This document shows, piece by piece, positions 1-64,000 of a stretch of 64,000 nucleotides of DNA. The notes below the pieces were generated by a model. It worked only from the letters and a program-made list of their open reading frames with translations. It made no database searches and was not told the DNA's origin. The translations under genes were made by a program, and so were the position numbers. Each line of letters starts with the position of its first letter. Position 1 is the first letter of the stretch. This DNA is from an uncultured Cohaesibacter sp. (GTDB taxonomy: Bacteria > Pseudomonadota > Alphaproteobacteria > Rhizobiales > Cohaesibacteraceae): contig NZ_OY781115.1 in assembly GCF_963676485.1 (NCBI RefSeq), positions 1 to 64,000 of the forward strand, in the 5' to 3' direction.

Positions 1-1304
1 CCGAGCGCGTGCGCGCCGGTGCGTCCGATTTCAAAAACCGCCTTTCAGCCGACACAAAGGTCGTTGCGGTTGATGACTACACGGTCGATTTCATCACCAC
101 CAAGCCGAACCCGATCCTGCACTATACATGGGCCAACTGGTACATCATGTCCCGCTCATGGGCTGAAGCCCATGGCATCGGTGCACCGGAAAAAGGCGGC
201 GAAGACGAGAGCTTTGCCACACTGCATGAAAATGGCACCGGTCCATTTGTCCTCACCAAGCGCGAGCCGGGTGTCAAAACCGTGCTGAAGGCCAACACCG
301 ACTGGTGGGGCAAGGGAACAATCCCGACCAATGTGACCGATGTCGTCTATACCCCGGTGCCCAATGCGGCCACCCGTGTGGCGGCGCTGCTATCCAACCA
401 ACTGGATGTGGTTTTCCCAATTCCGGTGCAGGATATCAAGCGCATTGACGCTACGCCGGGCGCGCATATCGAGGCCGGACCAGAAGTCCGCACCATGTAT
501 CTGACCATGAACCAGTGGAAGGACACGCTGCCGGGCTATGATGTTGAAGGCAAGAACCCATTCAAGGATCGCCGCGTGCGCGAGGCAGCCTATCGGGCCA
601 TCAATATCGACATCATCAAGAAAAAAATCATGCGTGGCCGCGCCACACCATCTGCCCTGATGGTCGCACCGGGTGTGAATGGCTATTCCCCCGACTTCAA
701 GCGCTATCCGTATGATCCTGAGAAATCGAAGGAACTGTTGGCCGAAGCCGGATATCCGGACGGGTTCAGCTTCACCTTCCAATGCTCCAACAACATGTAT
801 GTGAATGACGAGGCCATCTGCCTTGCCGTTTCCAACATGCTGGCAAAAGTGGGCATTGATGCGAAAGCCAACGTGCAGTCCAAGGCGCAGTATCTCAAGG
901 CTATCCTTGCACCGAACATGGATTTCGGCATGGCGATGCTCGGCACCACTCCGGCAAGCCTCGATAGCCATATCGCGCTCTATTCGCTGCATATGTGTCC
1001 CCGCGTCTCTCCTGATGCGCCCCTATGGAAAATGGACGGCGACAAGAAGATCGTCGCAGGCAAATCCAACTTTGCTGGCTATTGCAATCCCGAGATTGAC
1101 AAGCTGGCAAACGAGATCCTTTCGACGACCGATCAGGAAAAACGCAATGCACTGATCAAAAAGGCCTGGACGATCACCACCGACGATGTGGCCTATATTC
1201 CGTTGCATCAGTCATGGGGTGCCTGGGGCGTGCGTGACAATGTTTCGCTGAAAGTGCGTTCGGACAATATTTTTGACTGGCGCTACGTCACCATCAAAAA
1301 ATAA
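1..1304 (+). CDS. ABC transporter substrate-binding protein, family 5 (peptide type), 5' truncated by window edge
   Basis: The frame is open from base 3 to the stop at 1304, so the GTG at 9 is not the real start; the N-terminus and signal peptide lie outside the window. About 433 residues are present of a family usually near 530. The text resembles the C-terminal two thirds of SBP_bac_5 (DppA/OppA/nickel-type) proteins: a stretch with FKDRRVREAAYRAINID near residues 183-200 and the ending on DWRYVTIKK. It should act in the periplasm, delivering a ligand to the permeases encoded next. The ligand cannot be read from sequence; di/oligopeptides are the commonest. Two permease genes and a double ATPase follow on the same strand, with a hairpin between this gene and the first permease. 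Confidence 0.9.
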   Translation, partial: ERVRAGASDFKNRLSADTKVVAVDDYTVDFITTKPNPILHYTWANWYIMSRSWAEAHGIGAPEKGGEDESFATLHENGTGPFVLTKREPGVKTVLKANTDWWGKGTIPTNVTDVVYTPVPNAATRVAALLSNQLDVVFPIPVQDIKRIDATPGAHIEAGPEVRTMYLTMNQWKDTLPGYDVEGKNPFKDRRVREAAYRAINIDIIKKKIMRGRATPSALMVAPGVNGYSPDFKRYPYDPEKSKELLAEAGYPDGFSFTFQCSNNMYVNDEAICLAVSNMLAKVGIDAKANVQSKAQYLKAILAPNMDFGMAMLGTTPASLDSHIALYSLHMCPRVSPDAPLWKMDGDKKIVAGKSNFAGYCNPEIDKLANEILSTTDQEKRNALIKKAWTITTDDVAYIPLHQSWGAWGVRDNVSLKVRSDNIFDWRYVTIKK

Positions 1305-1311
1305 CACTCCT

Positions 1312-1344
1312 GCCGGGCCGCCATCGCGTGGCCCGGCTTTCTTT
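1312..1344 (+). terminator. Intercistronic hairpin with T-run after the binding-protein gene
   Basis: Arms GCCGGGCC (1312-1319) and GGCCCGGC (1330-1337) are perfectly complementary around a 10-base loop and are followed by TTTCTTT (1338-1344). This has the form of a rho-independent terminator. Placed between binding-protein and permease genes of one operon, it is probably a partial terminator that lets the binding protein be made in excess. The last part is inference. Confidence 0.7.
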
Positions 1345-1364
1345 CCCGACATGAAACCGGTTCC

Positions 1365-2339
1365 ATGATCAGATTTCTTCTCCAACGCCTTCTTCAGGCA
1401 GCGACAGTGCTGATTGTTGTCGCATTGCTGGCCTTTGTGATGTTTCGCTATGCGGGTGATCCTGTTGCCCAAATGGTTTCTCAGGACACCGGCTTTGCCG
1501 ACCGCGAGGCCCTGCGCGAGGCGCTGGGGTTGAACGACCCTCTGCTCGCCCAGTTCGGGCATTTTGTCATGCGGGTGTTGCAGGGCAATTTCGGCCTTTC
1601 CTATCAAATGGGCCAACCGGTTTCCACCTTGCTGGCCGATCGGCTGCCTGCATCGCTGGAACTCAGCTTGGTGGCCTTTTCCATCGCGCTCGCCATTGGC
1701 ATCCCGGCCGGCGTCTATTCCGGTCTCAAGCCCAACAGCTGGCTAGCGCGCATTTTGATGATTGTCTCGCTGGCGGGGATCTCGCTACCCACCTTCTTCA
1801 TCGGCATTATGCTGATCCTTTATTTCGGGGTCGAGTTAAGCCTGTTCCCCACCTTCGGGCGTGGCGAAACGGTTGATCTGGGCTGGTGGACGACGGGGCT
1901 TTTGACCAAGACCGGCTGGCAATCCATCGTGCTGCCTGCCTTCACGCTGGGGCTGTTCCAGATGACCTTCATCATGCGGTTGGTGCGGGCCGAAATGCTC
2001 GAAGTGCTGCGCACGGACTATATCAAGTTTGCCCGCGCACGCGGCATTGCCAGCTTCCGAATCCATTTCGGTCATGCGCTGAAAAACACGCTGGTGCCGG
2101 TGATGACGATTGCCGGATTGCAACTTGGGTCGATTATCGCCTTTGGCATTGTTACCGAAAGCGTCTTCCAGTGGCCCGGTATCGGCCTGCTGTTCCTGCA
2201 GGCCATCTCGACGGTGGATATTCCTGTCATGTCCACCTATCTGCTGTTGGTGGCCCTGATCTTTGTGACGATCAATTTCATTGTCGATCTTCTCTATTTC
2301 CTTGTCGATCCGCGTTTGCGGGCCATGAACAAGTCGTGA
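1365..2339 (+). CDS. ABC transporter permease, DppB/OppB type
   Basis: 324 residues with the usual N-terminal start of DppB-type permeases (MIRFLLQRLLQAATVL, membrane segment at residues 8-28), an early periplasmic part, then about five further hydrophobic segments. The EAA-type loop that docks on the ATPase is seen around residues 220-240 (ARARGIASFRIHFGHALKN). It ends in the family's typical LVDPRLR. It should form the inner-membrane channel with the next gene. The ATG at 1365 lies 61 bases after the binding-protein stop; no better start is seen. Confidence 0.92.
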   Translation: MIRFLLQRLLQAATVLIVVALLAFVMFRYAGDPVAQMVSQDTGFADREALREALGLNDPLLAQFGHFVMRVLQGNFGLSYQMGQPVSTLLADRLPASLELSLVAFSIALAIGIPAGVYSGLKPNSWLARILMIVSLAGISLPTFFIGIMLILYFGVELSLFPTFGRGETVDLGWWTTGLLTKTGWQSIVLPAFTLGLFQMTFIMRLVRAEMLEVLRTDYIKFARARGIASFRIHFGHALKNTLVPVMTIAGLQLGSIIAFGIVTESVFQWPGIGLLFLQAISTVDIPVMSTYLLLVALIFVTINFIVDLLYFLVDPRLRAMNKS

Positions 2340-2346
2340 GCGTGTG

Positions 2347-3330
2347 ATGACCCCGGAAAAAATGACGGTTTCCCCCGAAAAGCTGGCCGAAGCGCAAAAA
2401 ATGGCTCAAGAACAAAACAGGTCCCTGCTGGTCAAATTCTTTGACAGCGATGCCTTCTACAAATTCCGTACCTCGCCGATCACCGTGGCTGCAGCGTTGT
2501 GCGCACTGGTGTTGTTTGGCGCATCCCTGGGGGCGGCGTTCTTTGCACCGTTCGATCCCTTCGACAAGGCAAGCATCGACCTGCTCAATTCGCTGCTGCC
2601 CCCCGCATGGCAGGAAGGGGGCGACCCGATGTTCCTGTTGGGTACGGACGATCAGGGCCGCGATATGCTGAGCGCCATTCTCTATGGCACCCGGACCTCG
2701 GTCATGGTGGGCGCGGTGTCTGTTTCGCTTGCGGTGATCATCGGTATTTTCTTTGGCCTGATCGCTGGCTATTTTGGGGGGCTGGCGGATGCCCTGATCA
2801 TGCGGCTGGTGGATATCCAGATGACCTTTCCCGCCATTATGGTGGCGTTGCTGATCGATGGTGTCACACGCAGCTTCCTGCCGCGCGAGCTACATGACAG
2901 TCTGGCGATTTTCGTCATCATCCTGGCAATGGCCCAGTCGATCTGGCCACAGGTCGCCCGCACCGTCCGCGCCTCTACCATGGTGGAAAAGGGGCGCGAA
3001 TATGTGCAGGCCGCGCAAGTGATCGGGCGCAGTTCCATCATCATCATGATGCGCCATGTGCTGCCAAATGTGCTGGGGCCGGTGCTCGTCATCGCGACAA
3101 TCAATCTCGGCGTTGCCATTCTGGGTGAAGCCACGCTGAGCTTTCTCGGCGTCGGCATTCCCGCAAGCGAACCATCCCTTGGCACCCTCATCCGCATTGG
3201 CAACAATTATGTCTTTTCGGGAGAGCGCTGGATGTTGATCTATCCCGGCCTGACACTGGCCCTTCTCGTTCTGTCCATCAATCTGCTGGGAGACTGGCTG
3301 CGCGATGTCCTCGACCCCAAACTGCGATAA
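2347..3330 (+). CDS. ABC transporter permease, DppC/OppC type
   Basis: About 327 residues. An N-terminal cytoplasmic segment (1-45) precedes a first membrane helix near 50-70, then the DppC-type region GTDDQGRDMLSAILYGTR and five more helices. The EAA loop lies near residues 220-245 (AAQVIGRSSIIIMMRHVLPN). The C-terminus LGDWLRDVLDPKLR is the family's usual end. GTG at 2344 and ATG at 2347 are adjacent in frame; ATG is preferred. Only a few bases separate it from the upstream permease, so the two are co-translated and form the heterodimeric channel. Confidence 0.92.
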   Translation: MTPEKMTVSPEKLAEAQKMAQEQNRSLLVKFFDSDAFYKFRTSPITVAAALCALVLFGASLGAAFFAPFDPFDKASIDLLNSLLPPAWQEGGDPMFLLGTDDQGRDMLSAILYGTRTSVMVGAVSVSLAVIIGIFFGLIAGYFGGLADALIMRLVDIQMTFPAIMVALLIDGVTRSFLPRELHDSLAIFVIILAMAQSIWPQVARTVRASTMVEKGREYVQAAQVIGRSSIIIMMRHVLPNVLGPVLVIATINLGVAILGEATLSFLGVGIPASEPSLGTLIRIGNNYVFSGERWMLIYPGLTLALLVLSINLLGDWLRDVLDPKLR

Positions 3331-3339
3331 GGCCAGATC

Positions 3340-5019
3340 ATGACTTTGCTTACCATTGAAAATCTGACCGTGGAATATCCGGGCCGCAAATCCACCTTTA
3401 CGGCAACCAGGGATGTCTCGCTAACCGTCGAGCGCGGCGAAATCGTCGGCCTGGTGGGAGAATCCGGTGCGGGAAAATCGACCATCGGCACTGCGGTGAT
3501 CGGTCTGCTGGACCGCCCTGGCCGTGTCGCAAAAGGCCGGATCGAGCTCGATGGCGAGGATATCGCCTCGATTGATGACTTGCGCGGTGGCCGGATCTCG
3601 ATGATCTTTCAGGACCCGTTGACCAGCCTCAATCCGCTTTACACGATTGAAAAGCAACTGGTCGAAACCATCCGCACCCATCGTTCCATCAGCAAGCATG
3701 CTGCCTTTATCGAGGCACTCGAACTGCTGAAATCTGTGGGGATACGGGATGCAGAGACACGCATTCATCAATATCCGCACCAATTTTCCGGCGGCATGCG
3801 CCAGCGCGTTGTTATCGCCCTTGCGCTCTGCTCCCGGCCTGATCTGATCATCGCGGATGAACCAACTACGGCGCTCGATGTTTCCGTACAGGCGCAAATT
3901 CTGGAGCTGATCCGCGATCTGGCACAACAGCACAAGGTCGGCATCATTCTGGTGACCCACGATATGGGGGTCATTTCGCAAACCGCCGATCGTGTCGCGG
4001 TGATGTATCATGGCAAGCTGGTGGAGATGGGGCCTACAAAGGACATCATCCATAGCCCGCAGCATGCCTATACCCAAAGCCTGATTGCCGCCGTGCCGCG
4101 TGGCGATCTGAAGCTGGAGCGGTTTCCGCGTGTTTCCTATTCAGAAACAGGCGCGCAAGAGCAGGAAGAATTCAACCTTTCCAGCCACTGGCTCGGCGCC
4201 GCTGGTGAAGTGCCCGCGACCGCAAGTGATGAACCGCTGGTGCGCGTGGAAAATCTCGGCATCCGCTTTCCCACGGTCAACGCCATTCTGCCCGCCAACC
4301 GGCGCTATATTCAGGCAGCGAAGGGCGTCAGTTTTGATATCAAACAGGGCGAAGTGCTGGGACTGGTGGGGGAATCCGGCAGCGGCAAATCCACTGTCGC
4401 CCGTATGCTTTCAGGTATCTACAAGCCCGACGAAGGGTCGATCACCTTTGACGGACAAGACCTTTCGCAGATCAAGAGCCGCAAAGAGCGTCAGGCAATC
4501 CGCCGCCAGATCCAGATGATTTTTCAGGACCCCTACTCCTCGCTCAATCCCCGCATGCGGGTGGATGATATCGTCGCCGAGCCGATCTACCATAACCGGC
4601 TTGTCACAAGCTCAGGCGAGATCAAATCCATCGTGCATGATCTGCTCGATGTTGTTGGCCTTGGAGCGGCTGCGGGGCGCAAATTCCCCCACGAGTTTTC
4701 CGGCGGTCAACGACAGCGCATTTCCATCGCGCGGGCACTGGCAACCCGCCCGAGATTTCTGATTTGCGACGAACCAACCTCGGCACTGGATGTATCCATT
4801 CAAGCGCAGATCCTCAATCTTCTCAAAGATCTGCGCGAGGCGCTCAATCTCAGTGTTCTGTTCATCAGCCACGATCTGCCCGTTGTGCGGCAAATGTGTG
4901 ATCGCGTCGCAGTGATGCGCCATGGCGAGATTTGCGAGCTGGCTGAAACAGAAACCCTGTTTGACAGCCCGAGCGACGACTACACCAAAGAGCTCATCCG
5001 CCTCATGCCGCAAATCTGA
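3340..5019 (+). CDS. Fused double ABC ATPase for peptide-type importer (DppD-DppF fusion)
   Basis: 559 residues holding two complete nucleotide-binding domains. First half: Walker [10 protein letters not shown] near residue 41, signature FSGGMRQRV near 149, Walker B LIIADEP shortly after. Second half: Walker [10 protein letters not shown] near 344, signature FSGGQRQRI near 453, Walker B FLICDEP. In many bacteria these are two genes (DppD and DppF); one-polypeptide versions such as YejF/GsiA types are well known. It should power the permease pair encoded just upstream (9-base gap). All motifs look intact. Confidence 0.93.
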
Positions 5020-5057
5020 CCCATTTATCGCAGCTTCGAGCGCATCCCAACCAGAGA

Positions 5058-5399
5058 CTAGGCACCCAAATAGCCTTCCAACAAGAGCTTTGTCTTGGCG
5101 ATCTTCTCCATGTCCCTGTCCAGCTCTGAGAGCTTTTCGCGGATACGATCTTGCAGCGCGGCGCAGGGCTTCTCGCCCCGCTCACCCGGCAGCGGACATG
5201 TTATCAAAGGGCGGATTTGATCCAGTGTCATGCCCACATGATTGAGTAACAGGATGCGGTCTACAATCACCATATCCTGTTTTGAATAGTGGCGATAACC
5301 TGCTTTCGTCCGGTCTGGTTTTAGCAAGCCTTGCGCCTCATAGTAGCGCAACATGCGAGCGCTCACACCCGTGCGTCTGGACAGTTCCTGAATTTGCAT
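5058..5399 (-). CDS. MerR family transcriptional regulator
   Basis: 113 residues. The N-terminal winged HTH is clear (MQIQELSRRTGVSARMLRYYEAQGLL, then AGYRHYS), followed by a helix and a C-terminal coiled-coil dimerisation segment near residues 80-110. A short loop carries two cysteines (C in LITCPL and in EKPCAAL), as in many uncharacterised MerR proteins; no classical metal site can be assigned. It is divergent from the EthD-domain gene at 5484, and the intervening promoter has the MerR layout (see next entry), so it probably controls that gene and itself. Inducer unknown. Confidence 0.9.
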   Translation of the reverse strand: MQIQELSRRTGVSARMLRYYEAQGLLKPDRTKAGYRHYSKQDMVIVDRILLLNHVGMTLDQIRPLITCPLPGERGEKPCAALQDRIREKLSELDRDMEKIAKTKLLLEGYLGA

Positions 5400-5407
5400 A
5401 ATGATCC

Positions 5408-5439
5408 TTGACCTTGACAGTACTGTTAAAGTCTATGCT
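5408..5439 (+). promoter_or_regulatory. MerR-type promoter with over-long spacer and dyad operator
   Basis: A -35 like TTGACC (5408-5413) and a -10 like TATGCT (5434-5439) are 20 bases apart, longer than the normal 17. Between them lies the imperfect dyad TTGACAGTACTGTTAA (5414-5429) whose core ACAGTACTGT is perfectly palindromic. MerR-family activators are known to untwist promoters with 19-20 base spacers by binding such a dyad. The arrangement therefore fits control of the EthD gene by the divergent MerR protein. Confidence 0.65.
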
Positions 5440-5483
5440 CGAATCTTCCTGGTAACAAGCACCAAATCACAAAGGAAAATCTG

Positions 5484-5855
5484 ATGCTGAAACTGATCAT
5501 GTGCACCAAGCGCCTCCCTCATTTAAGTCGGGAAGAATTCGACCATCACTGGCTCCATATTCACGGCCCACTTGTCCGCAAGCACGCTCAACTGCTTGGC
5601 ATTCGTCGTTATATACAGACCACTCCACTGGCCAACAGAGACGCACAACGGGCCATTCAGCAGGGGCGAGGCGCGTTGAGCACGGATTATGATGGATGCG
5701 CTGAATTGTGGTGGGATAATCTTGAGAGCCACTATGCAGCACGCTCAACGCCGGAAGGTTTAGCTGCACTGAAAGAACTGGTAGCGGATGAACAACGCTT
5801 TGTTGATCTGAGCCAGACCGAGCTTTGGTATGGGACAGAAAGAACCATCGTTTAG
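5484..5855 (+). CDS. EthD-domain (ferredoxin-like fold) protein
   Basis: 123 residues. The start MLKLIMCTKRLPHLSREEFD, followed by HHWLHIHGPLVRKHA, is the pattern of EthD-type small dimeric alpha/beta-barrel proteins. Members include accessory proteins of ether-degrading P450 systems and decarboxylase/lactone-handling enzymes, so the reaction cannot be named. It is monocistronic and divergent from the MerR gene, whose operator lies 45-75 bases upstream of its ATG. The sequence AAAGGA just before the start serves as ribosome-binding site. Confidence 0.8.
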   Translation: MLKLIMCTKRLPHLSREEFDHHWLHIHGPLVRKHAQLLGIRRYIQTTPLANRDAQRAIQQGRGALSTDYDGCAELWWDNLESHYAARSTPEGLAALKELVADEQRFVDLSQTELWYGTERTIV

Positions 5856-5864
5856 CGAGGGCGT

Positions 5865-6060
5865 CTTGTCCAAGGTCAGATCAGAAACAGCCTTACTCAA
5901 ACGCTCATTCAATTTCTGAAGTCGCTTGAGTTTCTTAAGCTGATCTGCAGTCATCACACCATATTTTTCCTTCCCATTGAGCGGCAGGTGATTGCAACAA
6001 TCGCTGAGAGGGCTCGGTAGTAGGTTTGTTCTATCACTCCGAATTGCCGGATCGCATCGA
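5865..6060 (-). pseudogene. IS3-family transposase OrfA relic (frameshifted)
   Basis: On the minus strand one frame (about 6060-6005) reads DAIRQFGVIEQTYYR. After a frame change the other frame (5972-5865) reads KEKYGVMTADQLKKLKRL, then LNERLSKAVSDLTLDK. Together these are the central and C-terminal parts of an IS3-type OrfA, whose usual text is EAIRQ.GVTEQTYYRWRKEYG followed by the leucine-zipper region ending DLTLDK. About 30 extra bases and a frameshift break it between TYYR and KEKYG. No OrfB (DDE) part and no terminal inverted repeats were found, so this is a fossil fragment. Confidence 0.7.
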
Positions 6061-6127
6061 GAAGAATCAATTCTTGCCCTCAATGACTTGAAGGTCGCAG
6101 TGCTTTCGTGCCTTAGAGCACCGGTTG

Positions 6128-7612
6128 TCACTGTCTGCGTGATGAGAGAGCAACCACTCCGGCTGCCACCAGCCCCAAAATTCCTGCAAACACAACCGCA
6201 AGGGAGAAGCCGTGCGTGAAGGCATCTGCCAGCATCGCTTTGAACGCCTCAGGAGCGACAGGGAGCATTGATGGCACTTCATGCCGTTGAATGGCGGCGG
6301 CTGCAATAGCGGCAACATCGTCAAGGCCAGATTGTGAGAGCACATTCTTCAGTGAAGAGACGGCCCGTGCGCTCATGATGGTTCCAAGAAGCGCGATACC
6401 GATGGTCATTCCGCCTTGTCGCAAAGCGTTCATCGTTGCCGACGCAGCGCCTGTTCGCTCACGAGGAGCGCTTCCCATCGCGGCAGCTCCGGTTGAGGGC
6501 ACCGCTAGTCCTAGACCGACCCCGAGCAACGCAAAGACTGGGGCCACAATGGGATAAGGGGTCAGTGACGTGAAAGAGACCATGGTCAGCATTGATCCGC
6601 CGATCAGAGCATAGCCAGCGACCATCAACCGGTTCATGCCAAAGCGCCGCGTGAGTTGGCCGAAAATAGATGAGGCCGCGAGCATTGCAGCAAAGACAGG
6701 GGCCATACGCCAGCCAGCTTCCGTGGCCGTCCAGCCCTGTCCACGCTGCAAGAAGAGAGAGAACAGGAACAGGCTCGTATAGCCTGAGAAACCCAGCACG
6801 AATGATGCAAAGTTGGCCGATGCGAAAGCTCTCTGGCGCAGAAGATCAACGGGCAAGACGGGCCGGGAGGTGCGTCTCTCGACGGCGATGAATGCCAGTA
6901 AGGCCAGAGCGGAAATGACCATCGGCACAGTGGTTTCTGGAGCGCTCCAACCCGAATGTCCTGCGTTGATCAAGGACAGCGTCAAGGCTCCAAGAAAGGC
7001 GATACTCAGAATTTGCCCGGCAGGATCAAGAGCGGCGTGGTCCGGATGTGAGCTTTCTTCGATGCCCACAAGCCCAAACACGAGCGCGACGATGCCCAGA
7101 GGAAAGTTGAGCAGAAAGATACTTGGCCAGCCAGCGTAATCAACCAGAAGACCACCCAGCATCGGCCCAAGAATGAGCGAGATCGCGTTAAAGGAGGACC
7201 AGCCGCCGATGACATGGGCACGTTCCACCGGGTCAGGAAACGCCTGGGTCAAGATGGACAGCGCACCGGGAATTACGAGTGCGCCTGCAAGGCCCTGAAG
7301 CGCGCATCCGGCGATCAGCGTGGCAAGTGTACCTGCGGCCGCGCAGATGGCCGATCCAAGCGTGAAGAGAGCCACACCAATAAGCCATGTGCGCTTGCGC
7401 CCATAGCGATCTGCAAGTGGTCCGGCAGACAACATGAACGCCGAAAGACAAAGGGTGTATGTTCCCACCACCCATTGAAGACCAGACAGGCTGGTCCCAA
7501 GGCTTGACTGAATCGCAGGAAGGGCGACGCTCACGATGCTGATCGCGAGTGTCGCCATGAACGTTCCTAAATACACGGCGGCAACGGCCGCCGCCCTTCT
7601 TGATACTGGCAT
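6128..7612 (-). CDS. MFS transporter, DHA2 (EmrB/QacA) drug-exporter family
   Basis: 494 residues from the ATG at 7612. It shows the 14-helix DHA2 pattern, with the family motif ADRYGRKRTWLIG in the first intracellular loop, and ends just after a final helix. A longer frame starts at 7651, but that ATG would sit inside the likely promoter, so 7612 (MPVSRRAAAVAAVYLG) is preferred. It should export hydrophobic or cationic compounds by proton antiport. A perfect TetR-type operator lies 42 bases upstream of the chosen start, and a TetR gene follows further upstream on the same strand, so repression by that protein is likely. Confidence 0.9.
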   Translation of the reverse strand: MPVSRRAAAVAAVYLGTFMATLAISIVSVALPAIQSSLGTSLSGLQWVVGTYTLCLSAFMLSAGPLADRYGRKRTWLIGVALFTLGSAICAAAGTLATLIAGCALQGLAGALVIPGALSILTQAFPDPVERAHVIGGWSSFNAISLILGPMLGGLLVDYAGWPSIFLLNFPLGIVALVFGLVGIEESSHPDHAALDPAGQILSIAFLGALTLSLINAGHSGWSAPETTVPMVISALALLAFIAVERRTSRPVLPVDLLRQRAFASANFASFVLGFSGYTSLFLFSLFLQRGQGWTATEAGWRMAPVFAAMLAASSIFGQLTRRFGMNRLMVAGYALIGGSMLTMVSFTSLTPYPIVAPVFALLGVGLGLAVPSTGAAAMGSAPRERTGAASATMNALRQGGMTIGIALLGTIMSARAVSSLKNVLSQSGLDDVAAIAAAAIQRHEVPSMLPVAPEAFKAMLADAFTHGFSLAVVFAGILGLVAAGVVALSSRRQ

Positions 7613-7653
7613 GATCTCACTAACCTTCTGAATATAATAGAGATGTATCATAA

Positions 7654-7670
7654 TGACCGACCGTCGGTCA
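7654..7670 (-). promoter_or_regulatory. TetR-type palindromic operator upstream of the MFS gene
   Basis: TGACCGAC (7654-7661) and GTCGGTCA (7663-7670) form a perfect 8-1-8 palindrome, close to operators of many TetR repressors of drug exporters. On the minus strand its left end supplies a -35 like TTGACC (7672-7667), with an ATACAT-like -10 about 17 bases later. A repressor here would directly block transcription of the exporter. Confidence 0.7.
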
Positions 7671-7946
7671 ATTGATTCGCGCTGTTTCGCTCCGTCACCG
7701 GTCGCAAGACGGACTCCGCCGCATTTTCAGAAGAAATGGCTCAGGCAGTTCCAACGGGGCGCGTGGCTCAGAAAATTTCATAGGCGGCGCTGCTAAAACA
7801 GCTTTGCGGCCATCAGATACAAATCGAAGTCATGTTGTTGACGTTTGAGGGGAAAGGCAGAGGACCTGTAAAGCGCAGTATTAATAAGCGCCAATATACT
7901 GCCATTGATGACGCAACGCGCATGTGGGCATTCCAGGTCAAATAGG
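7671..7946. other. Intergenic, no gene seen
   Basis: Between the exporter operator and the TetR stop codon no reading frame with recognisable product, no clear hairpin with T-run and no repeat was found. Short frames here lack a ribosome-binding site. Confidence 0.5.
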
Positions 7947-8582
7947 CTATTTAGTCGACGCTTTGAGCCGCGGTAGCATGCACAGACAGGCATCGGAAAC
8001 ATGCCGCGCAAAGGACGTGCAGTCCGTTGTTTTGGACGCGATGATGTCATCGGCCGCACCATGAACACCTGAGTAGATCAACGACGCCACGATCCTCGGC
8101 TGTTCAGGTGCCCAGACACCAGCCAGCACGCCTCCTTCTATGATTTCCAGGAGCTGGTCTAGAAGGGCGCTCTTCTCTTGGTTGGCGCGGTCGTGATGGT
8201 GGTGATTTGTGTAAACGATATCGTGTGTGCGGTATGTCTTCACATATGTTTCGATGTTCGCGTGGATCCAGACGCGAAGTCGTTCCTCCCAATCATCTGG
8301 TGAACAGCTGTCGATCGCTTCCTGAACGGAGTCCAGAAAACTCTCAGTATAACGTTTCGCCAAAGCCTCCAACATCTCGTTCTTGGATGTAAAGTAATGA
8401 TAGAAGGTACCCTTGGCTACGCTGGCAGCTTCGACGATCTCGTTTACCGTCGTTGCATCGACCCCTTGCGACAAAAACAGCTTTTCCGCCGCCGACATGA
8501 GTTCATCCAGTCTGACTTCCGCAGGCTTGGTTCTGGGAGCGCCAGAAAGTTCGGCTGATCTATTTTTTGCTTTGTGTCTCAT
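7947..8582 (-). CDS. TetR/AcrR family transcriptional regulator
   Basis: 211 residues. The HTH is at about residues 27-72: LMSAAEKLFLSQGVDATTVNEIV, then VAKGTFYHYFTSKNEML, the standard TetR pattern. The rest is an all-helical ligand domain with an unusual histidine run (NHHHHD) near residue 125. It lies upstream of and co-oriented with the DHA2 exporter, and a TetR-type palindrome precedes that exporter; regulation of the exporter is the natural inference. A ligand cannot be predicted. Confidence 0.9.
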   Translation of the reverse strand: MRHKAKNRSAELSGAPRTKPAEVRLDELMSAAEKLFLSQGVDATTVNEIVEAASVAKGTFYHYFTSKNEMLEALAKRYTESFLDSVQEAIDSCSPDDWEERLRVWIHANIETYVKTYRTHDIVYTNHHHHDRANQEKSALLDQLLEIIEGGVLAGVWAPEQPRIVASLIYSGVHGAADDIIASKTTDCTSFARHVSDACLCMLPRLKASTK

Positions 8583-9056
8583 ATCCCTTTGTTACTCCAA
8601 ACAGGATACCGAAGGGTAGTCCATTTCGGGCGGATGTCGATAGATGACAATATTTGTTCCCATCACCATCCAATTCGATATGCCAGAATTGCGCAAAAAT
8701 CACCGACTTTTTCAGTAAAATATACTGCAACGGGCTGCAAATCTCTTCTTTTCTAAAACAAGGACGCAGAAATGGCGAGCTTATTTGGCGCTGAGTTTGT
8801 TTGAAGCCACATACGCTTCTTCCATTGATAGCTTTTGCATAGCTAGACAATTTGAAACAACCTGTTGCAAATGCATAAAAGTCTGATACGGTGCCTGTGA
8901 CCACATCATAGGACCGCTTCATCGAGACAAGACTGCTTCAACTTGAAGCAAGCTTGATTTCGTCATTCCGAACCCTGCCATTCGGACAGATGCGGAGCGT
9001 GCTCGTCCAAACTCCACCTGCCAGAATGCCTTAACGAAGCAAGGAGGGATTATCCC
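8583..9056 (+). promoter_or_regulatory. Leader and probable promoter of the ABC exporter pair
   Basis: About 470 bases without a convincing gene. A candidate promoter is TTGAAA (8852-8857), a 16-base spacer and CATAAA (8874-8879), with the A/T-rich TTGCAAATGCAT between. An excellent ribosome-binding site AAGGAGGG sits about 9 bases before the ATG at 9057. An iron-type operator (Fur, RirA or Irr) would be expected from the neighbouring genes, but no clean consensus was seen. Confidence 0.4.
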
Positions 9057-10955
9057 ATGTCTTCGTTCGACGCCGGGCTTGAGGCTGCCCCTGAACGCCT
9101 CTCAAGCTCTCCAGAGGTGAAAGATGGCTCGCCCCAAGAGAAACCTGATTTTCTGGCAAGCCTGAAACTCGTTTCCAACTATATGGATGGTGTGCAGACA
9201 AAGCTGATCCTGTCAGTTTTGCTTGCCACCTTATCCGTTCTGCTTGAGCTTGTTCCCGTGTGGATTGTCTACCGCATAACCTCGCTATTCATTGCCGGCG
9301 ACGCTTTTTCATTTTCCACTATCGCTCTTTATGCTGGCGCCGCGTTTTTGGCGATTATCATGGGATACGCGGCGTTGGGCTTGGCTCTTGGTCAATCGCA
9401 CGTCGTTGCCTTTGACACCATCTTCAATCTTCGTATGGCTCTGGCTCGGCATATGGCCCAATTGCCAATGGGCTATTTCGGCAACCGGAAAAGCGGCGAT
9501 GCAAAGAAGCTCGTCGTTGATGAACCTGAAAAGCTCGAACTTATATTGGCGCATGGGCTGCCGGAAGGCATCAGCGCCATTGGTACATGGCTGGCAGTGT
9601 CTGTCTGGCTCTTTATCGTTGATTGGCGCATGGCCCTTGCCAGCATCGTAGCAGCCCCGATATCTCTGTTCTTGATGGTCCTGGGCATGAAGCGCGGCGC
9701 GAACTGGTCCGGAGCCTATCAGGCCGCAGGGACCCGGATGAACGGCTCGATTGTTGAATATCTGGCGGGGATGCCCGTCATCAAGATCTTCAACCGGACG
9801 GGAGAAAGCTTTGCTGAAACCCGCGACGCTGTTTTTGATTATGCCGAGATTGAAACAAAATGGGCGCGCGCTTTCATTCCCTATGCAGGGACATTCTTCA
9901 GCCTTGTTCTTTCAAACCTCGTTTTCATCGTGCCGACCGGCCTTTTCCTTTTGGCGGCAAATGAAATCACCCTTTCAACCTTTGCCTTCTTCGTCATCCT
10001 GGGGGCCAATTACAGCACTCCGCTTCTGAAATTGTTCAATCTGTTCCACGAACTGGCCCACATCAGCATGGGGTCAGAACGGGTGCAGGATCTGCTGGCT
10101 GCCGAGAAACAAGCAGACAGCAAAGAGCATGTTGAACTGGGCAGTCACGACATTCACTTCGACAATGTCTATTTCGGTTATGATGAGCATGACATATTGC
10201 ATGGCGTCAGCTTTACCGCCCGCCAGGGAGAGGTGACGGCCCTTGTTGGCCCGTCCGGTTCGGGCAAAAGCACCATTGCAAGCCTTATCCCGCGGTTTTT
10301 CGATATCCGCTCCGGGCGCATCAGCATTGGCGAAACAGATATCCGCGCCATGAGCATTGAGCAGTTGATGGAAACGGTCGCCTTCGTGTTCCAGAATACA
10401 TTTCTGTTCTCCGATACGATCGCTGCCAACATCCGCTTTGGCAAGCCAGATGCAACAGACGCCGAAGTTGAGGCCGCTGCGCGTGCGGCACAGGCGCACG
10501 CGTTCATCTCAGCACTGCCAGACGGGTATGGAACCCATCTTGGTGAGCAAGCTGGCACCCTTTCAGGAGGGGAACGCCAGCGCATCGCCATTGCCCGTGC
10601 CATTTTGAAGGACGCGCCGGTCGTTATCCTTGACGAGGCAACGGCCTTTGCCGATCCGGACAATGAGGCGGCCATTCAGGAAGCGATTGAAGCCCTCACT
10701 TTGGGTCGCACACTCATCATCATTGCTCATCGTTTGCATACCATCGCGGATGCCGACCAGATCGTCGTGATCGACAAGGGCAGAGTGGCCGAAAGCGGTT
10801 GTCATGATGCGCTTGTCGCCAAGGGCACTCTTTATGCGACGCTTTGGCGTGACTATACGGCAGCCCAAACGATCAGCTTACGCAGCGATAGCAATGACAT
10901 TGACGAGAACCAGAGCAGCATTCAAGCGCCGGAGGATATGGAACATGACAGATAA
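9057..10955 (+). CDS. ABC transporter, fused permease/ATPase, exporter fold (IrtA/YbtP-like half)
   Basis: 632 residues. A six-helix type IV membrane domain (about residues 45-330) is followed by an ATPase domain with Walker A GPSGSGKST near 397, signature LSGGERQRI near 502 and Walker B VVILDEATAFAD. The DEATAFAD variant and the tandem arrangement with a second half-transporter resemble the YbtP/YbtQ and IrtA/IrtB pairs, which have exporter fold but import ferric siderophores. No N-terminal siderophore-interacting domain is present. The second gene overlaps its end by 11 bases. The substrate is inferred to be a siderophore or related metallophore; this is not proven by sequence. Confidence 0.85.
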   Translation: MSSFDAGLEAAPERLSSSPEVKDGSPQEKPDFLASLKLVSNYMDGVQTKLILSVLLATLSVLLELVPVWIVYRITSLFIAGDAFSFSTIALYAGAAFLAIIMGYAALGLALGQSHVVAFDTIFNLRMALARHMAQLPMGYFGNRKSGDAKKLVVDEPEKLELILAHGLPEGISAIGTWLAVSVWLFIVDWRMALASIVAAPISLFLMVLGMKRGANWSGAYQAAGTRMNGSIVEYLAGMPVIKIFNRTGESFAETRDAVFDYAEIETKWARAFIPYAGTFFSLVLSNLVFIVPTGLFLLAANEITLSTFAFFVILGANYSTPLLKLFNLFHELAHISMGSERVQDLLAAEKQADSKEHVELGSHDIHFDNVYFGYDEHDILHGVSFTARQGEVTALVGPSGSGKSTIASLIPRFFDIRSGRISIGETDIRAMSIEQLMETVAFVFQNTFLFSDTIAANIRFGKPDATDAEVEAAARAAQAHAFISALPDGYGTHLGEQAGTLSGGERQRIAIARAILKDAPVVILDEATAFADPDNEAAIQEAIEALTLGRTLIIIAHRLHTIADADQIVVIDKGRVAESGCHDALVAKGTLYATLWRDYTAAQTISLRSDSNDIDENQSSIQAPEDMEHDR

Positions 10956-12780
10956 TGCACAAGCGGCCCCCCTGGCAGAGAGCCTTGATCCCCAAGGACA
11001 GAAAACGCGCTCTGACCTTGCCAGCATTAAGCGCCTATGGGCTTTGGCCGGCCCGCTGCGCGGAAAGGTCATGGCGGGAATTCTTTATCGCTTTGCCCAG
11101 TCCTTCTGCCTCGGCTTGGCTTTCGGCGTCGTCATCCTGGTGATTGGCCGTCTGGCACAAGGCGAAACCATGACATATGGCTGGGCATGGCAGGTCACAG
11201 GCCTTATGGCGCTATCCCTTTTTGGACAGCTCCTGTTTGGCTACCTGTCCGCTATCAACTCATGGCTCTCCAGCTTCAAACTGGCCAGCCATTTGCGGCT
11301 TGGCATTCTTGACCATTTGCGAACCCTTCCGCTCGGCTTCCATTTGTCTCGAAACAAGGGAGATACCGTTACAGTTTTAACGACAGACATGCAGATGATG
11401 GAGAGCTTTATGAGCGACGCGTTGCCACGCATTGCGCAAGCGTTTGGCCTTCCAGTGGCCGTGCTCATCTTCCTGTTTATTCAGGATTGGGCCGTTGGGC
11501 TTGCAGCCGCTTGCTCTATCTTGGCGGGCATTCCTGTCTATCTGGCCACAAGCCGCTGGCTGGCTCGACTTGGCATTCGTCGTCAAGACATGCAGGCAGA
11601 AGCTGCGGCCCGCATGATCGAATATGTGCAGGGCATTGCTGTGATCCGCGCCTTCAATCGCATTGCCAAGGGGCAAGAGAGTTTCCGTGCGGGCCTTAAG
11701 GCATTCCGCGATATATCTGTCGAGATGATTGTCAATCTGACCGTCCCGCTGGTCACCTTCGGCGCGATCATCATGGTCGGGATCCCTCTTCTCATTCTGG
11801 TCTGCGGTTGGCGCTATGGCAGCGGTACAATTGATGTTGCAACAGCCATAGCGGCATTGGTCTTGGCCTTTTCGCTCTACACTCCGATCCTCGGCCTCGT
11901 CGCTGTTATGGAACTAACGCGTATGGCGGATGCGTCGCTCACGCGTATGGATCGCGTTTTGACGGCCTCTTCCCTTCCTCGCCCGACACATCCGCAACAG
12001 CCCAAAGGCTTTGAGGTAAAATTCGACAATGTGAGGTTCGGCTACACCTCCGAACGCGACGTGCTCAAGGGGCTGACCTTTACCGTGCCGGAACGCTCGA
12101 TGACCGCAATTGTCGGCCTTTCTGGAGCAGGCAAAAGCACCATACTCAACCTGTTGCCCCGCTTCTGGGACATCTCCGGAGGGGCAATCTCTATCGACAA
12201 CAGGGATATCCGCTCGCTTGATCCTGATAGTCTCAATCAGCTGATCACGGTTGTGTTTCAGGATGTCTATCTCTTTTCGGGCACACTCTTTGACAATATC
12301 GCCTTTGGCCGCAAAGGTGCGACACTGGATGAGGTGAGGGCCGCAGCCAAAGCCGCGCAAGCAAGCGACTTTATCGAAGCTTTGCCAAATGGCTACATGA
12401 CCAAGGTCGGAGAAGGGGGGGCGTCTCTTTCTGGCGGAGAGCGGCAGAGAGTCTCCATTGCGCGCGCCATTCTCAAGGATGCTCCGATTATCTTGCTGGA
12501 TGAAGCGACAGCAGCAATCGATCCATCGAACGAACGGGCTTTGCAGGCAGCTCTTGGCAGTCTTGTCGCCAACAAGACCCTGATTGTTGTGGCTCACAGG
12601 CTCTCAACCATCCGTGCGGCCAACCAGATTCTGGTGTTGGATGACGGTAGGGTTGTCGAGAAGGGGCGGCATGACGATCTGGCACAGGCCGGTGGGCTCT
12701 ATAGTAAATTGTGGAGCCACTGGACAAGTGCTGCAAATTGGAGGATTGGTAGAAAAGCCAGACCTGGCACCACATCCTGA
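10945..12780 (+). CDS. ABC transporter, fused permease/ATPase, exporter fold (IrtB/YbtQ-like half)
   Basis: 611 residues from ATG 10945, chosen because GGAGGA lies just upstream and the frame before it only shadows the previous gene. Membrane domain about residues 35-330; Walker A GLSGAGKST near 391, signature LSGGERQRV near 495, Walker B IILLDEATAAID. With the preceding gene it should form a heterodimer in the inner membrane. The overlapping start implies translational coupling. A TetR gene follows 27 bases after the stop. Confidence 0.87.
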   Translation: MTDNAQAAPLAESLDPQGQKTRSDLASIKRLWALAGPLRGKVMAGILYRFAQSFCLGLAFGVVILVIGRLAQGETMTYGWAWQVTGLMALSLFGQLLFGYLSAINSWLSSFKLASHLRLGILDHLRTLPLGFHLSRNKGDTVTVLTTDMQMMESFMSDALPRIAQAFGLPVAVLIFLFIQDWAVGLAAACSILAGIPVYLATSRWLARLGIRRQDMQAEAAARMIEYVQGIAVIRAFNRIAKGQESFRAGLKAFRDISVEMIVNLTVPLVTFGAIIMVGIPLLILVCGWRYGSGTIDVATAIAALVLAFSLYTPILGLVAVMELTRMADASLTRMDRVLTASSLPRPTHPQQPKGFEVKFDNVRFGYTSERDVLKGLTFTVPERSMTAIVGLSGAGKSTILNLLPRFWDISGGAISIDNRDIRSLDPDSLNQLITVVFQDVYLFSGTLFDNIAFGRKGATLDEVRAAAKAAQASDFIEALPNGYMTKVGEGGASLSGGERQRVSIARAILKDAPIILLDEATAAIDPSNERALQAALGSLVANKTLIVVAHRLSTIRAANQILVLDDGRVVEKGRHDDLAQAGGLYSKLWSHWTSAANWRIGRKARPGTTS

Positions 12781-12807
12781 GCCACTGAATAGAGAGACCA
12801 AGACGTG

Positions 12808-13473
12808 ATGGAAAAAGCCCCGAGCAACCAAACGGCAAGTGTCGGACGGCCCGCTCGCATCACCCGCGACGATATTGCCGCAACCGCGCTCGAAATCGGT
12901 CTGGACAAGGTCACCCTTTCAGCGATCGGGTCGGCACTTGGAGTGGACCACTCTTCTCTCTATCGTCATATCAAGAACCGCGACGACATTCTGATCGCCG
13001 CGGCCGATCTGGCAGTCTCACAAGCGGATTGGTATATCAAGACCAACAACTGGCGCGCTTTCATCGTCCATGTCGCTGAAGTCTCATGGGCTCTCTACCG
13101 GCGCTATCCGGGGCTTGCGATGATCATCCGGAGAATGGACAGCATGCCGCCATCCATTCTTTTGGTCTTTGCTCAAAGCTGTCGAGAGCTGGAACAGTTC
13201 GGTTTTTCCTTGGCCGATGCTGCGTTGCTCGTTGACAGCGTGCTCGACATGACCAGCGACTCCTCCCTTGGCTGGGAGCATATGGCAGAGCCAATCAAGG
13301 ATGGAAGGACTGTGGCCCAATCTCTGCAAGCTTCTCTTGATGACCTGGCCAATGAGAGTCCAGATCTCGCCCACCCTATTGGCTTCATCGGTGAAGTCAT
13401 CGATAGCGGCCCACAAAACTGGTGGAAACGAAAGCTGGAGCTGCTGCTCGATGGCGCTGAAAAGATGCTATAA
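12808..13473 (+). CDS. TetR family transcriptional regulator
   Basis: 221 residues from ATG 12808 (a GTG at 12805 is in frame). The HTH follows a short N-terminal tail: ITRDDIAATALEIGLDKVTLSAIGSALGVDHSSLYRHIKNRDD, about residues 18-62. The C-terminal part is of the TetR_C type with a tryptophan-rich helix (NNWRAFIVHVAEVSW). It is the third gene of the ABC exporter operon and probably senses the transported compound or its iron complex. Its target is not directly visible. Confidence 0.85.
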   Translation: MEKAPSNQTASVGRPARITRDDIAATALEIGLDKVTLSAIGSALGVDHSSLYRHIKNRDDILIAAADLAVSQADWYIKTNNWRAFIVHVAEVSWALYRRYPGLAMIIRRMDSMPPSILLVFAQSCRELEQFGFSLADAALLVDSVLDMTSDSSLGWEHMAEPIKDGRTVAQSLQASLDDLANESPDLAHPIGFIGEVIDSGPQNWWKRKLELLLDGAEKML

Positions 13474-13580
13474 GGGCCCCTAGCCCGAACCAATCCAGCG
13501 CATCCCTCATGCTTGGGCTTCGATTCTTTTTGCAGCTTCTCCAAGACATGCGGGATGCTGCATATTGAAGGATAAATATT

Positions 13581-14165
13581 GTGTTGAATGACATTCTTAT
13601 CAGTGCAGGCCTGCCGTATCTGACCTATCTTATTTTGTCGTCATATGGCGTACCGACAGTGACGGCTCTGGCAGTTGGATCCGTTTTTCCAATTGCCTCG
13701 ATTGTGGTGGCCTTTGTGCGCAGTCGTCGTATACAGGCGATTGGCATTCTCACATTATCGGCAACGATGGCGTCTGTGATCACTAGCCTTTATTTCAACA
13801 GTGCCTATCTGGCGCTTGCCAAGGGATCGTTGATCACGGGATGTGTCGGTCTGGTATTTGGGCTGTCCTTGTTGGCACCTCGGCCTTTGATTTTCTATCT
13901 CGAATCCAGCGATGCGGAAGGGCGGGCGCGCGCCGAAACACTCTGGCAAACCGCGCCACAATTTCGAAAAGTCATGCGCCTTATCACGGTTGTCTGGTGC
14001 ATTGGTCTGTTGGGCGAAGCGAGCCAGCGGCTGGTGCTTATTCCGCTTCTGCCTGTTGATGTGTTCTTGCCAGTCAGCGAAGTGATGTGGATTGCCTGCT
14101 TTGGCTTACTGATGGCTTGGAGCTACCGCTATGGCCACCGCAAAATGGCAAAGGCGGCGGGATAG
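13581..14165 (+). CDS. VC0807-like integral membrane protein
   Basis: 194 residues with five or six hydrophobic segments and a polar loop (SSDAEGRARAETLWQTAPQFRKVMR, residues about 110-134) between them. This layout matches VC0807-family inner-membrane proteins, often found beside siderophore or metal transport genes but of unknown function. The GTG start at 13581 is preceded by GAAGG at a good distance. It probably ends the operon begun at 9057. Confidence 0.7.
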   Translation: MLNDILISAGLPYLTYLILSSYGVPTVTALAVGSVFPIASIVVAFVRSRRIQAIGILTLSATMASVITSLYFNSAYLALAKGSLITGCVGLVFGLSLLAPRPLIFYLESSDAEGRARAETLWQTAPQFRKVMRLITVVWCIGLLGEASQRLVLIPLLPVDVFLPVSEVMWIACFGLLMAWSYRYGHRKMAKAAG

Positions 14166-14364
14166 TGACGCGTCATAAAGCATCTCGGCTGGCGCCGTTT
14201 ATCCTGTAACCACCCTCACGAAAATTCCCCAATCTCGTTTAAAGACAAAAGCTTACAACAGAGCCGCTTGCTCTCCTTTGTGGCTCGTCTTAAACAGAGC
14301 AATTGCTTTTCCACATTGGTGTCGAATTCCTGCTTGCTATAAATGCACCGTCAGACCACTATGC
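14166..14364. other. Intergenic upstream of the riboswitch
   Basis: No gene is seen. The stretch should hold the promoter of the riboswitch-controlled operon, but no unambiguous -35/-10 pair was found. Confidence 0.4.
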
Positions 14365-14572
14365 CGTCGATGGTTCTCTATCAGGGGAAAACCCTGTCGA
14401 GATGAAAAGGGAATACGGTGAGGAATAGCCAATAGGCGCCAAATCCGTGACTGCCCCCGCAACTGTAAGCGGTGAGTGAAAGTCGATCTGCCACTGGGAT
14501 AGGATGGTGCCATACCATGCCCGGGAAGGCCGACCAAGCATTGACCCGCAAGTCAGGAGACCTGCCATCTTC
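14365..14572 (+). ncRNA. Cobalamin (B12) riboswitch
   Basis: The sequence carries the conserved cobalamin-element blocks in order: an early GAAAACCCTGTC-type segment, AATCCGTGACTGCCCCCGCA followed by ACTGTAAGCGGTGAG, GCCACTGGGATAGG, GGGAAGGC (14523-14530) and the B12 box AGTCAGGAGACCTGCC (14551-14566). It lies 115 bases before the DUF1636 gene. A hairpin with arms CCGGA/TCCGG (14586-14603) follows and could belong to the expression platform. Adenosylcobalamin binding normally lowers expression of the downstream uptake genes. This strongly suggests that the following ABC importer takes up corrinoids. Confidence 0.95.
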
Positions 14573-14686
14573 TTTTCAACGTAACCCGGACGGGGTGTTC
14601 CGGAAGGTGACTGAAGATGTTTCTATTGGTATCTGCCAAAACTATATCTGGTTGTCCTTTATCCCCGCGCATTTGCGGAGGATGCC

Positions 14687-15097
14687 ATGGGCAAAACCGT
14701 ATCTCATCATATTTCTTTATGCACCAAATGTCAGCGCACAAAAGGGGTATGCGAAGCCGGATATGAGCTTGCCAGGGCCGTTGCAGAGGCGGTCTTTCAG
14801 GCAGGCCCGATGCTTGACGACACTTTTGAGATTTCCGGCTATTCAGATCTTTCCGGATGCCCTGAGAAATGCCTTGTCGGCTGGTGCGCAACACCGGGCA
14901 CCGTTTATCTTTTTGGCGATGTAACCGAAAAGCAAGATTTGGACGCGCTGGTATTGCTGGCTCAATCCATCATAGCGCCAGATTGTGACCAAACAGCCCG
15001 CATGCATGCTCAGCCTGCAAGGATTGGAGAGCCCGTGCGAGTGCCTGCGGCCATAATGGTCGTTGAGTTCGAGAGCCAAGAGAGGGTTGCAGCATGA
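14687..15097 (+). CDS. DUF1636 family metal-binding-type protein
   Basis: 136 residues. Cysteines C12, C15, C22 (LCTKCQRTKGVC) and C58, C62, C67 (SGCPEKCLVGWC) form two clusters, the hallmark of DUF1636 proteins, which look like thioredoxin-fold 2Fe-2S ferredoxins. The family is repeatedly found beside B12 genes in Alphaproteobacteria, and this copy is the first gene after the riboswitch. A strong GGAGG precedes the ATG. Its stop overlaps the ATPase start (15094). A redox role in corrinoid handling is inference. Confidence 0.8.
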   Translation: MGKTVSHHISLCTKCQRTKGVCEAGYELARAVAEAVFQAGPMLDDTFEISGYSDLSGCPEKCLVGWCATPGTVYLFGDVTEKQDLDALVLLAQSIIAPDCDQTARMHAQPARIGEPVRVPAAIMVVEFESQERVAA

Positions 15098-15876
15098 GTG
15101 CAGCCTCTTTGGACGTGAAAAATGTAAGCTGGAAGCCGCACCGGTCCAAAGCCCTTGTTTTGGACGGCATCAGTGTTTCAGTAAAAGCAGGGCAGGTGTT
15201 CGGTGTTGTCGGGGCCAATGGAGCAGGAAAATCTACTCTGCTTCGTATGATCTATCGGTTTAACCAGCCAACAGCTGGCAAGGTCGAAATCGACGGTCAA
15301 GATATCTGGGCGCTTACTCCGCGCGAGGTTGCCCGCACGGTGGCTGCCGTTTTGCAGGAACAACCAACTGATTTCGCCCTATCCGTAAAAGAGATCGTCG
15401 CTCTTGGGCGAACGCCTTTCCGCGCGGGTCTCACTGTGGGAGGTGCGCGCGATAAAGCCATCATTGAAACGACGTTGGATGCAATGGACTTGCGCCCCTT
15501 TGCAAACCGCGCATTCGGCACTTTGTCCGGAGGGGAGAGGCAACGGGTCATGGTCGCTCGGGCTCTTGCCCAAGAGCCAAAATTGCTTGTGCTGGATGAG
15601 CCGACCAATCATCTGGACATTCGGCACCAGCTCGATGTCATCGCCTTGATCCGGCATCTCGACATGACAATTGTCGTCAGTTTGCACGACTTGAATATGG
15701 CGACCTCTGTTTGTGATCAAGTTCTGCTGCTGGACAAGGGCAAGACAGCCTGTGTTGGGCCCCCTACTGAGGTTCTCACCGAACGGTCTGTGTCTCAGGC
15801 ATTCAATGTCGATGCCCACCTTGAACAGTTATCTCCCAGCACGCAGCCCCATTTTACTTATCATTTGCCATCTTGA
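15094..15876 (+). CDS. ABC transporter ATPase, FecE/BtuD type
   Basis: 260 residues. Walker A GANGAGKST (40-48), Q-loop around LQEQPTDFAL, signature LSGGERQRV near 143 and Walker B LLVLDEPTNHLD are all intact. The pattern is that of vitamin B12/ferric-siderophore/haemin import ATPases. It overlaps the DUF1636 gene by 4 bases, and the binding-protein and permease genes follow, giving a complete importer under the cobalamin riboswitch. Confidence 0.9.
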   Translation: MSAASLDVKNVSWKPHRSKALVLDGISVSVKAGQVFGVVGANGAGKSTLLRMIYRFNQPTAGKVEIDGQDIWALTPREVARTVAAVLQEQPTDFALSVKEIVALGRTPFRAGLTVGGARDKAIIETTLDAMDLRPFANRAFGTLSGGERQRVMVARALAQEPKLLVLDEPTNHLDIRHQLDVIALIRHLDMTIVVSLHDLNMATSVCDQVLLLDKGKTACVGPPTEVLTERSVSQAFNVDAHLEQLSPSTQPHFTYHLPS

Positions 15877-15887
15877 AAGGATGTTTC

Positions 15888-16823
15888 ATGAGATTTGCCG
15901 CCCCCCTTGTTGGTATGCTGATGCTCACCGCGCCTGCGCTCGCACAGATACAAGTGCAAAGCTGCAACCGCACCGTTTCTTTCGATGCTCCGCCAATGCA
16001 TGCCGTTTCCAACGACGTCAATTTGACCGAGATGATGTTGGTTCTTGGCTTGCGTGACCGTATGGTCGGCTACACAGGCATTTCCGGCTGGAAAACCCTC
16101 GACGAAGAGATGCGCGCCGGTATTGAAGAGCTTCCTGAGTTGTCGGAGAAATATCCGAGCAAGGAAGTTCTGATCGGAGCCGATGCAGACTTCTATTTCG
16201 CAGGCTGGAATTACGGCATGAAGGTGGGAGGAGACGTCACACCGGAAACCCTCGCCCCCTTTGGCATCAAAGTCTATGAACTGACGGAAAGCTGCATCCA
16301 TATCGGTGCCAAGCCCAAGGTTTCCATGAATGACATGTATAATGACCTCCTCAATCTGGGCAAGATCTTCGATGTAGAAGACCGGGCAAAGGCTCTTGTC
16401 GAGGGTTACAAAAATGACCTGGCCGCTTTCAAGCAAAAGCTCAAGACCGGCGACAAGCCTTTGCGGGTCTTTGTCTATGATAGTGGCGAGGATACGCCAT
16501 TCACTGCAGGCAAATATGCAATGCCCACCGCATTGATCGAAGCTGCAGGTGGAAAGAATGTCATGGACGATGTCGAGAAAAGCTGGACGACGGTTACTTG
16601 GGAAAAAGTCCTTGAGGAAAATCCTGAAGTTATTGCCATCGTCAATTATGGGGCCGTGACCGCTGAACAGAAGCGTGACTTCATGCTCAACAATCCCGCA
16701 TTTGCTAGCATTGATGCGGTGAAAAACAAGCGGTTTGTGACATTGGAATATGTCGAAGCCACGCCCGGACCGCGCAATATCCGCGCTATCAAGAAATTGG
16801 CTAAAGCCTTTTGGGGTCAATAA
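15888..16823 (+). CDS. ABC transporter substrate-binding protein, BtuF/FepB type (probable corrinoid binding)
   Basis: 311 residues from ATG 15888, preceded by GAAAGGA; an in-frame TTG at 15873 is not needed. A signal peptide MRFAAPLVGMLMLTAPALAQ is visible. The mature part has the periplasmic binding protein type III features: an early TEMMLVLGLRDRMVGYTG and a later FTAGKYAMPTALIEAAGGKNVMDD. Similar proteins bind B12, haem or siderophores; the upstream riboswitch favours corrinoids. Confidence 0.87.
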   Translation: MRFAAPLVGMLMLTAPALAQIQVQSCNRTVSFDAPPMHAVSNDVNLTEMMLVLGLRDRMVGYTGISGWKTLDEEMRAGIEELPELSEKYPSKEVLIGADADFYFAGWNYGMKVGGDVTPETLAPFGIKVYELTESCIHIGAKPKVSMNDMYNDLLNLGKIFDVEDRAKALVEGYKNDLAAFKQKLKTGDKPLRVFVYDSGEDTPFTAGKYAMPTALIEAAGGKNVMDDVEKSWTTVTWEKVLEENPEVIAIVNYGAVTAEQKRDFMLNNPAFASIDAVKNKRFVTLEYVEATPGPRNIRAIKKLAKAFWGQ

Positions 16824-16825
16824 GA

Positions 16826-17911
16826 ATGACTGAATCGACCAGCCCGTTTTCTGATGGCAAAAAGCATCACTTTGCTGTTGGAAAAAAGCACTCGGACACC
16901 CTCGGTATCAAAGCTCATCTTGTTATCGGATTGGTGCTTCTGGCCGGTTCAGTCTCACTCGCGATCAGTGTCGGGGCCGTTTCTGTTCCTCTAGACACAA
17001 TCTGGGGGATACTCCTAAACAGGATGTCTCCCGACCTGATCGCTCCTTTCTGGTCTCATGGACGAGAATCCATTGTCTGGGAAATCCGTTTTCCCCGTGC
17101 CTTGCTTGCGGCAATGGTTGGGGCCGGGCTTTCCATGGTTGGAGCAAGCCTTCAGGCTGTGACACGCAACCCTCTCGCCGACCCTCATCTTCTTGGCATC
17201 TCGGCAGGAGGGGCCTTCGGCGCTATTCTGGCCTTGTTGCATACAGGCTTGTTTCTAGGCTTGTTGACGGTTCCGCTTCTTGCCTTTGTGGGTGCACTTG
17301 GCGCCACTTTCATTGTGCTGCTCGTTTCAAAGCTCGCCCATTCAACAAGTGCAGACAGATTGGTTCTGGCTGGCGTGGCGGTCTCATTTGTCATAATGGC
17401 TTGTGCCAACTTGCTGATTTTTCTTGGAGACCCTCGCGCTACACATACGGTGGTTTTCTGGATGCTCGGAGGCCTGGGATTGGCACAATGGTCTCACCTA
17501 CTCTATCCCCTGATCATCCTGTTGTTGTGTGGATCATGGCTGATAGCCAAGTCCGGCCATCTCAATGCCATGACAATCGGGGATGAAACAGCAACCACGT
17601 TAGGCATCGCGGTTGCCCGCTTCCGCCTTTTCGTTTTCGTTGTCGGTGCGTTAATCACCGGCGTAATGGTGGCCTTTTCTGGAATGATCGGGTTTGTAGG
17701 ACTGATGGTTCCCCATATCGTTCGCCAGTTTGTTGGCGGCGACTATCACCGGCTCTTACCCTTTTCAGCGCTCTATGGAGCTGTTTTCCTGATCTGCGCA
17801 GACTGTCTGGCCCGTGTCATCATGGCCCCTGAAGATATTCCCATCGGGATCGTTACCGGCCTGATCGGTGGACTCTTCTTTATCTGGTTGTTGGGCAAAC
17901 GCGGTTCATAG
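16826..17911 (+). CDS. ABC transporter permease, FecCD/BtuC type
   Basis: 361 residues from ATG 16826, 3 bases after the binding-protein stop. A cytoplasmic N-terminal tail of about 30 residues is followed by about ten hydrophobic segments. The family's conserved RFPRALLAAMVGAGLSMVG and NPLADPHLLGISAGGAFGA are present near residues 88-140, and GFVGLMVPHIVRQFVGGDYHRLLPFSA near the C-terminal third. It forms the membrane channel of the riboswitch-controlled importer and is the last gene of that operon. Confidence 0.9.
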   Translation: MTESTSPFSDGKKHHFAVGKKHSDTLGIKAHLVIGLVLLAGSVSLAISVGAVSVPLDTIWGILLNRMSPDLIAPFWSHGRESIVWEIRFPRALLAAMVGAGLSMVGASLQAVTRNPLADPHLLGISAGGAFGAILALLHTGLFLGLLTVPLLAFVGALGATFIVLLVSKLAHSTSADRLVLAGVAVSFVIMACANLLIFLGDPRATHTVVFWMLGGLGLAQWSHLLYPLIILLLCGSWLIAKSGHLNAMTIGDETATTLGIAVARFRLFVFVVGALITGVMVAFSGMIGFVGLMVPHIVRQFVGGDYHRLLPFSALYGAVFLICADCLARVIMAPEDIPIGIVTGLIGGLFFIWLLGKRGS

Positions 17912-18022
17912 CAAGGAAAACAGATGCACAGCTCATGGATAGTTCTGCAAAGTCTTGCAGTGCTTTCTTGATCTCTTGCGGACCTCCTCCGGAGCGAACG
18001 CATTTGGCAAGCCCCTCCCGTG

Positions 18023-19204
18023 TCACTTCAGCAGCTGCAGGAAACGACGCTGTGGCAGGCTGGGGCGCCATCCCGCGCGATTGGCATATCCGATGGTCCT
18101 ATCGCTTTGTGGCAGAGGATAATCGATTTTTGCCAGCAGCTTATTGTCCAATTCGAATTTGGCCTGCTGCTCAGAGATGGTGCTCAGACGATCACTTTCG
18201 CGCAACAGCCCGCATACAGCACTAAAAGAGCCGGTCTCAATGGGGCACTGAAGGTGTGACGGCCGTCTCAGATCCTCGTAGAATTGATCGAAATAGGTCC
18301 GAGAGGGCGCGCCTTTGCGCGGCATGACCCAAGGATAGGCCGCAAGATCTCGCCTTGTGATCTTTTCGAGCTTGCTGAGCGGATGACCGGGGCGACCGAT
18401 AACGATCAGCGCATCCTTGAACAAGGGCGTCTGCTCAATCATGTCAGCGTCCTGATCTCGCCTCAAGGCACCGATGATATAGTCAACCTCGCCACGCTTC
18501 ATTTGCCGGAGCAAGCTTGCATAAATGCCGTCAACCACGACGACTGTTACATGCGGGAACTCTTGCGAAAAGGCAATGAGCGCCTTTGGCAGAATGGACG
18601 ACTGCACAAGCGGCAAGGCACCAACCGTGAAGGTCTCTTCGTAATTCCCTTTCCAGCCTTCCAGATCCGATATCGCTTGTCGAAATTCGCGCTCGGCAAG
18701 CTTGGACAGGCCATAAAAGACTTCCCCCGAAGCATTCCTTCGCACCAGATTGGGTCTGGTTTCCGCAAGGCTCATGCCGAGCAATGCTTCAAGAGCGCGA
18801 TAATACCGGTGTACCGTCGGTAAAGTGAGCTGAAGGGCCTGCGCCGCCTGCTTGAAACTCCCGGCCTCGAAAGTGGCATGCAGGCAATCAAGATGACTGC
18901 CCGAAATCAGGCGGTAGAGGTGAGGATTGTTACGCTCTTCCCTTCCGGCGCTCCTGCGCACAGCTTCGCGCAAATGCTCCATGCCGCGGGCAACACGCGC
19001 GTGGAACACAGCGCCGGCCTCCGTCGGGACCATCCCCTGCCCACGCTGGAACAGACTGACTCCAAGGGATTTTTCCAGTTTGGTCAGGCTCTGGGTCATG
19101 GCAGGCTGGGACAGGTTTATCTGTTGGCTGGCCTTGGTGATGGAGCCGAACTGACAAATGCTGTCAAAGACATGCAAGCTACGCAGTTTGATCAAATTTT
19201 TCAT
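18023..19204 (-). CDS. LysR family regulator with two tandem HTH domains
   Basis: 393 residues from ATG 19204, longer than the usual 300. A first LysR HTH covers about residues 6-65 (LRSLHVFDSICQFGSITKAS then LSQPAMTQSLTKLEKSLGVS). A second HTH-like unit follows at 98-155 (LDCLHATFEAGSFKQAAQAL then LTLPTVHRYYRALEALLGMS). The effector-binding domain is at about 185-390. It is divergent from the galB-ligI operon, so it probably activates that operon in response to a pathway acid. A longer frame begins at TTG 19267 but has no better ribosome site. The second HTH departs from consensus and may serve in dimerisation rather than DNA contact. Confidence 0.85.
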   Translation of the reverse strand: MKNLIKLRSLHVFDSICQFGSITKASQQINLSQPAMTQSLTKLEKSLGVSLFQRGQGMVPTEAGAVFHARVARGMEHLREAVRRSAGREERNNPHLYRLISGSHLDCLHATFEAGSFKQAAQALQLTLPTVHRYYRALEALLGMSLAETRPNLVRRNASGEVFYGLSKLAEREFRQAISDLEGWKGNYEETFTVGALPLVQSSILPKALIAFSQEFPHVTVVVVDGIYASLLRQMKRGEVDYIIGALRRDQDADMIEQTPLFKDALIVIGRPGHPLSKLEKITRRDLAAYPWVMPRKGAPSRTYFDQFYEDLRRPSHLQCPIETGSFSAVCGLLRESDRLSTISEQQAKFELDNKLLAKIDYPLPQSDRTIGYANRAGWRPSLPQRRFLQLLK

Positions 19205-19303
19205 TGGATCAATGCACCCTAGATGAGAAACTGCGAATATATAGGCATGTTTTCTTCTATTTTTCAATGCTTTGAAAGTTTAGGTAAACAATGCTGACCT
19301 AAC

Positions 19304-19328
19304 TCCCATTTTGGGGATTTCATGAAAT
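19304..19328. promoter_or_regulatory. Candidate LysR operator between the regulator and galB
   Basis: Two adjoining inverted repeats lie in the divergent promoter region: TCCC (19304-19307) with GGGA (19314-19317), and the perfect 12-base palindrome ATTTCATGAAAT (19317-19328). The spacing suits LysR-type recognition and activation sites, but no consensus can be proven. Confidence 0.35.
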
Positions 19329-19448
19329 GAATAGTTCTTAAAAAACACTGCCTCCTTTGAATTGGTCATCAATGACAAGGGGTTTCATACTTCTGCCAAC
19401 CAAAGCGACTTGTCGCTGGCATTGATGAAAGCGAATTCGGAGGAAAAG

Positions 19449-20183
19449 ATGAACGACAAGAAAACAGCGCTCGTTGTCAGTGCGCATTCGGCTGATTTCG
19501 TCTGGCGCTGTGGTGGTGCCATCGCGCTGCATACAGAGTTGGGTTACGACGTCAGCGTTGTTTGTCTCTCCTACGGCGAACGGGGAGAAAGTGCCAAACT
19601 GTGGAAGCAGGAAGGCATGACCCTTGAAAAGGTCAAGACAGAACGGCGCATCGAAGCGGAGAATGCCGCTAAGGCGCTCGGCGTCGCCGACATCCAGTTT
19701 TTCGATCTTGGTGATTATCCTCTGGAACTCGATCGGGAAGCCAAATACAAACTTGTAGACGTCATCCGCAAAACCCAACCCGCCTTCATGTTAAGCCACT
19801 CCCGGATCGACCCTTACAACACCGATCATATGTATGCCATGCAGGTAACACTGGAAGCCCGGATGATCGCTCAGGCCTGGGGTCACAATCCGGGCGAGAA
19901 AGTTCTGGGCGCGCCGCAGCTCTATCTGTTCGAGCCGCATCAGACCGAGCGGATGGGATGGAAGCCGGATGTGTTCCTCGACATCTCTTCCGTTTGGGAG
20001 AAAAAGAAGGCAGCCATCGAATGCATGAAGGGTCAGGAGCATCTCTGGCACTACTATACCAACGTCGCTGAAAACCGGGGCAACCATTTCCGTCGCAATT
20101 CGGGCGGTCAGGCCGGTGGGCGCGCCGCCACTCATGCCGAAGGCTTTGAGTCCGTTTTTCCTCGCACCGTGGATGAATTGTGA
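19449..20183 (+). CDS. galB: 4-oxalomesaconate hydratase, LmbE/PIG-L fold (GalB type)
   Basis: 244 residues from ATG 19449, which is preceded by GGAGG; the frame upstream is only leader. The fold is PIG-L/LmbE with metal ligands in SAHSADF (residues 11-17) and in [11 protein letters not shown] further on. GalB hydrates the enol form of 4-oxalomesaconate to 4-carboxy-4-hydroxy-2-oxoadipate in gallate and protocatechuate 4,5-cleavage. The assignment rests on family appearance plus the neighbours ligK, galD and ligI, which supply the preceding and following steps. The stop overlaps the ligK start. Confidence 0.87.
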
Positions 20184-20854
20184 TGGCTGTTGTTGTCCAA
20201 AATATCGATCGCACCCCGCTCACCCAGGTCGATCAACTCGCCCAATTCGGCGTCGCGACCGTCCATGAGGCGCAAGGCCGCACAGGGCTTTTGAAAAGCT
20301 ACATGCGCCCGATCTATCCCGGAGCGCGCGTCGCGGGCAATGCGGTGACCATCTCCATTCCGCCCGCAGACAACTGGATGATCCACGTCGTGGTGGAACA
20401 ATGCCGCGAAGGCGACATCCTCGTGGTCTCTCCCACCTCGCCGTGTGATGCGGGCTATTTCGGTGAACTGTTCGCCACGGCTCTCAAGTTGCGCGGCGTG
20501 CGGGGTCTCATCATCGAAGCTGGTGTCAGGGATGTGCGGGAATTGCAGGAAATGGATTTTCCGGTCTGGTCGCGCTTTGTCTCGGCTCAAGGCACGGTCA
20601 AGGCGACCCTTGGAGACATCAATGTGCCTATCGTCTGCGCCGGTCAGCGGATCTGTCCGGGTGATGTGATCGTTGCCGATGATGACGGTGTCTGCGTTGT
20701 TCCCCAGCAAACCGTCGGCAAGACAATTGAAGCCTCAAAAGCACGCGAGGAGAAAGAGACACGCAATCGCGCACGGTTCCTTGCCGGTGAAGTTGGCCTC
20801 GATGTTTACGGCATGCGCGAAGCATTGGCCGCGAAGGGGCTGAAATATGTCTGA
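20183..20854 (+). CDS. ligK: 4-carboxy-4-hydroxy-2-oxoadipate aldolase / oxaloacetate decarboxylase (LigK/GalC)
   Basis: 223 residues with the RraA-like fold: [11 protein letters not shown] early, the substrate/metal region [22 protein letters not shown] near residues 110-132, and [15 protein letters not shown] near 158-172. The enzyme splits CHA to pyruvate and oxaloacetate and is a class II, metal-dependent aldolase. ATG 20183 overlaps the galB stop by one base, and its end overlaps galD by 8 bases, so the three genes are translationally coupled. RraA paralogues look similar, but context decides. Confidence 0.9.
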
Positions 20855-21902
20855 TGGCATTGCCTGCATGTGGATGCGCGGCGGCACGTCGAAGGGCGGG
20901 TATTTCCTCGCTGACGACTTGCCAAAAGAGATCGGGGACCGTGACGCCATGTTGCTACGGATGATGGGCTCCCCCGATCCGCGCCAGATCGACGGCATGG
21001 GCGGAGCAGACCCACTCACGTCCAAGGTGGCCGTTGTGCGCAAATCCGAACGCGAAGGCATCGATGTCGACTATCTCTTCTTGCAGGTTTTTGTCGATCA
21101 ACCGATCGTGACGGATGCCCAGAATTGCGGAAATATCCTTGCCGGCGTCGCCCCTTTTGCCATCGAAAGAGGGCTCGTTACGGCAACGGATGAGACCACC
21201 GACGTGGCGGTCTATATGGAGAATACCGGTCAGGTCGCCATCCTGACGGTACAAACGCCGAACGGCGTCGTGCGCTATGATGGCGAGGCCCAGATCGATG
21301 GCGTTCCCGGCACCGCCGCGCCCATTCCGATGGCCTTTCAGGACACGCAAGGATCGAGCTGCGGCGCATTGCTGCCAAGCGGCAATGCCAGCGACATGAT
21401 TGACGGGATCGAGGTCACTCTCATCGACAATGGCATGCCGGTTGTCATCGTGGCTGCCGCTGATGTGGGCATCTCCGGCTATGAGGAACGCGATCAGCTG
21501 GATGCCGATGGTGACCTCAAAGCCAGACTTGAACGGATCCGCCTTGCAGCAGGCCCGATGATGAATCTGGGAGATGTCAGCGAAAAGTCCGTACCAAAAA
21601 TGAGTTTGGTTGCCGCACCCCGTGCCGGAGGAACCATCTGCACACGCACCTTCATCCCGCGTCGCTGCCACAGCTCTATCGGGGTGTTGGGGGCTGTGAG
21701 CGTGGCGACCGCCTGCGGTCTTAACCAAGGCCCAGCCAGAAGACTGGCAGAATTGCCAGAGGGAGAGGCGAGCAAGACACTGCAAATCGAACATCCAACC
21801 GGTTCGACAGCGACTGTATTGGAATTCGGTCCGGACGGGTCCGTTGTGAAGTCCGCACTGCTCAGAACCGCAAGAAAACTGTTCGAGGGGAGAATTTTTT
21901 GA
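20847..21902 (+). CDS. galD: 4-oxalomesaconate tautomerase, PrpF family (GalD)
   Basis: 351 residues. The start [22 protein letters not shown] is the PrpF/GalD signature with the catalytic-site region, followed by [24 protein letters not shown] and later [10 protein letters not shown]. GalD interconverts keto and enol forms of 4-oxalomesaconate, allowing GalB to act. The PrpF family also includes aconitate isomerases, but placement next to galB, ligK and ligI makes GalD the best call. Confidence 0.9.
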
Positions 21903-21948
21903 CTGACCATCCGGTCACCTGATAGAAATATGTACTAGGGAGGACAAA

Positions 21949-22866
21949 ATGAAGAAATGCATTCTGGCGTTGGCGACAACGCTTGCACTGGCAACGTCTG
22001 CTGCTCATGCAATGGACCGTGTCTCCATCGGCACAGGCGGCACGGGCGGTGTATTCTACACTGTCGGTGCAGGTCTGGCCGATCTCATAAACATGACAGC
22101 TGACGGCATTGCCGCAAACGCAGAGGTCACTGGCGCGTCCATCGAAAATGTTCGCCGCGTCTCCATGGAACAGATGACCATCGGCTTCTCATCGGCCTCG
22201 ACGCTTTATGCCGGATATTCCGCAGAAGACCCTTTTGAAGAAAAACAAAATGTCATGGCGATCGCGGCGCTTTATCCTGCCGTGCTTCAGGTTGCGGCAA
22301 GCGCAGACTCTGGTGCCAAGACCATTGCTGACCTCAAGGATCTGCGGATTTCGGTTGGACCTCCCGGTTCCAACTCGTCGGTCCTCGCCGAGCGTATGCT
22401 AACGGCCCATGATGCCTTCAACATCAACAATGTGCAGTTCCTGTCCTATGGCGAAGCGACGAACTCGATCAGAAACGGCAACCTTGATGCGTCCATCATC
22501 CTTGCCGGGGTTCCTGCCTCTGCCTTTATTGAGCTGACCACCACGACAGAAGCCAACCTCATCCCGGTGGAGAAAACCAAGGCTGAAGCCCTGATCAAGG
22601 ACTATCCTTTCTATGCTCTTGGCGAAGTAAAGGGTGATGTCTATGGCGGCAACTCTGAGCCAATTGCGGCCATGGTCGACCCGGTTATCCTATTCACCAG
22701 CAAAGACGCGGATGAAGAGCTTGTTTATCGCATCACCAAACTGATGTTCGACAATCTCTCCACCCTCGCCGAGGTCCATCCAGCAGCGGCGCTCATCACG
22801 CGGGAGAACGCACCCAATACGCCCATTCCCCTGCATCCGGGTGCAAAACGCTATTTCGACGAATAA
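21949..22866 (+). CDS. TAXI-family TRAP transporter solute-binding protein
   Basis: 305 residues with signal peptide MKKCILALATTLALATSAAHA. The mature start VSIGTGGTGGVFYTVGAGLADLIN is the TAXI-TRAP signature. A clear GGAGG ribosome site precedes it. It should capture a substrate in the periplasm for the fused permease encoded 86 bases downstream. Its position inside the lower gallate/protocatechuate operon suggests an aromatic-derived di- or tricarboxylate such as 2-pyrone-4,6-dicarboxylate; this is inference. Confidence 0.9.
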   Translation: MKKCILALATTLALATSAAHAMDRVSIGTGGTGGVFYTVGAGLADLINMTADGIAANAEVTGASIENVRRVSMEQMTIGFSSASTLYAGYSAEDPFEEKQNVMAIAALYPAVLQVAASADSGAKTIADLKDLRISVGPPGSNSSVLAERMLTAHDAFNINNVQFLSYGEATNSIRNGNLDASIILAGVPASAFIELTTTTEANLIPVEKTKAEALIKDYPFYALGEVKGDVYGGNSEPIAAMVDPVILFTSKDADEELVYRITKLMFDNLSTLAEVHPAAALITRENAPNTPIPLHPGAKRYFDE

Positions 22867-22951
22867 CAGAAAACACATCTCGATCTGACCTGCAGGGCGG
22901 TTATACACCGCCCCGCAAGGCTCTTCGCAAACCCAGTCGAGGGTCATTCCC

Positions 22952-24886
22952 GTGCTCGATTCCTTTGCATCAAAACTCCTGCCAAAGACGCCCCAGTTCG
23001 CGCTCGAACGCATAATCGTGGCGATACTGGTTGCGATCGTCTCTGTCGCAGCGGCCGCTCTGGTCATTCATTCGGCCTATTTCAGCTCTCTGACCGCCCT
23101 TCTTCTGCGCAGTATGTTCTTCTCTCTGCTCGCCGGTGCCGGACTTCTGCTTCTGGGGTCCAAGGGCAAGACCCTGCTTGTCAGGCTGATCTTCTATATG
23201 CTTGCCATCGTGGCACTCATTCCCGGCCCCTATCTATACCAAAATTACATTTCAATTATCCGCATGGGCGCCATTGCCCGCGAGATGGATGTCTATCTCT
23301 TTGTTGCAACAGTGATTGTCGCACTGGTTCTGGCCCGCTTCTATCTCGGCTGGACCATGGTTGCCCTCGCCTTCATTGCACTTGGCTATGCCATCTTCGG
23401 CTATCTCTTGCCGGGAGAATATGGTCATGCCGGCTACAGCCTCGACCGACTGACGTCCAATCTGTTCCTGCGCACAGAGGGCCTGTTCAGCATGCCCATG
23501 GGGGTTGCTGCGGAATATATCCTTCTCTTCTCGCTGCTTGGCGGATTGTTGCTGAAATCCGGCCTTGGCAAGATCTTTGTTGATATTGCCCATGCCCTGA
23601 CGGGTGGGGTTCAAGGTGGCCCCGGTCTTACCGCTGTCGTGTCCTCGACCATGTTCAGTTCGATCAACGGCTCGGCCGTCGCTGGGGTTGTGACAACGGG
23701 CACCTTCACCATCCCGCTGATGAAACGCACGGGTTATCGCCCCAAAGTGGCCGCGGCCATTGAAGCGGCAGCATCGTCTGCGGGCCAAATCATGCCGCCG
23801 GTGATGGGCGCTGCCGCCTTCCTCATGGCGGAGATGACCCAAATCCCCTACTCCACCATTGCCGCTGCCGCAGCGATCCCGGCTCTTCTCTATGTGTTCG
23901 CCCTGCTCGTTGCCGTGCGCCTTGAAGCAGGCAAATTCAATCTTGAACGGTCGAACCCGGAGGACATCCCCTCGATCTGGACCGTCCTTATCAAGCAGGG
24001 CTATATGCTGCTGCCGCTCATCGCCCTTGTCGGCTTTCTGATCTATGGCTTTACGCCCGCAAAAGCGGCTGTCCTTTGCATCGCGGCCACCTTGTTGTTG
24101 GCACCTTGGCGCAAGGAAACCCGTATCTCCCTTGACGACCTGATCCACGTCTGTGTGGTAACAGTGCGCAATGTCATGCCAATCATTGCAGCGGTTGCCG
24201 TTGCGGGGATTCTCATCGGCGTGCTGACCCTGACCGGTCTTGCCCTGCAAATCTCCTCTATGATCCTCTCTTGGGGTGGCGACAGCCTCTTTGCGGTTTT
24301 GATCCTTACAATGATTGCGTCCTTTATCCTGGGGATGGGCATGCCAACCTCTGCCGCCTATCTGCTGCTGGCGATCCTTGTGGCTCCGGCGCTGGTCAAA
24401 TTCGGCTTGCCGATCCTCGCAGGACATATGTTCATCTTTTACTACGGCCTCTTGTCGGCCATTACGCCTCCGGTGGCGATTGCCGCCTATGCCGCAGCGT
24501 CAATCGCAGGATCAAAACCCAACGAAACCGCCATTGAGGCCATTCGCCTCGGCTTCGTCAGTGTGGTTGCGCCTTTCATGTTCGTCTATGCCCCCGAGCT
24601 GCTGCTGATTGGATCGCCGATTGATATCATCATTGCAGTCATCGCTGCCTTTGCATCGGTCTTTGCGCTCGGCACTGCCTTTGCCGGTTGGATCGGTCGC
24701 ATGCTCGTTCCTCTCGAAAGGCTGATCCTCATCGTGGCAGGTATTGCGCTGATCGCTCCGTTTGGTGCGGCTCAGACCGATCTTGCTTCCCTTGGGGCCA
24801 AACTCATTGGTGCAGCCCTCTTGTCCTTCATCCTCTGGAAAACGGTATTCAACAATGACACCCGACTATCTCACGTTTCATCCTAA
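22952..24886 (+). CDS. TRAP transporter fused permease (4TM + 12TM, TAXI type)
   Basis: 644 residues from GTG 22952, preceded by GAGGG. The small membrane subunit (about residues 20-150) is fused to the large one (about 150-640). Landmarks include GGVQGGPGLTAVVSSTMFSSINGSAVAGVV, EAAASSAGQIMPPVMGAAAF and LGMGMPTSAAYLLLAIL, all typical of the DctM-like part of TAXI systems. It drives ion-coupled uptake. ligI begins inside its last 32 bases, so transport and catabolism are produced together. Confidence 0.93.
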   Translation: MLDSFASKLLPKTPQFALERIIVAILVAIVSVAAAALVIHSAYFSSLTALLLRSMFFSLLAGAGLLLLGSKGKTLLVRLIFYMLAIVALIPGPYLYQNYISIIRMGAIAREMDVYLFVATVIVALVLARFYLGWTMVALAFIALGYAIFGYLLPGEYGHAGYSLDRLTSNLFLRTEGLFSMPMGVAAEYILLFSLLGGLLLKSGLGKIFVDIAHALTGGVQGGPGLTAVVSSTMFSSINGSAVAGVVTTGTFTIPLMKRTGYRPKVAAAIEAAASSAGQIMPPVMGAAAFLMAEMTQIPYSTIAAAAAIPALLYVFALLVAVRLEAGKFNLERSNPEDIPSIWTVLIKQGYMLLPLIALVGFLIYGFTPAKAAVLCIAATLLLAPWRKETRISLDDLIHVCVVTVRNVMPIIAAVAVAGILIGVLTLTGLALQISSMILSWGGDSLFAVLILTMIASFILGMGMPTSAAYLLLAILVAPALVKFGLPILAGHMFIFYYGLLSAITPPVAIAAYAAASIAGSKPNETAIEAIRLGFVSVVAPFMFVYAPELLLIGSPIDIIIAVIAAFASVFALGTAFAGWIGRMLVPLERLILIVAGIALIAPFGAAQTDLASLGAKLIGAALLSFILWKTVFNNDTRLSHVSS

Positions 24887-25727
24887 CCCCAAGAAACCAG
24901 ACTATGTGCCGCCAGCTGGCGCTGTTGATGCGCATTGCCATGTCTTTGGCCCGGCTGAGACGTTCCCTTATGCTCCGGAGCGCAAATACACCCCGTGTGA
25001 TGCTTCCAAGGAGCAACTGTTCGCTCTGCGAGATCACCTCGGCTTTTCCCGCAACGTGATCGTACAGGCGAGTTGTCACGGCAAGAACAATGATGCGTTG
25101 CTCGACGCCCTGAAGGCTGCCGGCGACAAGGCCCGAGGCATCGCGGTGGTTGGCCCGGATATCACAGAAGAAGAGCTCGCCGTGATGGATGCGGCAGGCG
25201 TGCGCGGCGTGCGGTTCAATTTCGTCAAACGGCTGGTCGACGACACGCCCAAGGAGGACTTCCTTCGGATCGTCGACAAGATCAAACCACTGGGCTGGCA
25301 CATCATCGTTTATTTCGAAGCGCAGGACCTTGAGGAACTCAAACCGTTTCTTGTGTCGCTTCCAATCACGGTGGTGGTTGATCATATGGGCCGGGCTGAT
25401 GTCTCCAAGGGCATTGGAGATCCCGCCTTTCAGAATTTTGTTTCTCTGCTCAGCGAACATGAGAATTTCTGGACCAAGGTCAGCTGTCCCGAGCGCCTGA
25501 CCATCGCAGGGCCTCCTTATGCCGACGTCATTCCCTTTGCCCACTATCTTGTCGAGCAGTTTCCCGACCGGGTTCTGTGGGGCACTGACTGGCCTCACCC
25601 CAACATGAAAAGCCACATGCCCGATGATGGTGCCCTCACAGACATCATTCCCCTGATCGCCCCATCGAAAAAGGCTCAAGAGCTTCTGTTGGTAAGGAAT
25701 CCGGAGCGTCTTTACTGGAATGCCTGA
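24855..25727 (+). CDS. ligI: 2-pyrone-4,6-dicarboxylate hydrolase (LigI)
   Basis: 290 residues from ATG 24855; an upstream frame extension only shadows the permease. The amidohydrolase start GAVDAHCHVFGPAETFPYAPERKYTP carries the HxH motif and the LigI-type substrate region. WGTDWPHPNMKSHMPDDG near the C-terminus carries the catalytic aspartate. LigI opens the lactone 2-pyrone-4,6-dicarboxylate to 4-oxalomesaconate, feeding GalD, GalB and LigK. No ring-cleaving dioxygenase (LigAB, GalA) or LigC is present in the window. Confidence 0.92.
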   Translation: MTPDYLTFHPNPKKPDYVPPAGAVDAHCHVFGPAETFPYAPERKYTPCDASKEQLFALRDHLGFSRNVIVQASCHGKNNDALLDALKAAGDKARGIAVVGPDITEEELAVMDAAGVRGVRFNFVKRLVDDTPKEDFLRIVDKIKPLGWHIIVYFEAQDLEELKPFLVSLPITVVVDHMGRADVSKGIGDPAFQNFVSLLSEHENFWTKVSCPERLTIAGPPYADVIPFAHYLVEQFPDRVLWGTDWPHPNMKSHMPDDGALTDIIPLIAPSKKAQELLLVRNPERLYWNA

Positions 25728-26277
25728 ACCATCCTTGTCGGCAGAGTTGCATTTCAACCATCCAGTGTTGGTTTAGTCTGCGAGGCCTTGCTCTGCTTCC
25801 TCTTCTTGGCTGGCGGTCAGCTCTGGCGTCAAGCAGGGCATGGAGCCGCACCACCTTGTCGCCCCTCTTCAGACTTGCTTTCAAGGAGGCTCATGATTTC
25901 CTCCAACTGGGGCGATTTGAGGCGTTTCTTTGTTGCGAAGTATTGCAACAAGCACAATAGACGTGACCGACAGTAAGACGCACTAGGATCCAGGATCTGG
26001 GGAGCAATTCGAACCACTCCAAGTATCGATACATTGGCAATTATACATATCTTTGCATAACTATTTTTTGTGATTGATGGCATACTTCCTCTAAGTACCT
26101 AGAAAATTAGAGGAAATCTAAAAAGCACACCTAAATATTGGCAAAAATGACAATCTTTTCTAGCTGCCTATTCGATGAAAAGTTAGAAAAAACTTCGCGC
26201 TTGCTGCTGAGATTCGGTGTCAAAGGTGGTTTCAATAGCCCAAAGCGGAGACAGAAGGAGCTTTAGAGGAGGCTTGC
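25728..26277. other. Intergenic, AT-rich towards the autotransporter
   Basis: No gene is supported. An inverted repeat TTGTTGC/GCAACAA (25930-25951) has a hairpin shape but no T-run; it could stop the ligI operon weakly. A palindrome GTATCGATAC (26023-26032) lies within an AT-rich stretch that probably holds the autotransporter promoter. A weak GGAGG precedes ATG 26278. Confidence 0.45.
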
Positions 26278-29200
26278 ATGTTTCAAAATTTCCCATCCAT
26301 TACTGCCCTTTCGACTCGGTCGACGCAGCGGCATACCGCGCGGGGGCACCTTATAGCATGCACCGCTTTGACCGGAGTGCTCAGTATCGTTGGATGGGAA
26401 AGTCCAGCTCTGGCGGGTTCTGCACCGTCAAACTATGTGATCAGCAGTACTGAAATAGCGCCAATTGATGTGGATGCGCGCTACGGTGGCAGCGGCACCC
26501 TGCAGTTGACCCAGAGCGGGGCCATAAAAGTTACCAGCGACACGACCTATGCGATAGGTACGGAAGCGAGCAAGCCATGGACATTTCTGATCGATGGCAC
26601 AGTCCGTGCTGACGGACGATCCGGTGGCATCAACTCACACGCGAATGACACGATTATTGTCGGGGAGACGGGTGTCGTTGAATCTCTCAATGGTGGATCG
26701 GCCATTTACAATGGCATAGATGGGATCTCTATTGAGAATTCCGGGCGTATTACTGCTGACGTGTTCAGCATAATGCTCTCCAATGGTAGCCTTTCGCTAA
26801 CCAACAATGCTGGAGCCAAGATCGAAGGCACCGTACAAATGGCGTCGGGCGCGACAGGCAGCAACATCGATAATTCGGGCAGTATCGCTGGACGGGATAA
26901 CAGAAGTGCACTTCATCTTGTTGGCGATGCGACCATCTATAACCGTGCGGGGGGCACACTGTCCTCGGATAGCACCGTCGTCGAAGTCTCTTCTGGTATC
27001 GGATTTCTGGAAAATGCGGGCTCGATCACATCAACCAACGCGGTGAGTTACGATACCGCTGGTGTGAGATTCTCCAAATCCGGCACTGTCACCAACGCGC
27101 AGACAGGAAGCATCTCTGCCGATACAGGCGTGTTTTTTGGCGTTGGTTCTGAGATGCTAAGCGACAAGGCCACTCTGACAAACAGCGGCTCTATTACCGG
27201 CACAGACAAACATGGTGCACTATTTTGGGATCTCGAAGAAGCGAGCCTGACCAATAACGCGACTGGAACAATAGAGGGCGCATCTGTCGGAGCTTATTTT
27301 CTCGGTGTGGAAAATGGCGACATCACCAATGCCGGTACCATTCGCGGAAACTACGGCCTTTATCTGGGGCATGACACTAATGTTCCGACCAGCCATGTGA
27401 CCATCGCCAACTCGGGCACGATCGAGGGAACCGGCACATACGCCATATCGAAGACCAATGGTGTCAGCTATGACCTGACGCTCGACACCGGCTCAAACCT
27501 CATCGGAACAATTCAGGCGGACAGTAATGATACATTGACGCTCAAGGGCACGGGGAGCGAGGACGAGGATCTCAAGGGCTTTGGTACAATCACCATGGCA
27601 GGAAGTGCATGGACGCTGTCTGGTAGCGTTCAGGCTGACGCGCTCGCCCTGACCTCCGGCGCCCTGACGCTGAGTGGCTCGGACCTCTCTTTTGGTAGCG
27701 TTACCCTTGCCGATACGGCAAGGCTCATCGTCAACGGCAGTTTCTCAAAACCGGTCGCGACGACACTTTCCAACGGCGCGCGGCTTGGCGGCAGAGGCAC
27801 GGTTGGCGAAACCACGGTGAATTCTGGCGGCATTCTGAGCCCGGGCAATTCTATCGGCACGCTCAATGTGGCGGGAGACCTGACCTTCAACGCAGGTTCA
27901 GTCTACGAGGTTGAGACCGATCCGACGGGAACGGACAGTGACAAGACCATTGCAACCGGGAGTATTGTCATCAATGGCGGCACGGTGAAACATATCGGCT
28001 TTGCCGGCAATTACGCCCCGATGTCGACCTACAGAATTCTGGAGGGTGGCACGGGCCTAACCGGCTCCTTCGACGATCCCGTGACGTCCGACTATGCCTT
28101 TCTTGACGCCTCTCTGATCTATGATCGGGTCAACTACACGGTCGATCTGAAGCTTGCGCGCAACGACATCAGCTTCGCCGAAAAGGTGAACACAAGCAAC
28201 CAGCGCGCCGCCGCCACCGCCGCCGAGGCGGCCGGGCTTGGCAATGCAGTGTTTAATGCAGCAGCCCTTCTGCCCGACAATGCGGCAGTGCTCGGCGCAG
28301 CCTTTGACAGTCTCTCCGGTGAGGTCCATGCGAGTATGCAGTCAAGCCTTGTGAACGGGGCAGGCATGTTGCGCACTACGGTCAGCAATCGTCTGCGCTC
28401 TCTGGGAACTGACGGCGTCGCCCCTCTCGATCCCGTCCTTGGCTACGCAGCCCAGGCTACGTCTGCCTCTCCGACAGACAAGGTATTTGCCTCGAAAGAC
28501 AGTGGCTATTCGGTGAATATGCCTGAGATCTGGGGTGAGGGCTTCGGCTCTTGGAGCCAAAAGGATAGCAGCAGCAATGCTGCTTCGGTGAGCGAGAGCA
28601 CGGGTGGCTTCCTGATCGGGGCTGACGCGGCGGTCTCCGAGGCTGCGCGGCTTGGCGTGTTCGCCGGCTACGGTCGCACAGATCTAGAGGTATCCGGGCG
28701 CGGATCAAGCGCCTCGATCGATAGCTACCACGTAGGTACCTATGGCGTCAGTTCATTTGCTGCCGGAGCCGGTCTGCTCTCGTTGAGCGGCGGGGCTTCC
28801 TACAGTTGGAATGATATTGAAAGTGATCGAACGGTTGCTGTGGGCTCGCTCACCGGCACACCGAGCGCGAACTACAACGCCGGTACAGCCCAAATCTTTG
28901 GCGAGGCTGGCTGGAATATCGAGGTCGGGCCAGTCGGACAGCTGGAGCCCTTCGCTGGCCTTGCTTGGGTCGGCGTCTATACGGACGGCTTTGAGGAGAG
29001 AGGTGGTGCTGCTGCGCTGACAAGCCAGTCGCAGGACATGTCGACGCTCTTCTCGACTCTGGGCACACGCGGATCGACGACCGTTGCCCTTGGTGAGCAA
29101 TTGCTCGAACTTTCCGGGGCGCTCGGGTGGCGTCATGCTTTTGGTGATGTGACACCGGTTAGCACTGTGCGCTTTGACGGAGCAACTCCATTCTCCGTCG

Positions 29201-29355
29201 AAGGGGCATCGCTCTCACGCAACGCAGCGCTTCTGGAAGCAGGCGCATCGCTATCTCTGAGCGACAATGCGCGACTGGCTTTCGGCTACAAGGGGCAGAT
29301 TGGAGAAAATGCTCGCGAACATTCACTGAATGTCCATCTCTCCGCCCGGTTCTGA
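26278..29355 (+). CDS. Autotransporter (type Va) with beta-helix-like passenger
   Basis: 1025 residues. A long signal peptide (residues 1-47, hydrophobic core TALTGVLSIVG, cleavage after PALAG) precedes a passenger rich in short repeats such as NSGSITG, NSGRITAD and NAGTIRG, typical of a right-handed beta-helix. An autotransporter-associated repeat region lies near 500-560 (GGTVKHIGF, LSPGNSIGTLNVAGDL). The C-terminal barrel, about 745-1025, begins after MPEIWGEGFGSWSQ and ends in the aromatic terminus NVHLSARF. The barrel inserts into the outer membrane and exposes the passenger. No catalytic motif was recognised, so adhesion is likely but unproven. Confidence 0.9.
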   Translation: MFQNFPSITALSTRSTQRHTARGHLIACTALTGVLSIVGWESPALAGSAPSNYVISSTEIAPIDVDARYGGSGTLQLTQSGAIKVTSDTTYAIGTEASKPWTFLIDGTVRADGRSGGINSHANDTIIVGETGVVESLNGGSAIYNGIDGISIENSGRITADVFSIMLSNGSLSLTNNAGAKIEGTVQMASGATGSNIDNSGSIAGRDNRSALHLVGDATIYNRAGGTLSSDSTVVEVSSGIGFLENAGSITSTNAVSYDTAGVRFSKSGTVTNAQTGSISADTGVFFGVGSEMLSDKATLTNSGSITGTDKHGALFWDLEEASLTNNATGTIEGASVGAYFLGVENGDITNAGTIRGNYGLYLGHDTNVPTSHVTIANSGTIEGTGTYAISKTNGVSYDLTLDTGSNLIGTIQADSNDTLTLKGTGSEDEDLKGFGTITMAGSAWTLSGSVQADALALTSGALTLSGSDLSFGSVTLADTARLIVNGSFSKPVATTLSNGARLGGRGTVGETTVNSGGILSPGNSIGTLNVAGDLTFNAGSVYEVETDPTGTDSDKTIATGSIVINGGTVKHIGFAGNYAPMSTYRILEGGTGLTGSFDDPVTSDYAFLDASLIYDRVNYTVDLKLARNDISFAEKVNTSNQRAAATAAEAAGLGNAVFNAAALLPDNAAVLGAAFDSLSGEVHASMQSSLVNGAGMLRTTVSNRLRSLGTDGVAPLDPVLGYAAQATSASPTDKVFASKDSGYSVNMPEIWGEGFGSWSQKDSSSNAASVSESTGGFLIGADAAVSEAARLGVFAGYGRTDLEVSGRGSSASIDSYHVGTYGVSSFAAGAGLLSLSGGASYSWNDIESDRTVAVGSLTGTPSANYNAGTAQIFGEAGWNIEVGPVGQLEPFAGLAWVGVYTDGFEERGGAAALTSQSQDMSTLFSTLGTRGSTTVALGEQLLELSGALGWRHAFGDVTPVSTVRFDGATPFSVEGASLSRNAALLEAGASLSLSDNARLAFGYKGQIGENAREHSLNVHLSARF

Positions 29356-29399
29356 CAGACGCGATCTTCAGAAAAATACCTGCGAGTTGAAAAGGCCCC

Positions 29400-29420
29400 G
29401 CAGTCGGATCCGACTGCTTT
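29400..29420 (+). terminator. Palindromic hairpin after the autotransporter
   Basis: An 18-base perfect palindrome (29400-29417, arms GCAGTCG and CGACTGC around GATC) is followed by TTT. It lies 45 bases after the autotransporter stop and probably acts as its terminator, though the T-run is short. Confidence 0.45.
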
Positions 29421-29587
29421 GCTGCAAAAGCATTGTATCTGTTCTAGACTGACACTTTCAGTAAGAGCAGGGAATGCATACCGGCTTTAAGCGGGGCCAT
29501 TTTCAGGGAGATGTGCTCTTGTGGGCTATCCAGAGTTATAGTCGGCACGGCATAAGCTACCGGCGCTTGTCGAAAAGAGCTTCCTAG
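29411..29587 (+). pseudogene. IS6-family transposase N-terminal relic
   Basis: From ATG 29474 to the stop at 29587, 37 codons read MHTGFKRGHFQGDVLLWAIQ, then SYSRHGISYRRLSKRAS. This matches the N-terminus of IS6/IS26-type transposases, usually FKGRHFP.EIILLAVRWY.RYGISYRDLEEM. The frame stops before the DDE domain. About 60 bases upstream, GCTTTGCTGCAAAAGC resembles the IS6 terminal repeat (GGCTTTGTTGCAAA type). The remainder is missing, so this is a dead left-end fragment. The sequence from 29588 to 29761 has no recognised content. Confidence 0.65.
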
Positions 29588-29761
29588 GCCGCACTTAGCC
29601 CGGGACTTGTTCCGTTTTCATGCTTTGGTAGCCTTTTGAAGTCCGAAGAGGTGCGCCAGCAGATCATTCTGATCGCTGACCATCCAGCCGCGCTAAATCA
29701 TCAATGCTGCGCTAAAGGCAAAGGCTTTGCAAACGGCCTTCAAGGCGGCGTAATTCTTCCC

Positions 29762-30376
29762 TTACCCTTCACCAAACACGCTCACCGTGTCGATTGCCGG
29801 TGCGGTGAGCCATACGATCATTAAAGAAGCCAATTCAGCGACGGCCTCTTGCTTGCTAAGGCGCCCTTTTGCCATCGCCCCGGAGAGCGCATCGGCCGCA
29901 CCGATGACCGCAACAGACCTGCGCCTCACATCAGCATCAGGCAAAGGCGATAGCGGGATCAGCACTTTAGCATAAAGATCAACATATTCATCGATCATCA
30001 AGGCTTGATAGGCCTCCATTTTCGCATCCCCCTTCAGGGCTGCAGCAATCGCGTGGAACTCCGGCCCAACCGCTTCATGGCAATCCATATAGGCTTGCGC
30101 CAAATGACCCGCAGTATGTTCCAGGCTGGATGGCGTCTGTTCAAGCACGTCAAGTGTCGCCTGCACTTGCTGATCATTGATCTGCTTGTAAAGCGCGATC
30201 ATGAGCCCTGATCGCGTTTCAAAATGGGTGTAGGTAATCGGCTTGCTGACCCCTGCCCTTTCAGCAAGCGTGCCAAGCGAAAGAGCATCCGTACCGCTTT
30301 CCCGCACAATACGGCGCGCCGTTTCCAGCAACTGGGCTCGCCTTGCGGCTTTCGGCATTTTCTTACTCAAAATCAC
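29762..30376 (-). CDS. TetR family transcriptional regulator
   Basis: 204 residues from GTG 30376; a TTG at 30370 has better spacing to GGAGA, and an ATG lies at 30358, so the start is uncertain. The HTH is at about residues 14-60 (RRAQLLETARRIVRESGTDALSLGTLAERAG, then KPITYTHFETRSGL). The helical ligand domain is of unknown specificity. It is divergent from the NAD(P)-binding oxidoreductase at 30488, which it probably controls. Confidence 0.87.
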   Translation of the reverse strand: MILSKKMPKAARRAQLLETARRIVRESGTDALSLGTLAERAGVSKPITYTHFETRSGLMIALYKQINDQQVQATLDVLEQTPSSLEHTAGHLAQAYMDCHEAVGPEFHAIAAALKGDAKMEAYQALMIDEYVDLYAKVLIPLSPLPDADVRRRSVAVIGAADALSGAMAKGRLSKQEAVAELASLMIVWLTAPAIDTVSVFGEG

Positions 30377-30401
30377 TCTCCTGCGGTTGACGGAACGGGT
30401 A

Positions 30402-30422
30402 TACGCATCATATTACCAATAG
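30402..30422. promoter_or_regulatory. Candidate TetR operator in the divergent promoter
   Basis: TTAC and GTAA arms separated by five bases (in ATTACCAATAGTAAC) lie in the 111-base region between the divergent TetR and oxidoreductase genes. It is short and only suggestive. Confidence 0.3.
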
Positions 30423-30487
30423 TAACTTACTTATCGTAGCATAACTTTTCTCACAAACCCACCCGAAAAACCTGAAGGAATAACAAT

Positions 30488-31498
30488 ATGTCCTGTGATC
30501 CCATCCTGCTTGTCGGCGGTTCCGGCGTCGTTGGCCAACAAACCGCTCAGCATTTGCGCAACGCCCATCCAACGGTGCCGTTGCTGATTGGTGGTAGAGA
30601 CCTTGGCCGAGCCGAAGCCGTCGCTAAAAAGATTGGCAATGCAGAAGCCGTGGTTGTGGATCTTGATGCAGCCGACCTCAACCTGGGATCCCGCGCCGTA
30701 TCGGCGGTGGCTGTCTTCTTCAAGGATGATAAGATTGCCGCCCTCCGCTTTGCACAGGCGCGTGGTGTCCCGTATATCAGCATTTCATCTGGAGTTCAGG
30801 AAATCGGAACCGAAGTCGCTGCATTCATGCATAAGCCACAGGCCGCCCCCATTGTGCTCGGAGCTGAGTGGTTCATCGGTGCCGCAACCGTTCCCGCGAT
30901 GGATACAGCAAAAGATTTCAAGCAGGTAGACAGCGTTACCGTTCGAGCCGTGGTTGAAGAAGGCGATATTGGAGGCCCAGCCACGTACAAGGACATGGAA
31001 CGCTTGATCCAAGCCATGCCCGCCGTCCTTACGGTGAAAGACGGCAACTATCTCTGGCTTAAGGCAGAGGACACGCCAACCAGCTTGCAGGCAATTGACG
31101 GCACAGAAATGACAGCTGAGATATACTCGCCCTATGACGTCCTTTCGTTGGCCAATGAAACCGGCGCGGCAAACGTGGAGTTTCGCCTCGCGATCGGAGA
31201 AAGTTCTTCGAGCCGACGCGGTGAGCCCCTGTCAACTGAGATCATTATCGATATATACGGTAAGGATCCCGCGAACCAACCATTGCACAAGCGCCGCGCC
31301 GTGGTTCATCCAGAGGGCCAGATAGCATTGAGTGGTATGGGTGTTGCTCTTGTGCTGGAACGACTATTGGGCCTATCGGGCAGCCCGGTTGCTGCGGGCC
31401 TCTATTTCCCGTCTCAGCTTTTGGATCCGCAAGTCTATCTTACACGGCTCCATGAAGCAGGCGGCGAGAGTTTTATGATGAACGTTGACACGGACTAA
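30488..31498 (+). CDS. Saccharopine-dehydrogenase-like NAD(P)-binding oxidoreductase
   Basis: 336 residues. The Rossmann start ILLVGGSGVVGQQTAQHL (residues 6-23) and the GGRDLGRAEAVA second strand match the Sacchrp_dh_NADP domain. The C-terminal part is a catalytic domain of unassigned specificity. Such stand-alone proteins are often reductases of unknown substrate rather than lysine-pathway enzymes. It is divergent from a TetR gene and has no other partner. The ATG is preceded by GAAGGAA. Confidence 0.75.
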   Translation: MSCDPILLVGGSGVVGQQTAQHLRNAHPTVPLLIGGRDLGRAEAVAKKIGNAEAVVVDLDAADLNLGSRAVSAVAVFFKDDKIAALRFAQARGVPYISISSGVQEIGTEVAAFMHKPQAAPIVLGAEWFIGAATVPAMDTAKDFKQVDSVTVRAVVEEGDIGGPATYKDMERLIQAMPAVLTVKDGNYLWLKAEDTPTSLQAIDGTEMTAEIYSPYDVLSLANETGAANVEFRLAIGESSSSRRGEPLSTEIIIDIYGKDPANQPLHKRRAVVHPEGQIALSGMGVALVLERLLGLSGSPVAAGLYFPSQLLDPQVYLTRLHEAGGESFMMNVDTD

Positions 31499-31694
31499 GT
31501 CCGCCACAAACAAGCTAAGGCAGGTGGCTTTTGAAGCCTCCTGCCTCCCCTCAGAAAGCCTTACTCAAGCTCTAGCCCGATGGAGTAAGCGTATAGTCCG
31601 CTCTATTACAAAAAATAAGAGCATTTGCTGCTTTGCGGCGCTATCATCACCTGCTGAAAAGCCCTCTCCCGCATCAGACCATCCAGTCATCGGG

Positions 31695-32900
31695 TCAGTC
31701 CTGCCCCTCATCCCATTGCCCCGCCAGCTCGATCATCGCCAGAAGCTTGAGCGTATTGCCGTAATAATCCTCATCCTCAATGGGAATGGCAGCAAGCGCC
31801 GACCAGAGGGCATCGATCCAGCGCTGATCGCCTTCCAAATCACCGCTTCCAGCGACGGCGGCTGCGGAGAAAATGGCAATAAACGCGGCGGAGCCAGTGG
31901 ATTGATCTTCAGGGATGCTGCCATCGAGCCGATATGACGTCGCAATCTGAAACGGGTCATCTCCCGTCGTCTTGCGAATCCAGCGGTTGATCACGTTAAG
32001 ATGCGCTGCCGCACGCATGTCGTTCGTCTCGAGAAAATCGACCGAGAGGCGCCAGGGAAACCGAAGCGCGTTCCACGAGAATTGGCCATCACCTGCCTCT
32101 TCCAGAAAAAAGGCTTCTGCGGGCCGCGGTTTGTCGGGAAGCCCCACCAGAAAGTCAGGGACGAGCCCAGTATCTTCGGCATAGTCTTCTGAAATGCGAC
32201 CCCACACGCGATAACCACGATCCCGTATGGCCGACCAGCGGGCTGATTGATCGCCTGCGGCCCCAGCAAAGGCTGCGAAACTTGCCGGCATGAAGTCGGA
32301 CGAACGGGATGCGTGGGCATACGCCCCCTCAACGGCCCAGTCGCCAAGCCTCATCATGCCGTCTTCCGTGACATCACGCTCCAGAATGGCTGTCTGTGCG
32401 CGATCGAAAGCTTGGCGATAGCCACCCCATTTTCTGTCCGCCAGATAGAGCGCCAAAGCCGTATCGAGATCGCCGTCGGTTGCAGACATGTCGCCACCAT
32501 CGGCAGCATCTCGGCAATCGCGCGTCTGGTTCCACGCCATCAACCCAGCGCCAGAGCCCGCCGGGTGTGCGTTGTAGAACGAGACCATGGCCGCGAATTG
32601 CGCTTGTGCCGCGGGGTCGCGCGGGGCCATCTTGACGAGTGCGAGCATGCCATAACCATGCGCTTCGGAAACCGTAAGCGTGTCCGTTGCGCTGCCGCCC
32701 CAAGTGGGCTTTTCATCGCCGGAGGTATCGACATAGGCGCCGCCACACCCGGCGCGCAGATAGGTCTGTTTCCAGCCTGCCCAAAACGCATCCAGTGCTG
32801 CCAGCCGATCCGACTGAGGTTGCGAGGGGAACAAGGGAGCCGCAGCGAGAGGAAGCTGCAGCAAAGAAAGCCAGAGTAGCGTAAGAACAGTGCGCATCAT
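31695..32900 (-). CDS. Secreted glycoside hydrolase family 8 (endoglucanase/chitosanase type)
   Basis: 401 residues from ATG 32900, which follows AGGAG by 8 bases; the longer frame upstream lacks support. A signal peptide MMRTVLTLLWLSLLQLPLAAA is clear. The GH8 proton-donor region is VSEAHGYGMLALV and the ATDGDLDTALAL motif carries the conserved aspartate. Known GH8 enzymes cut beta-1,4-glucan, chitosan, xylan or lichenan; BcsZ of cellulose synthesis is a relative. No bcs genes lie nearby, so the substrate is open. Confidence 0.85.
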   Translation of the reverse strand: MMRTVLTLLWLSLLQLPLAAAPLFPSQPQSDRLAALDAFWAGWKQTYLRAGCGGAYVDTSGDEKPTWGGSATDTLTVSEAHGYGMLALVKMAPRDPAAQAQFAAMVSFYNAHPAGSGAGLMAWNQTRDCRDAADGGDMSATDGDLDTALALYLADRKWGGYRQAFDRAQTAILERDVTEDGMMRLGDWAVEGAYAHASRSSDFMPASFAAFAGAAGDQSARWSAIRDRGYRVWGRISEDYAEDTGLVPDFLVGLPDKPRPAEAFFLEEAGDGQFSWNALRFPWRLSVDFLETNDMRAAAHLNVINRWIRKTTGDDPFQIATSYRLDGSIPEDQSTGSAAFIAIFSAAAVAGSGDLEGDQRWIDALWSALAAIPIEDEDYYGNTLKLLAMIELAGQWDEGQD

Positions 32901-33022
32901 GATAAGGGCTCCTGCCAGACAGAATGTCTTCGGCCTCATTGAACGGTTCAATACTCGGAAACGCAAACACGTGACAAAGCAGTCTTTTCGACCTGGCGGC
33001 TGCGCCCAATGTCTCCTCCAAG

Positions 33023-33850
33023 TCAGGATAGCTCAGCGGACAACGCGGTGGTGCCGTTTTCACTTACGGGTTGGTAGATAACAAGCCGCAGATGCCTGTC
33101 TTCTTCGAGCATGAAGGTCGCATGCTCGTAAGGCATTGGCCCGGCCCCTTCGACGATGAAGCTCCTCTGTCCGCGGCAGCAGCCATGTACATCTTGGCGC
33201 CTCCACAGTTCTGCGAAGAGCGACGAGGCAACGACCAGTCCGTCAACCAACGCCATCATGTCTTCATCGTCGGGAGATACGGCAAAATCACGCCTGAAGC
33301 TCGCCACGATCTTTGGCGCATGGTGATCCCAGTCGATTATCCGCTGCGACAGGCGCGCATCGGAAAACAACATCCAAAGCATATTGCGCTCTTCCGGCGC
33401 TCGGGCTTCGAAATCGAACAGAGCATCGGAAGCCGCATTCCAGCCGATCACGTCCCATCGCAGATTAAGAACATGAGCGGGCCGGTCCCCAAGCCCATCA
33501 AGGAGCCGCCGAACAAAGCTGGGAATCTTACAGGTCCGCTTTGGTAGTGCTGGTGGCGGGCGATGATGGGCGAGTTGGAACAGGTGCCGACGTTCCGTCT
33601 CATCCAGCTTTAGCACCCGCGCGACATTATCGAGGAATGCGGATGAGACCGTGATCTCACGCCCCTGTTCGAGCCATGTATACCAGGTGAGGCCGACACC
33701 AGCGAGCGCTGCGACCTCCTCGCGGCGCAGGCCAGGCGTTCGCCGTCGGCCACCGCCGGGCAGCCCGACCGCCGATGGACAGAGAGCTTCACGACGGCTC
33801 CGCAGGAAGTTGCCGAGTTCAGTTCGCGTTCGGCTGAGGCGCTGATGCAT
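33023..33850 (-). CDS. XRE-HTH regulator with MmyB-type ligand domain
   Basis: 275 residues. The HTH spans about residues 8-80, with RRRTPGLRREEVAALAGVGL and WYTWLEQGREITVS, the pattern of MmyB/MLTR-type regulators. A PAS-like ligand-binding domain follows (WDVIGWNAASDALFDF). It is divergent from the DHA2 exporter at 33921 with only 70 bases between, so it very likely regulates that exporter. The ligand is unknown. Confidence 0.88.
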   Translation of the reverse strand: MHQRLSRTRTELGNFLRSRREALCPSAVGLPGGGRRRTPGLRREEVAALAGVGLTWYTWLEQGREITVSSAFLDNVARVLKLDETERRHLFQLAHHRPPPALPKRTCKIPSFVRRLLDGLGDRPAHVLNLRWDVIGWNAASDALFDFEARAPEERNMLWMLFSDARLSQRIIDWDHHAPKIVASFRRDFAVSPDDEDMMALVDGLVVASSLFAELWRRQDVHGCCRGQRSFIVEGAGPMPYEHATFMLEEDRHLRLVIYQPVSENGTTALSAELS

Positions 33851-33920
33851 GCCATTGCTTTCTGTAACAGTATAAAGACTCTTCTAGTAACATAATATAT
33901 GCGCCCTATTCTATCCGGAT

Positions 33921-35405
33921 ATGCAACAAATCCGGTTCCCGTCCATGTCAAACTGTCTGTCTTTAAATTCTCTCCCGTCTCCAGTCTCCGCGCGTCTCTC
34001 GCCTTGGGGGCTGGCTGTCTTGCTGACAGGGGCTTTCGTCGTTGTCTTTGACGTTTTTGTCGTCAACGTCGCCGTTCCCTCGCTCAAGGCGGATCTTAAA
34101 GCAGATCTCGCAGAGACAGGCATGGTGATCGCTGTCTATGCGCTTTCTTTTGGAGCGAGCCTTGTTGTCGGCGGTCGCCTTGGCGACATCTTCGGACGTC
34201 GGCGGATATTCTCGCTCGGCATGGCCAGTTTTGCGGTTGCCTCGCTGCTGTGCGGCCTCGCTCCGACGCCCACTTTCCTTATTGCCGCGCGAGTCATGCA
34301 AGGCTTTTGCGCTGCGCTGCTTTTCCCGCAAGTTTATGCAATCCTGCGTGTCCTTCACGATGAAGCAGGTCGGGCACGCGCCTTCGGTCTGCTCGGCATG
34401 ACGCTTGGACTTGCCGCGATTGCCGGTCAGCTTCTCGGTGGTCTGATGATTTGGAGCGATATTCTCGGCTTCGGCTGGCGGATTGTCTTTTTTATCAACC
34501 TGCCGATTGGGATCGGCGCAGCCGCGCTGGCCTGCGCCATACCGGAATCTCGGGTCTCTACGCCTGAAAGCCTTGATCTGCCGGGGGCGCTGCTCGCAGT
34601 CATTGGTCTGGGAATGCTTCTCATCCCGCTTCTTGAAGGCCCCTCGCTTGGCTGGCCGACTTGGACATGGACCAGTATCATTGCAACAATTCCTGTTTGC
34701 GGACTGTTTTTCAGGCGAGAATTACACATCAAGAAATGGGGAGCGGCTCCAATTGTGGACTTTCACATATTTGGCAATCGCGCTTTTTGTCTTTCAACAT
34801 GTGCCGTCATGCTCGTCTATTCGACGCCAACATGTTTCTTTTTGTGCTTTTCCTTCACGTTGCAGACGGGCCTCGGCCTAACGCCACTTGAAGCTGGCGG
34901 CATGCTGACACCAATGAGCATTGGCTTCATTTTGGCCTCGCTTTCTGCGCCGAAACTTTTCAGCCGGTTTGGTTCCTCGGCGGTCACTTTCGGAATGGGG
35001 ATCTATGCAATCGGTTTTTTGTGGTTAGGTCACTCAACCGCAAGTCTCGATGGTGGTTTGGAGAGCATCCCCTATCTTCTCGGCATGACGGCTTTCGGCT
35101 TCGGGCAAGGCCTATCCGGACCACCTCTTCTCAACATTGCGATAGGCGGCATTGAAAAGGAGTACGCAGGCATGGCGAGCGGCATCATATCCACCGTACA
35201 GCAACTCGGTGGAGCCTTCGGCATCGCCTTGGCGGGAGTGGTTTTTGCCGACGTCTTGTCCGGAGCAAAAGAGCAAGCGACGGCGAACCAATATGCACAA
35301 GCATTGTCCGACGCGATGTTCTGTGACTTCATCATCATGCTCATTGCATCCGGCTTGCTTATACTCGTTACGAACATATCGATCGCAGGCAAGGAAAATG
35401 GTTAG
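33921..35405 (+). CDS. MFS transporter, DHA2 (14-helix) family
   Basis: 494 residues; an internal ATG gives MSNCLSLN as a possible later start. Fourteen hydrophobic segments are spread over the length. The motif GGRLGDIFGRRRIFSLG sits in the first cytoplasmic loop, and GMTLGLAAIAGQLLGGLMI matches antiporter motif C. It should export toxic organic compounds using the proton gradient. It is divergent from the XRE/MmyB regulator. The intergenic region holds the repeated word GTAACA that may be part of its operator. Confidence 0.9.
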   Translation: MQQIRFPSMSNCLSLNSLPSPVSARLSPWGLAVLLTGAFVVVFDVFVVNVAVPSLKADLKADLAETGMVIAVYALSFGASLVVGGRLGDIFGRRRIFSLGMASFAVASLLCGLAPTPTFLIAARVMQGFCAALLFPQVYAILRVLHDEAGRARAFGLLGMTLGLAAIAGQLLGGLMIWSDILGFGWRIVFFINLPIGIGAAALACAIPESRVSTPESLDLPGALLAVIGLGMLLIPLLEGPSLGWPTWTWTSIIATIPVCGLFFRRELHIKKWGAAPIVDFHIFGNRAFCLSTCAVMLVYSTPTCFFLCFSFTLQTGLGLTPLEAGGMLTPMSIGFILASLSAPKLFSRFGSSAVTFGMGIYAIGFLWLGHSTASLDGGLESIPYLLGMTAFGFGQGLSGPPLLNIAIGGIEKEYAGMASGIISTVQQLGGAFGIALAGVVFADVLSGAKEQATANQYAQALSDAMFCDFIIMLIASGLLILVTNISIAGKENG

Positions 35406-35547
35406 GTGAGATACCCTAAATGCGCTGGAGTTTGAGAAATACTGACGATCAGATGGACAGTGTCTTTGCCATCATATGCTCCTATCTAAGAGAATAGGCC
35501 CCATTTCTCAGCTTGACTAATTTCCATATACGGAATAAATCCCTTAT

Positions 35548-36108
35548 ATGGAACAAAAGAATCTTTCGGAGAGCCACAAGCTGGCAAGTCATCTTCGCGG
35601 TCTCCGCGAAAAGCACCATCTGACGTTGACCGTCGTTGCTGAACGCAGCGGGTTGAGCAAGGCATCGCTCTCGCGCATCGAAAATGCGGAAGTCAGCCCA
35701 ACAGCTGAAACGCTTGGACGTCTGGCTGCAGTCTATGCGCTACCCATCTCTCAACTCCTGTCGCCGCTCGAACAGGATTTTCAACCCGTTGTGAGACGAA
35801 GCGAGCAGGCCACATGGCGCGATCCTGAACATGAATTTCTTCGCCGGAGTGTTTCCCCTTCGAACGGCCAGCTTTCCATTGAATTGATCGAAGGCGAATT
35901 AGGTAAGGGTCAACATATTGAATATTCGGCTCCCGCTGTCCCTGGCCAGGAGCACCATGTCTATGTGCTGTCCGGCCAGATGGAGCTAACCGTCGAAGGC
36001 ACACCCCATGATCTGCGGACAGGAGACTGCCTTCGATACATCCTGTTCGGCGCGACTTCTTTCAAAACCACGGTCTCTTCTTGCAAATATGTGATTGCCC
36101 TCTCATGA
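35548..36108 (+). CDS. XRE-HTH and cupin domain transcriptional regulator
   Basis: 186 residues. An N-terminal XRE HTH at about 12-66 (LRGLREKHHLTLTVVAERSG, then KASLSRIENAEVSPTAETLGRL) is followed by a linker and a C-terminal cupin (EHHVYVLSGQMELTVEGTPHDLRTGDCLRY). Such proteins control small-molecule metabolism or resistance. The stop overlaps the start of the GNAT gene (ATGA), so the two are co-translated and probably act on one compound. Confidence 0.87.
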   Translation: MEQKNLSESHKLASHLRGLREKHHLTLTVVAERSGLSKASLSRIENAEVSPTAETLGRLAAVYALPISQLLSPLEQDFQPVVRRSEQATWRDPEHEFLRRSVSPSNGQLSIELIEGELGKGQHIEYSAPAVPGQEHHVYVLSGQMELTVEGTPHDLRTGDCLRYILFGATSFKTTVSSCKYVIALS

Positions 36109-36638
36109 CAGACCTTCCTCATAGCGTTCACGAACTCACACCTTCCGACCTGCAAACCCATCTGGATGACTTCTGCCGAATTCTGATGGACAGCGTTGAG
36201 GACGGCGCTGCGATCAGCTTTATGACGACGCTGACAAGGGCCGAGGCAGAAAGCTTTTGGCTGAAAGATGTAAAACCCTCAGTGGAAAGCGGAGAACGGC
36301 ACCTGTTTGGTGCTTTTGTTGAGGAACGGTTGATCGGAACTGTGCAACTGATCGTTGGAATGCCTCCCAATCAGCCGCATCGAGCAGAGATTTCTAAAAT
36401 GATTGTGCATCCCGATGGTCGCCGCCGTGGCTTGGGCAAAGCACTCATGACGGCGGCACTCGACACCGCCAAAGGCGTCGGCAAGAGCCTCGTCACGCTC
36501 GATACGCGCACCGGCGATGTTTCCGAAAGGCTCTACCGCAGTGTCGGCTTTGAACAGGCGGGGGTCATCCCGGATTATGCTCTTGATCCCGATGGTAAGG
36601 CGCGCCATGCAACCACCTACATGTATCGGCATCTCTGA
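36105..36638 (+). CDS. GNAT family N-acetyltransferase
   Basis: 177 residues from ATG 36105, overlapping the preceding stop by 4 bases. The acetyl-CoA site is visible as SKMIVHPDGRRRGLGKALM, near residues 97-115. The later LYRSVGFEQAGVIPDYALDPDGKARHATTYMYR is the standard GNAT C-terminal half. The substrate cannot be inferred. Co-translation with an XRE-cupin regulator suggests a regulated modification of a small molecule. Confidence 0.88.
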   Translation: MTDLPHSVHELTPSDLQTHLDDFCRILMDSVEDGAAISFMTTLTRAEAESFWLKDVKPSVESGERHLFGAFVEERLIGTVQLIVGMPPNQPHRAEISKMIVHPDGRRRGLGKALMTAALDTAKGVGKSLVTLDTRTGDVSERLYRSVGFEQAGVIPDYALDPDGKARHATTYMYRHL

Positions 36639-36776
36639 GCCATGACCATGGCGTCTTCGGTGGGGACTGTATCTCGGGAAAAGCGAACAGGCGTGAGGGC
36701 ACGCGCTGAAATTGGTGATGCCTAACGGATCCAGCGAAGGATCTGCCAGAGTTGCACCACCAATTTGAACAATGCA

Positions 36777-36803
36777 ATCAAGGGCCAATTTTGGCCTCTT
36801 GAT
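36777..36803. terminator. Bidirectional hairpin between convergent GNAT and kduD genes
   Basis: Arms ATCAAGGGCCAA and TTGGCCTCTTGAT pair over their length with a single bulge and a very short loop. The position between convergent genes suits a shared terminator. Confidence 0.5.
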
Positions 36804-36880
36804 GTGCTGCCGTGCAAAACCAAGATCCTACATGGTAAGATCAGATGGCTTTTACACGGTTACAGCAAAGGCCGATAGCC

Positions 36881-37666
36881 TCAAGGCTGTTTGCCAATAT
36901 AGGCCAGGATACCACCATCGACATACAGCACATGGCCATTGACGAAGTCGGAAGCGCTTGACGCCAAAAAGACGGCAGGGCCTTCAAGATCGCCAGTTGT
37001 GCCCCAGCGATTTGCTGGTGTTTTGGAGAGGATAAAGGCGTTGAATGGGTGACCATCCTCTCTTAGAGGTGCGGTCTGCGGGGTTTCAATATATCCCGGG
37101 CCGATACCATTGCACTGGATGTTATGCGCACCATACTCGGAAGCAATATTGCGCGTGAGCATTTTCAGCCCGCCCTTGGCAGCGGCATAGGCGGATACGG
37201 TTTCACGACCGAGCTCACTCATCATGGAGCAGATATTGATGATCTTGCCGCCGCCACGTTCGATCATGCCTGGAATAACGGCCTTTGAAACGATGAACGG
37301 GGCATTGAGATCAACATCAATCACTTGCCGGAATTCTTCTGCCTTCATTTCCGTCATGGGGATGCGTTTGATAATCCCGGCATTGTTGACCAGGATATCA
37401 ACCGGAGCCACGTCTTTTGCGATTTGGGCCACCATCGCGTCGACGGCTTCTTCGTCGGTCACATCGCAAATATATCCATGCGCATCAATGCCAGCCTCTT
37501 TGTAGGCTTGAAGGCCCTTGGCCAGAAACTCTTCATTGATGTCGTTGAATACGATCTTTGCACCGGCTCCTGCCAGCGCGCTGGCAATGGCAAACCCGAT
37601 GCCATAGGAGGCACCGGTTACCAAGGCCGTTTTGCCTTCCAGGGAAAAGCTTGTTGGGAAGTTCAT
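36881..37666 (-). CDS. kduD: 2-dehydro-3-deoxy-D-gluconate / gluconate 5-dehydrogenase, SDR family (KduD)
   Basis: 261 residues. Classic SDR features: TGASYGIG cofactor motif (about 18-25), NNAGI, catalytic serine in INICSMMSE and YAAAKGG with Tyr and Lys. In the uronate pathway KduD reduces 2,5-diketo-3-deoxygluconate to 2-keto-3-deoxygluconate. The call leans on kduI immediately upstream in the same operon (71-base gap) and on GH88 at the operon head. It is the last gene of the eight-gene operon. Confidence 0.87.
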   Translation of the reverse strand: MNFPTSFSLEGKTALVTGASYGIGFAIASALAGAGAKIVFNDINEEFLAKGLQAYKEAGIDAHGYICDVTDEEAVDAMVAQIAKDVAPVDILVNNAGIIKRIPMTEMKAEEFRQVIDVDLNAPFIVSKAVIPGMIERGGGKIINICSMMSELGRETVSAYAAAKGGLKMLTRNIASEYGAHNIQCNGIGPGYIETPQTAPLREDGHPFNAFILSKTPANRWGTTGDLEGPAVFLASSASDFVNGHVLYVDGGILAYIGKQP

Positions 37667-37737
37667 TATAATACCCTTTTGAATTTGAATTGGGGGGAAG
37701 ACCCTCAGCGAAAATGGGCTCCGGATCGAACCGGCAC

Positions 37738-38580
37738 TCAGGCCAGTTCATTGATCGGGATAACATCCATGTCATTGAAGGTCTGGTTCTCACCACCCAT
37801 CGCCCAGATGAAGGTATAGGCGCAGGTGCCGCAACCGGCATGAATGCTCCAGGATGGGCTGATAACAGCATCCCCGTTATGCATCATGATATGGCGGGTC
37901 TGATCGCCCTCCCCCATCATATGGAAGACAGCCTGATCTTCAGGCAGATTGAAATAAGTGTAGATTTCCATGCGGCGCTCATGGGTATGCGCTGGCATGG
38001 TATTCCAGACATTGCCCGGCTCCAGCTGGGTCAGCCCCATGGAGAGCTGGCAGGTTTCCAGAACGTCAGGATGGATGAACTGGTTGATGACGCGCTTGTT
38101 GCAGTTTTCCTGATCGCCCAGAGGAACCTTTTTGGCGTCTGCCATTTTCAGGAAGGTTGTCTTGCAGGCTTTGTGGGCCGGAGCACTGACCATGTAGAAT
38201 TTGGCCGGCTTGGATCCATCAGAGCTCTGGAAAGTCACTTCCTTGGTACCGCGGGAAATATAGAGGCAATCCTGGAAATCGAGCGTGTAGCTGACGCCAT
38301 CGGCAACAATGGTACCGGTGTTACCAAGGTTGAAGATACCGATTTCACGCCGCTCCAGAATATAGTCCGTACCGAATGTCTTCATGCATTCGATGCCCTT
38401 ATCCAGAGGAACGGTTTCGCTCACCGGCATGCAGCCGAAGGTCACCATGCGATCCACATGGCTATAGACAGCCTGAATGGTGTCGGCGACATACAGATTG
38501 GTGATCTTGAATTCTTCGGCGACCTCTTCGGTGGTCATCCGTTTGAAATGTTTCTGATTAACGGAATAGCGGATATCCAT
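37738..38580 (-). CDS. kduI: 5-dehydro-4-deoxy-D-glucuronate isomerase (KduI)
   Basis: 280 residues, the usual length for KduI. The start MDIRYSVNQKHFKRMTTEEV, the cupin region with MPAHTHERRMEIYTYFNLPE and HIMMHNGDAVISPSWSIHAG are diagnostic and include the zinc-binding histidines. It converts the linear unsaturated uronate released by GH88 or lyases to 2,5-diketo-3-deoxygluconate, the KduD substrate, in the cytoplasm. It is preceded by an AAGGAG-type ribosome site. Confidence 0.95.
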   Translation of the reverse strand: MDIRYSVNQKHFKRMTTEEVAEEFKITNLYVADTIQAVYSHVDRMVTFGCMPVSETVPLDKGIECMKTFGTDYILERREIGIFNLGNTGTIVADGVSYTLDFQDCLYISRGTKEVTFQSSDGSKPAKFYMVSAPAHKACKTTFLKMADAKKVPLGDQENCNKRVINQFIHPDVLETCQLSMGLTQLEPGNVWNTMPAHTHERRMEIYTYFNLPEDQAVFHMMGEGDQTRHIMMHNGDAVISPSWSIHAGCGTCAYTFIWAMGGENQTFNDMDVIPINELA

Positions 38581-38638
38581 GAGGCATCTCCTTGGTTGCT
38601 ATTGTGAATATGGTTGAAAGGCTCAAGACTTGCGCTGA

Positions 38639-39451
38639 CTATGTCTCTGGCAAGGTCTTGTCGCCCAATGAGGCCTCCGTACCCCAGACCTCGATTGCGG
38701 TCAGGGCGGGAAAAGGTGACGGCGTATCCGCCTTTATCAGGGAATGCAGGGACACATTTCGGATGCGCTTTGTCTTGAAGCAGAAACACTGCGCTTTTCC
38801 GGTCTTCTCAAAGGAAACATCCAGCCCGGTTCCGTCCGAAAAGTCCAGCTTTGCCGAACTCCACCAGGCATCGTGAGGGAAATCTGCCCTTAGATAGATG
38901 ACGACTTTGTCAGCATCTATTTCGCGGCCAAAATCAACCGTCAACTGAGCCTGAGGATCTTGATTGATGCCCCAACTTGTATAGGGCCAAACGCCATGAT
39001 TATCGTTGCTCTTGAACCCATCTATGGCATTTCTGGCAGCAAAGCCATATTCGTTTCTTGTCTCCACATTGGCAAATGCGTGAGGGAAAAGCGCCTCATT
39101 CTGCTTCTGATCATACGGGTTCAGAGCCATGTCGCGATAATTCGCAATTTCCCTCTTATACGCACGCCTTACATGCACATAGTGGCTTTTCCCATGAAAG
39201 CTGCGAGGAGAATAGATGCTTGCCATCTCATCGAAAGGGATCTGAAAAGAGGCTTTCCCGTCTTTCAAGAAGCAAAGCGCGGGGGACATGGCATCATCCA
39301 GTTGCACAACAAGAAACGTATCTGTCTTGTCGTCCAAGATCTCAATAGTGTCGCCCGGTTCATACTCGGCTTCGTGAATAAGCCACAGCTCATCTTGCCC
39401 TTCAGCCGAACATAGATGAACAGCATCCTTGTTACAGATCGTTACTCTCAA
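38639..39451 (-). CDS. Discoidin-like (F5/8 type C) carbohydrate-binding-type protein
   Basis: 270 residues without signal peptide or membrane segment. The C-terminal half (about 125-258) resembles an F5/8-type C domain: NAIDGFKSNDNHGVWPYTSWGI, LTVDFGREIDADKVVIYLRADFPHDAWW and a last strand LTAIEVWG. The N-terminal half is beta-rich and unrecognised. Catalytic residues cannot be named. Its place between a GH3 enzyme and KduI suggests a role in oligosaccharide handling, possibly as an unassigned enzyme or cytoplasmic sugar-binding protein. Confidence 0.6.
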   Translation of the reverse strand: MRVTICNKDAVHLCSAEGQDELWLIHEAEYEPGDTIEILDDKTDTFLVVQLDDAMSPALCFLKDGKASFQIPFDEMASIYSPRSFHGKSHYVHVRRAYKREIANYRDMALNPYDQKQNEALFPHAFANVETRNEYGFAARNAIDGFKSNDNHGVWPYTSWGINQDPQAQLTVDFGREIDADKVVIYLRADFPHDAWWSSAKLDFSDGTGLDVSFEKTGKAQCFCFKTKRIRNVSLHSLIKADTPSPFPALTAIEVWGTEASLGDKTLPET

Positions 39452-39573
39452 CTCTTTGTCCCTTCAGAGAACAGAAAACAGCCCTTCGGGGAAACGCGAA
39501 ATTCCAACGCGCTTGATGAAATGGCGCATTGAAAATCTGTTTCCCGAAGTCAGGATTCCTGAACTGATTTTAT

Positions 39574-42033
39574 CTAGACTGAATAGAAAACCGTTTCTTC
39601 AAGAATGACCGACACGACCCCGATGGGCTTATGGGCATTCTTGCAAATTTGCATTTGATAGGTGCCGGGATCTGCGCGGAAAGCGTGATCCTCAGGCGAA
39701 TAGAAACACAAATCGCGCGGCGAAATGGAAAAGTCAACCATGCTCTTCTGGCCGGGGTCGAGCTTGACCTTCTCGAAACAACGCAGTTCTTTCTCTGGCC
39801 TATCGACCGATCCTTTGGGGGGAGCCATATATAGTTGTACGACATCCGCCCCGCTTCTGGAACCTGTATTCTCAACCGCGACCGAGATGACAGCGCCGCT
39901 TTTGTCCAGCGTCAGAGCCCCCTCAGACGCAAGGGTCCAATCAAAGCTGGTGTAGGAGAGGCCATAGCCAAAGGGGAACAGAACAGCCCCCTTGTGTCGA
40001 TCATAGTGACGATAGCCGATGGAAAGCCCTTCGTCATAGCGCACATGACCATCAACACCGGGATATCTTTCCGGCATTTGCATAAGGACCGACGAGTCTT
40101 CCATCCCTTTGGGGAATGTCTGTGGGAGGCGACCTGCTGGCTCTGCCTCGCCCAGAAGGATATCAGCGACGGCATGTCCCAGTTCCTGTCCGGGATACCA
40201 AAGCTGCAGCACAGCCTTGACCTCGGACAACCAGGGCATGGTTACAGGGCCGCCGGTTTGAAGCACCACAATGGTGTTGGCATTGGCTTTTGCGACGCGT
40301 GAGATGAGCGCGTTCTGCGATCCGGGCAACTCGAAATTGGGCAGATCGAGACCTTCTGTATCCCACTCTCCGCTGCGTCCAGCAAACACGATCGCGACGT
40401 CTGCCGATGCGGCGATGCGTTCTGCTTCAGCCAGTTCGGCTTCCCCAAGCACAGGCTCCAGGCCAAAGCGCAAGGCGCGAATATCAATGCCCTCCCATTC
40501 GGCAGGATGAGGGCGATATTCAGCGACAATATCATAGCTCGTGCCGCTTTCCAGAGGAATCTCGACCGTGCGCTCGCTGTTGCCAAGGCCGAAGAAATTT
40601 TCGCCCTTCTGCCAGCCTTCAACACCATCAATCACAAGCGCGCCATCCAGATACAGGTTGGCCAGACCGGCATTGCACAAGCCCAGACGATATAATCCGC
40701 TTTTCTCAACGGACACGGTGGTTTTCACGCGAACGGAAAAATCCGTCATCCCCAGTTGCGTGACGGGCGGATCGAACCAGAGGAATTCACTGATTGCACT
40801 GGTGGAGGAATGAACCGGCTCTCCGGCAAACTCTCGGCCCGCGAAGAAATCAACCTTGATGGATCCATCAATGGCCTGAACCAATCTGTTGTTGGAGCAT
40901 CCCGGCGCGAACTGGACAATGTTTGCCCCCAGCGCCTTTTGCAATCCTTCCAACGGGCTGATCTTATAGGCTGTGTTGATCTGGGCGCTGCCTCCCCCCA
41001 TGATCCGGGCAACAGCCGCGTTCGGACCAATAGCCGCAACGCTTTTCAGCTCGGACTTTTGCAAGGGAAGAATGTCATCATTTTTGAGCAACACGGCGCC
41101 TTCGGCTGCCATGTCACGCAGGAAGGCGCGAAGCTCTGGGGTATCAACCGAGCCTTCTTCGGACAGAGTGTCCTGATCGAATGTCTCAACGCGCTCGATC
41201 AGCTTGAGCATCCGCCCTGCCGATGCCTTGACACTTTTGGCAGAGACTTTGCCATCATGAAGAGCGCCAGCGAGACGGTCGCCGCGGAAACGTCCCGGCC
41301 CCGGCATCTCAAGATCAAGGCCAGCCTCGACAGATTGCACCGTGGAATGCGAGCCATACCAGTCTGACATGACGATGCCGTCATAGCGCCACTCACCGCG
41401 CAGCACGGTCGACAGGAGCCATTCATGTTCGCTTGTATAGGTTCCATTGAGCCGGTTGTAGGACGACATGATCGCCCAGACCCCAGCCTCTTTCACCGCT
41501 GCTTCGAAGGGGACCATATAGAGCTCCCGCAGGGACCGTTCGTCGATATCGGAAGACATGGTCTGTCTTTCATATTCGGACTCGTTGCCCACGAAATGCT
41601 TGATGGTCGCCCCGACGCCCTGATCCTGAAGGCCGGTTATATAGGAAACCGCCAGATGCGCCGTGACAATAGGGTCTTCGGAAAAACACTCGAAATTGCG
41701 CCCATTCAGCCCGAAGCGGTGCAAATTGACCGTCGGCGCGAGCAAGACGGACGCCTTCTTGGCCTTTGCTTCTTCAGCCAGCGCCGCGCCAACCTGATAA
41801 AGCGCTTTCTGGTTCCAACTGGCCCCGAGAGCGATGCCACAGGGGAAGCAATTGGAGGTCACTTCCCCCCCAAGCGCGCCTGCCCCTCTGGCACCATTGG
41901 GGCCATCGGAAACCTTGATCTTGGGCACGTCCAGACGGGGCACAGCATGCGTTGTCCAGAAGTCCGCACCCGCGAGCAGGGAAGCCTGTTCGTCGGAGGT
42001 CATTTCGTCCAGAATGTCTTGTGCCTTGTCCAT
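39574..42033 (-). CDS. Glycoside hydrolase family 3 (beta-glucosidase type) with PA14 insert
   Basis: 819 residues. The GH3 N-domain has KHFVGN (145-150) and the nucleophile aspartate in GIVMSDWYG (D224). A PA14-like insert lies at about 390-540 (ETTVSVEKSGLYRLGLCNAG-like beta text, DGALVIDGVEGWQKGE), followed by the second GH3 domain and an Fn3-like end. No signal peptide is seen, so it acts in the cytoplasm on imported oligosaccharides, removing a beta-linked sugar. The exact sugar is undetermined. It starts 39 bases after the DUF2264 gene. Confidence 0.9.
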   Translation of the reverse strand: MDKAQDILDEMTSDEQASLLAGADFWTTHAVPRLDVPKIKVSDGPNGARGAGALGGEVTSNCFPCGIALGASWNQKALYQVGAALAEEAKAKKASVLLAPTVNLHRFGLNGRNFECFSEDPIVTAHLAVSYITGLQDQGVGATIKHFVGNESEYERQTMSSDIDERSLRELYMVPFEAAVKEAGVWAIMSSYNRLNGTYTSEHEWLLSTVLRGEWRYDGIVMSDWYGSHSTVQSVEAGLDLEMPGPGRFRGDRLAGALHDGKVSAKSVKASAGRMLKLIERVETFDQDTLSEEGSVDTPELRAFLRDMAAEGAVLLKNDDILPLQKSELKSVAAIGPNAAVARIMGGGSAQINTAYKISPLEGLQKALGANIVQFAPGCSNNRLVQAIDGSIKVDFFAGREFAGEPVHSSTSAISEFLWFDPPVTQLGMTDFSVRVKTTVSVEKSGLYRLGLCNAGLANLYLDGALVIDGVEGWQKGENFFGLGNSERTVEIPLESGTSYDIVAEYRPHPAEWEGIDIRALRFGLEPVLGEAELAEAERIAASADVAIVFAGRSGEWDTEGLDLPNFELPGSQNALISRVAKANANTIVVLQTGGPVTMPWLSEVKAVLQLWYPGQELGHAVADILLGEAEPAGRLPQTFPKGMEDSSVLMQMPERYPGVDGHVRYDEGLSIGYRHYDRHKGAVLFPFGYGLSYTSFDWTLASEGALTLDKSGAVISVAVENTGSRSGADVVQLYMAPPKGSVDRPEKELRCFEKVKLDPGQKSMVDFSISPRDLCFYSPEDHAFRADPGTYQMQICKNAHKPIGVVSVILEETVFYSV

Positions 42034-42072
42034 GCTGTTGCCTCTGCCAGAGTTATGGTTGGAACCGTATCG

Positions 42073-43905
42073 TCAAGCCGACCGGGAAGAGAATACATCC
42101 ATGAATGAGGATGCAGACGATGGAGATACACCAAACATATGTTCAATAGTGTGGCAACCCACAGGCAAACTCGTCAAAAGGAACGGAACCATGGTGCGCG
42201 GAGCGCTGAGATTGGTGTTGGTTCTGCGAGCTGCACCTGCAAATTTAGCCAATCCATCCACACTTCGCATGGCGGAAATGCCGTTTGTGCCGCGAATCAC
42301 GACCAAGGCTTTCTCAGCCAAAAGCGAAGTGATGTCGTCGTTGCCACGCAACAGATACGGATTGGCCTTCTCAACTTCCGGCGCCAGAATTTCTGCGTCT
42401 TCATACCATTGATTGACCGCAAAGCCACTTTCGACCACCAGAGCGGGCCTGTTGAGCTCAAAGGTGTGACGGCGCAAGAACAGACCCTCTTCAAGGGGCT
42501 CAATGCGCGTTGAGACCCGTTGCTCACCGCTTGTCCAGTCGATCAGCAGCAGAGTGCCCTCAACCTGACTGTTGAGATTCTTGCGCCGCATCTGCCAGTT
42601 GATGCCACCATCAAAGCTGAAGGCCAGAATATTGTCGCCAAACCGGAAATCCTCAGACGCCTGCAGGGCGTTGACTTCCATACCGAAATTCGTGCTATAG
42701 GCGAATTTGTTATATTTGTCGGGCTGTACATCTTCGCGCACATGCGCGCCATAATGCACGATGGAATGCCCATCGACCCGCTGAACGACGGTCTTGTTCT
42801 CAGGATTGGGAACAAGGGCCTCCTTGAAGGGGAAAGGCTCCTCTTCGGCCTGCCAGAATGGCGCGTCAGGGGAGAGCGCCAACGGCAGAAACGCCTTCAT
42901 GGCCCAATAGGGCGATGTGGGCGAATTATATTCCTCACACATCATTAGGTTCGGATAGTGATAGCCGCGCGTCAACAAGCCATCAGCGGTGAAGATGGGC
43001 TTGTCTTTCCAGCAGCGGATCTGGCGGGCCCACATGCCCTTGATCTGCCCCTGGGTGAGCCCTTCAAGCTCACAAACACCGGCCATGCCCCAAAAAGCGG
43101 CCGCCGCAAACCGATAAATCAGCGACCGGCCCTGAATAAGGGTTTCGCCATTCTCGGCAAACCAGTAGCAGAATGACTGCATGAAGGCTTCCGCTCGTGT
43201 GCGGAACAGAGCTACGAGTTCAGGATCGGGATCTTTGGCAAAGTGGCAATAGATCAAGGAATAGAAATGGATGGCAAATGCACCATAGTGATCAACCGGC
43301 AGCGTGGGGCCATCCCCATACCAGCCATTGCCCAGATACCAGGATGTGACCCGTTTGATATAATCGGCCTCAACGGACGCGTCGACGAGATCGGACCGTC
43401 CCACAGCCTTCAGCGCTTCCTGCACCAACACGCCAAAGAACAGCCAGTTGTTATTCACCAGCCAGACCTTCTGAATATGTGCGAGCCAGTTGAGCAGATT
43501 TTCCTGCTCTTTGCTGGAGAAGGCCTGCCACCCCTCAACAGGGTCAACCATGATCATGACGGCAATGGCGGCCATTTCCACGCTGTGCTGGCAATGATCC
43601 TGTGTCGGGCCCCAATAGTCGGGATGCTCGGGATCCGTCCCTTGGGCCAATATTTTTCTGACCAACTTCCAATGCTCGGTCTTGCCACCGCCGCCGCTCA
43701 ACGGCGCCAATCCCCAAAGCAGGCGCGCAATGCCCTCAAGGGAACTGGATTCCATGCCGAACACTGCGGCCCCCTCATCGAAATCGAGCCTTGCGCCTTT
43801 GGCTTCCATATAGGGAACAACAGGCTCGATAAGATCATTGACCAGCGCCTGAAAGTCCGCGCGTGTTGTCATCGGGTTATTTGAGAATTTCTTGTAGTAA
43901 GGCAT
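42073..43905 (-). CDS. DUF2264 family protein (probable glycosidase)
   Basis: 610 residues without signal peptide. The pattern of an alpha/alpha-barrel with WGPTQDHCQHSVEMAAIAV, NNWLFFGVLVQEAL, GWYGDGP and DHYGAFAIHFY near residues 95-215 is that of DUF2264, and the C-terminal half is beta-sandwich-like. Some members of this fold have been reported as beta-glucuronidases (recalled as CAZy GH154; uncertain). In this operon, between TRAP transporter and GH3 genes, cleavage of a uronic acid linkage is a reasonable inference. An in-frame ATG at residue 12 (MTTRADF) is a possible alternative start. Confidence 0.75.
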   Translation of the reverse strand: MPYYKKFSNNPMTTRADFQALVNDLIEPVVPYMEAKGARLDFDEGAAVFGMESSSLEGIARLLWGLAPLSGGGGKTEHWKLVRKILAQGTDPEHPDYWGPTQDHCQHSVEMAAIAVMIMVDPVEGWQAFSSKEQENLLNWLAHIQKVWLVNNNWLFFGVLVQEALKAVGRSDLVDASVEADYIKRVTSWYLGNGWYGDGPTLPVDHYGAFAIHFYSLIYCHFAKDPDPELVALFRTRAEAFMQSFCYWFAENGETLIQGRSLIYRFAAAAFWGMAGVCELEGLTQGQIKGMWARQIRCWKDKPIFTADGLLTRGYHYPNLMMCEEYNSPTSPYWAMKAFLPLALSPDAPFWQAEEEPFPFKEALVPNPENKTVVQRVDGHSIVHYGAHVREDVQPDKYNKFAYSTNFGMEVNALQASEDFRFGDNILAFSFDGGINWQMRRKNLNSQVEGTLLLIDWTSGEQRVSTRIEPLEEGLFLRRHTFELNRPALVVESGFAVNQWYEDAEILAPEVEKANPYLLRGNDDITSLLAEKALVVIRGTNGISAMRSVDGLAKFAGAARRTNTNLSAPRTMVPFLLTSLPVGCHTIEHMFGVSPSSASSFMDVFSSRSA

Positions 43906-44007
43906 TTTCTTTGTCCTGGGTGGCCAAGCCGCAAATGGCTTTGAAGTGCGCTCTGACGCCGATCATTTGCCGGGGGGACGAAGCATGATCGACGCCAGAG
44001 CCGCAGG

Positions 44008-45927
44008 TTACATTCCAAAGAGTCTTGGGAGGAACAGGCTTAACTCTGGAATGTAAGTAATGGCGAGCAAACCGATAATTTGCAGAATGAAAATCGGCAA
44101 CAGCGGTTTGACGACACGGCTGATCGGTTCGCCGGTAATCCCGCAGGAAACGAACAACACCGTCCCCACAGGTGGCGTTACAACGCCCATGCACAAGTTG
44201 TACATCATGACGACACCGAAATGCACCGGATCCACGCCCATATGGGTAACAACCGGGAACAGGATTGGCGTGAAGATCAGCAGGGCTGCTGACATGTCCA
44301 TGAAAATCCCACCGATCAACAGACCAATATTGATGAGCACCAGAATGACATATTTGCTTTCGCTGATGCCGGCCAGGAAGGAGCCGATGCTATCGGGAAT
44401 GCTCGCAAAGGTCATGCTCCAGCTCATCAGGCCAGAAGCAGCGATCAGCAGCAGGATGACGCCAGAGGCGAAAACAGTATCGACACAAGCCTGCAACAGC
44501 TGTTTGAAACTGATGCTTCTGTAAAGAAGCGCCAACAGCAGGCTATAGAAGACAGCCACGCCCGACCCTTCGATGGCGGTAAAGACGCCGCCGACAATGC
44601 CACCAATCACCACTAGCACAAGCGTCAGGCTTGGCAAGGCGCGTGTCAGAGTGACAAGAACTTCAGAAGCCTTGTATGGGGATTTGTCTGTCGGATATTT
44701 GTTGCGCCGTGCATAGATGTAGGCAACGATCATCACCGAAAGCCCCATGATGATGCCGGGGACATAGCCAGCCAGGAACAGGGCAACAATCGAGGCAGAC
44801 CCACCACTGATCAACGAATAGATGATAAACGGACCGGACGGCGGGATGAGCATCCCCGCAGGAGCGGACGCCGCATTCACCGCAGTGGTGAAGGGCATGT
44901 CATATTTTTTCTCTTTTGCGATCGGAGCCACCATGGAGCCGATTGCGGTTGCCGCAGCAATGCCCGAGCCAGATAGACAGCCGAACAACATGTTGGCGAT
45001 GACGTTTGCCTGCCACAGGTTGCCAGGAATGCGCCGCCCCATCAGCATAGCCAGATCAATCAAGCGCCGCGCGATGCCCGCATGGGTCATGATGTTGCCC
45101 GCCAGCACAAAGCACGGCAGCGCAAGAAATCCGAAATTGTCCAGACTGTTGAACAGTTTCTCACCAGTCGTCGACAGCATCGAAGCCGGATCAAGCTGGA
45201 GACTCAGGGTCAGAACACCCGAGAAGACAAGACCAATGGCAATCGGCGTGCCGATGATCAGCAGGATAAAGAACAGGCCAAACAGAACCACGACCGAGAA
45301 AAGCTCAAGGCGCTCGTCAACCAGATAGGCGTAAAAGTCGGTCTTGCTGAATTGCCACATGGCACCGACAAATGCAGCGATGAGCACCAGCGCCAATATG
45401 GCGCGGACAAACGAGATTTCCCGCGAAGAGATGAGTTTGCCGATATCAACAAGCTGCGCCAGAATAGCCAGAATGCCGCAAAACATCAGAACACTTTGCA
45501 ACGCTCCGATGGAAATGTTGATGATGGGGGCATGCATTCCCGAGTTGACCTGAACGGCGTTATATCCGGACCAGACCAGAATGGCGCCAAAGATCAACAT
45601 CAGCCACATATTGACTGCTTTAAGGAAGGCAGCCTTGCCAGGTGAGATCACGTCCAGAACAAGGGGCAAATTCAGGTGCCGACGTTCCATAAAACAGTAG
45701 CCAGCGCCAAGAAGCCCCAGCCAGATCAACGCATATCGGAGCAGGCCTTCGGTCAAGGCACTTGGTGCGTTAAAGAAGTAGCGACTGATGACCTGATAAG
45801 TGATCATCGCGCTCATTGATAAGGTCATCACGACCAAGACCGACTTAAGCGCCAGTTTGAGAGCATCGTAGCCCCCTTCAAACAAACGCACCAGTCGAGG
45901 AGAGGAACAATCCGAACCTTGCTGCAT
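44008..45927 (-). CDS. TRAP transporter fused permease (DctQ-DctM)
   Basis: 639 residues. The four-helix DctQ part (about 20-180) includes FNAPSALTEGLLRYALIWLGLLGAGYCFMERRHLNLP. The DctM part (about 195-639) includes AGNIMTHAGIARRLIDLAMLMGRRIPG, NMLFGCLSGSGIAAATAIGSMV and GVVTPPVGTVLFV. Fusion of the two subunits is common. With the DctP protein encoded upstream it should import an acidic solute, here probably an unsaturated glucuronyl oligosaccharide or a uronate. Confidence 0.94.
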   Translation of the reverse strand: MQQGSDCSSPRLVRLFEGGYDALKLALKSVLVVMTLSMSAMITYQVISRYFFNAPSALTEGLLRYALIWLGLLGAGYCFMERRHLNLPLVLDVISPGKAAFLKAVNMWLMLIFGAILVWSGYNAVQVNSGMHAPIINISIGALQSVLMFCGILAILAQLVDIGKLISSREISFVRAILALVLIAAFVGAMWQFSKTDFYAYLVDERLELFSVVVLFGLFFILLIIGTPIAIGLVFSGVLTLSLQLDPASMLSTTGEKLFNSLDNFGFLALPCFVLAGNIMTHAGIARRLIDLAMLMGRRIPGNLWQANVIANMLFGCLSGSGIAAATAIGSMVAPIAKEKKYDMPFTTAVNAASAPAGMLIPPSGPFIIYSLISGGSASIVALFLAGYVPGIIMGLSVMIVAYIYARRNKYPTDKSPYKASEVLVTLTRALPSLTLVLVVIGGIVGGVFTAIEGSGVAVFYSLLLALLYRSISFKQLLQACVDTVFASGVILLLIAASGLMSWSMTFASIPDSIGSFLAGISESKYVILVLINIGLLIGGIFMDMSAALLIFTPILFPVVTHMGVDPVHFGVVMMYNLCMGVVTPPVGTVLFVSCGITGEPISRVVKPLLPIFILQIIGLLAITYIPELSLFLPRLFGM

Positions 45928-46023
45928 TGATTTTGCTATCCATCTAGCGATGCTTGAGCTTGTTTTTTAAGCTACAGAAAAGATGCGCCAAGTTGGCGAC
46001 CGCTGCCGATCCGTTCGGTTGGT

Positions 46024-46039
46024 TTTGTTGAACAACAAA
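46024..46039. promoter_or_regulatory. Inverted repeat between dctP and dctQM
   Basis: TTTGTTG (46024-46030) and CAACAAA (46033-46039) are inverted repeats separated by two bases, too close to fold well as a hairpin but suited to protein binding. They lie in the 204-base gap between the binding protein and the permease, which holds no gene. An internal operator or promoter is possible. Confidence 0.3.
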
Positions 46040-46131
46040 GACCCACTTGGCAAAGAGTATGGATGGAGGTGAAGGCGTCTCACAAGTCGCTTGGCGCGAT
46101 TGCTCAGCATCTCCACCTCCAAAATATCGGT

Positions 46132-47121
46132 TTACTTCAGTTCACGACCTTCGAGTTCGAAGATTTTTTCGAGCAACTTCAGTTTCTTTGGATCTTTTGC
46201 AGCATCATCATACATGGGCTGAACAGCAGCCATGAACGGAGCCTTGTCAACATCAACCACGGTCACACCGAATTTCTCGACGCCTTTCTGCTCACTGGCA
46301 GCAAAAGCACTGTCGATCACTTTGAGAGACTTCATGCTGATCTTGTTCAGCTCGTCCTTGACGATCTTCAGATCTTCATCTGACAGGCTGTTGCGGAATT
46401 TGTCGCTGACCACGATGAAGTCGGTCAGACGGGTATGTTCCGTGCGCGCTGCATATTTGGTTGCCTGACCATAGTTGAGGTCATACAGGCCGCTCAAAGA
46501 CCCGCCAGCTCCGTCGATAACGCCCTGCTGAAGTGCAGGGAAGGTGTCGCCGAATGCCATTGGTGTCGGAACAGCCCCAAACAGGGTATACATGCGCACA
46601 TATGTCTCACTGGACATCGTGCGGATTTTCATGCCCTTGAGGTCTGCCATTTTGTTGACAGGCTTGAGCAGGGACAAGCTGCGGAACCCGTTTGACAGGA
46701 AGCCCAACGGCACAAAGCGATGATCCTTGGCCGTTTCAAACAGCATCTGCTGAATGTCAGCATTGCCCATGACCTTGCCATATTCATCAAGCGTGCGGAA
46801 CATGTATGGAAGATTCACGACCGAGAATTCGGGAATGATATTTTCCAGAGTTGCACTGTTGACCAGACCCAGATCAACAACCCCTTTTTGGATCTGCTGC
46901 AGATAGTCGGTCTGGCTGCCCAGAACACCATTTGCAAAGACCTTGATCTTCACGCGCCCGTCTGTCTTTTCGCGCACCTCATCAGCAAACTCCTGAATAA
47001 GAGCCCCGGGGCCCACATCTGCTGTTGTGTTGGTGGCAAACTTGTAATTTGCGGCCTGAGCACCAGATGCCATGAGGCCTGCAACACAAGCAAGACCAAG
47101 CATTGCCGAACGAATATTCAT
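46132..47121 (-). CDS. TRAP transporter solute-binding protein (DctP family)
   Basis: 329 residues with signal peptide MNIRSAMLGLACVAGLMASGAQA. The mature protein shows the DctP pattern: FADEVREKTDGRVKIKVFANGVLGSQTDYL, VDLGLVNSATLENIIPEF and the arginine-bearing GMKIRTMSSE near residue 165, which usually binds the substrate carboxylate, plus FPALQQGVIDGAGGSLSGLY. The carboxylate-binding arginine fits a uronic acid ligand. It lies 39 bases downstream of GH88. Confidence 0.93.
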   Translation of the reverse strand: MNIRSAMLGLACVAGLMASGAQAANYKFATNTTADVGPGALIQEFADEVREKTDGRVKIKVFANGVLGSQTDYLQQIQKGVVDLGLVNSATLENIIPEFSVVNLPYMFRTLDEYGKVMGNADIQQMLFETAKDHRFVPLGFLSNGFRSLSLLKPVNKMADLKGMKIRTMSSETYVRMYTLFGAVPTPMAFGDTFPALQQGVIDGAGGSLSGLYDLNYGQATKYAARTEHTRLTDFIVVSDKFRNSLSDEDLKIVKDELNKISMKSLKVIDSAFAASEQKGVEKFGVTVVDVDKAPFMAAVQPMYDDAAKDPKKLKLLEKIFELEGRELK

Positions 47122-47160
47122 ATTTCACTCCCTATTCGGTTATTTTTTTAAGTTAGATTC

Positions 47161-48396
47161 TCACCAGAAAAACTGGCGATGCCCCAAAGCCCTCAAAACG
47201 GCTTCGAAATAGTAGTAGTCTCCGTAAGGCAACATCGCCTTGGCGAGCTTTAATTGCCCGGTCTTGGTCGCTCCGTGAACATGGGACGCGCCACATGACA
47301 GCAAGCCTTCGGCCTCGTCCAAGTGCGTCAGATCATGCCCTTCGCGCAAACCAAAGAGCATTTTCATGCCCGCCGCTCTGTAATGAAGCGCCCGTTCCGT
47401 GTTTCCAACTCTGCGATAGACATCGGACAGAATGAACAAACCTGCTGATGTAACCGAACCGGCGGATGTATCCTTGTAGGGCTCCTCACCGGCGGGAAGC
47501 AGATAGTCCCAAACTGGTACCGGATCATCGCCCATTTTCTCAAGTGCATAGTCTGCAAGCTTTGCACTGATCTCCAGATAGCGAAGCTCGCCCGTGATCT
47601 CTGCAACCTGTGCAAATCCGTGGATGGCCCACGCTTGCCCGCGGCTCCAGCAAGATGCGTCGGCATAGCCTTGGGCGGTGCTGCCGCCGATTGGCTCTGC
47701 GGTCGAGGTGTCGAAATCAAAGGTGTGGAATGTGCTGTAATCGTCACGCACGATATATTTTGCCAGCGTCTCGGCATGGCCAATGGCCGCATCGTAGAAG
47801 GAAGCAACGTTTGTTTCCTGATAAGCCCACAGCAGCAGCGAGAGATTCTGGATGGAATCGATGATGATTTTGCCCTGAACCTTGCGCGCATGCTCCATAT
47901 TGTGATGGCTTGCAGTCCAGGCGACCAGATAGTTGCCTGCCCAATTGTAACGGCTGCGCAGCGACTCTGCGGCTCTTAGCCCCAATTGGCGTGCTTCCTG
48001 ACAGCCCGTCAGCTTGTAATCGGCCACCGCCGAAAGCGAGAAAAGAAAGCCGAGATCGTGGCTCAACCACAACGGGGTATCCAGAATCTTTTTCAGATGG
48101 CCGTTCCGAAGCCGGGCAGAATTCCGATATTCAGATTTGCCCGTCAGCATATAGGCCAGCCACAGCTCGCCCAGCCAGAAGGCATCCGTCCAGAAATATC
48201 CGATTTCGGGATACTGCCAACGATGGTCATCTCCCCCTGCGCCAATCATAGGATTTCTGGAACCGACGCGCGGAACGTTGCGCTCCAGACTTCCCAGAAT
48301 GCTTTGCTTGATGGCATCCAGGCTCTTTTGTTCGGTGACATCGATGGATGGAATAGTCTTCCCTTCGTCATGCAAGGGGAACAGTCTATTGATCAT
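47161..48396 (-). CDS. Unsaturated glucuronyl hydrolase, glycoside hydrolase family 88
   Basis: 411 residues, no signal peptide. The alpha/alpha-barrel sequence includes WTDAFWLGELWLAY with its key aspartate, DLGFLFSLS, MEHARKVQGKIIIDSIQNLSLL with the second conserved aspartate, ADASCWSRGQAWAIHGFAQ and KDTSAGSVTSAGLFIL. GH88 hydrates the 4,5-double bond of terminal unsaturated uronic acids left by polysaccharide lyases, releasing the KduI substrate. It is the first gene of the operon, divergent from the LacI regulator. GH105 is the nearest alternative family. Confidence 0.88.
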   Translation of the reverse strand: MINRLFPLHDEGKTIPSIDVTEQKSLDAIKQSILGSLERNVPRVGSRNPMIGAGGDDHRWQYPEIGYFWTDAFWLGELWLAYMLTGKSEYRNSARLRNGHLKKILDTPLWLSHDLGFLFSLSAVADYKLTGCQEARQLGLRAAESLRSRYNWAGNYLVAWTASHHNMEHARKVQGKIIIDSIQNLSLLLWAYQETNVASFYDAAIGHAETLAKYIVRDDYSTFHTFDFDTSTAEPIGGSTAQGYADASCWSRGQAWAIHGFAQVAEITGELRYLEISAKLADYALEKMGDDPVPVWDYLLPAGEEPYKDTSAGSVTSAGLFILSDVYRRVGNTERALHYRAAGMKMLFGLREGHDLTHLDEAEGLLSCGASHVHGATKTGQLKLAKAMLPYGDYYYFEAVLRALGHRQFFW

Positions 48397-48632
48397 TTTT
48401 CTTAGTATATCCTATCCAATTGCTCGCGGATGTTTCGACGGATTGAGAGCACATGGGCGCATGTGTCGCGTGACCATTTTTTGAAAACGGAATGTCACTG
48501 AGCGCAATTTCCAAGGCTTCCTCCACATTGCGGTGCTCTGCGTAACCCTCGTTGCGAATAGGCTTGAAGCGGGCCCAAGCCTTCTCTTGCATTGGAGGAA
48601 GGATGGCGCAAAATTTTCCCATAATCAATTTA
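48397..48632. other. Divergent regulatory region between GH88 and the LacI gene, proximal part
   Basis: No gene is seen. This part should contain the promoter of the uronide operon. No palindrome matching a classical LacI-family operator was found with confidence. Confidence 0.35.
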
Positions 48633-48686
48633 TTTTCTATTATTTCCACATTTTCTATTTTTTCCATTTTTTCTATTTATTGGAAA
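48633..48686 (+). repeat. Three 18-base tandem repeats upstream of the LacI regulator
   Basis: The word TTTTCTATT recurs at 48633, 48651 and 48669, exactly 18 bases apart. Units 1 and 2 are similar over their full length (TTTTCTATTATTTCCACA and TTTTCTATTTTTTCCATT). Unit 3 diverges after twelve bases. The tract is almost pure pyrimidine/A and very AT-rich. It lies 80-135 bases before the chosen start codon at 48768, where promoter or operator elements are expected. Confidence 0.6.
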
Positions 48687-48767
48687 AGCAATATCATTCC
48701 CGCTTGTTACAGCACGAAAAACATGCTTATTCTGGAGACTAACAAGCCGAATCCACGGGAACGAACA

Positions 48768-49871
48768 ATGACACCCTCGCCATCACCCCAAGTTGACCCT
48801 TCAGATCCAACTGGTGCGGAGACCCCTGCTGATCTTGCGGACAAAGCTCCGCTTTCCGGCAAGGCAAAATTGCAGGATGTGGCGCGCGCAGCTGGCGTCT
48901 CCGTTGGGACGGCATCAAAAGCCCTGAACAGAAAAACCGGCGTCAGCAAACGCAATCGGACCGCCGTGCTCAAGGCCGCCATACAGCTGGGATATGCGGT
49001 TGAGGAAGAAGCCTATTCGCCGAAGGCGCTTTCGAACGTCACGCTATTGTCTTACGGACGCATGCTCGGCAATGATGCTTTTTATGGCGATATTGTTGAC
49101 GGCATTGTCGAGGAAGCTTCAAGAGAAGGACTGTCAGTCGAGATCTGCATTCTGGATGAAAGCCAACCCGACCAGAGCTTTCAATCCCTCAGCACATTTC
49201 CCAAATCGGCCATCATCATGGGGGCCGATGTGCCCGGTGTCGTGCAGATGCTCGGCAGCAAGAATGTCGCCACTGTGCTGGTCAATGGCATCGATCCCCA
49301 AATGCAGGTTTCCAGCGTTTCGCCTGACTATTATTATGGTGGCTGGCTGGCCACCAAGCATTTGCTGGATTTGGGACACCGCGACATCGTCCATATCACC
49401 CATGCTTATCGCGAATCCATCACCCAGCGGGAATCCGGATTTAGAGACGCGTTGGAAACCGTCGACATCACCTTTGATTTTGATCAGCACATTCTGGATC
49501 TGGGCTCCCCTGACATGATCAGTGTGGCGGCCAGCTCGATCATCCGGGATTTCATCAAAGCAAGAAAAACGCCACCAACCGCCTTTTTCTGCATGTCCGA
49601 TGTTGTCGCTTTGGGCGCCGTTCAGGCCATCAAGGAGTGTGGCCTCTCTGTACCGGACGATATCTCTGTGGTTGGTTTTGATGGGTTGGCCGTTGGTGCG
49701 CACTCCATTCCGCCGATTGCCTCGATCAATATCGACCGCAAGCAAGTCGGCGTGGCCGCTGTGAAAACGCTGCTAGAACGAGGCGCCTTCCCCACCTCAC
49801 CGGCCAAACGCATCGGGATCGGCGTGGAGCTCGTCGACCGCCGCTCTTGCGCCGCTCCCCGAAATAATTAA
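48768..49871 (+). CDS. LacI family transcriptional regulator of the uronide operon
   Basis: 367 residues from ATG 48768; ATG 48723 is also possible, and the frame further upstream is the AT-rich repeat tract. After a proline-rich tail the LacI HTH begins near residue 33 (KLQDVARAAGVSVGTASKALNRKTGVSKRNR). The periplasmic-binding-like sugar domain follows, with VTLLSYGRMLGNDAFYGDIVDGIVEEA and the end IASINIDRKQVGVAAVKTLLERG. It is divergent from the GH88-led operon and is its probable repressor; the inducer should be an unsaturated uronide or KDG-type metabolite. Confidence 0.9.
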   Translation: MTPSPSPQVDPSDPTGAETPADLADKAPLSGKAKLQDVARAAGVSVGTASKALNRKTGVSKRNRTAVLKAAIQLGYAVEEEAYSPKALSNVTLLSYGRMLGNDAFYGDIVDGIVEEASREGLSVEICILDESQPDQSFQSLSTFPKSAIIMGADVPGVVQMLGSKNVATVLVNGIDPQMQVSSVSPDYYYGGWLATKHLLDLGHRDIVHITHAYRESITQRESGFRDALETVDITFDFDQHILDLGSPDMISVAASSIIRDFIKARKTPPTAFFCMSDVVALGAVQAIKECGLSVPDDISVVGFDGLAVGAHSIPPIASINIDRKQVGVAAVKTLLERGAFPTSPAKRIGIGVELVDRRSCAAPRNN

Positions 49872-49921
49872 ACCTCCACAGGCTCAATCAGTTCTGCGGC
49901 ATATCCGAGCCAAGCCAGATG

Positions 49922-49958
49922 CAATAAGGGCGGACCCGCGCAGGACCCGCCCTTATTG
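49922..49958. terminator. Bidirectional hairpin between LacI and DJ-1/PfpI genes
   Basis: Arms CAATAAGGGCGG (49922-49933) and CCGCCCTTATTG (49947-49958) are perfectly complementary over 12 bases. With A/T bases at the stem foot on both sides, the hairpin can serve both convergent transcription units. Confidence 0.7.
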
Positions 49959-50062
49959 ACAACATAGACACCCGGCCTGAAGCCCATAGACTATCTGTTC
50001 TTTCGAACAGAGACGGGCTTCTTTGGCACAGGTTATGTCAGCTTATGTCTGCGTCTCTTGTT

Positions 50063-50740
50063 TTATTTCAGCAACGCCACGATCTCTTGTGCGGTGGCAG
50101 CCGATGAAGCTGGATTCTGGCCGGTTACGAGCTTGCCATCACGCAGAACGAAGCTGCCCCAGTCGGGCCCTTTTTCATAAAGGCCACCATTTGCCTTGAG
50201 CATATCTTCAACCAGAAACGGCACAACCTCGGTCAGCCCTGCGCCCTCTTCTTCGGTGTTGGTGAAGCCTGTCACCCTGCGGCCGGAAACCAGCGGTTTG
50301 CCGTCCTTGCCCACAGTGTGGCGAAACACGGAAGGCGCGTGGCAGACCGCGCCAACCGGCAGGTCTGCGCCAGCGAAAGCCTCGATCAAGCGCTTGCTGT
50401 CCGCGTCTTCGGCAAGATCCCACAAGGGGCCATGACCGCCTGGATAGAAGATGGCGTCAAATCCGTCTGCGGTCACGTCCGAAAGCTTCAGCGTGTTCGC
50501 CAGATGTTTCTGTGCCTCGCTATCATCCTTGAAACGACGGGTATCATCGGTCTGGGCGTCCGGGCTGTCGCTGTTGGGATCAACGGGCGGCTGCCCGCCT
50601 TTGGGCGAAGCCAATGTGATGTCAGCGCCAGCATCCTTGAACACATAGTAAGGGGCAGCAAATTCTTCCAGCCAGAAGCCGGTTTTCTTGCCTGTGTCCC
50701 CAAGGCTATCATGGGAAGTGAGTACCATTAGAATTTTCAT
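50063..50740 (-). CDS. DJ-1/PfpI family protein (class I glutamine amidotransferase-like, Hsp31 type)
   Basis: 225 residues. The nucleophilic elbow AVCHAP places the active cysteine at residue 133, followed by histidine. The early KTGFWLEEFAAPYYVFKDAG gives the conserved glutamate, and YPGGHGPLWDL matches the Hsp31/glyoxalase III-like subgroup. These proteins detoxify methylglyoxal or act as chaperones or deglycases. It lies downstream of a YqhD-like reductase on the same strand (172-base gap), consistent with carbonyl stress defence. Confidence 0.87.
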   Translation of the reverse strand: MKILMVLTSHDSLGDTGKKTGFWLEEFAAPYYVFKDAGADITLASPKGGQPPVDPNSDSPDAQTDDTRRFKDDSEAQKHLANTLKLSDVTADGFDAIFYPGGHGPLWDLAEDADSKRLIEAFAGADLPVGAVCHAPSVFRHTVGKDGKPLVSGRRVTGFTNTEEEGAGLTEVVPFLVEDMLKANGGLYEKGPDWGSFVLRDGKLVTGQNPASSAATAQEIVALLK

Positions 50741-50912
50741 AATCTTGCTTTCTGTTTTCGGCAGCGCGGATGACGCGCTTGTCAGAATTTGAGCAGTTCC
50801 GCAGCCCGAGGTCTTTCAGCGGCTTTTGATCGTGCCGCTTTCAAGCTCCGTAGGGCACACCGCCAGTACAAACTGGCGGTTGGCAGATGTTGGCATGATG
50901 GTCGCGATTTGC

Positions 50913-52070
50913 TTATTGCGCCGCTTCAAGAATGCGACGGGCATCGTCAGGGGTGATGGCCCGATGTTCGCCAAGCGCTGTCAGGCCGTGGTCCTTCAAG
51001 GCAGCCACGATGCGGTCAATTTCAGGGCCGGCAACATCATAGTCACCCAGCCGTGTCTTGATGCCAATGGACTCAAAGAATCCGCGTGTGGCTTCGATTG
51101 CCGCGTCGATCCGCTCATCGTCGGACCCTGTGCGGATATCCCAGACATTGGCTGCATATTGCAGCAATTTCTCGCGTTTCCGGTCGCGCTGGTCATTCAT
51201 CAGGGAAGGCAGCACAACCGCCAGGGTCCGGGCGTGATCGGTATCGTTGAGCGCGGTGATCTCATGACCGATCATATGGCTTGACCAGTCCTGTGGGACC
51301 CCTGCCCCGATCAGACCATTGAGCGCCAGCGTAGCCGTCCACATCAGGTTGGCCCGGATATCATAGTCCTTGGGTGTTTCAAGGGCCTTGGGTCCAAGGT
51401 CGATCAGGGTGCGCAGCAGGGTTTCGGCAAATCCGTCCTGAACATAGGCCGCAGACGGGTAGGTAAGATATTGTTCGATGATATGAACAAAGGCATCGGC
51501 AACGCCGTTGGCGATTTGGCGCGGAGGCAATGAGAAGGTCACCTCGGGATCAAGCACCGAAAAGGCTGGATAGCAGAGAGGACTCATGAAGGAGAGCTTT
51601 GCGCCCTTCTCCAGGTTGGTGATCACCGCGCCGGAATTCATCTCAGACCCTGTGGCAGGCAAAGTCAGCACAGTACCAAACGGCATGGCGCCCTTCACGA
51701 CGGCCCCACGCGATGTCAGGATTTCCCAAGGATCGCCCTCATACAGAGCGGCTGCCGAGATGAATTTAGTGGCATCGATGACAGACCCACCGCCGACAGC
51801 AAGCAGGAAGGTAATGCCTTCCTTGCGGATCAGTTCAACGGCCTTCAATGCCGTTTCAAAACGGGGGTTCGGTTCGATCCCGCCAAACTCGACCACAGTG
51901 CGGCCCGCAAGTGCTTCACGCACCTGAGCCAGAACGCCGGTCCGCTCCGCGCTGCCCCCACCATAGATGACAAGGACCTTGGCGTCAGCAGGAACCTGAT
52001 CTTTCAGATCCGCGATACGGCCCTTCCCAAACAGAATATGCGTGGGGTTGCGATAATCGAAATTTTTCAT
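50913..52070 (-). CDS. Iron-containing alcohol dehydrogenase, YqhD-like NADPH-dependent aldehyde reductase
   Basis: 385 residues, start MKNFDYRNPTHILFGKGRI. The cofactor motif GGGSVIDATKF (about 93-103) and the metal ligands in GVADAFVHIIEQYL and WSSHMIGHEITAL..DTDHARTLAVVLP are complete. The family reduces aldehydes such as butanal, acrolein and malondialdehyde to alcohols. Together with the neighbouring PfpI protein and quinone reductase it suggests detoxification of reactive carbonyls. A LysR gene lies upstream on the same strand. Confidence 0.9.
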   Translation of the reverse strand: MKNFDYRNPTHILFGKGRIADLKDQVPADAKVLVIYGGGSAERTGVLAQVREALAGRTVVEFGGIEPNPRFETALKAVELIRKEGITFLLAVGGGSVIDATKFISAAALYEGDPWEILTSRGAVVKGAMPFGTVLTLPATGSEMNSGAVITNLEKGAKLSFMSPLCYPAFSVLDPEVTFSLPPRQIANGVADAFVHIIEQYLTYPSAAYVQDGFAETLLRTLIDLGPKALETPKDYDIRANLMWTATLALNGLIGAGVPQDWSSHMIGHEITALNDTDHARTLAVVLPSLMNDQRDRKREKLLQYAANVWDIRTGSDDERIDAAIEATRGFFESIGIKTRLGDYDVAGPEIDRIVAALKDHGLTALGEHRAITPDDARRILEAAQ

Positions 52071-52379
52071 TGGTTAAAGTCTCTTCTATTTCAATGGGCA
52101 AGCGCACGTCGATCATTTCGCGTGTGTCGTTGCACTATGGTCAAATCTGGTGTGTCTCTTCTACAAGACGCCGAGCGTCATTGTTGGTCATATCCGGCAA
52201 AAGTGAGGGGATGTCTGGATCAAACCCTGTTCCGCCATTGGTGGAGCCCAAAATGCGATGCGCTCATTTCCTAGCAACTCAAATAGGTGCATCTCGCAGC
52301 ATTTCAAGGTTGCCGTTCGCCGCTGCGCGGGCGCTGGACAGCGGAGCGCATGACGAGCAACAAGTTGTCTGGCAGCAGA
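52071..52379. other. Intergenic between LysR and the YqhD-like gene
   Basis: About 310 bases with no convincing gene or repeat. It probably carries the promoter of the alcohol dehydrogenase on the minus strand; no site could be named. Confidence 0.4.
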
Positions 52380-53231
52380 TTACAGCCCGCCTTCTTTCAG
52401 AGCTTGTCTCAGAATCTGCATAATCGTTTGGATTCGAACGTCATGGCGTTGCTCGGCATGTGTCACCGACCAGATTTCGCGTTCCAACAGTGGAGATTGG
52501 TCCGGGAGGGGTAAGAGGTCTGTATTCCTCTGCGCTACAAATTCCGGCAAAGCCCCAATCCCCGCTCCCGCTTCTATGGCCTTTAGCTGCAGGTCTATAG
52601 CGTCCGCATAAAAGGCAAATCTTCCCTTTGCAATCCGGTTCAACATCGCCTGTTGCGGCAAGATATCCGCCGCGTCCCCTTGACCGACATAACGCCAAGT
52701 GTCTGGCGCTGTGTTGGCGAGATACTCTCTGTGGCAATAAAGCCGGAACTTCATCGAACCGAGTTTAGAGATGGCAAAATCGCCGGTCTCAGGTCTACTG
52801 AGGCGGAGTGCAATGTCTGCCTCTCTGCGGCTGAGAGAAGCCGTGCGCATTTCCCCCACCAGACGGATTTCCAATTCAGGATAGGGCTTGGCAAGAGCGA
52901 CCAGCGGGGCAACGAGCATGGTTGCTGCCAACGCGGGAGGCGCAGAAATCGTGATCCGCCCACGCATGCCGGATTTCATATCCGCAGCTTTCAGCTCTGC
53001 CAACCGCTCGATTGCGGCCATTGGCTCAAGAGCATAAGCAAGGTCTCGTCCTTCGGATGTGAGCACCCATTGTCTGCCACGGCGATCAAACAGGCTAAGG
53101 CCGGTTTCCGCTTCCAGAGAAAGGATGCGACGAGAGACTGTCGTTCTCTGCACACCAAGTGCCTTTGATGCCTCAGCCAAGCTTTCATGCTCCACAAGGC
53201 TCAAAAAATGCCGCACATGCTCCCAGTTCAT
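52380..53231 (-). CDS. LysR family transcriptional regulator
   Basis: 283 residues. The HTH is at about 1-60 (MNWEHVRHFLSLVEHESLAE then ALGVQRTTVSRRILSLEAETGLSLF). The effector domain begins near residue 90 (RGRITISAPPALAATMLVAPL). The sequence is of the subgroup that often regulates oxidoreductases. It is divergent from the quinone reductase at 53362 and upstream of the YqhD-like gene, so it may control both sides. Confidence 0.9.
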   Translation of the reverse strand: MNWEHVRHFLSLVEHESLAEASKALGVQRTTVSRRILSLEAETGLSLFDRRGRQWVLTSEGRDLAYALEPMAAIERLAELKAADMKSGMRGRITISAPPALAATMLVAPLVALAKPYPELEIRLVGEMRTASLSRREADIALRLSRPETGDFAISKLGSMKFRLYCHREYLANTAPDTWRYVGQGDAADILPQQAMLNRIAKGRFAFYADAIDLQLKAIEAGAGIGALPEFVAQRNTDLLPLPDQSPLLEREIWSVTHAEQRHDVRIQTIMQILRQALKEGGL

Positions 53232-53267
53232 TGCCGCCCCGCGCCTTCATAGTGAATTACCTGCAAT

Positions 53268-53290
53268 TTTGCACCTATTATATGCGCAAA
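53268..53290. promoter_or_regulatory. Candidate LysR operator between LysR and the quinone reductase
   Basis: TTTGC (53268-53272) and GCAAA (53286-53290) are perfect inverted repeats 13 bases apart, near the T-N11-A layout of LysR sites, in the 130-base divergent promoter region. Confidence 0.4.
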
Positions 53291-53361
53291 TATCATATGT
53301 CCAAACATGCGATCTCAAGCAATGCTCCTTTGGTCAGATTATCGAAACAAGGAGACAAGGC

Positions 53362-54330
53362 GTGACATTTTGCATAGAACTCACCGCTCCCGGCGGCGTT
53401 GAAAATCTATCCCTCGTTCGCAAGAGAGTTGGTGCCCCCGGCTTTGGTGAAATTCGCATGCGCCAACGCGCCGCTGGTGTCAATTTCATCGACATCTATC
53501 AGCGAACAGGTCTCTACCCCCTCCCCTTGCCCGCTATTTTGGGCGTGGAGGGCGTCGGTGAGGTTGAAGCAATTGGAGAAGGCGTAGAAGGCATTTCAGT
53601 GGGGGATCGCGTCGGCTATGCAGGGATACCGGGAGGATATGCCGAGCGACGGCTTTTGCCTGCCTGGCGCGCGATTCCTTTGCCTCAAACGCTGCCGGAT
53701 ACAGTTGCGGCCAGCAGCCTCCTCAGAGCCTTTACCGCTCATATGCTTCTGAAGGCCATATACAATGTTACAGACGGGACCAACATGCTCATTCATGCGG
53801 GCGCTGGCGGACTGGCGAGCCTTGTCATCCCATGGGCAAAGCGGATGGGCGCGCGGGTCATGACCACCACGAGTTCGGAGACAAAAGCGGTCCAAGCCAT
53901 AAAGAATGGCGCAGATCGGGTCATTGTCGGACGAAACGCGGATATAGCAAAGGAAGTTCTTGCCTGGACTGAAGGCAGAGGCGCGGATTATGTGATCGAT
54001 GGCATTGGAGGGCCCACATTCTTTGCCTCCCTCAACGCAACGGCAAAATCTGGCATGGTGGCAAGCGTCGGTCAGGCGGGAGGGCCGATTGCACCTGTGT
54101 GCGTTGAAGATCTTGGCCCCATGAGAAGCCTTTCTTTTTCAAGGCCGAGCGTCATGGCCTATCTTGCCAATCAAGCCAGATACAAGGCCGTGATGCCAGA
54201 GATAGTGGAGGCATTGTCATTTGGGGGCGGCCAGTTTGTGGGGCCGCAATTTGATCTAAAGGAGGCGGCAGCCGCGCAATCCGCCCTTGAAGACGGAACC
54301 ACAATGGGGGCACCGGTTTTGCTGACATGA
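53362..54330 (+). CDS. NADPH:quinone reductase, zinc-independent MDR family
   Basis: 322 residues from GTG 53362, preceded by GGAGA at a good distance; the long frame upstream is a shadow of the LysR gene. The quinone reductase pattern is complete: GVNFIDIYQRTGLYPLPLPAILGVEG near 40-65 and the cofactor-binding AGAGGLASLVIPWAKRMGARVMTT with a slightly altered glycine motif. It lacks the zinc cysteines of true alcohol dehydrogenases. It should reduce quinones or alkenals with NADPH. Confidence 0.88.
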   Translation: MTFCIELTAPGGVENLSLVRKRVGAPGFGEIRMRQRAAGVNFIDIYQRTGLYPLPLPAILGVEGVGEVEAIGEGVEGISVGDRVGYAGIPGGYAERRLLPAWRAIPLPQTLPDTVAASSLLRAFTAHMLLKAIYNVTDGTNMLIHAGAGGLASLVIPWAKRMGARVMTTTSSETKAVQAIKNGADRVIVGRNADIAKEVLAWTEGRGADYVIDGIGGPTFFASLNATAKSGMVASVGQAGGPIAPVCVEDLGPMRSLSFSRPSVMAYLANQARYKAVMPEIVEALSFGGGQFVGPQFDLKEAAAAQSALEDGTTMGAPVLLT

Positions 54331-54342
54331 CAGCGCTTTGGT

Positions 54343-55215
54343 TCAAGAGGACGTCGCTTGTATCAACCAGCTTTCAAACACACCATATGCCGCGCTCTGC
54401 TCTTTTGTAGAAAGCCTTGTGATCCAGTAGCTACCTGTCACGATCTCTTCCTCAAAACACCGCACAAGGCTGCCCGCTGCCACACGGGATTGGAACATTT
54501 TGATCGGCAGCAAGGCGATGCCATAGCCGCCTGCGGCCAAATCGGCCATAGCCACTGACGAGTCAAAAACAGGGCCTTCCAGAAGCGGCGGAACCATCCC
54601 CGCCTTGATGAACCATAATGGCCATTCATCGGCGCGGTAGGATCTGAGCAGAACATGATCGGACAGGCGGTTTTTGTCTTCTTCAAGGCTCACCGCAACA
54701 GAAGGGGCACATAGTGGGGTCAGAGGGGTTGTCATGAGCGGTTTTGCCTCAAGGCCGGCCCATCGACCGTCACCAAACCGGATCGCGGCATCCAGCCCCT
54801 CCTGGGCGATATTCACCCGGTTGTTGTTTGTGAAGAGCCTGATACGGATTGCAGGGTAAAGGCGCTCGAAGTCCTGAAGCCGCTCCAGAAGCCACCCTGC
54901 GGCAAATGTGGTCACAACACCGACATTCAGCGTCTCTTCAAAATGGTTGCCCTGAACCCTGTCAAGCATGCCGCCGATCCGGTCAAGGCTGGAGGTGAGA
55001 ACAGGCAACAATAGGGTCCCCTCCGACGTGAGAGAAAGCCCTCCGCGCGTACGGTGAAAGAGCTGAAAGCCCAAAAGCTCCTCCAACCGTGCAATCTGAT
55101 GGCTCACAGCCGCTTGCGTGACGCGAAGCTCTATCGCCGCATTTGTAAAACTGCCCTGTCTTGCTGTTGCTTCAAAGGTGCGCAGGGCGTTGAGGGGTAT
55201 ATCGGGGCGATCCAT
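54343..55215 (-). CDS. ampR: LysR family regulator, AmpR/GcvA type
   Basis: 290 residues. Start PLNALRTFEATARQGSFTNA, then LRVTQAAVSHQIARLEELLGFQLFHRTRGGLSLT, is typical of AmpR and GcvA. The effector domain follows with TTFAAGWLLERLQDF and CAPSVA. It is divergent from a class A beta-lactamase gene with a 191-base space, the classical ampR-bla arrangement in which muropeptides or beta-lactams induce the enzyme. The symbol rests mainly on this context. Its stop is close to that of the convergent quinone reductase. Confidence 0.85.
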   Translation of the reverse strand: MDRPDIPLNALRTFEATARQGSFTNAAIELRVTQAAVSHQIARLEELLGFQLFHRTRGGLSLTSEGTLLLPVLTSSLDRIGGMLDRVQGNHFEETLNVGVVTTFAAGWLLERLQDFERLYPAIRIRLFTNNNRVNIAQEGLDAAIRFGDGRWAGLEAKPLMTTPLTPLCAPSVAVSLEEDKNRLSDHVLLRSYRADEWPLWFIKAGMVPPLLEGPVFDSSVAMADLAAGGYGIALLPIKMFQSRVAAGSLVRCFEEEIVTGSYWITRLSTKEQSAAYGVFESWLIQATSS

Positions 55216-55230
55216 CTTACATGACTCAAT

Positions 55231-55253
55231 CTAATGCTATTTGCGAGAATTAG
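55231..55253. promoter_or_regulatory. Candidate AmpR binding dyad
   Basis: CTAAT (55231-55235) and ATTAG (55249-55253) are inverted repeats 13 bases apart, close to the regulator start. This matches the general LysR pattern with AT-type arms. No exact AmpR consensus is claimed. Confidence 0.35.
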
Positions 55254-55312
55254 TCGTTTGATCCTACTACAGAGCCAGATCATAGTACAGAAAATGACTT
55301 CACTTAATGTTT

Positions 55313-55333
55313 GGCCAATATCTTATATTGGCC
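55313..55333. promoter_or_regulatory. Perfect 9-3-9 inverted repeat upstream of the beta-lactamase gene
   Basis: GGCCAATAT (55313-55321) and ATATTGGCC (55325-55333) are perfect inverted repeats around CTT, 73 bases before the bla ATG. The length and precision make it unlikely to be chance in a 191-base region. It could be the operator of the AmpR-like protein or a site for another repressor. Confidence 0.55.
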
Positions 55334-55406
55334 CCTCCCCTTGAGTGAGACAGGGTGCGGTGCATCACACGATGGTGTTCCTGCATGAATCCATAGGAGA
55401 CTATCA

Positions 55407-56288
55407 ATGAGAAGAAACTGCCTTTCATTCCTCAGGACAGCCGGGCTAAGCCTCGCCTTATGTGCAACATTATCCGGCGTCGCAGCAGCTCAGGGGCTGA
55501 AAACGACCGTGTCGACATGGGAAAACAAGCTCGACGCACGCATAGGTGTAATCCTGCGCGATGGATCGTCAGACTGGGAAATCAGCCATCGTGCCGATGA
55601 ACGCTTTCCGATGGCCAGCACCTTCAAGACCCTGTTGTGTGGAGCGATCCTCAGGCGTGCTGATGCCGGGCAGGAAAATCTGACCGAGTTGGTATCCTAC
55701 AGCAAAAAGGATCTGGTCTCCTGGTCGCCCATAACGAAAAAGCATGTGAAGGACGGCATGCCCGTTTCCGATTTATGCGCAGCGGCGATCACCATGAGCG
55801 ACAATACTGCTGCTAACCTGTTGCTTTCGCGCGTTAAAGGGCCAGCTGGCCTGACTGACTTTTTACGGCAGATTGGCGACGAAACAACCCGTTTGGACAG
55901 ATGGGAACCAGAGTTGAATGAAGCCACGCCCTCCGATCCGAGAGACACAACAAGCCCGCGCGCGATAACCATATCGCTGAACAAACTTCTATTTGGCAGT
56001 GCCCTACAGCCTGCTTCTGCTGCGCATCTGAAACAATGGATGATTGATGACAAGGTCGCCGGCAAACTCATCCGCCCCCATGTGCCAAAGGGGTGGATCA
56101 TCGGAGACAAGACCGGAACCGCCGGTTATGGCACGCGAGGCATCGTTGCCGTCATCCAAACGCCAGAAGGACAGACCTATCTTGCGGCCATCTATATCAC
56201 GCAATCCAAGGCGGATCTGGAGCTGAGAAATCAAGTTATTTCAGACATAGGTCAGGCCATCATTTCCGAGATCAAACAGCGACGCTAG
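55407..56288 (+). CDS. bla: Class A beta-lactamase
   Basis: 293 residues with a signal peptide ending at VAAAQG (about residue 29). All class A motifs are intact: S71TFK74, S131DN133, E167PELNE172 and K235TG237, with an arginine in YGTRG at the Ambler 244 position. Two cysteines at 78 and 124 match the Ambler 77/123 disulfide of TEM/SHV enzymes. It should hydrolyse penicillins and perhaps early cephalosporins in the periplasm; spectrum cannot be predicted. It is divergent from the ampR-like gene, so it is probably inducible. Confidence 0.95.
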   Translation: MRRNCLSFLRTAGLSLALCATLSGVAAAQGLKTTVSTWENKLDARIGVILRDGSSDWEISHRADERFPMASTFKTLLCGAILRRADAGQENLTELVSYSKKDLVSWSPITKKHVKDGMPVSDLCAAAITMSDNTAANLLLSRVKGPAGLTDFLRQIGDETTRLDRWEPELNEATPSDPRDTTSPRAITISLNKLLFGSALQPASAAHLKQWMIDDKVAGKLIRPHVPKGWIIGDKTGTAGYGTRGIVAVIQTPEGQTYLAAIYITQSKADLELRNQVISDIGQAIISEIKQRR

Positions 56289-56768
56289 CACATGCCTTCC
56301 CTGCCCTTTTGTCACAATGTCAGTTAACTGGTCTAAAACCAAAATTGCTTTTAGGGAAAGCAGGTTCCTGTGCAGGTGGTCTCAAGAAATTGGACCGCCT
56401 GCTTTGGCTGTCCGAGCGATATGAAGTCCCAACGGTGCAACAAAGTCGCTCCATTCAGTTCTTCCTTTTGAAGAATAGTCTTGCGGGAAGCTCATATATG
56501 TTGACGCGATAGTCACCGGCGTCGATATGCAATACTATTGTTTCGGAACGCTTGGTCGTGCAAATTGCACGATTTAGCCCCTCGGGTAAGATTTCACGGC
56601 GGCTCTCTGAGAGCATCTTCCAATGAAATTGGTGAGCGATCCTTTTCTCTCGTAGCCTAGTAAATATGCCTTTGTTGGGTCAATAATCACTGTCGTTGGC
56701 ATAGAAACCACCCAAACGATCGGTTTTATCGGATCCAGACTTGCGGAACGCATCAATTAACAAGCAGA
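56289..56768. other. Intergenic between bla and repC
   Basis: About 480 bases with no convincing gene. A long-range inverted repeat AAAGCAGG (56357-56364) and CCTGCTTT (56398-56405) may terminate bla transcription. No mobile-element sequence was recognised at this junction. Confidence 0.4.
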
Positions 56769-56784
56769 TTTAACAGCTGTTAAA
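56769..56784. promoter_or_regulatory. parS-like centromere site 1 (downstream of repC)
   Basis: TTTAACAGCTGTTAAA is a perfect 16-base palindrome 9 bases beyond the repC stop. It fits the published repABC parS consensus GTTNNCNGCNGNNAAC at every fixed position except the outermost G/C pair. RepB would bind here for partition. Confidence 0.65.
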
Positions 56785-56793
56785 AATCCATGC

Positions 56794-58083
56794 TTACGCC
56801 AGTTTCTGCTGTCCGATTGTTTTGCTAAGCAAGGCCTCGATCATGAAACGCGGAGAAAAACCGTCTTTCGCAACAAGCGATCTTAAATAGCCGCCCGGCG
56901 ATCGAATGCTATCACACCGTTCTAGCAACGCGGCAACGGTTACAGATGCGGTAACAAGTCCCAACCGCACCTTTGCTTCATGCCAAGCAGAGCTCGAAAT
57001 GGAAAGCATTTGACTGACATGATCTGCGGTTTCAATCAGATCTGTCCAACTGCGAATACGAAAGCGGCTGCAATGAGTGATCTTTGGGCAGGCTTCCAAT
57101 ATCGTTTGCAAATCAAAGTAATTGCCGTGAGATTGCTCGGTAAGGACAAACTTCTCCTGCAAAGCAGTCTTAGGGACTGTTTGAATTGCTGAAGACTTTT
57201 GTGGTTTGGTGCTTTGTGTTGCAATTTCCTGGCCGATGTGAATCTCGGTCCTTGATTGGATCTGGTCCTGAGCGGCTCCTTCTTCAGAGTCAAAATATTT
57301 ATCTTTATTTGAATCCTCTATGTGCCGTTCATTTTGAGCGGGGCTGCCGTTCACTTCTTTGGAAAAAATAAGCTCATTCAACAGCTTGCCCACATCCTGA
57401 GCGAGCGTATAGAGACTGGCGTGAAGCTCTTTGAGAGTCGCAAGGCAAAGGCGACGGTCGGTTCTCTGTTGTAGCGTGGCCAGTCTTTCCATGAGCGGAG
57501 ACCATTGGCCTGAGGGGCAGGTTATTGTGCCGTAGGACAGGCTCTTGGAGATATTGCGGCGCAGAATTGTGATGTCTTCCTTGAGGGTTTGTATCAGTCT
57601 TGCTTCTTGTCGCGTGGCTTCTGCCATTTGATGGAAGTCGGCAGCGCGTACGAGCAGAGGTTTGAGATCAAACCCGAAAGCACGCATGATGGTGCCTTCA
57701 TGGTCACGACGGGCATAGCGTTTGCCATTGGGGCTATCGCGACGGATGAGCAAACCGGCTTTGACAAGACTTGCCAAATGACGCCGCAATGTTGGTTCAG
57801 ACATGCCATAAGCGCGTGAGCGCAGTTTGTTGTTGGAGGGAAAAACAATCAGATTGTCGTGCCCGCACAGGACATCGTCCTTGTGAAAGGAGAGCAGGGC
57901 GCTGAGCACAGCAAGACTGCGGTCTGAAAGCTCAAGCATTTTACGGCAGTCTGTTATATCGCGCAGAATTTGCCATTTATCAGCTGTTAAATTTTGAGCA
58001 CAAGACACACTTATCCGTTGTCCATCTATCATCTCGACAGATAGATTACGGCCCCCAAAAGGGGTCGATAGAGTGATAGTCAT
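56794..58083 (-). CDS. repC: Replication initiator RepC of a repABC replicon
   Basis: 429 residues, the normal length. The N-terminal half resembles RepC: MLELSDRSLAVLSALLSFH, LCGHDNLIVFPSNNKLRSRAYG, MSEPTLRRHLASLVKAGLLIRRDSPNGKRYARR (winged HTH, about 95-130). The C-terminal part, PGGYLRSLVAKDGFS, is also typical. In repABC systems RepC starts replication from an origin inside its own gene; an AT-rich patch near 57285-57320 is a candidate. It is expressed after repB and limited by the ctRNA at 58165-58219. Confidence 0.95.
   Translation of the reverse strand: MTITLSTPFGGRNLSVEMIDGQRISVSCAQNLTADKWQILRDITDCRKMLELSDRSLAVLSALLSFHKDDVLCGHDNLIVFPSNNKLRSRAYGMSEPTLRRHLASLVKAGLLIRRDSPNGKRYARRDHEGTIMRAFGFDLKPLLVRAADFHQMAEATRQEARLIQTLKEDITILRRNISKSLSYGTITCPSGQWSPLMERLATLQQRTDRRLCLATLKELHASLYTLAQDVGKLLNELIFSKEVNGSPAQNERHIEDSNKDKYFDSEEGAAQDQIQSRTEIHIGQEIATQSTKPQKSSAIQTVPKTALQEKFVLTEQSHGNYFDLQTILEACPKITHCSRFRIRSWTDLIETADHVSQMLSISSSAWHEAKVRLGLVTASVTVAALLERCDSIRSPGGYLRSLVAKDGFSPRFMIEALLSKTIGQQKLA
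57976..57991. promoter_or_regulatory. parS-like centromere site 2 (within the repC 5' coding region)
   Basis: TTTATCAGCTGTTAAA differs by one base from the palindrome at 56769-56784 and fits GTTNNCNGCNGNNAAC except at the outer pair. It lies about 90 bases into repC. Two related sites 1.2 kb apart in one cassette support a partition function. Confidence 0.5.
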
Positions 58084-58164
58084 AACTTTTCATCAGGCAA
58101 AAGAAAATTGTTCGCTCGCGAGAACGTTATGTCTTGACAATTTGTTGGGAAGCTGATTCTGTAG

Positions 58165-58219
58165 GGTTGCTATACAATACAGGGCTTCCGGGTGGTTAAC
58201 GCTGCTTGGGAGCCTTTTT
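58165..58219 (+). ncRNA. Counter-transcribed RNA (ctRNA, incompatibility RNA) of repABC
   Basis: The repB-repC gap of repABC plasmids encodes a small antisense RNA opposite to the rep genes. Here, on the plus strand, a -35 TTGACA (58134-58139) is followed by a poor -10. A terminator then occurs: GGCTTCC (58183-58189) pairs with GGGAGCC (58208-58214) and is followed by TTTTT (58215-58219). The loop contains GGTGGTTAACG, typical of this element. The RNA should block repC translation and set copy number and incompatibility. The 5' end is estimated. Confidence 0.75.
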
Positions 58220-58255
58220 CTTTGCGCTATTCTCCTTTCTGTGTTTCATTCTTTG

Positions 58256-58276
58256 TTAACCATAACCCCTGGTTAA
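58256..58276. repeat. Inverted repeat between ctRNA and repB stop
   Basis: TTAACCA (58256-58262) and TGGTTAA (58270-58276) are perfect inverted repeats around seven bases. A further GTTAAC overlaps the repB stop at 58285-58290. It could form the leader structure of repC mRNA or end repAB transcription in part. Confidence 0.45.
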
Positions 58277-58286
58277 GATGGGGGAG

Positions 58287-59330
58287 TTAACTTTTTTTCT
58301 TATAGTCCTCATAGAGTGAGGCCAGTGAGCTTGCGACATGTTCGGCGAATCTGCTGTCGAGCAAAACAAGCTCCGATTTTCGCGCGCCTTTTTTGAATGA
58401 GCCCAATGTGACATCTCCGGCGAGAAGCGCGACAGGCTGTGTCGACTTGTCCGCCTTATCGTCTTCTTCCTTCTGCAAATGCGAAAATAAAAGCTGGAAG
58501 CGTTTGTCAGACGAGAGCTCATCGGTAAAAGCCTGCGATGTAATATAGCCATGGGCCCGCTGGCGGGCTCTATCGCTTTCCAGATGATCCGCCATTTTCA
58601 TCCAGCGCGGGCGTCCGATTTTCGGGGCAGGGCCAATGGCTCGAATAAGGGTGTCGGGCACGGCTGCATGGACACGCTTTAGATATGAGGCTTCCGCATC
58701 GGTAATGGATAGGGCCAGCTTGACACGGGCTACTTCCTCTTTGGGGTCCGTGCACAGGGCGCGGACATGCGCGGCGAAGAGGACGCGCTCGATAAAGCTG
58801 AGATCCTGTCGATCACTATTCTCGATGCCTTGCGCTTGCACCAACTCGGCATCGGATAAGGCTTGCACCACCGCGCGGACCTTTTTGCCGGCAAGGCCTG
58901 AAATGGCCTTGAGACGGCGGTGTCCATACGCGACCTGGTAGCGCCCTTCCTCATCAGGGTGCGGGCGCACAAGGATCGGGATTTCCTGTCCTCTTTCCTC
59001 AATGGATTGGCGCAGCGAGAGAATTGCTTCTTCACTGGCGGCGTCCGAAAGACGATCAGGGAAAGGGGAGGGGTCTACTTGGTTCGGATCAAGCTCGACA
59101 ACATCAGAGGCCGGTTTTTCAGCAAGCTGTGTCTTGAGCCTGTCGCGCTCTTGGCGTAATTCCGCAATCACGGTCTCCTTGGTGGCAGCGACCACGCCCG
59201 AGCCAACCCTTTGATTGTGCGGCTGTGAAGAGGTTTTTTGCTCCTCTCCGGCTTGTGTTTTGCTGGTCTCGGCAATCGAGTTGACCAGCGCACCGAACAT
59301 CTGGGTTCGGGATGTCTTTTTCGCCGTCAT
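58287..59330 (-). CDS. repB: Plasmid partitioning protein RepB (ParB family)
   Basis: 347 residues from ATG 59330; the TTG at 59342 that extends the frame is not needed. Start MTAKKTSRTQMFGALVNSI is the RepB pattern. The ParB/Spo0J nuclease-like domain is at about 75-170 (DPSPFPDRL, then QSIEERGQEIPILVRPHPDE, YQVAYGHRRLKAI), and the HTH follows with LSITDAEASYLKRVHAAVPDTLI. RepB binds parS and cooperates with RepA. Its ATG overlaps the repA stop (ATGA). Confidence 0.95.
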   Translation of the reverse strand: MTAKKTSRTQMFGALVNSIAETSKTQAGEEQKTSSQPHNQRVGSGVVAATKETVIAELRQERDRLKTQLAEKPASDVVELDPNQVDPSPFPDRLSDAASEEAILSLRQSIEERGQEIPILVRPHPDEEGRYQVAYGHRRLKAISGLAGKKVRAVVQALSDAELVQAQGIENSDRQDLSFIERVLFAAHVRALCTDPKEEVARVKLALSITDAEASYLKRVHAAVPDTLIRAIGPAPKIGRPRWMKMADHLESDRARQRAHGYITSQAFTDELSSDKRFQLLFSHLQKEEDDKADKSTQPVALLAGDVTLGSFKKGARKSELVLLDSRFAEHVASSLASLYEDYKKKS

Positions 59331-60529
59331 GAGCGCCCCCAACTGGCTTGAATCAGAGACAGAATTTCATGATTGACCGAGTCCATGCTTTCCATTGCAC
59401 GCCGATAGGTATCTCGTCCCATGGAATTGGTCTCGATTTCATAAAGGCTGCGCTTGTCGAGCCCGGCATTGGCAACCGCCGTGGTTTCAAACACGGAATT
59501 GGTCAATACCGCATCCCCCAGCAGCATACGCAACAGGCCGACAACCTGTTGCTGGGGGGCATCATTTGGATTGTGGCGCGTGATCAGGAAGCGCATGAAA
59601 TTCATGTCCATGCTGCCGCCAGCCTCTTCAATGACATTCATGATGTCACTCATCATCAGCAAAAACTGGTTCATTGAGGCCACATCAAGCATGGAGGGAT
59701 GCACGGTGATCATCAGGCCGGTCGAAGCAAAAAGCGCCCCTAGTGTGAGATAGCCAAGCTGGGGCGGTGTGTCGAATATAACGATGTCATACTCTTCGGA
59801 CACTTGCTCAAGGCATGCGGATATGCGGCGGAAAAACACGCCATCCCCTTTGGATTGGCCCGAAACGATGGCTTGCGGCGTTGCATGCTCGAATTCCATC
59901 AGCTCCAGATTCCCCGGAACCAGATCCAGGCCGTCAAAATAGGTCTTGCGGATCACATCGCGCAAAGGCCGTTGTTCTTCATCATAGCGGATCGCTGCCC
60001 AGAGGGTTTCGTTCGGCCCCACATCGAGCTCGGGTTGGGCGCCGAACATGGCGCTCATGGAAGCCTGCGGATCAAGGTCAATCGCCAACACCCGATAGCC
60101 TTGCAAGGCCAGAAAATGGGATAGATGCACCGAGGTGGTCGTCTTGGCTGATCCACCCTTGAAATTGGCAACAGACAGCACCTGAAGGCCTTCGCCTTGC
60201 TGCCGATTTGGGAGGAATTTCAAATGCTCATTGGGGCGTTTGTGGGCCAGATATTCGCGGAGCGCATTGATTTCCTGCAAGGAATAAATCCGTCGCCCGT
60301 TGGAAAGGCGCTCGGGGTCCGGGCCTTCACCATCCAGCGACATTTGCCGAATGGTGCTTTCAGCGATGGAAAGCAGACGTGCCGCTTCCGGAGCGGAAAA
60401 TTTGCGCAATGATTTCTGCGCGTGCGGCGGATACATCCGCTCACGCAATGCGCTCAATTGTGACGACAACAGCGAGGCAAATTGGCCAACCTGTTCAGAG
60501 GGGCTCGAAAGAGGGGCCTGATCGCTCAC
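59327..60529 (-). CDS. repA: Plasmid partitioning ATPase RepA (ParA family)
   Basis: 400 residues. An N-terminal HTH-like region (KFSAPEAARLLSIAESTIRQ, then RLSNGRRIYSLQEINALREYL) precedes the ParA ATPase domain. The deviant Walker A is FKGGSAKTTT (about residues 120-129), the A' motif IDLDPQASM and the Walker B IVIFDTPPQLG. RepA partitions the replicon and represses the repABC promoter. Direct repeats lie just upstream of its start. It is the first gene of the cassette. Confidence 0.96.
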   Translation of the reverse strand: MSDQAPLSSPSEQVGQFASLLSSQLSALRERMYPPHAQKSLRKFSAPEAARLLSIAESTIRQMSLDGEGPDPERLSNGRRIYSLQEINALREYLAHKRPNEHLKFLPNRQQGEGLQVLSVANFKGGSAKTTTSVHLSHFLALQGYRVLAIDLDPQASMSAMFGAQPELDVGPNETLWAAIRYDEEQRPLRDVIRKTYFDGLDLVPGNLELMEFEHATPQAIVSGQSKGDGVFFRRISACLEQVSEEYDIVIFDTPPQLGYLTLGALFASTGLMITVHPSMLDVASMNQFLLMMSDIMNVIEEAGGSMDMNFMRFLITRHNPNDAPQQQVVGLLRMLLGDAVLTNSVFETTAVANAGLDKRSLYEIETNSMGRDTYRRAMESMDSVNHEILSLIQASWGRS

Positions 60530-60545
60530 ATCAATACCTCATTAT

Positions 60546-60596
60546 AAAACGCTACAAAACGGGACGACGCATTTTTCAAAAAAAACGCTCAAAACG
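60546..60596. repeat. Four AAAACG direct repeats upstream of repA
   Basis: AAAACG occurs at 60546, 60556, 60582 and 60591, with pairs separated by about one helical turn (10 and 9 bases). They lie 17-67 bases before the repA start on the minus strand, where the promoter and RepA operator of repABC are expected. Confidence 0.45.
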
Positions 60597-60857
60597 CGTC
60601 ATACTAAGAAGTGACCGTAAAATGCGATTCTGTAAAGTATTTTTTGGTAAATGGATGGTTAATGCAAGGAGGTTTGCTTAACACTTTGCTAAGATTAGGC
60701 GCCCGGGCGCGCTGAGGTCGGGCAAATACCCTTCAGGCTGTCCGTTGAGCCATAAGCGCTATGAATCAATTCCAAACGATTGATTCCCAATATGAATTGG
60801 ATATTTCTAAGGCTCGATCCTACACTCCTAGCATAGTCATAAATAGGGGAGGGGACT
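60597..60857. other. Intergenic between repA and the WGR gene
   Basis: The stretch is AT-rich with GTTAA/TTAAC words (for example around 60659 and 60677) but no perfect palindrome. No gene is supported. It probably contains the divergent promoters of repA and the WGR gene. Confidence 0.35.
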
Positions 60858-61106
60858 TTGTCCAGCCCACCAGACGTCCATTTGAAAAAACAGGTCCCGG
60901 CGCGAAATATGCACCGCTTTTATCACTTGACCATAGAGCCTGATTTACTGGGGGGCGTCCGGTTAATCCGTTGTTGGGGCCGAATAGGCACGAGCGGGCA
61001 GGTAAAAGGAGAGTATTTCTCCAATATAGGCGCCGCACAAAGCAGGTATCGCAGCATTGAGGCCCGAAAAATTGCGAAGGGCTACACGCCCGTCACAGCT
61101 GTCTAA
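60858..61106 (+). CDS. Small WGR-domain protein
   Basis: 82 residues from TTG 60858, which follows the strong purine run AGGGGAGGGGA; ATG 60909 is the alternative. The WGR domain covers most of it: FYHLTIEPDLLGGVRLIRCW followed by GRIGTSGQVK, including the Trp-Gly-Arg triplet, then a helix IGAAQSRYRSIEARKIAKGY. WGR domains bind nucleic acid ends in PARPs and occur alone in many alphaproteobacterial plasmids, where their role is unknown. It lies divergent from repA. Confidence 0.8.
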   Translation: MSSPPDVHLKKQVPARNMHRFYHLTIEPDLLGGVRLIRCWGRIGTSGQVKGEYFSNIGAAQSRYRSIEARKIAKGYTPVTAV

Positions 61107-61240
61107 GCGCCTCGGACAGGCTCAATGCTTGGCCCCTTGCTTCTGCCGCGCTGTCAGACATCCGTGCGCCAATAGGCTTCGGCATTGTTTCAACTTAGGC
61201 CTATCTCTTTGTTGCTCTGATGGCGGCATTCTATCCCAAG

Positions 61241-61756
61241 CTAAGGTTTCCGCTTCATCCAGGCTGCATAGTCCGGGTTCTGATGGCTCATATCGTCATA
61301 AAGCCACACCATCCGGTCGAGAAACCAGAGCTTTGTGAGCATGATCGTGATGGTGCCAAAGACCGTCGCCCAGACGTCCAGCCAGATGAGACCATACAGA
61401 TAGGGCAAGGCCGCCAGTCCGGACAGTCCATTGAGAATGAAGCCAGCCCGAATGTGGTGGCGCGGTATGGGGCATTCTTGCCGGTTCAGCCAGACGCGTT
61501 CTCCGAACACGCCTTTGGTCATCCAGTTGTCTGTATCCTCGGGCGCAGGGAAAAGGCGTGGGTTGATCCAGAGCCACAGAAGCGCAAGCACAAGGGGCAC
61601 GGCAGCCCAGACACCGATATAGATGCGGCTCCATACGGCAAGCGCGATCAGGGGGAGAGATGCAACCCGGCTCCAACCACTCCATTTGTTGGCGTGACGC
61701 TCCCAGACCTCCGGTGACATCCCCATCAGCTTTTCAGACAGTTCGGCGATTTTCAT
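61241..61756 (-). CDS. Membrane protein resembling DUF6653
   Basis: 171 residues. Start SEKLMGMSPEVWERHANKWSGWSR is the pattern of a conserved family (recalled as DUF6653) with three or four membrane segments: residues about 33-62, 100-128 and 130-146. A conserved WLNRQECPIPRHHIRAGF loop lies between. No function is known. A GGCGG-type purine stretch is not obvious, but the ATG at 61756 is the natural start. It stands alone between the WGR and unknown genes. Confidence 0.6.
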   Translation of the reverse strand: MKIAELSEKLMGMSPEVWERHANKWSGWSRVASLPLIALAVWSRIYIGVWAAVPLVLALLWLWINPRLFPAPEDTDNWMTKGVFGERVWLNRQECPIPRHHIRAGFILNGLSGLAALPYLYGLIWLDVWATVFGTITIMLTKLWFLDRMVWLYDDMSHQNPDYAAWMKRKP

Positions 61757-61913
61757 GGCGGTTGGGGCTCCATGCTTTTAAAAGCGTTGTAAGGGGCAGA
61801 GGGAGGAAACAAAAAGGACCAAAGCCCCGGGGAGACGGTTTTTCCCGATATTGGGCAGATATTGCCCTTCTGGGCAGGATTTGCCGGGATAAATGTGAGC
61901 AAGCTACTGTGCG

Positions 61914-62789
61914 TTAGATGTGATAGCCATAGCGCTGCAATATGTCGGCAACGGTGCCTTTTTCGATATAGCCTCTTTGAACTTCATTCATGACATCTTG
62001 CACGCTGCTTTCCGCACTCTTCATTGTGTCATATTTCGCATCATCCGGCGTCAGCATGATGTAGGATTCGTCCGTGTGGCTGTAGACCAGCTTTACATCC
62101 TGCCCATATTCAGCGCGCAGTTGACGTTCTGCATCGACTGCGTTCATCAAGGTTTCCAACCGCACCCTGCGATCTGCCTTGATGGCAGCGTCAGAATTGC
62201 TCTTCTCGATCGGGTTCCCATTGGACCAAACACCGTTGCTGTGAAAGAAATCCTCGTTCATATAGGCGGATGTGGCGCCATCTGGCAGAGCGCCCAGAGC
62301 TTTTGATGCAATCTCGACCATGCCTCCCTGCATGTCTATTTTGATCATGCTGTTCCCGGATTGAGAGCCTTGTTGCGTCTGCGCGCCGCCCCCATTTTCT
62401 GCCTGATCTGCTATGGCAGCAAAGGTGGACATCATGGCTTTGGTGTCGGCCGCCGAGAGCGTTTGGATGAGTGACACACCATCGCGCGCATCAATGCTGT
62501 GCCCTGAGGTGATAATCGATAATCCATTGATATTAATAGACTTGGTGGACGCTTCGCGCGCTGCGTCTTCTTGCAAGGCCAGCAGAGACGATTGGGTTTC
62601 AGCCGTTACCGGCGCAGTTTTGTAAGCGCCTTGCGTAGGCCGTGAGGAGGCGGTTTCCTTTGCCTGTGGCCCGGCAAAGGGTTTCGAAGTGTCTTCTGAT
62701 CTAGACGAGGCCCCGCTTTCAAAATTGATGGGGAATTTCGTTGGTATCGTGCCAAGAATCGGAAGTTGCATCATCGCCCTCTCGTTCAT
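61914..62789 (-). CDS. Protein of unknown function
   Basis: 291 residues, no signal peptide or membrane helix. The first 75 residues are low in order (Ser/Thr/Pro-rich). The middle has NINGLSIITSGHSIDARDGVSL and ADTKAMMSTFAAIADQAENG followed by a Gln/Gly-rich linker. The C-terminal third is helical with AIKADRRVRLETLMNAVDAERQLRAEYGQDVKLVYSHTDESYIMLTPDDAKYDTM. I do not recognise the family. A later start at MQLPILGT (codon 7) is possible. It is divergent from the MarR-GH13 gene, so the 62790-62931 region serves both. Confidence 0.65.
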   Translation of the reverse strand: MNERAMMQLPILGTIPTKFPINFESGASSRSEDTSKPFAGPQAKETASSRPTQGAYKTAPVTAETQSSLLALQEDAAREASTKSININGLSIITSGHSIDARDGVSLIQTLSAADTKAMMSTFAAIADQAENGGGAQTQQGSQSGNSMIKIDMQGGMVEIASKALGALPDGATSAYMNEDFFHSNGVWSNGNPIEKSNSDAAIKADRRVRLETLMNAVDAERQLRAEYGQDVKLVYSHTDESYIMLTPDDAKYDTMKSAESSVQDVMNEVQRGYIEKGTVADILQRYGYHI

Positions 62790-62895
62790 GTTCCAGAAAA
62801 ATTAATGCAAGAGATGTGCCATAATCTTTGTCATATTTCAGATTGCATCATGCCTATTGGCGGGCATGCGCCTATGCGGAAACAGAGCGCTGATC

Positions 62896-62931
62896 TTGAT
62901 TTTTGTAAATTAATACGCTATGCGTATCATT
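62896..62931 (+). promoter_or_regulatory. Promoter and palindromic MarR-type operator of the fusion gene
   Basis: ATACGC (62913-62918) and GCGTAT (62922-62927) form a perfect 6-3-6 inverted repeat. TTGATT (62896-62901) and TATGCG (62919-62924) are 17 bases apart and could be -35 and -10, so the operator covers the -10. Transcription would then start about 62931, right at the ATG at 62932, which has no ribosome-binding site: a possible leaderless mRNA. Confidence 0.5.
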
Positions 62932-64000
62932 ATGGCAAGATATGCAAGACATGATGTCGCCGCTCTGCTGAAGGCTGTGCTGGCGTTCGGGCGTCGACTG
63001 CGCTCGGAGCGCACATCGACGCGCGTCACATCCTCTGCTGCGAGCATGCTCAACACGCTCTATGTGCAAGGGCCAATGTCCGCCCGGCAGCTCGCAAGCG
63101 AGGAGCGACTACAGCCCCAATCGCTGACGCGGATCGTCAAGCGGCTGGAGGAAGATGGCCTGATCCGGCGCGACCGCAGTCAAGAAGATCAACGCGAGCT
63201 GATCATTGCGTTGACCCAAACAGGCACAAGAGAGCTCGATGCCGACCTCTTGGAGCGACAGAGATGGTTGGAGCAGGTTGTCGCGGACGCCCTGAGCGAA
63301 GAGGACCGGGCTTTGTTGGGAGACGTCGCACGCCTTCTGCTCAAGCTCGCCTTTCATGATACTGAGGCCAAAACACAGGAAACAGATATGCCGAGCTGGG
63401 TTCAATATGCGATTTTCTGGCAACTATATCCTTTAGGATTTGTTGGTGCACCTAAAAGCATCGACAGGATCAAAGGCATTGATCATCGTTTCGATCATAT
63501 CATCGACTGGCTTGATTATGCCGTTGAACTGGGCGTTTCCGCGCTGCTACTCGGGCCGATCTTCGCATCATCCACGCACGGATATGACACGATTGATCAC
63601 TATCGCATCGACCCGCGCCTTGGTGATGAGGCGGATTTCGACCGGCTGATGGCCGCAGCCAATCAGCGTGGTCTGAAGATCATTCTCGATGGGGTCTTCA
63701 ATCATGTCGGGCGCGATTTCCCCAAATTCATCGAAGCCGACGCTGAAGGGGCCGGGTCAGAAGCGGCACACTGGTTCCTTCCCGTTGACAGCAATGGCTC
63801 CAATAGCACGGCGGCATGGGAGACCTTTGAGGGGCACCCCAGTCTGATCACACTCAATCATGAGAATCCGGATGTGGCGGACTATGTTCTCGATGTCATG
63901 ACCCATTGGATGGATCGTGGGGTATCCGGTTGGCGCCTTGATGCGGCCTATGCGACGCCGACGTCCTTTTGGGCGCAAATTCTGCCCACGGTGCGTCAAG
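62932..64000 (+). CDS. MarR regulator joined in frame to GH13 alpha-amylase-family enzyme (3' truncated by window edge)
   Basis: The frame is open from 62932 to the end of the window without a stop (356 codons read). Residues about 1-143 are a MarR regulator: AASMLNTLYVQGPMSARQLA, then LQPQSLTRIVKRLEEDGLIRRDRSQEDQREL (recognition helix and wing). After a short linker (HDTEAKTQETD), residue 153 begins MPSWVQYAIFWQLYPLGFVG, the usual N-terminus of a GH13 family, with HGYDTIDHYRIDPRLG, region I DGVFNHVG (D253) and region II GWRLDAA with nucleophile D337. ATG 63388 (codon 153) is preceded by AGGAAAC, so the enzyme may also be started separately. Alternative start of the whole: ATG 62920. Confidence 0.82.
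   Translation, partial: MARYARHDVAALLKAVLAFGRRLRSERTSTRVTSSAASMLNTLYVQGPMSARQLASEERLQPQSLTRIVKRLEEDGLIRRDRSQEDQRELIIALTQTGTRELDADLLERQRWLEQVVADALSEEDRALLGDVARLLLKLAFHDTEAKTQETDMPSWVQYAIFWQLYPLGFVGAPKSIDRIKGIDHRFDHIIDWLDYAVELGVSALLLGPIFASSTHGYDTIDHYRIDPRLGDEADFDRLMAAANQRGLKIILDGVFNHVGRDFPKFIEADAEGAGSEAAHWFLPVDSNGSNSTAAWETFEGHPSLITLNHENPDVADYVLDVMTHWMDRGVSGWRLDAAYATPTSFWAQILPTVRQ

Follow-up and report, generated by a model that had tools for sequence, protein, structure and literature searches.

A MarR-type regulator and a GH13 sugar enzyme encoded by one gene, with a conserved candidate operator before its start codon

The fused gene and its two domains

The right end of the window (the whole stretch of 64,000 nucleotides that was analysed) carries a single gene whose one protein looks like a DNA-binding repressor joined to a starch-type sugar enzyme. 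Its parts are as follows.

62932..64000, plus strand: in-window part of the marR-GH13 fused gene, which ends beyond the window
62932..63360, plus strand: MarR winged-helix domain, residues 1-143
63361..63387, plus strand: linker, residues 144-152, differing between genera (dN/dS and pLDDT in the text)
63377..63383, plus strand: AGGAAAC, a ribosome-site-like sequence 5' of the internal Met153
63388..64000, plus strand: GH13 alpha-amylase-type catalytic domain from Met153 (residues 153-591), continuing to 64704 outside the window

The initial annotation had read a fusion in one open frame as far as position 64000. This was borne out when the frame was traced further, to the stop codon TGA at 64705-64707, just outside the window, giving a full-length product of 591 residues in which MarR is followed by a short linker and a complete GH13 domain. 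The upstream ATG at 62920 was rejected as a start because another genome of the same genus (G013) has AAG at that place.

The first half matches PF01047 (MarR) with 54.1 bits against a curated threshold of 24.6, and has the whole MarR fold with its N- and C-terminal helices. The scores of the named MarR equivalogs were not attained (for the Rv0880 family, 74 of 220 bits). In the structure model of the full-length protein, 333 of 591 residues had a pLDDT of at least 90, nearly all of them within the GH13 part, while the MarR half lay mostly below 50 and was therefore modelled separately. Alone it was modelled as a complete fold, with pLDDT below 50 for residues 147-152.

The second half matches PF00128, the alpha-amylase catalytic domain, with 167.8 bits against a curated 22, as do all 34 aligned members, and it also matches PF11941. 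The catalytic Asp, Glu and Asp of regions II, III and IV are D337, E366 and D429, invariant in all 34 rows. One chain thus combines a whole MarR protein, as the initial annotation had read, with a GH13 enzyme that is also complete and has an intact catalytic triad.

Among known structures, the top relatives by sequence profile are maltogenic amylase, neopullulanase and cyclomaltodextrinase, and by fold the cyclic maltosyl-maltose hydrolase ties with these three. The catalytic fold is alike in all of them, with 26-30% identity in the fold alignments. GH13 subfamily 20 (neopullulanase/cyclomaltodextrinase) is characterised by an N-terminal CBM34-type domain and by MPKLN in region V. However, where the neopullulanase group has its N-terminal carbohydrate-binding domain, the fused protein has MarR; the Pfam scan found no CBM34-type domain, and the region reads LITLN instead of the MPKLN of neopullulanases, so that the features of this subfamily were not found. 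The match to the cyclic maltosyl-maltose hydrolase likewise begins near that enzyme's own N-terminus. The next GH13 match in the window's own genome has only 36% identity over 184 residues, and therefore no free copy of the enzyme was seen.

Our best guess for the substrate, drawn from the fold, is a small intracellular alpha-gluco-oligosaccharide. When the neighbours of 84 loci were clustered, sugar-transport or starch genes were not prominent in the 25 largest clusters, nor did reading the neighbours by eye at 8 loci bring up any. As no such operon is a common neighbour, the substrate is a guess from the fold.

Distribution and origin of the fusion

In the genus of the window the gene was present in 4 of 18 genomes and fused in every case: in the window's own genome (G000) and in G006, G013 and G004, whose copies have 86%, 84% and 77% identity to that of the window. 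In a scan of relatives the best 80 of 107 were kept, and the counts of fused genes are therefore lower bounds. Four of these 80 were fused (three from Pleomorphomonas and one from an Ahrensia MAG), which gives eight fused genomes in all, four of them from the window's genus. Six others among the best 80 had a separate MarR gene directly upstream in another frame, namely Neorhizobium galegae, a Rhizobiales isolate, two Rhizobium tropici, Actinomadura and Nakamurella. The marR gene overlaps the enzyme gene in five of the six pairs, and in Nakamurella the two lie about 34 bases apart. In Kribbella (n=4) the upstream MarR gene is on the opposite strand. The initial annotation would have given up the fusion if all relatives had the two parts split. 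This is not so: eight genomes are fused, and six others have the parts as separate neighbouring genes.

An annotation or sequencing artefact that welded two genes together could be imagined, as two overlapping genes do exist in close relatives. We reject it as extremely improbable, for the open frame is common to seven other genomes at 71-86% identity, three of them single-contig assemblies, and a fusion found in eight genomes is no sequencing error.

The 84 loci examined consist of the best 80 of 107 relatives and the four of the window's genus. A MarR-like frame was present in the fetched flanks of 23 of them and absent from those of 61, so the enzyme can do without this regulator. Wider searches for the fusion were made at E 1e-60. 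Among 396 actinobacterial genomes, 32 with the enzyme, no match extended into the MarR half; a MarR-like frame lay nearby in 3 of 30 actinobacterial enzyme loci, Actinomadura again among them. The family group of Neorhizobium had the enzyme in 5 of 394 genomes, including the Ahrensia fusion already counted, and two of its enzyme carriers had no MarR within 1.5-kb flanks. At the class level the enzyme was found in 1 of 385 genomes, the window itself, and at the order level in 13 of 397, seven of them fused; here G235, G270 and G326 were taken from their frame lengths to be L009, L007 and L008 and were counted once. The plasmid search matched 878 records, only two with a cover of at least 80%, the best being R. 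tropici CIAT 899 (97%; an unannotated record).

The contigs that carry the fused gene measure 4.6-5.2 Mb in G004, G006 and G013 but 208.8 kb in the window's genome, where the contig has repABC-type genes and is a repABC-type replicon. Genes like repA, repB and repC (ParA-type AAA_31, RepB/ParB_N and RP-C) occupy 56794-60529 on the minus strand of the window. Close to these replication genes, at 55407-56288 on the plus strand, is a gene of the beta-lactamase family (PF13354, Beta-lactamase2, 159 bits).

Both halves are under purifying selection. Compared with the window copy, dN/dS was 0.04-0.14 for MarR in all five comparisons and 0.07-0.13 for GH13 in three of five, being saturated against G004 and L007. 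The nine codons of the linker gave 0.23-0.63 in the four of five comparisons that were computable.

In a tree of 89 GH13 rows (a quick tree with a midpoint root) the eight fused rows formed one clade with an SH-aLRT of 100. This clade adjoins four rhizobial operons at a joint node of 88, which was not starred. A first alignment with separate MarR rows, which had only 16-24% identity, was replaced by a second one. In the rhizobial sister clade (Rhizobium/Neorhizobium) these two proteins are encoded by separate genes that overlap. More widely, the two-gene marR-GH13 operons of Rhizobium, Neorhizobium, the Rhizobiales isolate, Actinomadura and Nakamurella encode related proteins in the same order and have a stop codon and a change of frame at the joint, neither of which is found in the fused gene. 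In L011 and L023 the two genes overlap by ATGA. Since the fused rows form a single clade beside the rhizobial operons, one fusion event is enough. We infer that the change went from two genes to a fused one, and that the two-gene operon probably became fused once. The simplest path would be a change of frame in an overlapping marR-GH13 operon by which the stop codon at the joint was lost, most likely a single time.

The initial annotation had proposed that one message might yield both the fusion and a free enzyme, and this is weakly supported: Met153 is kept in all eight fused genes. The ribosome site before it is modest, with a duplex energy of -4.3 kcal/mol in three copies including that of the window and -5.4 to -8.7 in four; G004 alone has a strong one (-10.3). 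Sites at least equal to that of the window copy precede 133 of its 582 codons. Among the internal Met codons that of Met153 ranks best in five of eight copies and second in three. At the first start such a site is absent or nearly so (+1.7 in seven copies, -0.5 in G013), and in the rhizobial operons the separate enzyme gene starts at the codon corresponding to Met153. It is conceivable that the gene yields a full-length fusion that acts as repressor together with a separate GH13 enzyme begun at Met153, with the conserved codon, its ribosome-like site of -4.3 to -10.3 kcal/mol and the enzyme start of the split operons in favour of this. Yet so many equally strong sites, and a conservation of Met153 that may be mere inheritance, leave us somewhat doubtful of it. 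The AGGAAAC site may be a relic, or an active remnant, of the two-gene operon.

Candidate operator, promoter and divergent neighbour

Upstream of the fused gene are the following features.

61914..62789, minus strand: divergent gene, a conserved neighbour that clusters in 7 of 8 fused loci
62807..62821, minus strand: TGGCAC-N5-TTGC, a sigma-54-type promoter-like site 5' of the divergent gene
62896..62900, plus strand: TTGAT, candidate -35 element at a fixed distance, invariant in 8 of 8 fused loci
62914..62926, no strand assigned: palindrome TACGC-TAT-GCGTA (TACGCTATGCGTA), candidate operator overlapping the predicted -10 element (invariance and genome counts in the text)
62919..62924, plus strand: TATGCG, candidate -10 element with a 17-base spacing from TTGAT

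The palindrome stands directly 5' of the start codon in all eight fused genes and in the four rhizobial operons, with one base altered in a single fused copy, that of G013 (TACGCTAAGCGTA). Across the eight fused loci it is invariant at 12 of 13 positions, compared with 8 of 60 positions upstream, and when the four rhizobial operons are included the figures become 12 of 13 and 2 of 60. The exact 13-mer is present in 11 of the 12 carrier genomes (the exception being G013) and is single-copy in ten of them, each copy at the marR-GH13 locus. G270 has three exact 13-mers, of which both extra copies are within long frames and are probably due to chance, or else represent further targets. None was found in nine genomes of the same genus without the gene; these are part of 14 known non-carriers, G005, G009, G011, G015 and G017 being outside this search. 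A reversed-pattern control gave six matches in 21 genomes (one in G000, one in G004, two in G001 and two in G007), and therefore a lone 13-mer in a genome may be chance. Chance does not account for the fact that in 11 of 12 genomes the 13-mer lies at the marR-GH13 gene.

A search with the looser pattern TACGCNNNGCGTA gave no match in the fetched GH13-only loci or in the two actinobacterial operons (Actinomadura and Nakamurella). Inspection by eye of these two operons (L023 and L025) revealed a common sequence like TACGTG-N-TAGC-N-TACTA right 5' of the marR start, at about 6.0 kb, which is perhaps a related operator. With at most one mismatch, the window's own genome has four sites against four in the reversed control, so there is no excess beyond the marR-GH13 site; the other matches were taken as probably due to chance rather than as a wider regulon. 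One such sequence, TACGCCATGCGTA (L108 1501-1513; G000:C1:882739-882751), precedes by about 45 bases a frame that by eye resembles a MATE-like transporter. This site at C1:882739 may be another target of the fused protein or may be due to chance.

The TTGAT element makes up five of the eight upstream positions that are invariant in the fused set and is absent from the four rhizobial operons. The transcript would begin near ATG 62932. No ribosome site was found before this ATG, and the message is thus likely to be leaderless. The palindrome before the start had been suggested earlier as an operator, and its conservation at 12 loci makes this likely. There is good comparative evidence that this MarR would act mainly on its own promoter.

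The divergent gene matched no Pfam family above the cut-off. As in its relatives, translation probably begins at an internal ATG, that at 62771 (MQLPILG). It adjoins the fused gene in all four carriers of the window's genus; in the 14 non-carriers of the same genus a close homologue was found in two and a distant one in one. The site 5' of it agrees with the sigma-54 consensus, and was exact in five of the seven loci with the divergent gene and had one mismatch in the other two; such matches also occur elsewhere in the loci, for example an exact one in L006 at 13286. Distant homologues of the divergent gene in the window's own genome (L130) and in G002 (L129) have an exact site too.

The conserved neighbourhood, with this gene beside the fused gene in 7 of 8 loci and directly adjacent in 4 of 4 of the genus, raises the question of whether the regulator acts on it also or instead, through shared intergenic control such as that of PutA at putA/putP. 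We consider this distinctly unlikely: a sigma-54-type site belonging to the gene itself lies 93 bases away from the palindrome; G007 and G008 have a close homologue with such a site, without the fused gene or the exact 13-mer; and beside the Ahrensia copy and the rhizobial operons the gene is not in the neighbour cluster, though the palindrome is kept there.

Next to the divergent gene the window has a DUF6653 gene (61241-61756, minus strand), and in G013 and G004 (L112 and L113) the divergent gene, by eye, also has a similar gene at its side, so that these genes may have remained linked on the plasmid as a small block. A chemoreceptor-like neighbour cluster is common to four loci (L006-L009).

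Proposed regulation and comparison with known systems

The reading that we prefer, and hold to be quite probable, is that the gene encodes an autorepressed enzyme, whose MarR half acts at its own palindrome, whose GH13 half acts on gluco-oligosaccharides, and whose repression is lifted by a ligand. Since a conserved candidate site lies at its own promoter, the enzyme is likely to shut down expression of the gene that encodes it. The MarR half, as a dimer, would bind TACGCTATGCGTA, which overlaps the promoter, and block its own transcription, and the GH13 half would be a cytoplasmic enzyme that hydrolyses or transfers gluco-oligosaccharides with alpha-1,4/1,6 linkages. Release of the DNA would then be brought about by a metabolite connected with the enzyme (substrate, product or a ligand of the MarR pocket), so that the enzyme is made only when needed. 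The enzyme would build up until the ligand, the cognate sugar or a related one, is consumed, and its synthesis would otherwise be kept low. As repressor and enzyme are one molecule, the amount of enzyme would set the amount of repressor. DNA binding, repression, dimerisation and enzyme activity are here predictions. The regulator could instead be an activator, or could respond to a ligand that is not a sugar.

Autorepression does not by itself require that the halves communicate. We see about an even chance that they do not: MarR would sense a small ligand of its own, the enzyme would merely be co-produced, and the fusion would lock the two at 1:1, all of which is compatible with autorepression. 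A short and fast-evolving linker, a MarR half that models as a complete fold alone, and unfused rhizobial operons that share the operator and the gene order fit this well. On the other hand, the fusion has been kept with its frame intact in eight genomes of three genera, which suggests a benefit or no cost. Because operator and gene order are the same in the unfused operons, the regulation probably predates the fusion, as is also suggested by the less constrained linker and by the existence of an unfused form in the sister clade. The initial annotation had raised the enzyme half as a putative sensor, with maltodextrins or sucrose as candidate ligands. A more demanding version of the autorepressed enzyme, in which the GH13 active site is the sensor and occupancy by substrate makes the attached MarR dimer bind DNA less tightly, appears unlikely to us; if true, a hydrolase would report the occupancy by its own substrate to its own promoter, a complete feedback loop in one protein.

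At this locus nature may provide a feedback circuit made of one gene, for which a candidate operator has been mapped, an unfused relative is at hand for comparison and one target is likely, which makes the question of coupling versus fixed stoichiometry testable. The question is a general one: Does the joining of a repressor to an enzyme add allosteric coupling, or does it fix stoichiometry only? Such a gene could also be a ready part for sugar-responsive switches.

The initial annotation did not know this architecture as described, and among the open-access matches listed none describes a MarR-GH13 protein by title or abstract start, subscription papers being mostly outside this scope. MarR-GNAT fusions exist, and no description of them was found by title or abstract start in the literature searched. 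With PutA, BirA and MocR/GabR already known, the fusion of an enzyme to a DNA-binding domain as such is not new; GH13 as the partner appears to be.

Trigger enzymes that gained a DNA-binding domain are an established class, and the present protein, with MarR and GH13 in one chain, likewise has an enzyme and a DNA-binding domain together. The MocR regulators consist of a winged helix and a domain of the aminotransferase type (PMC6677901) and thus resemble our protein in having a winged helix and a complete enzyme fold in one chain. However, their helix is of the GntR subfamily, whereas the domains found here are MarR and a GH13 with its catalytic residues retained, so that the protein is not of the MocR/GabR type. 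Group II biotin protein ligases (BirA) are similar in carrying an N-terminal DNA-binding domain on an enzyme, and they also repress genes of their own pathway. In contrast, BirA belongs to another enzyme family and controls the biotin genes, while here the one conserved candidate site is the gene's own promoter.

PutA of E. coli, a trigger enzyme and autorepressor, also has a catabolic enzyme and a DNA-binding domain in one chain; its binding is confined to the intergenic spacer that separates putA from the divergent putP (PMC8249747). PutA, which is known to be switched by proline and by association with the membrane, is a proline dehydrogenase/P5C dehydrogenase, whereas the enzyme here is of the GH13 family. 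Our best reading of the fused protein is that of a dedicated autorepressor joined to the sole enzyme under its control, comparable to PutA.
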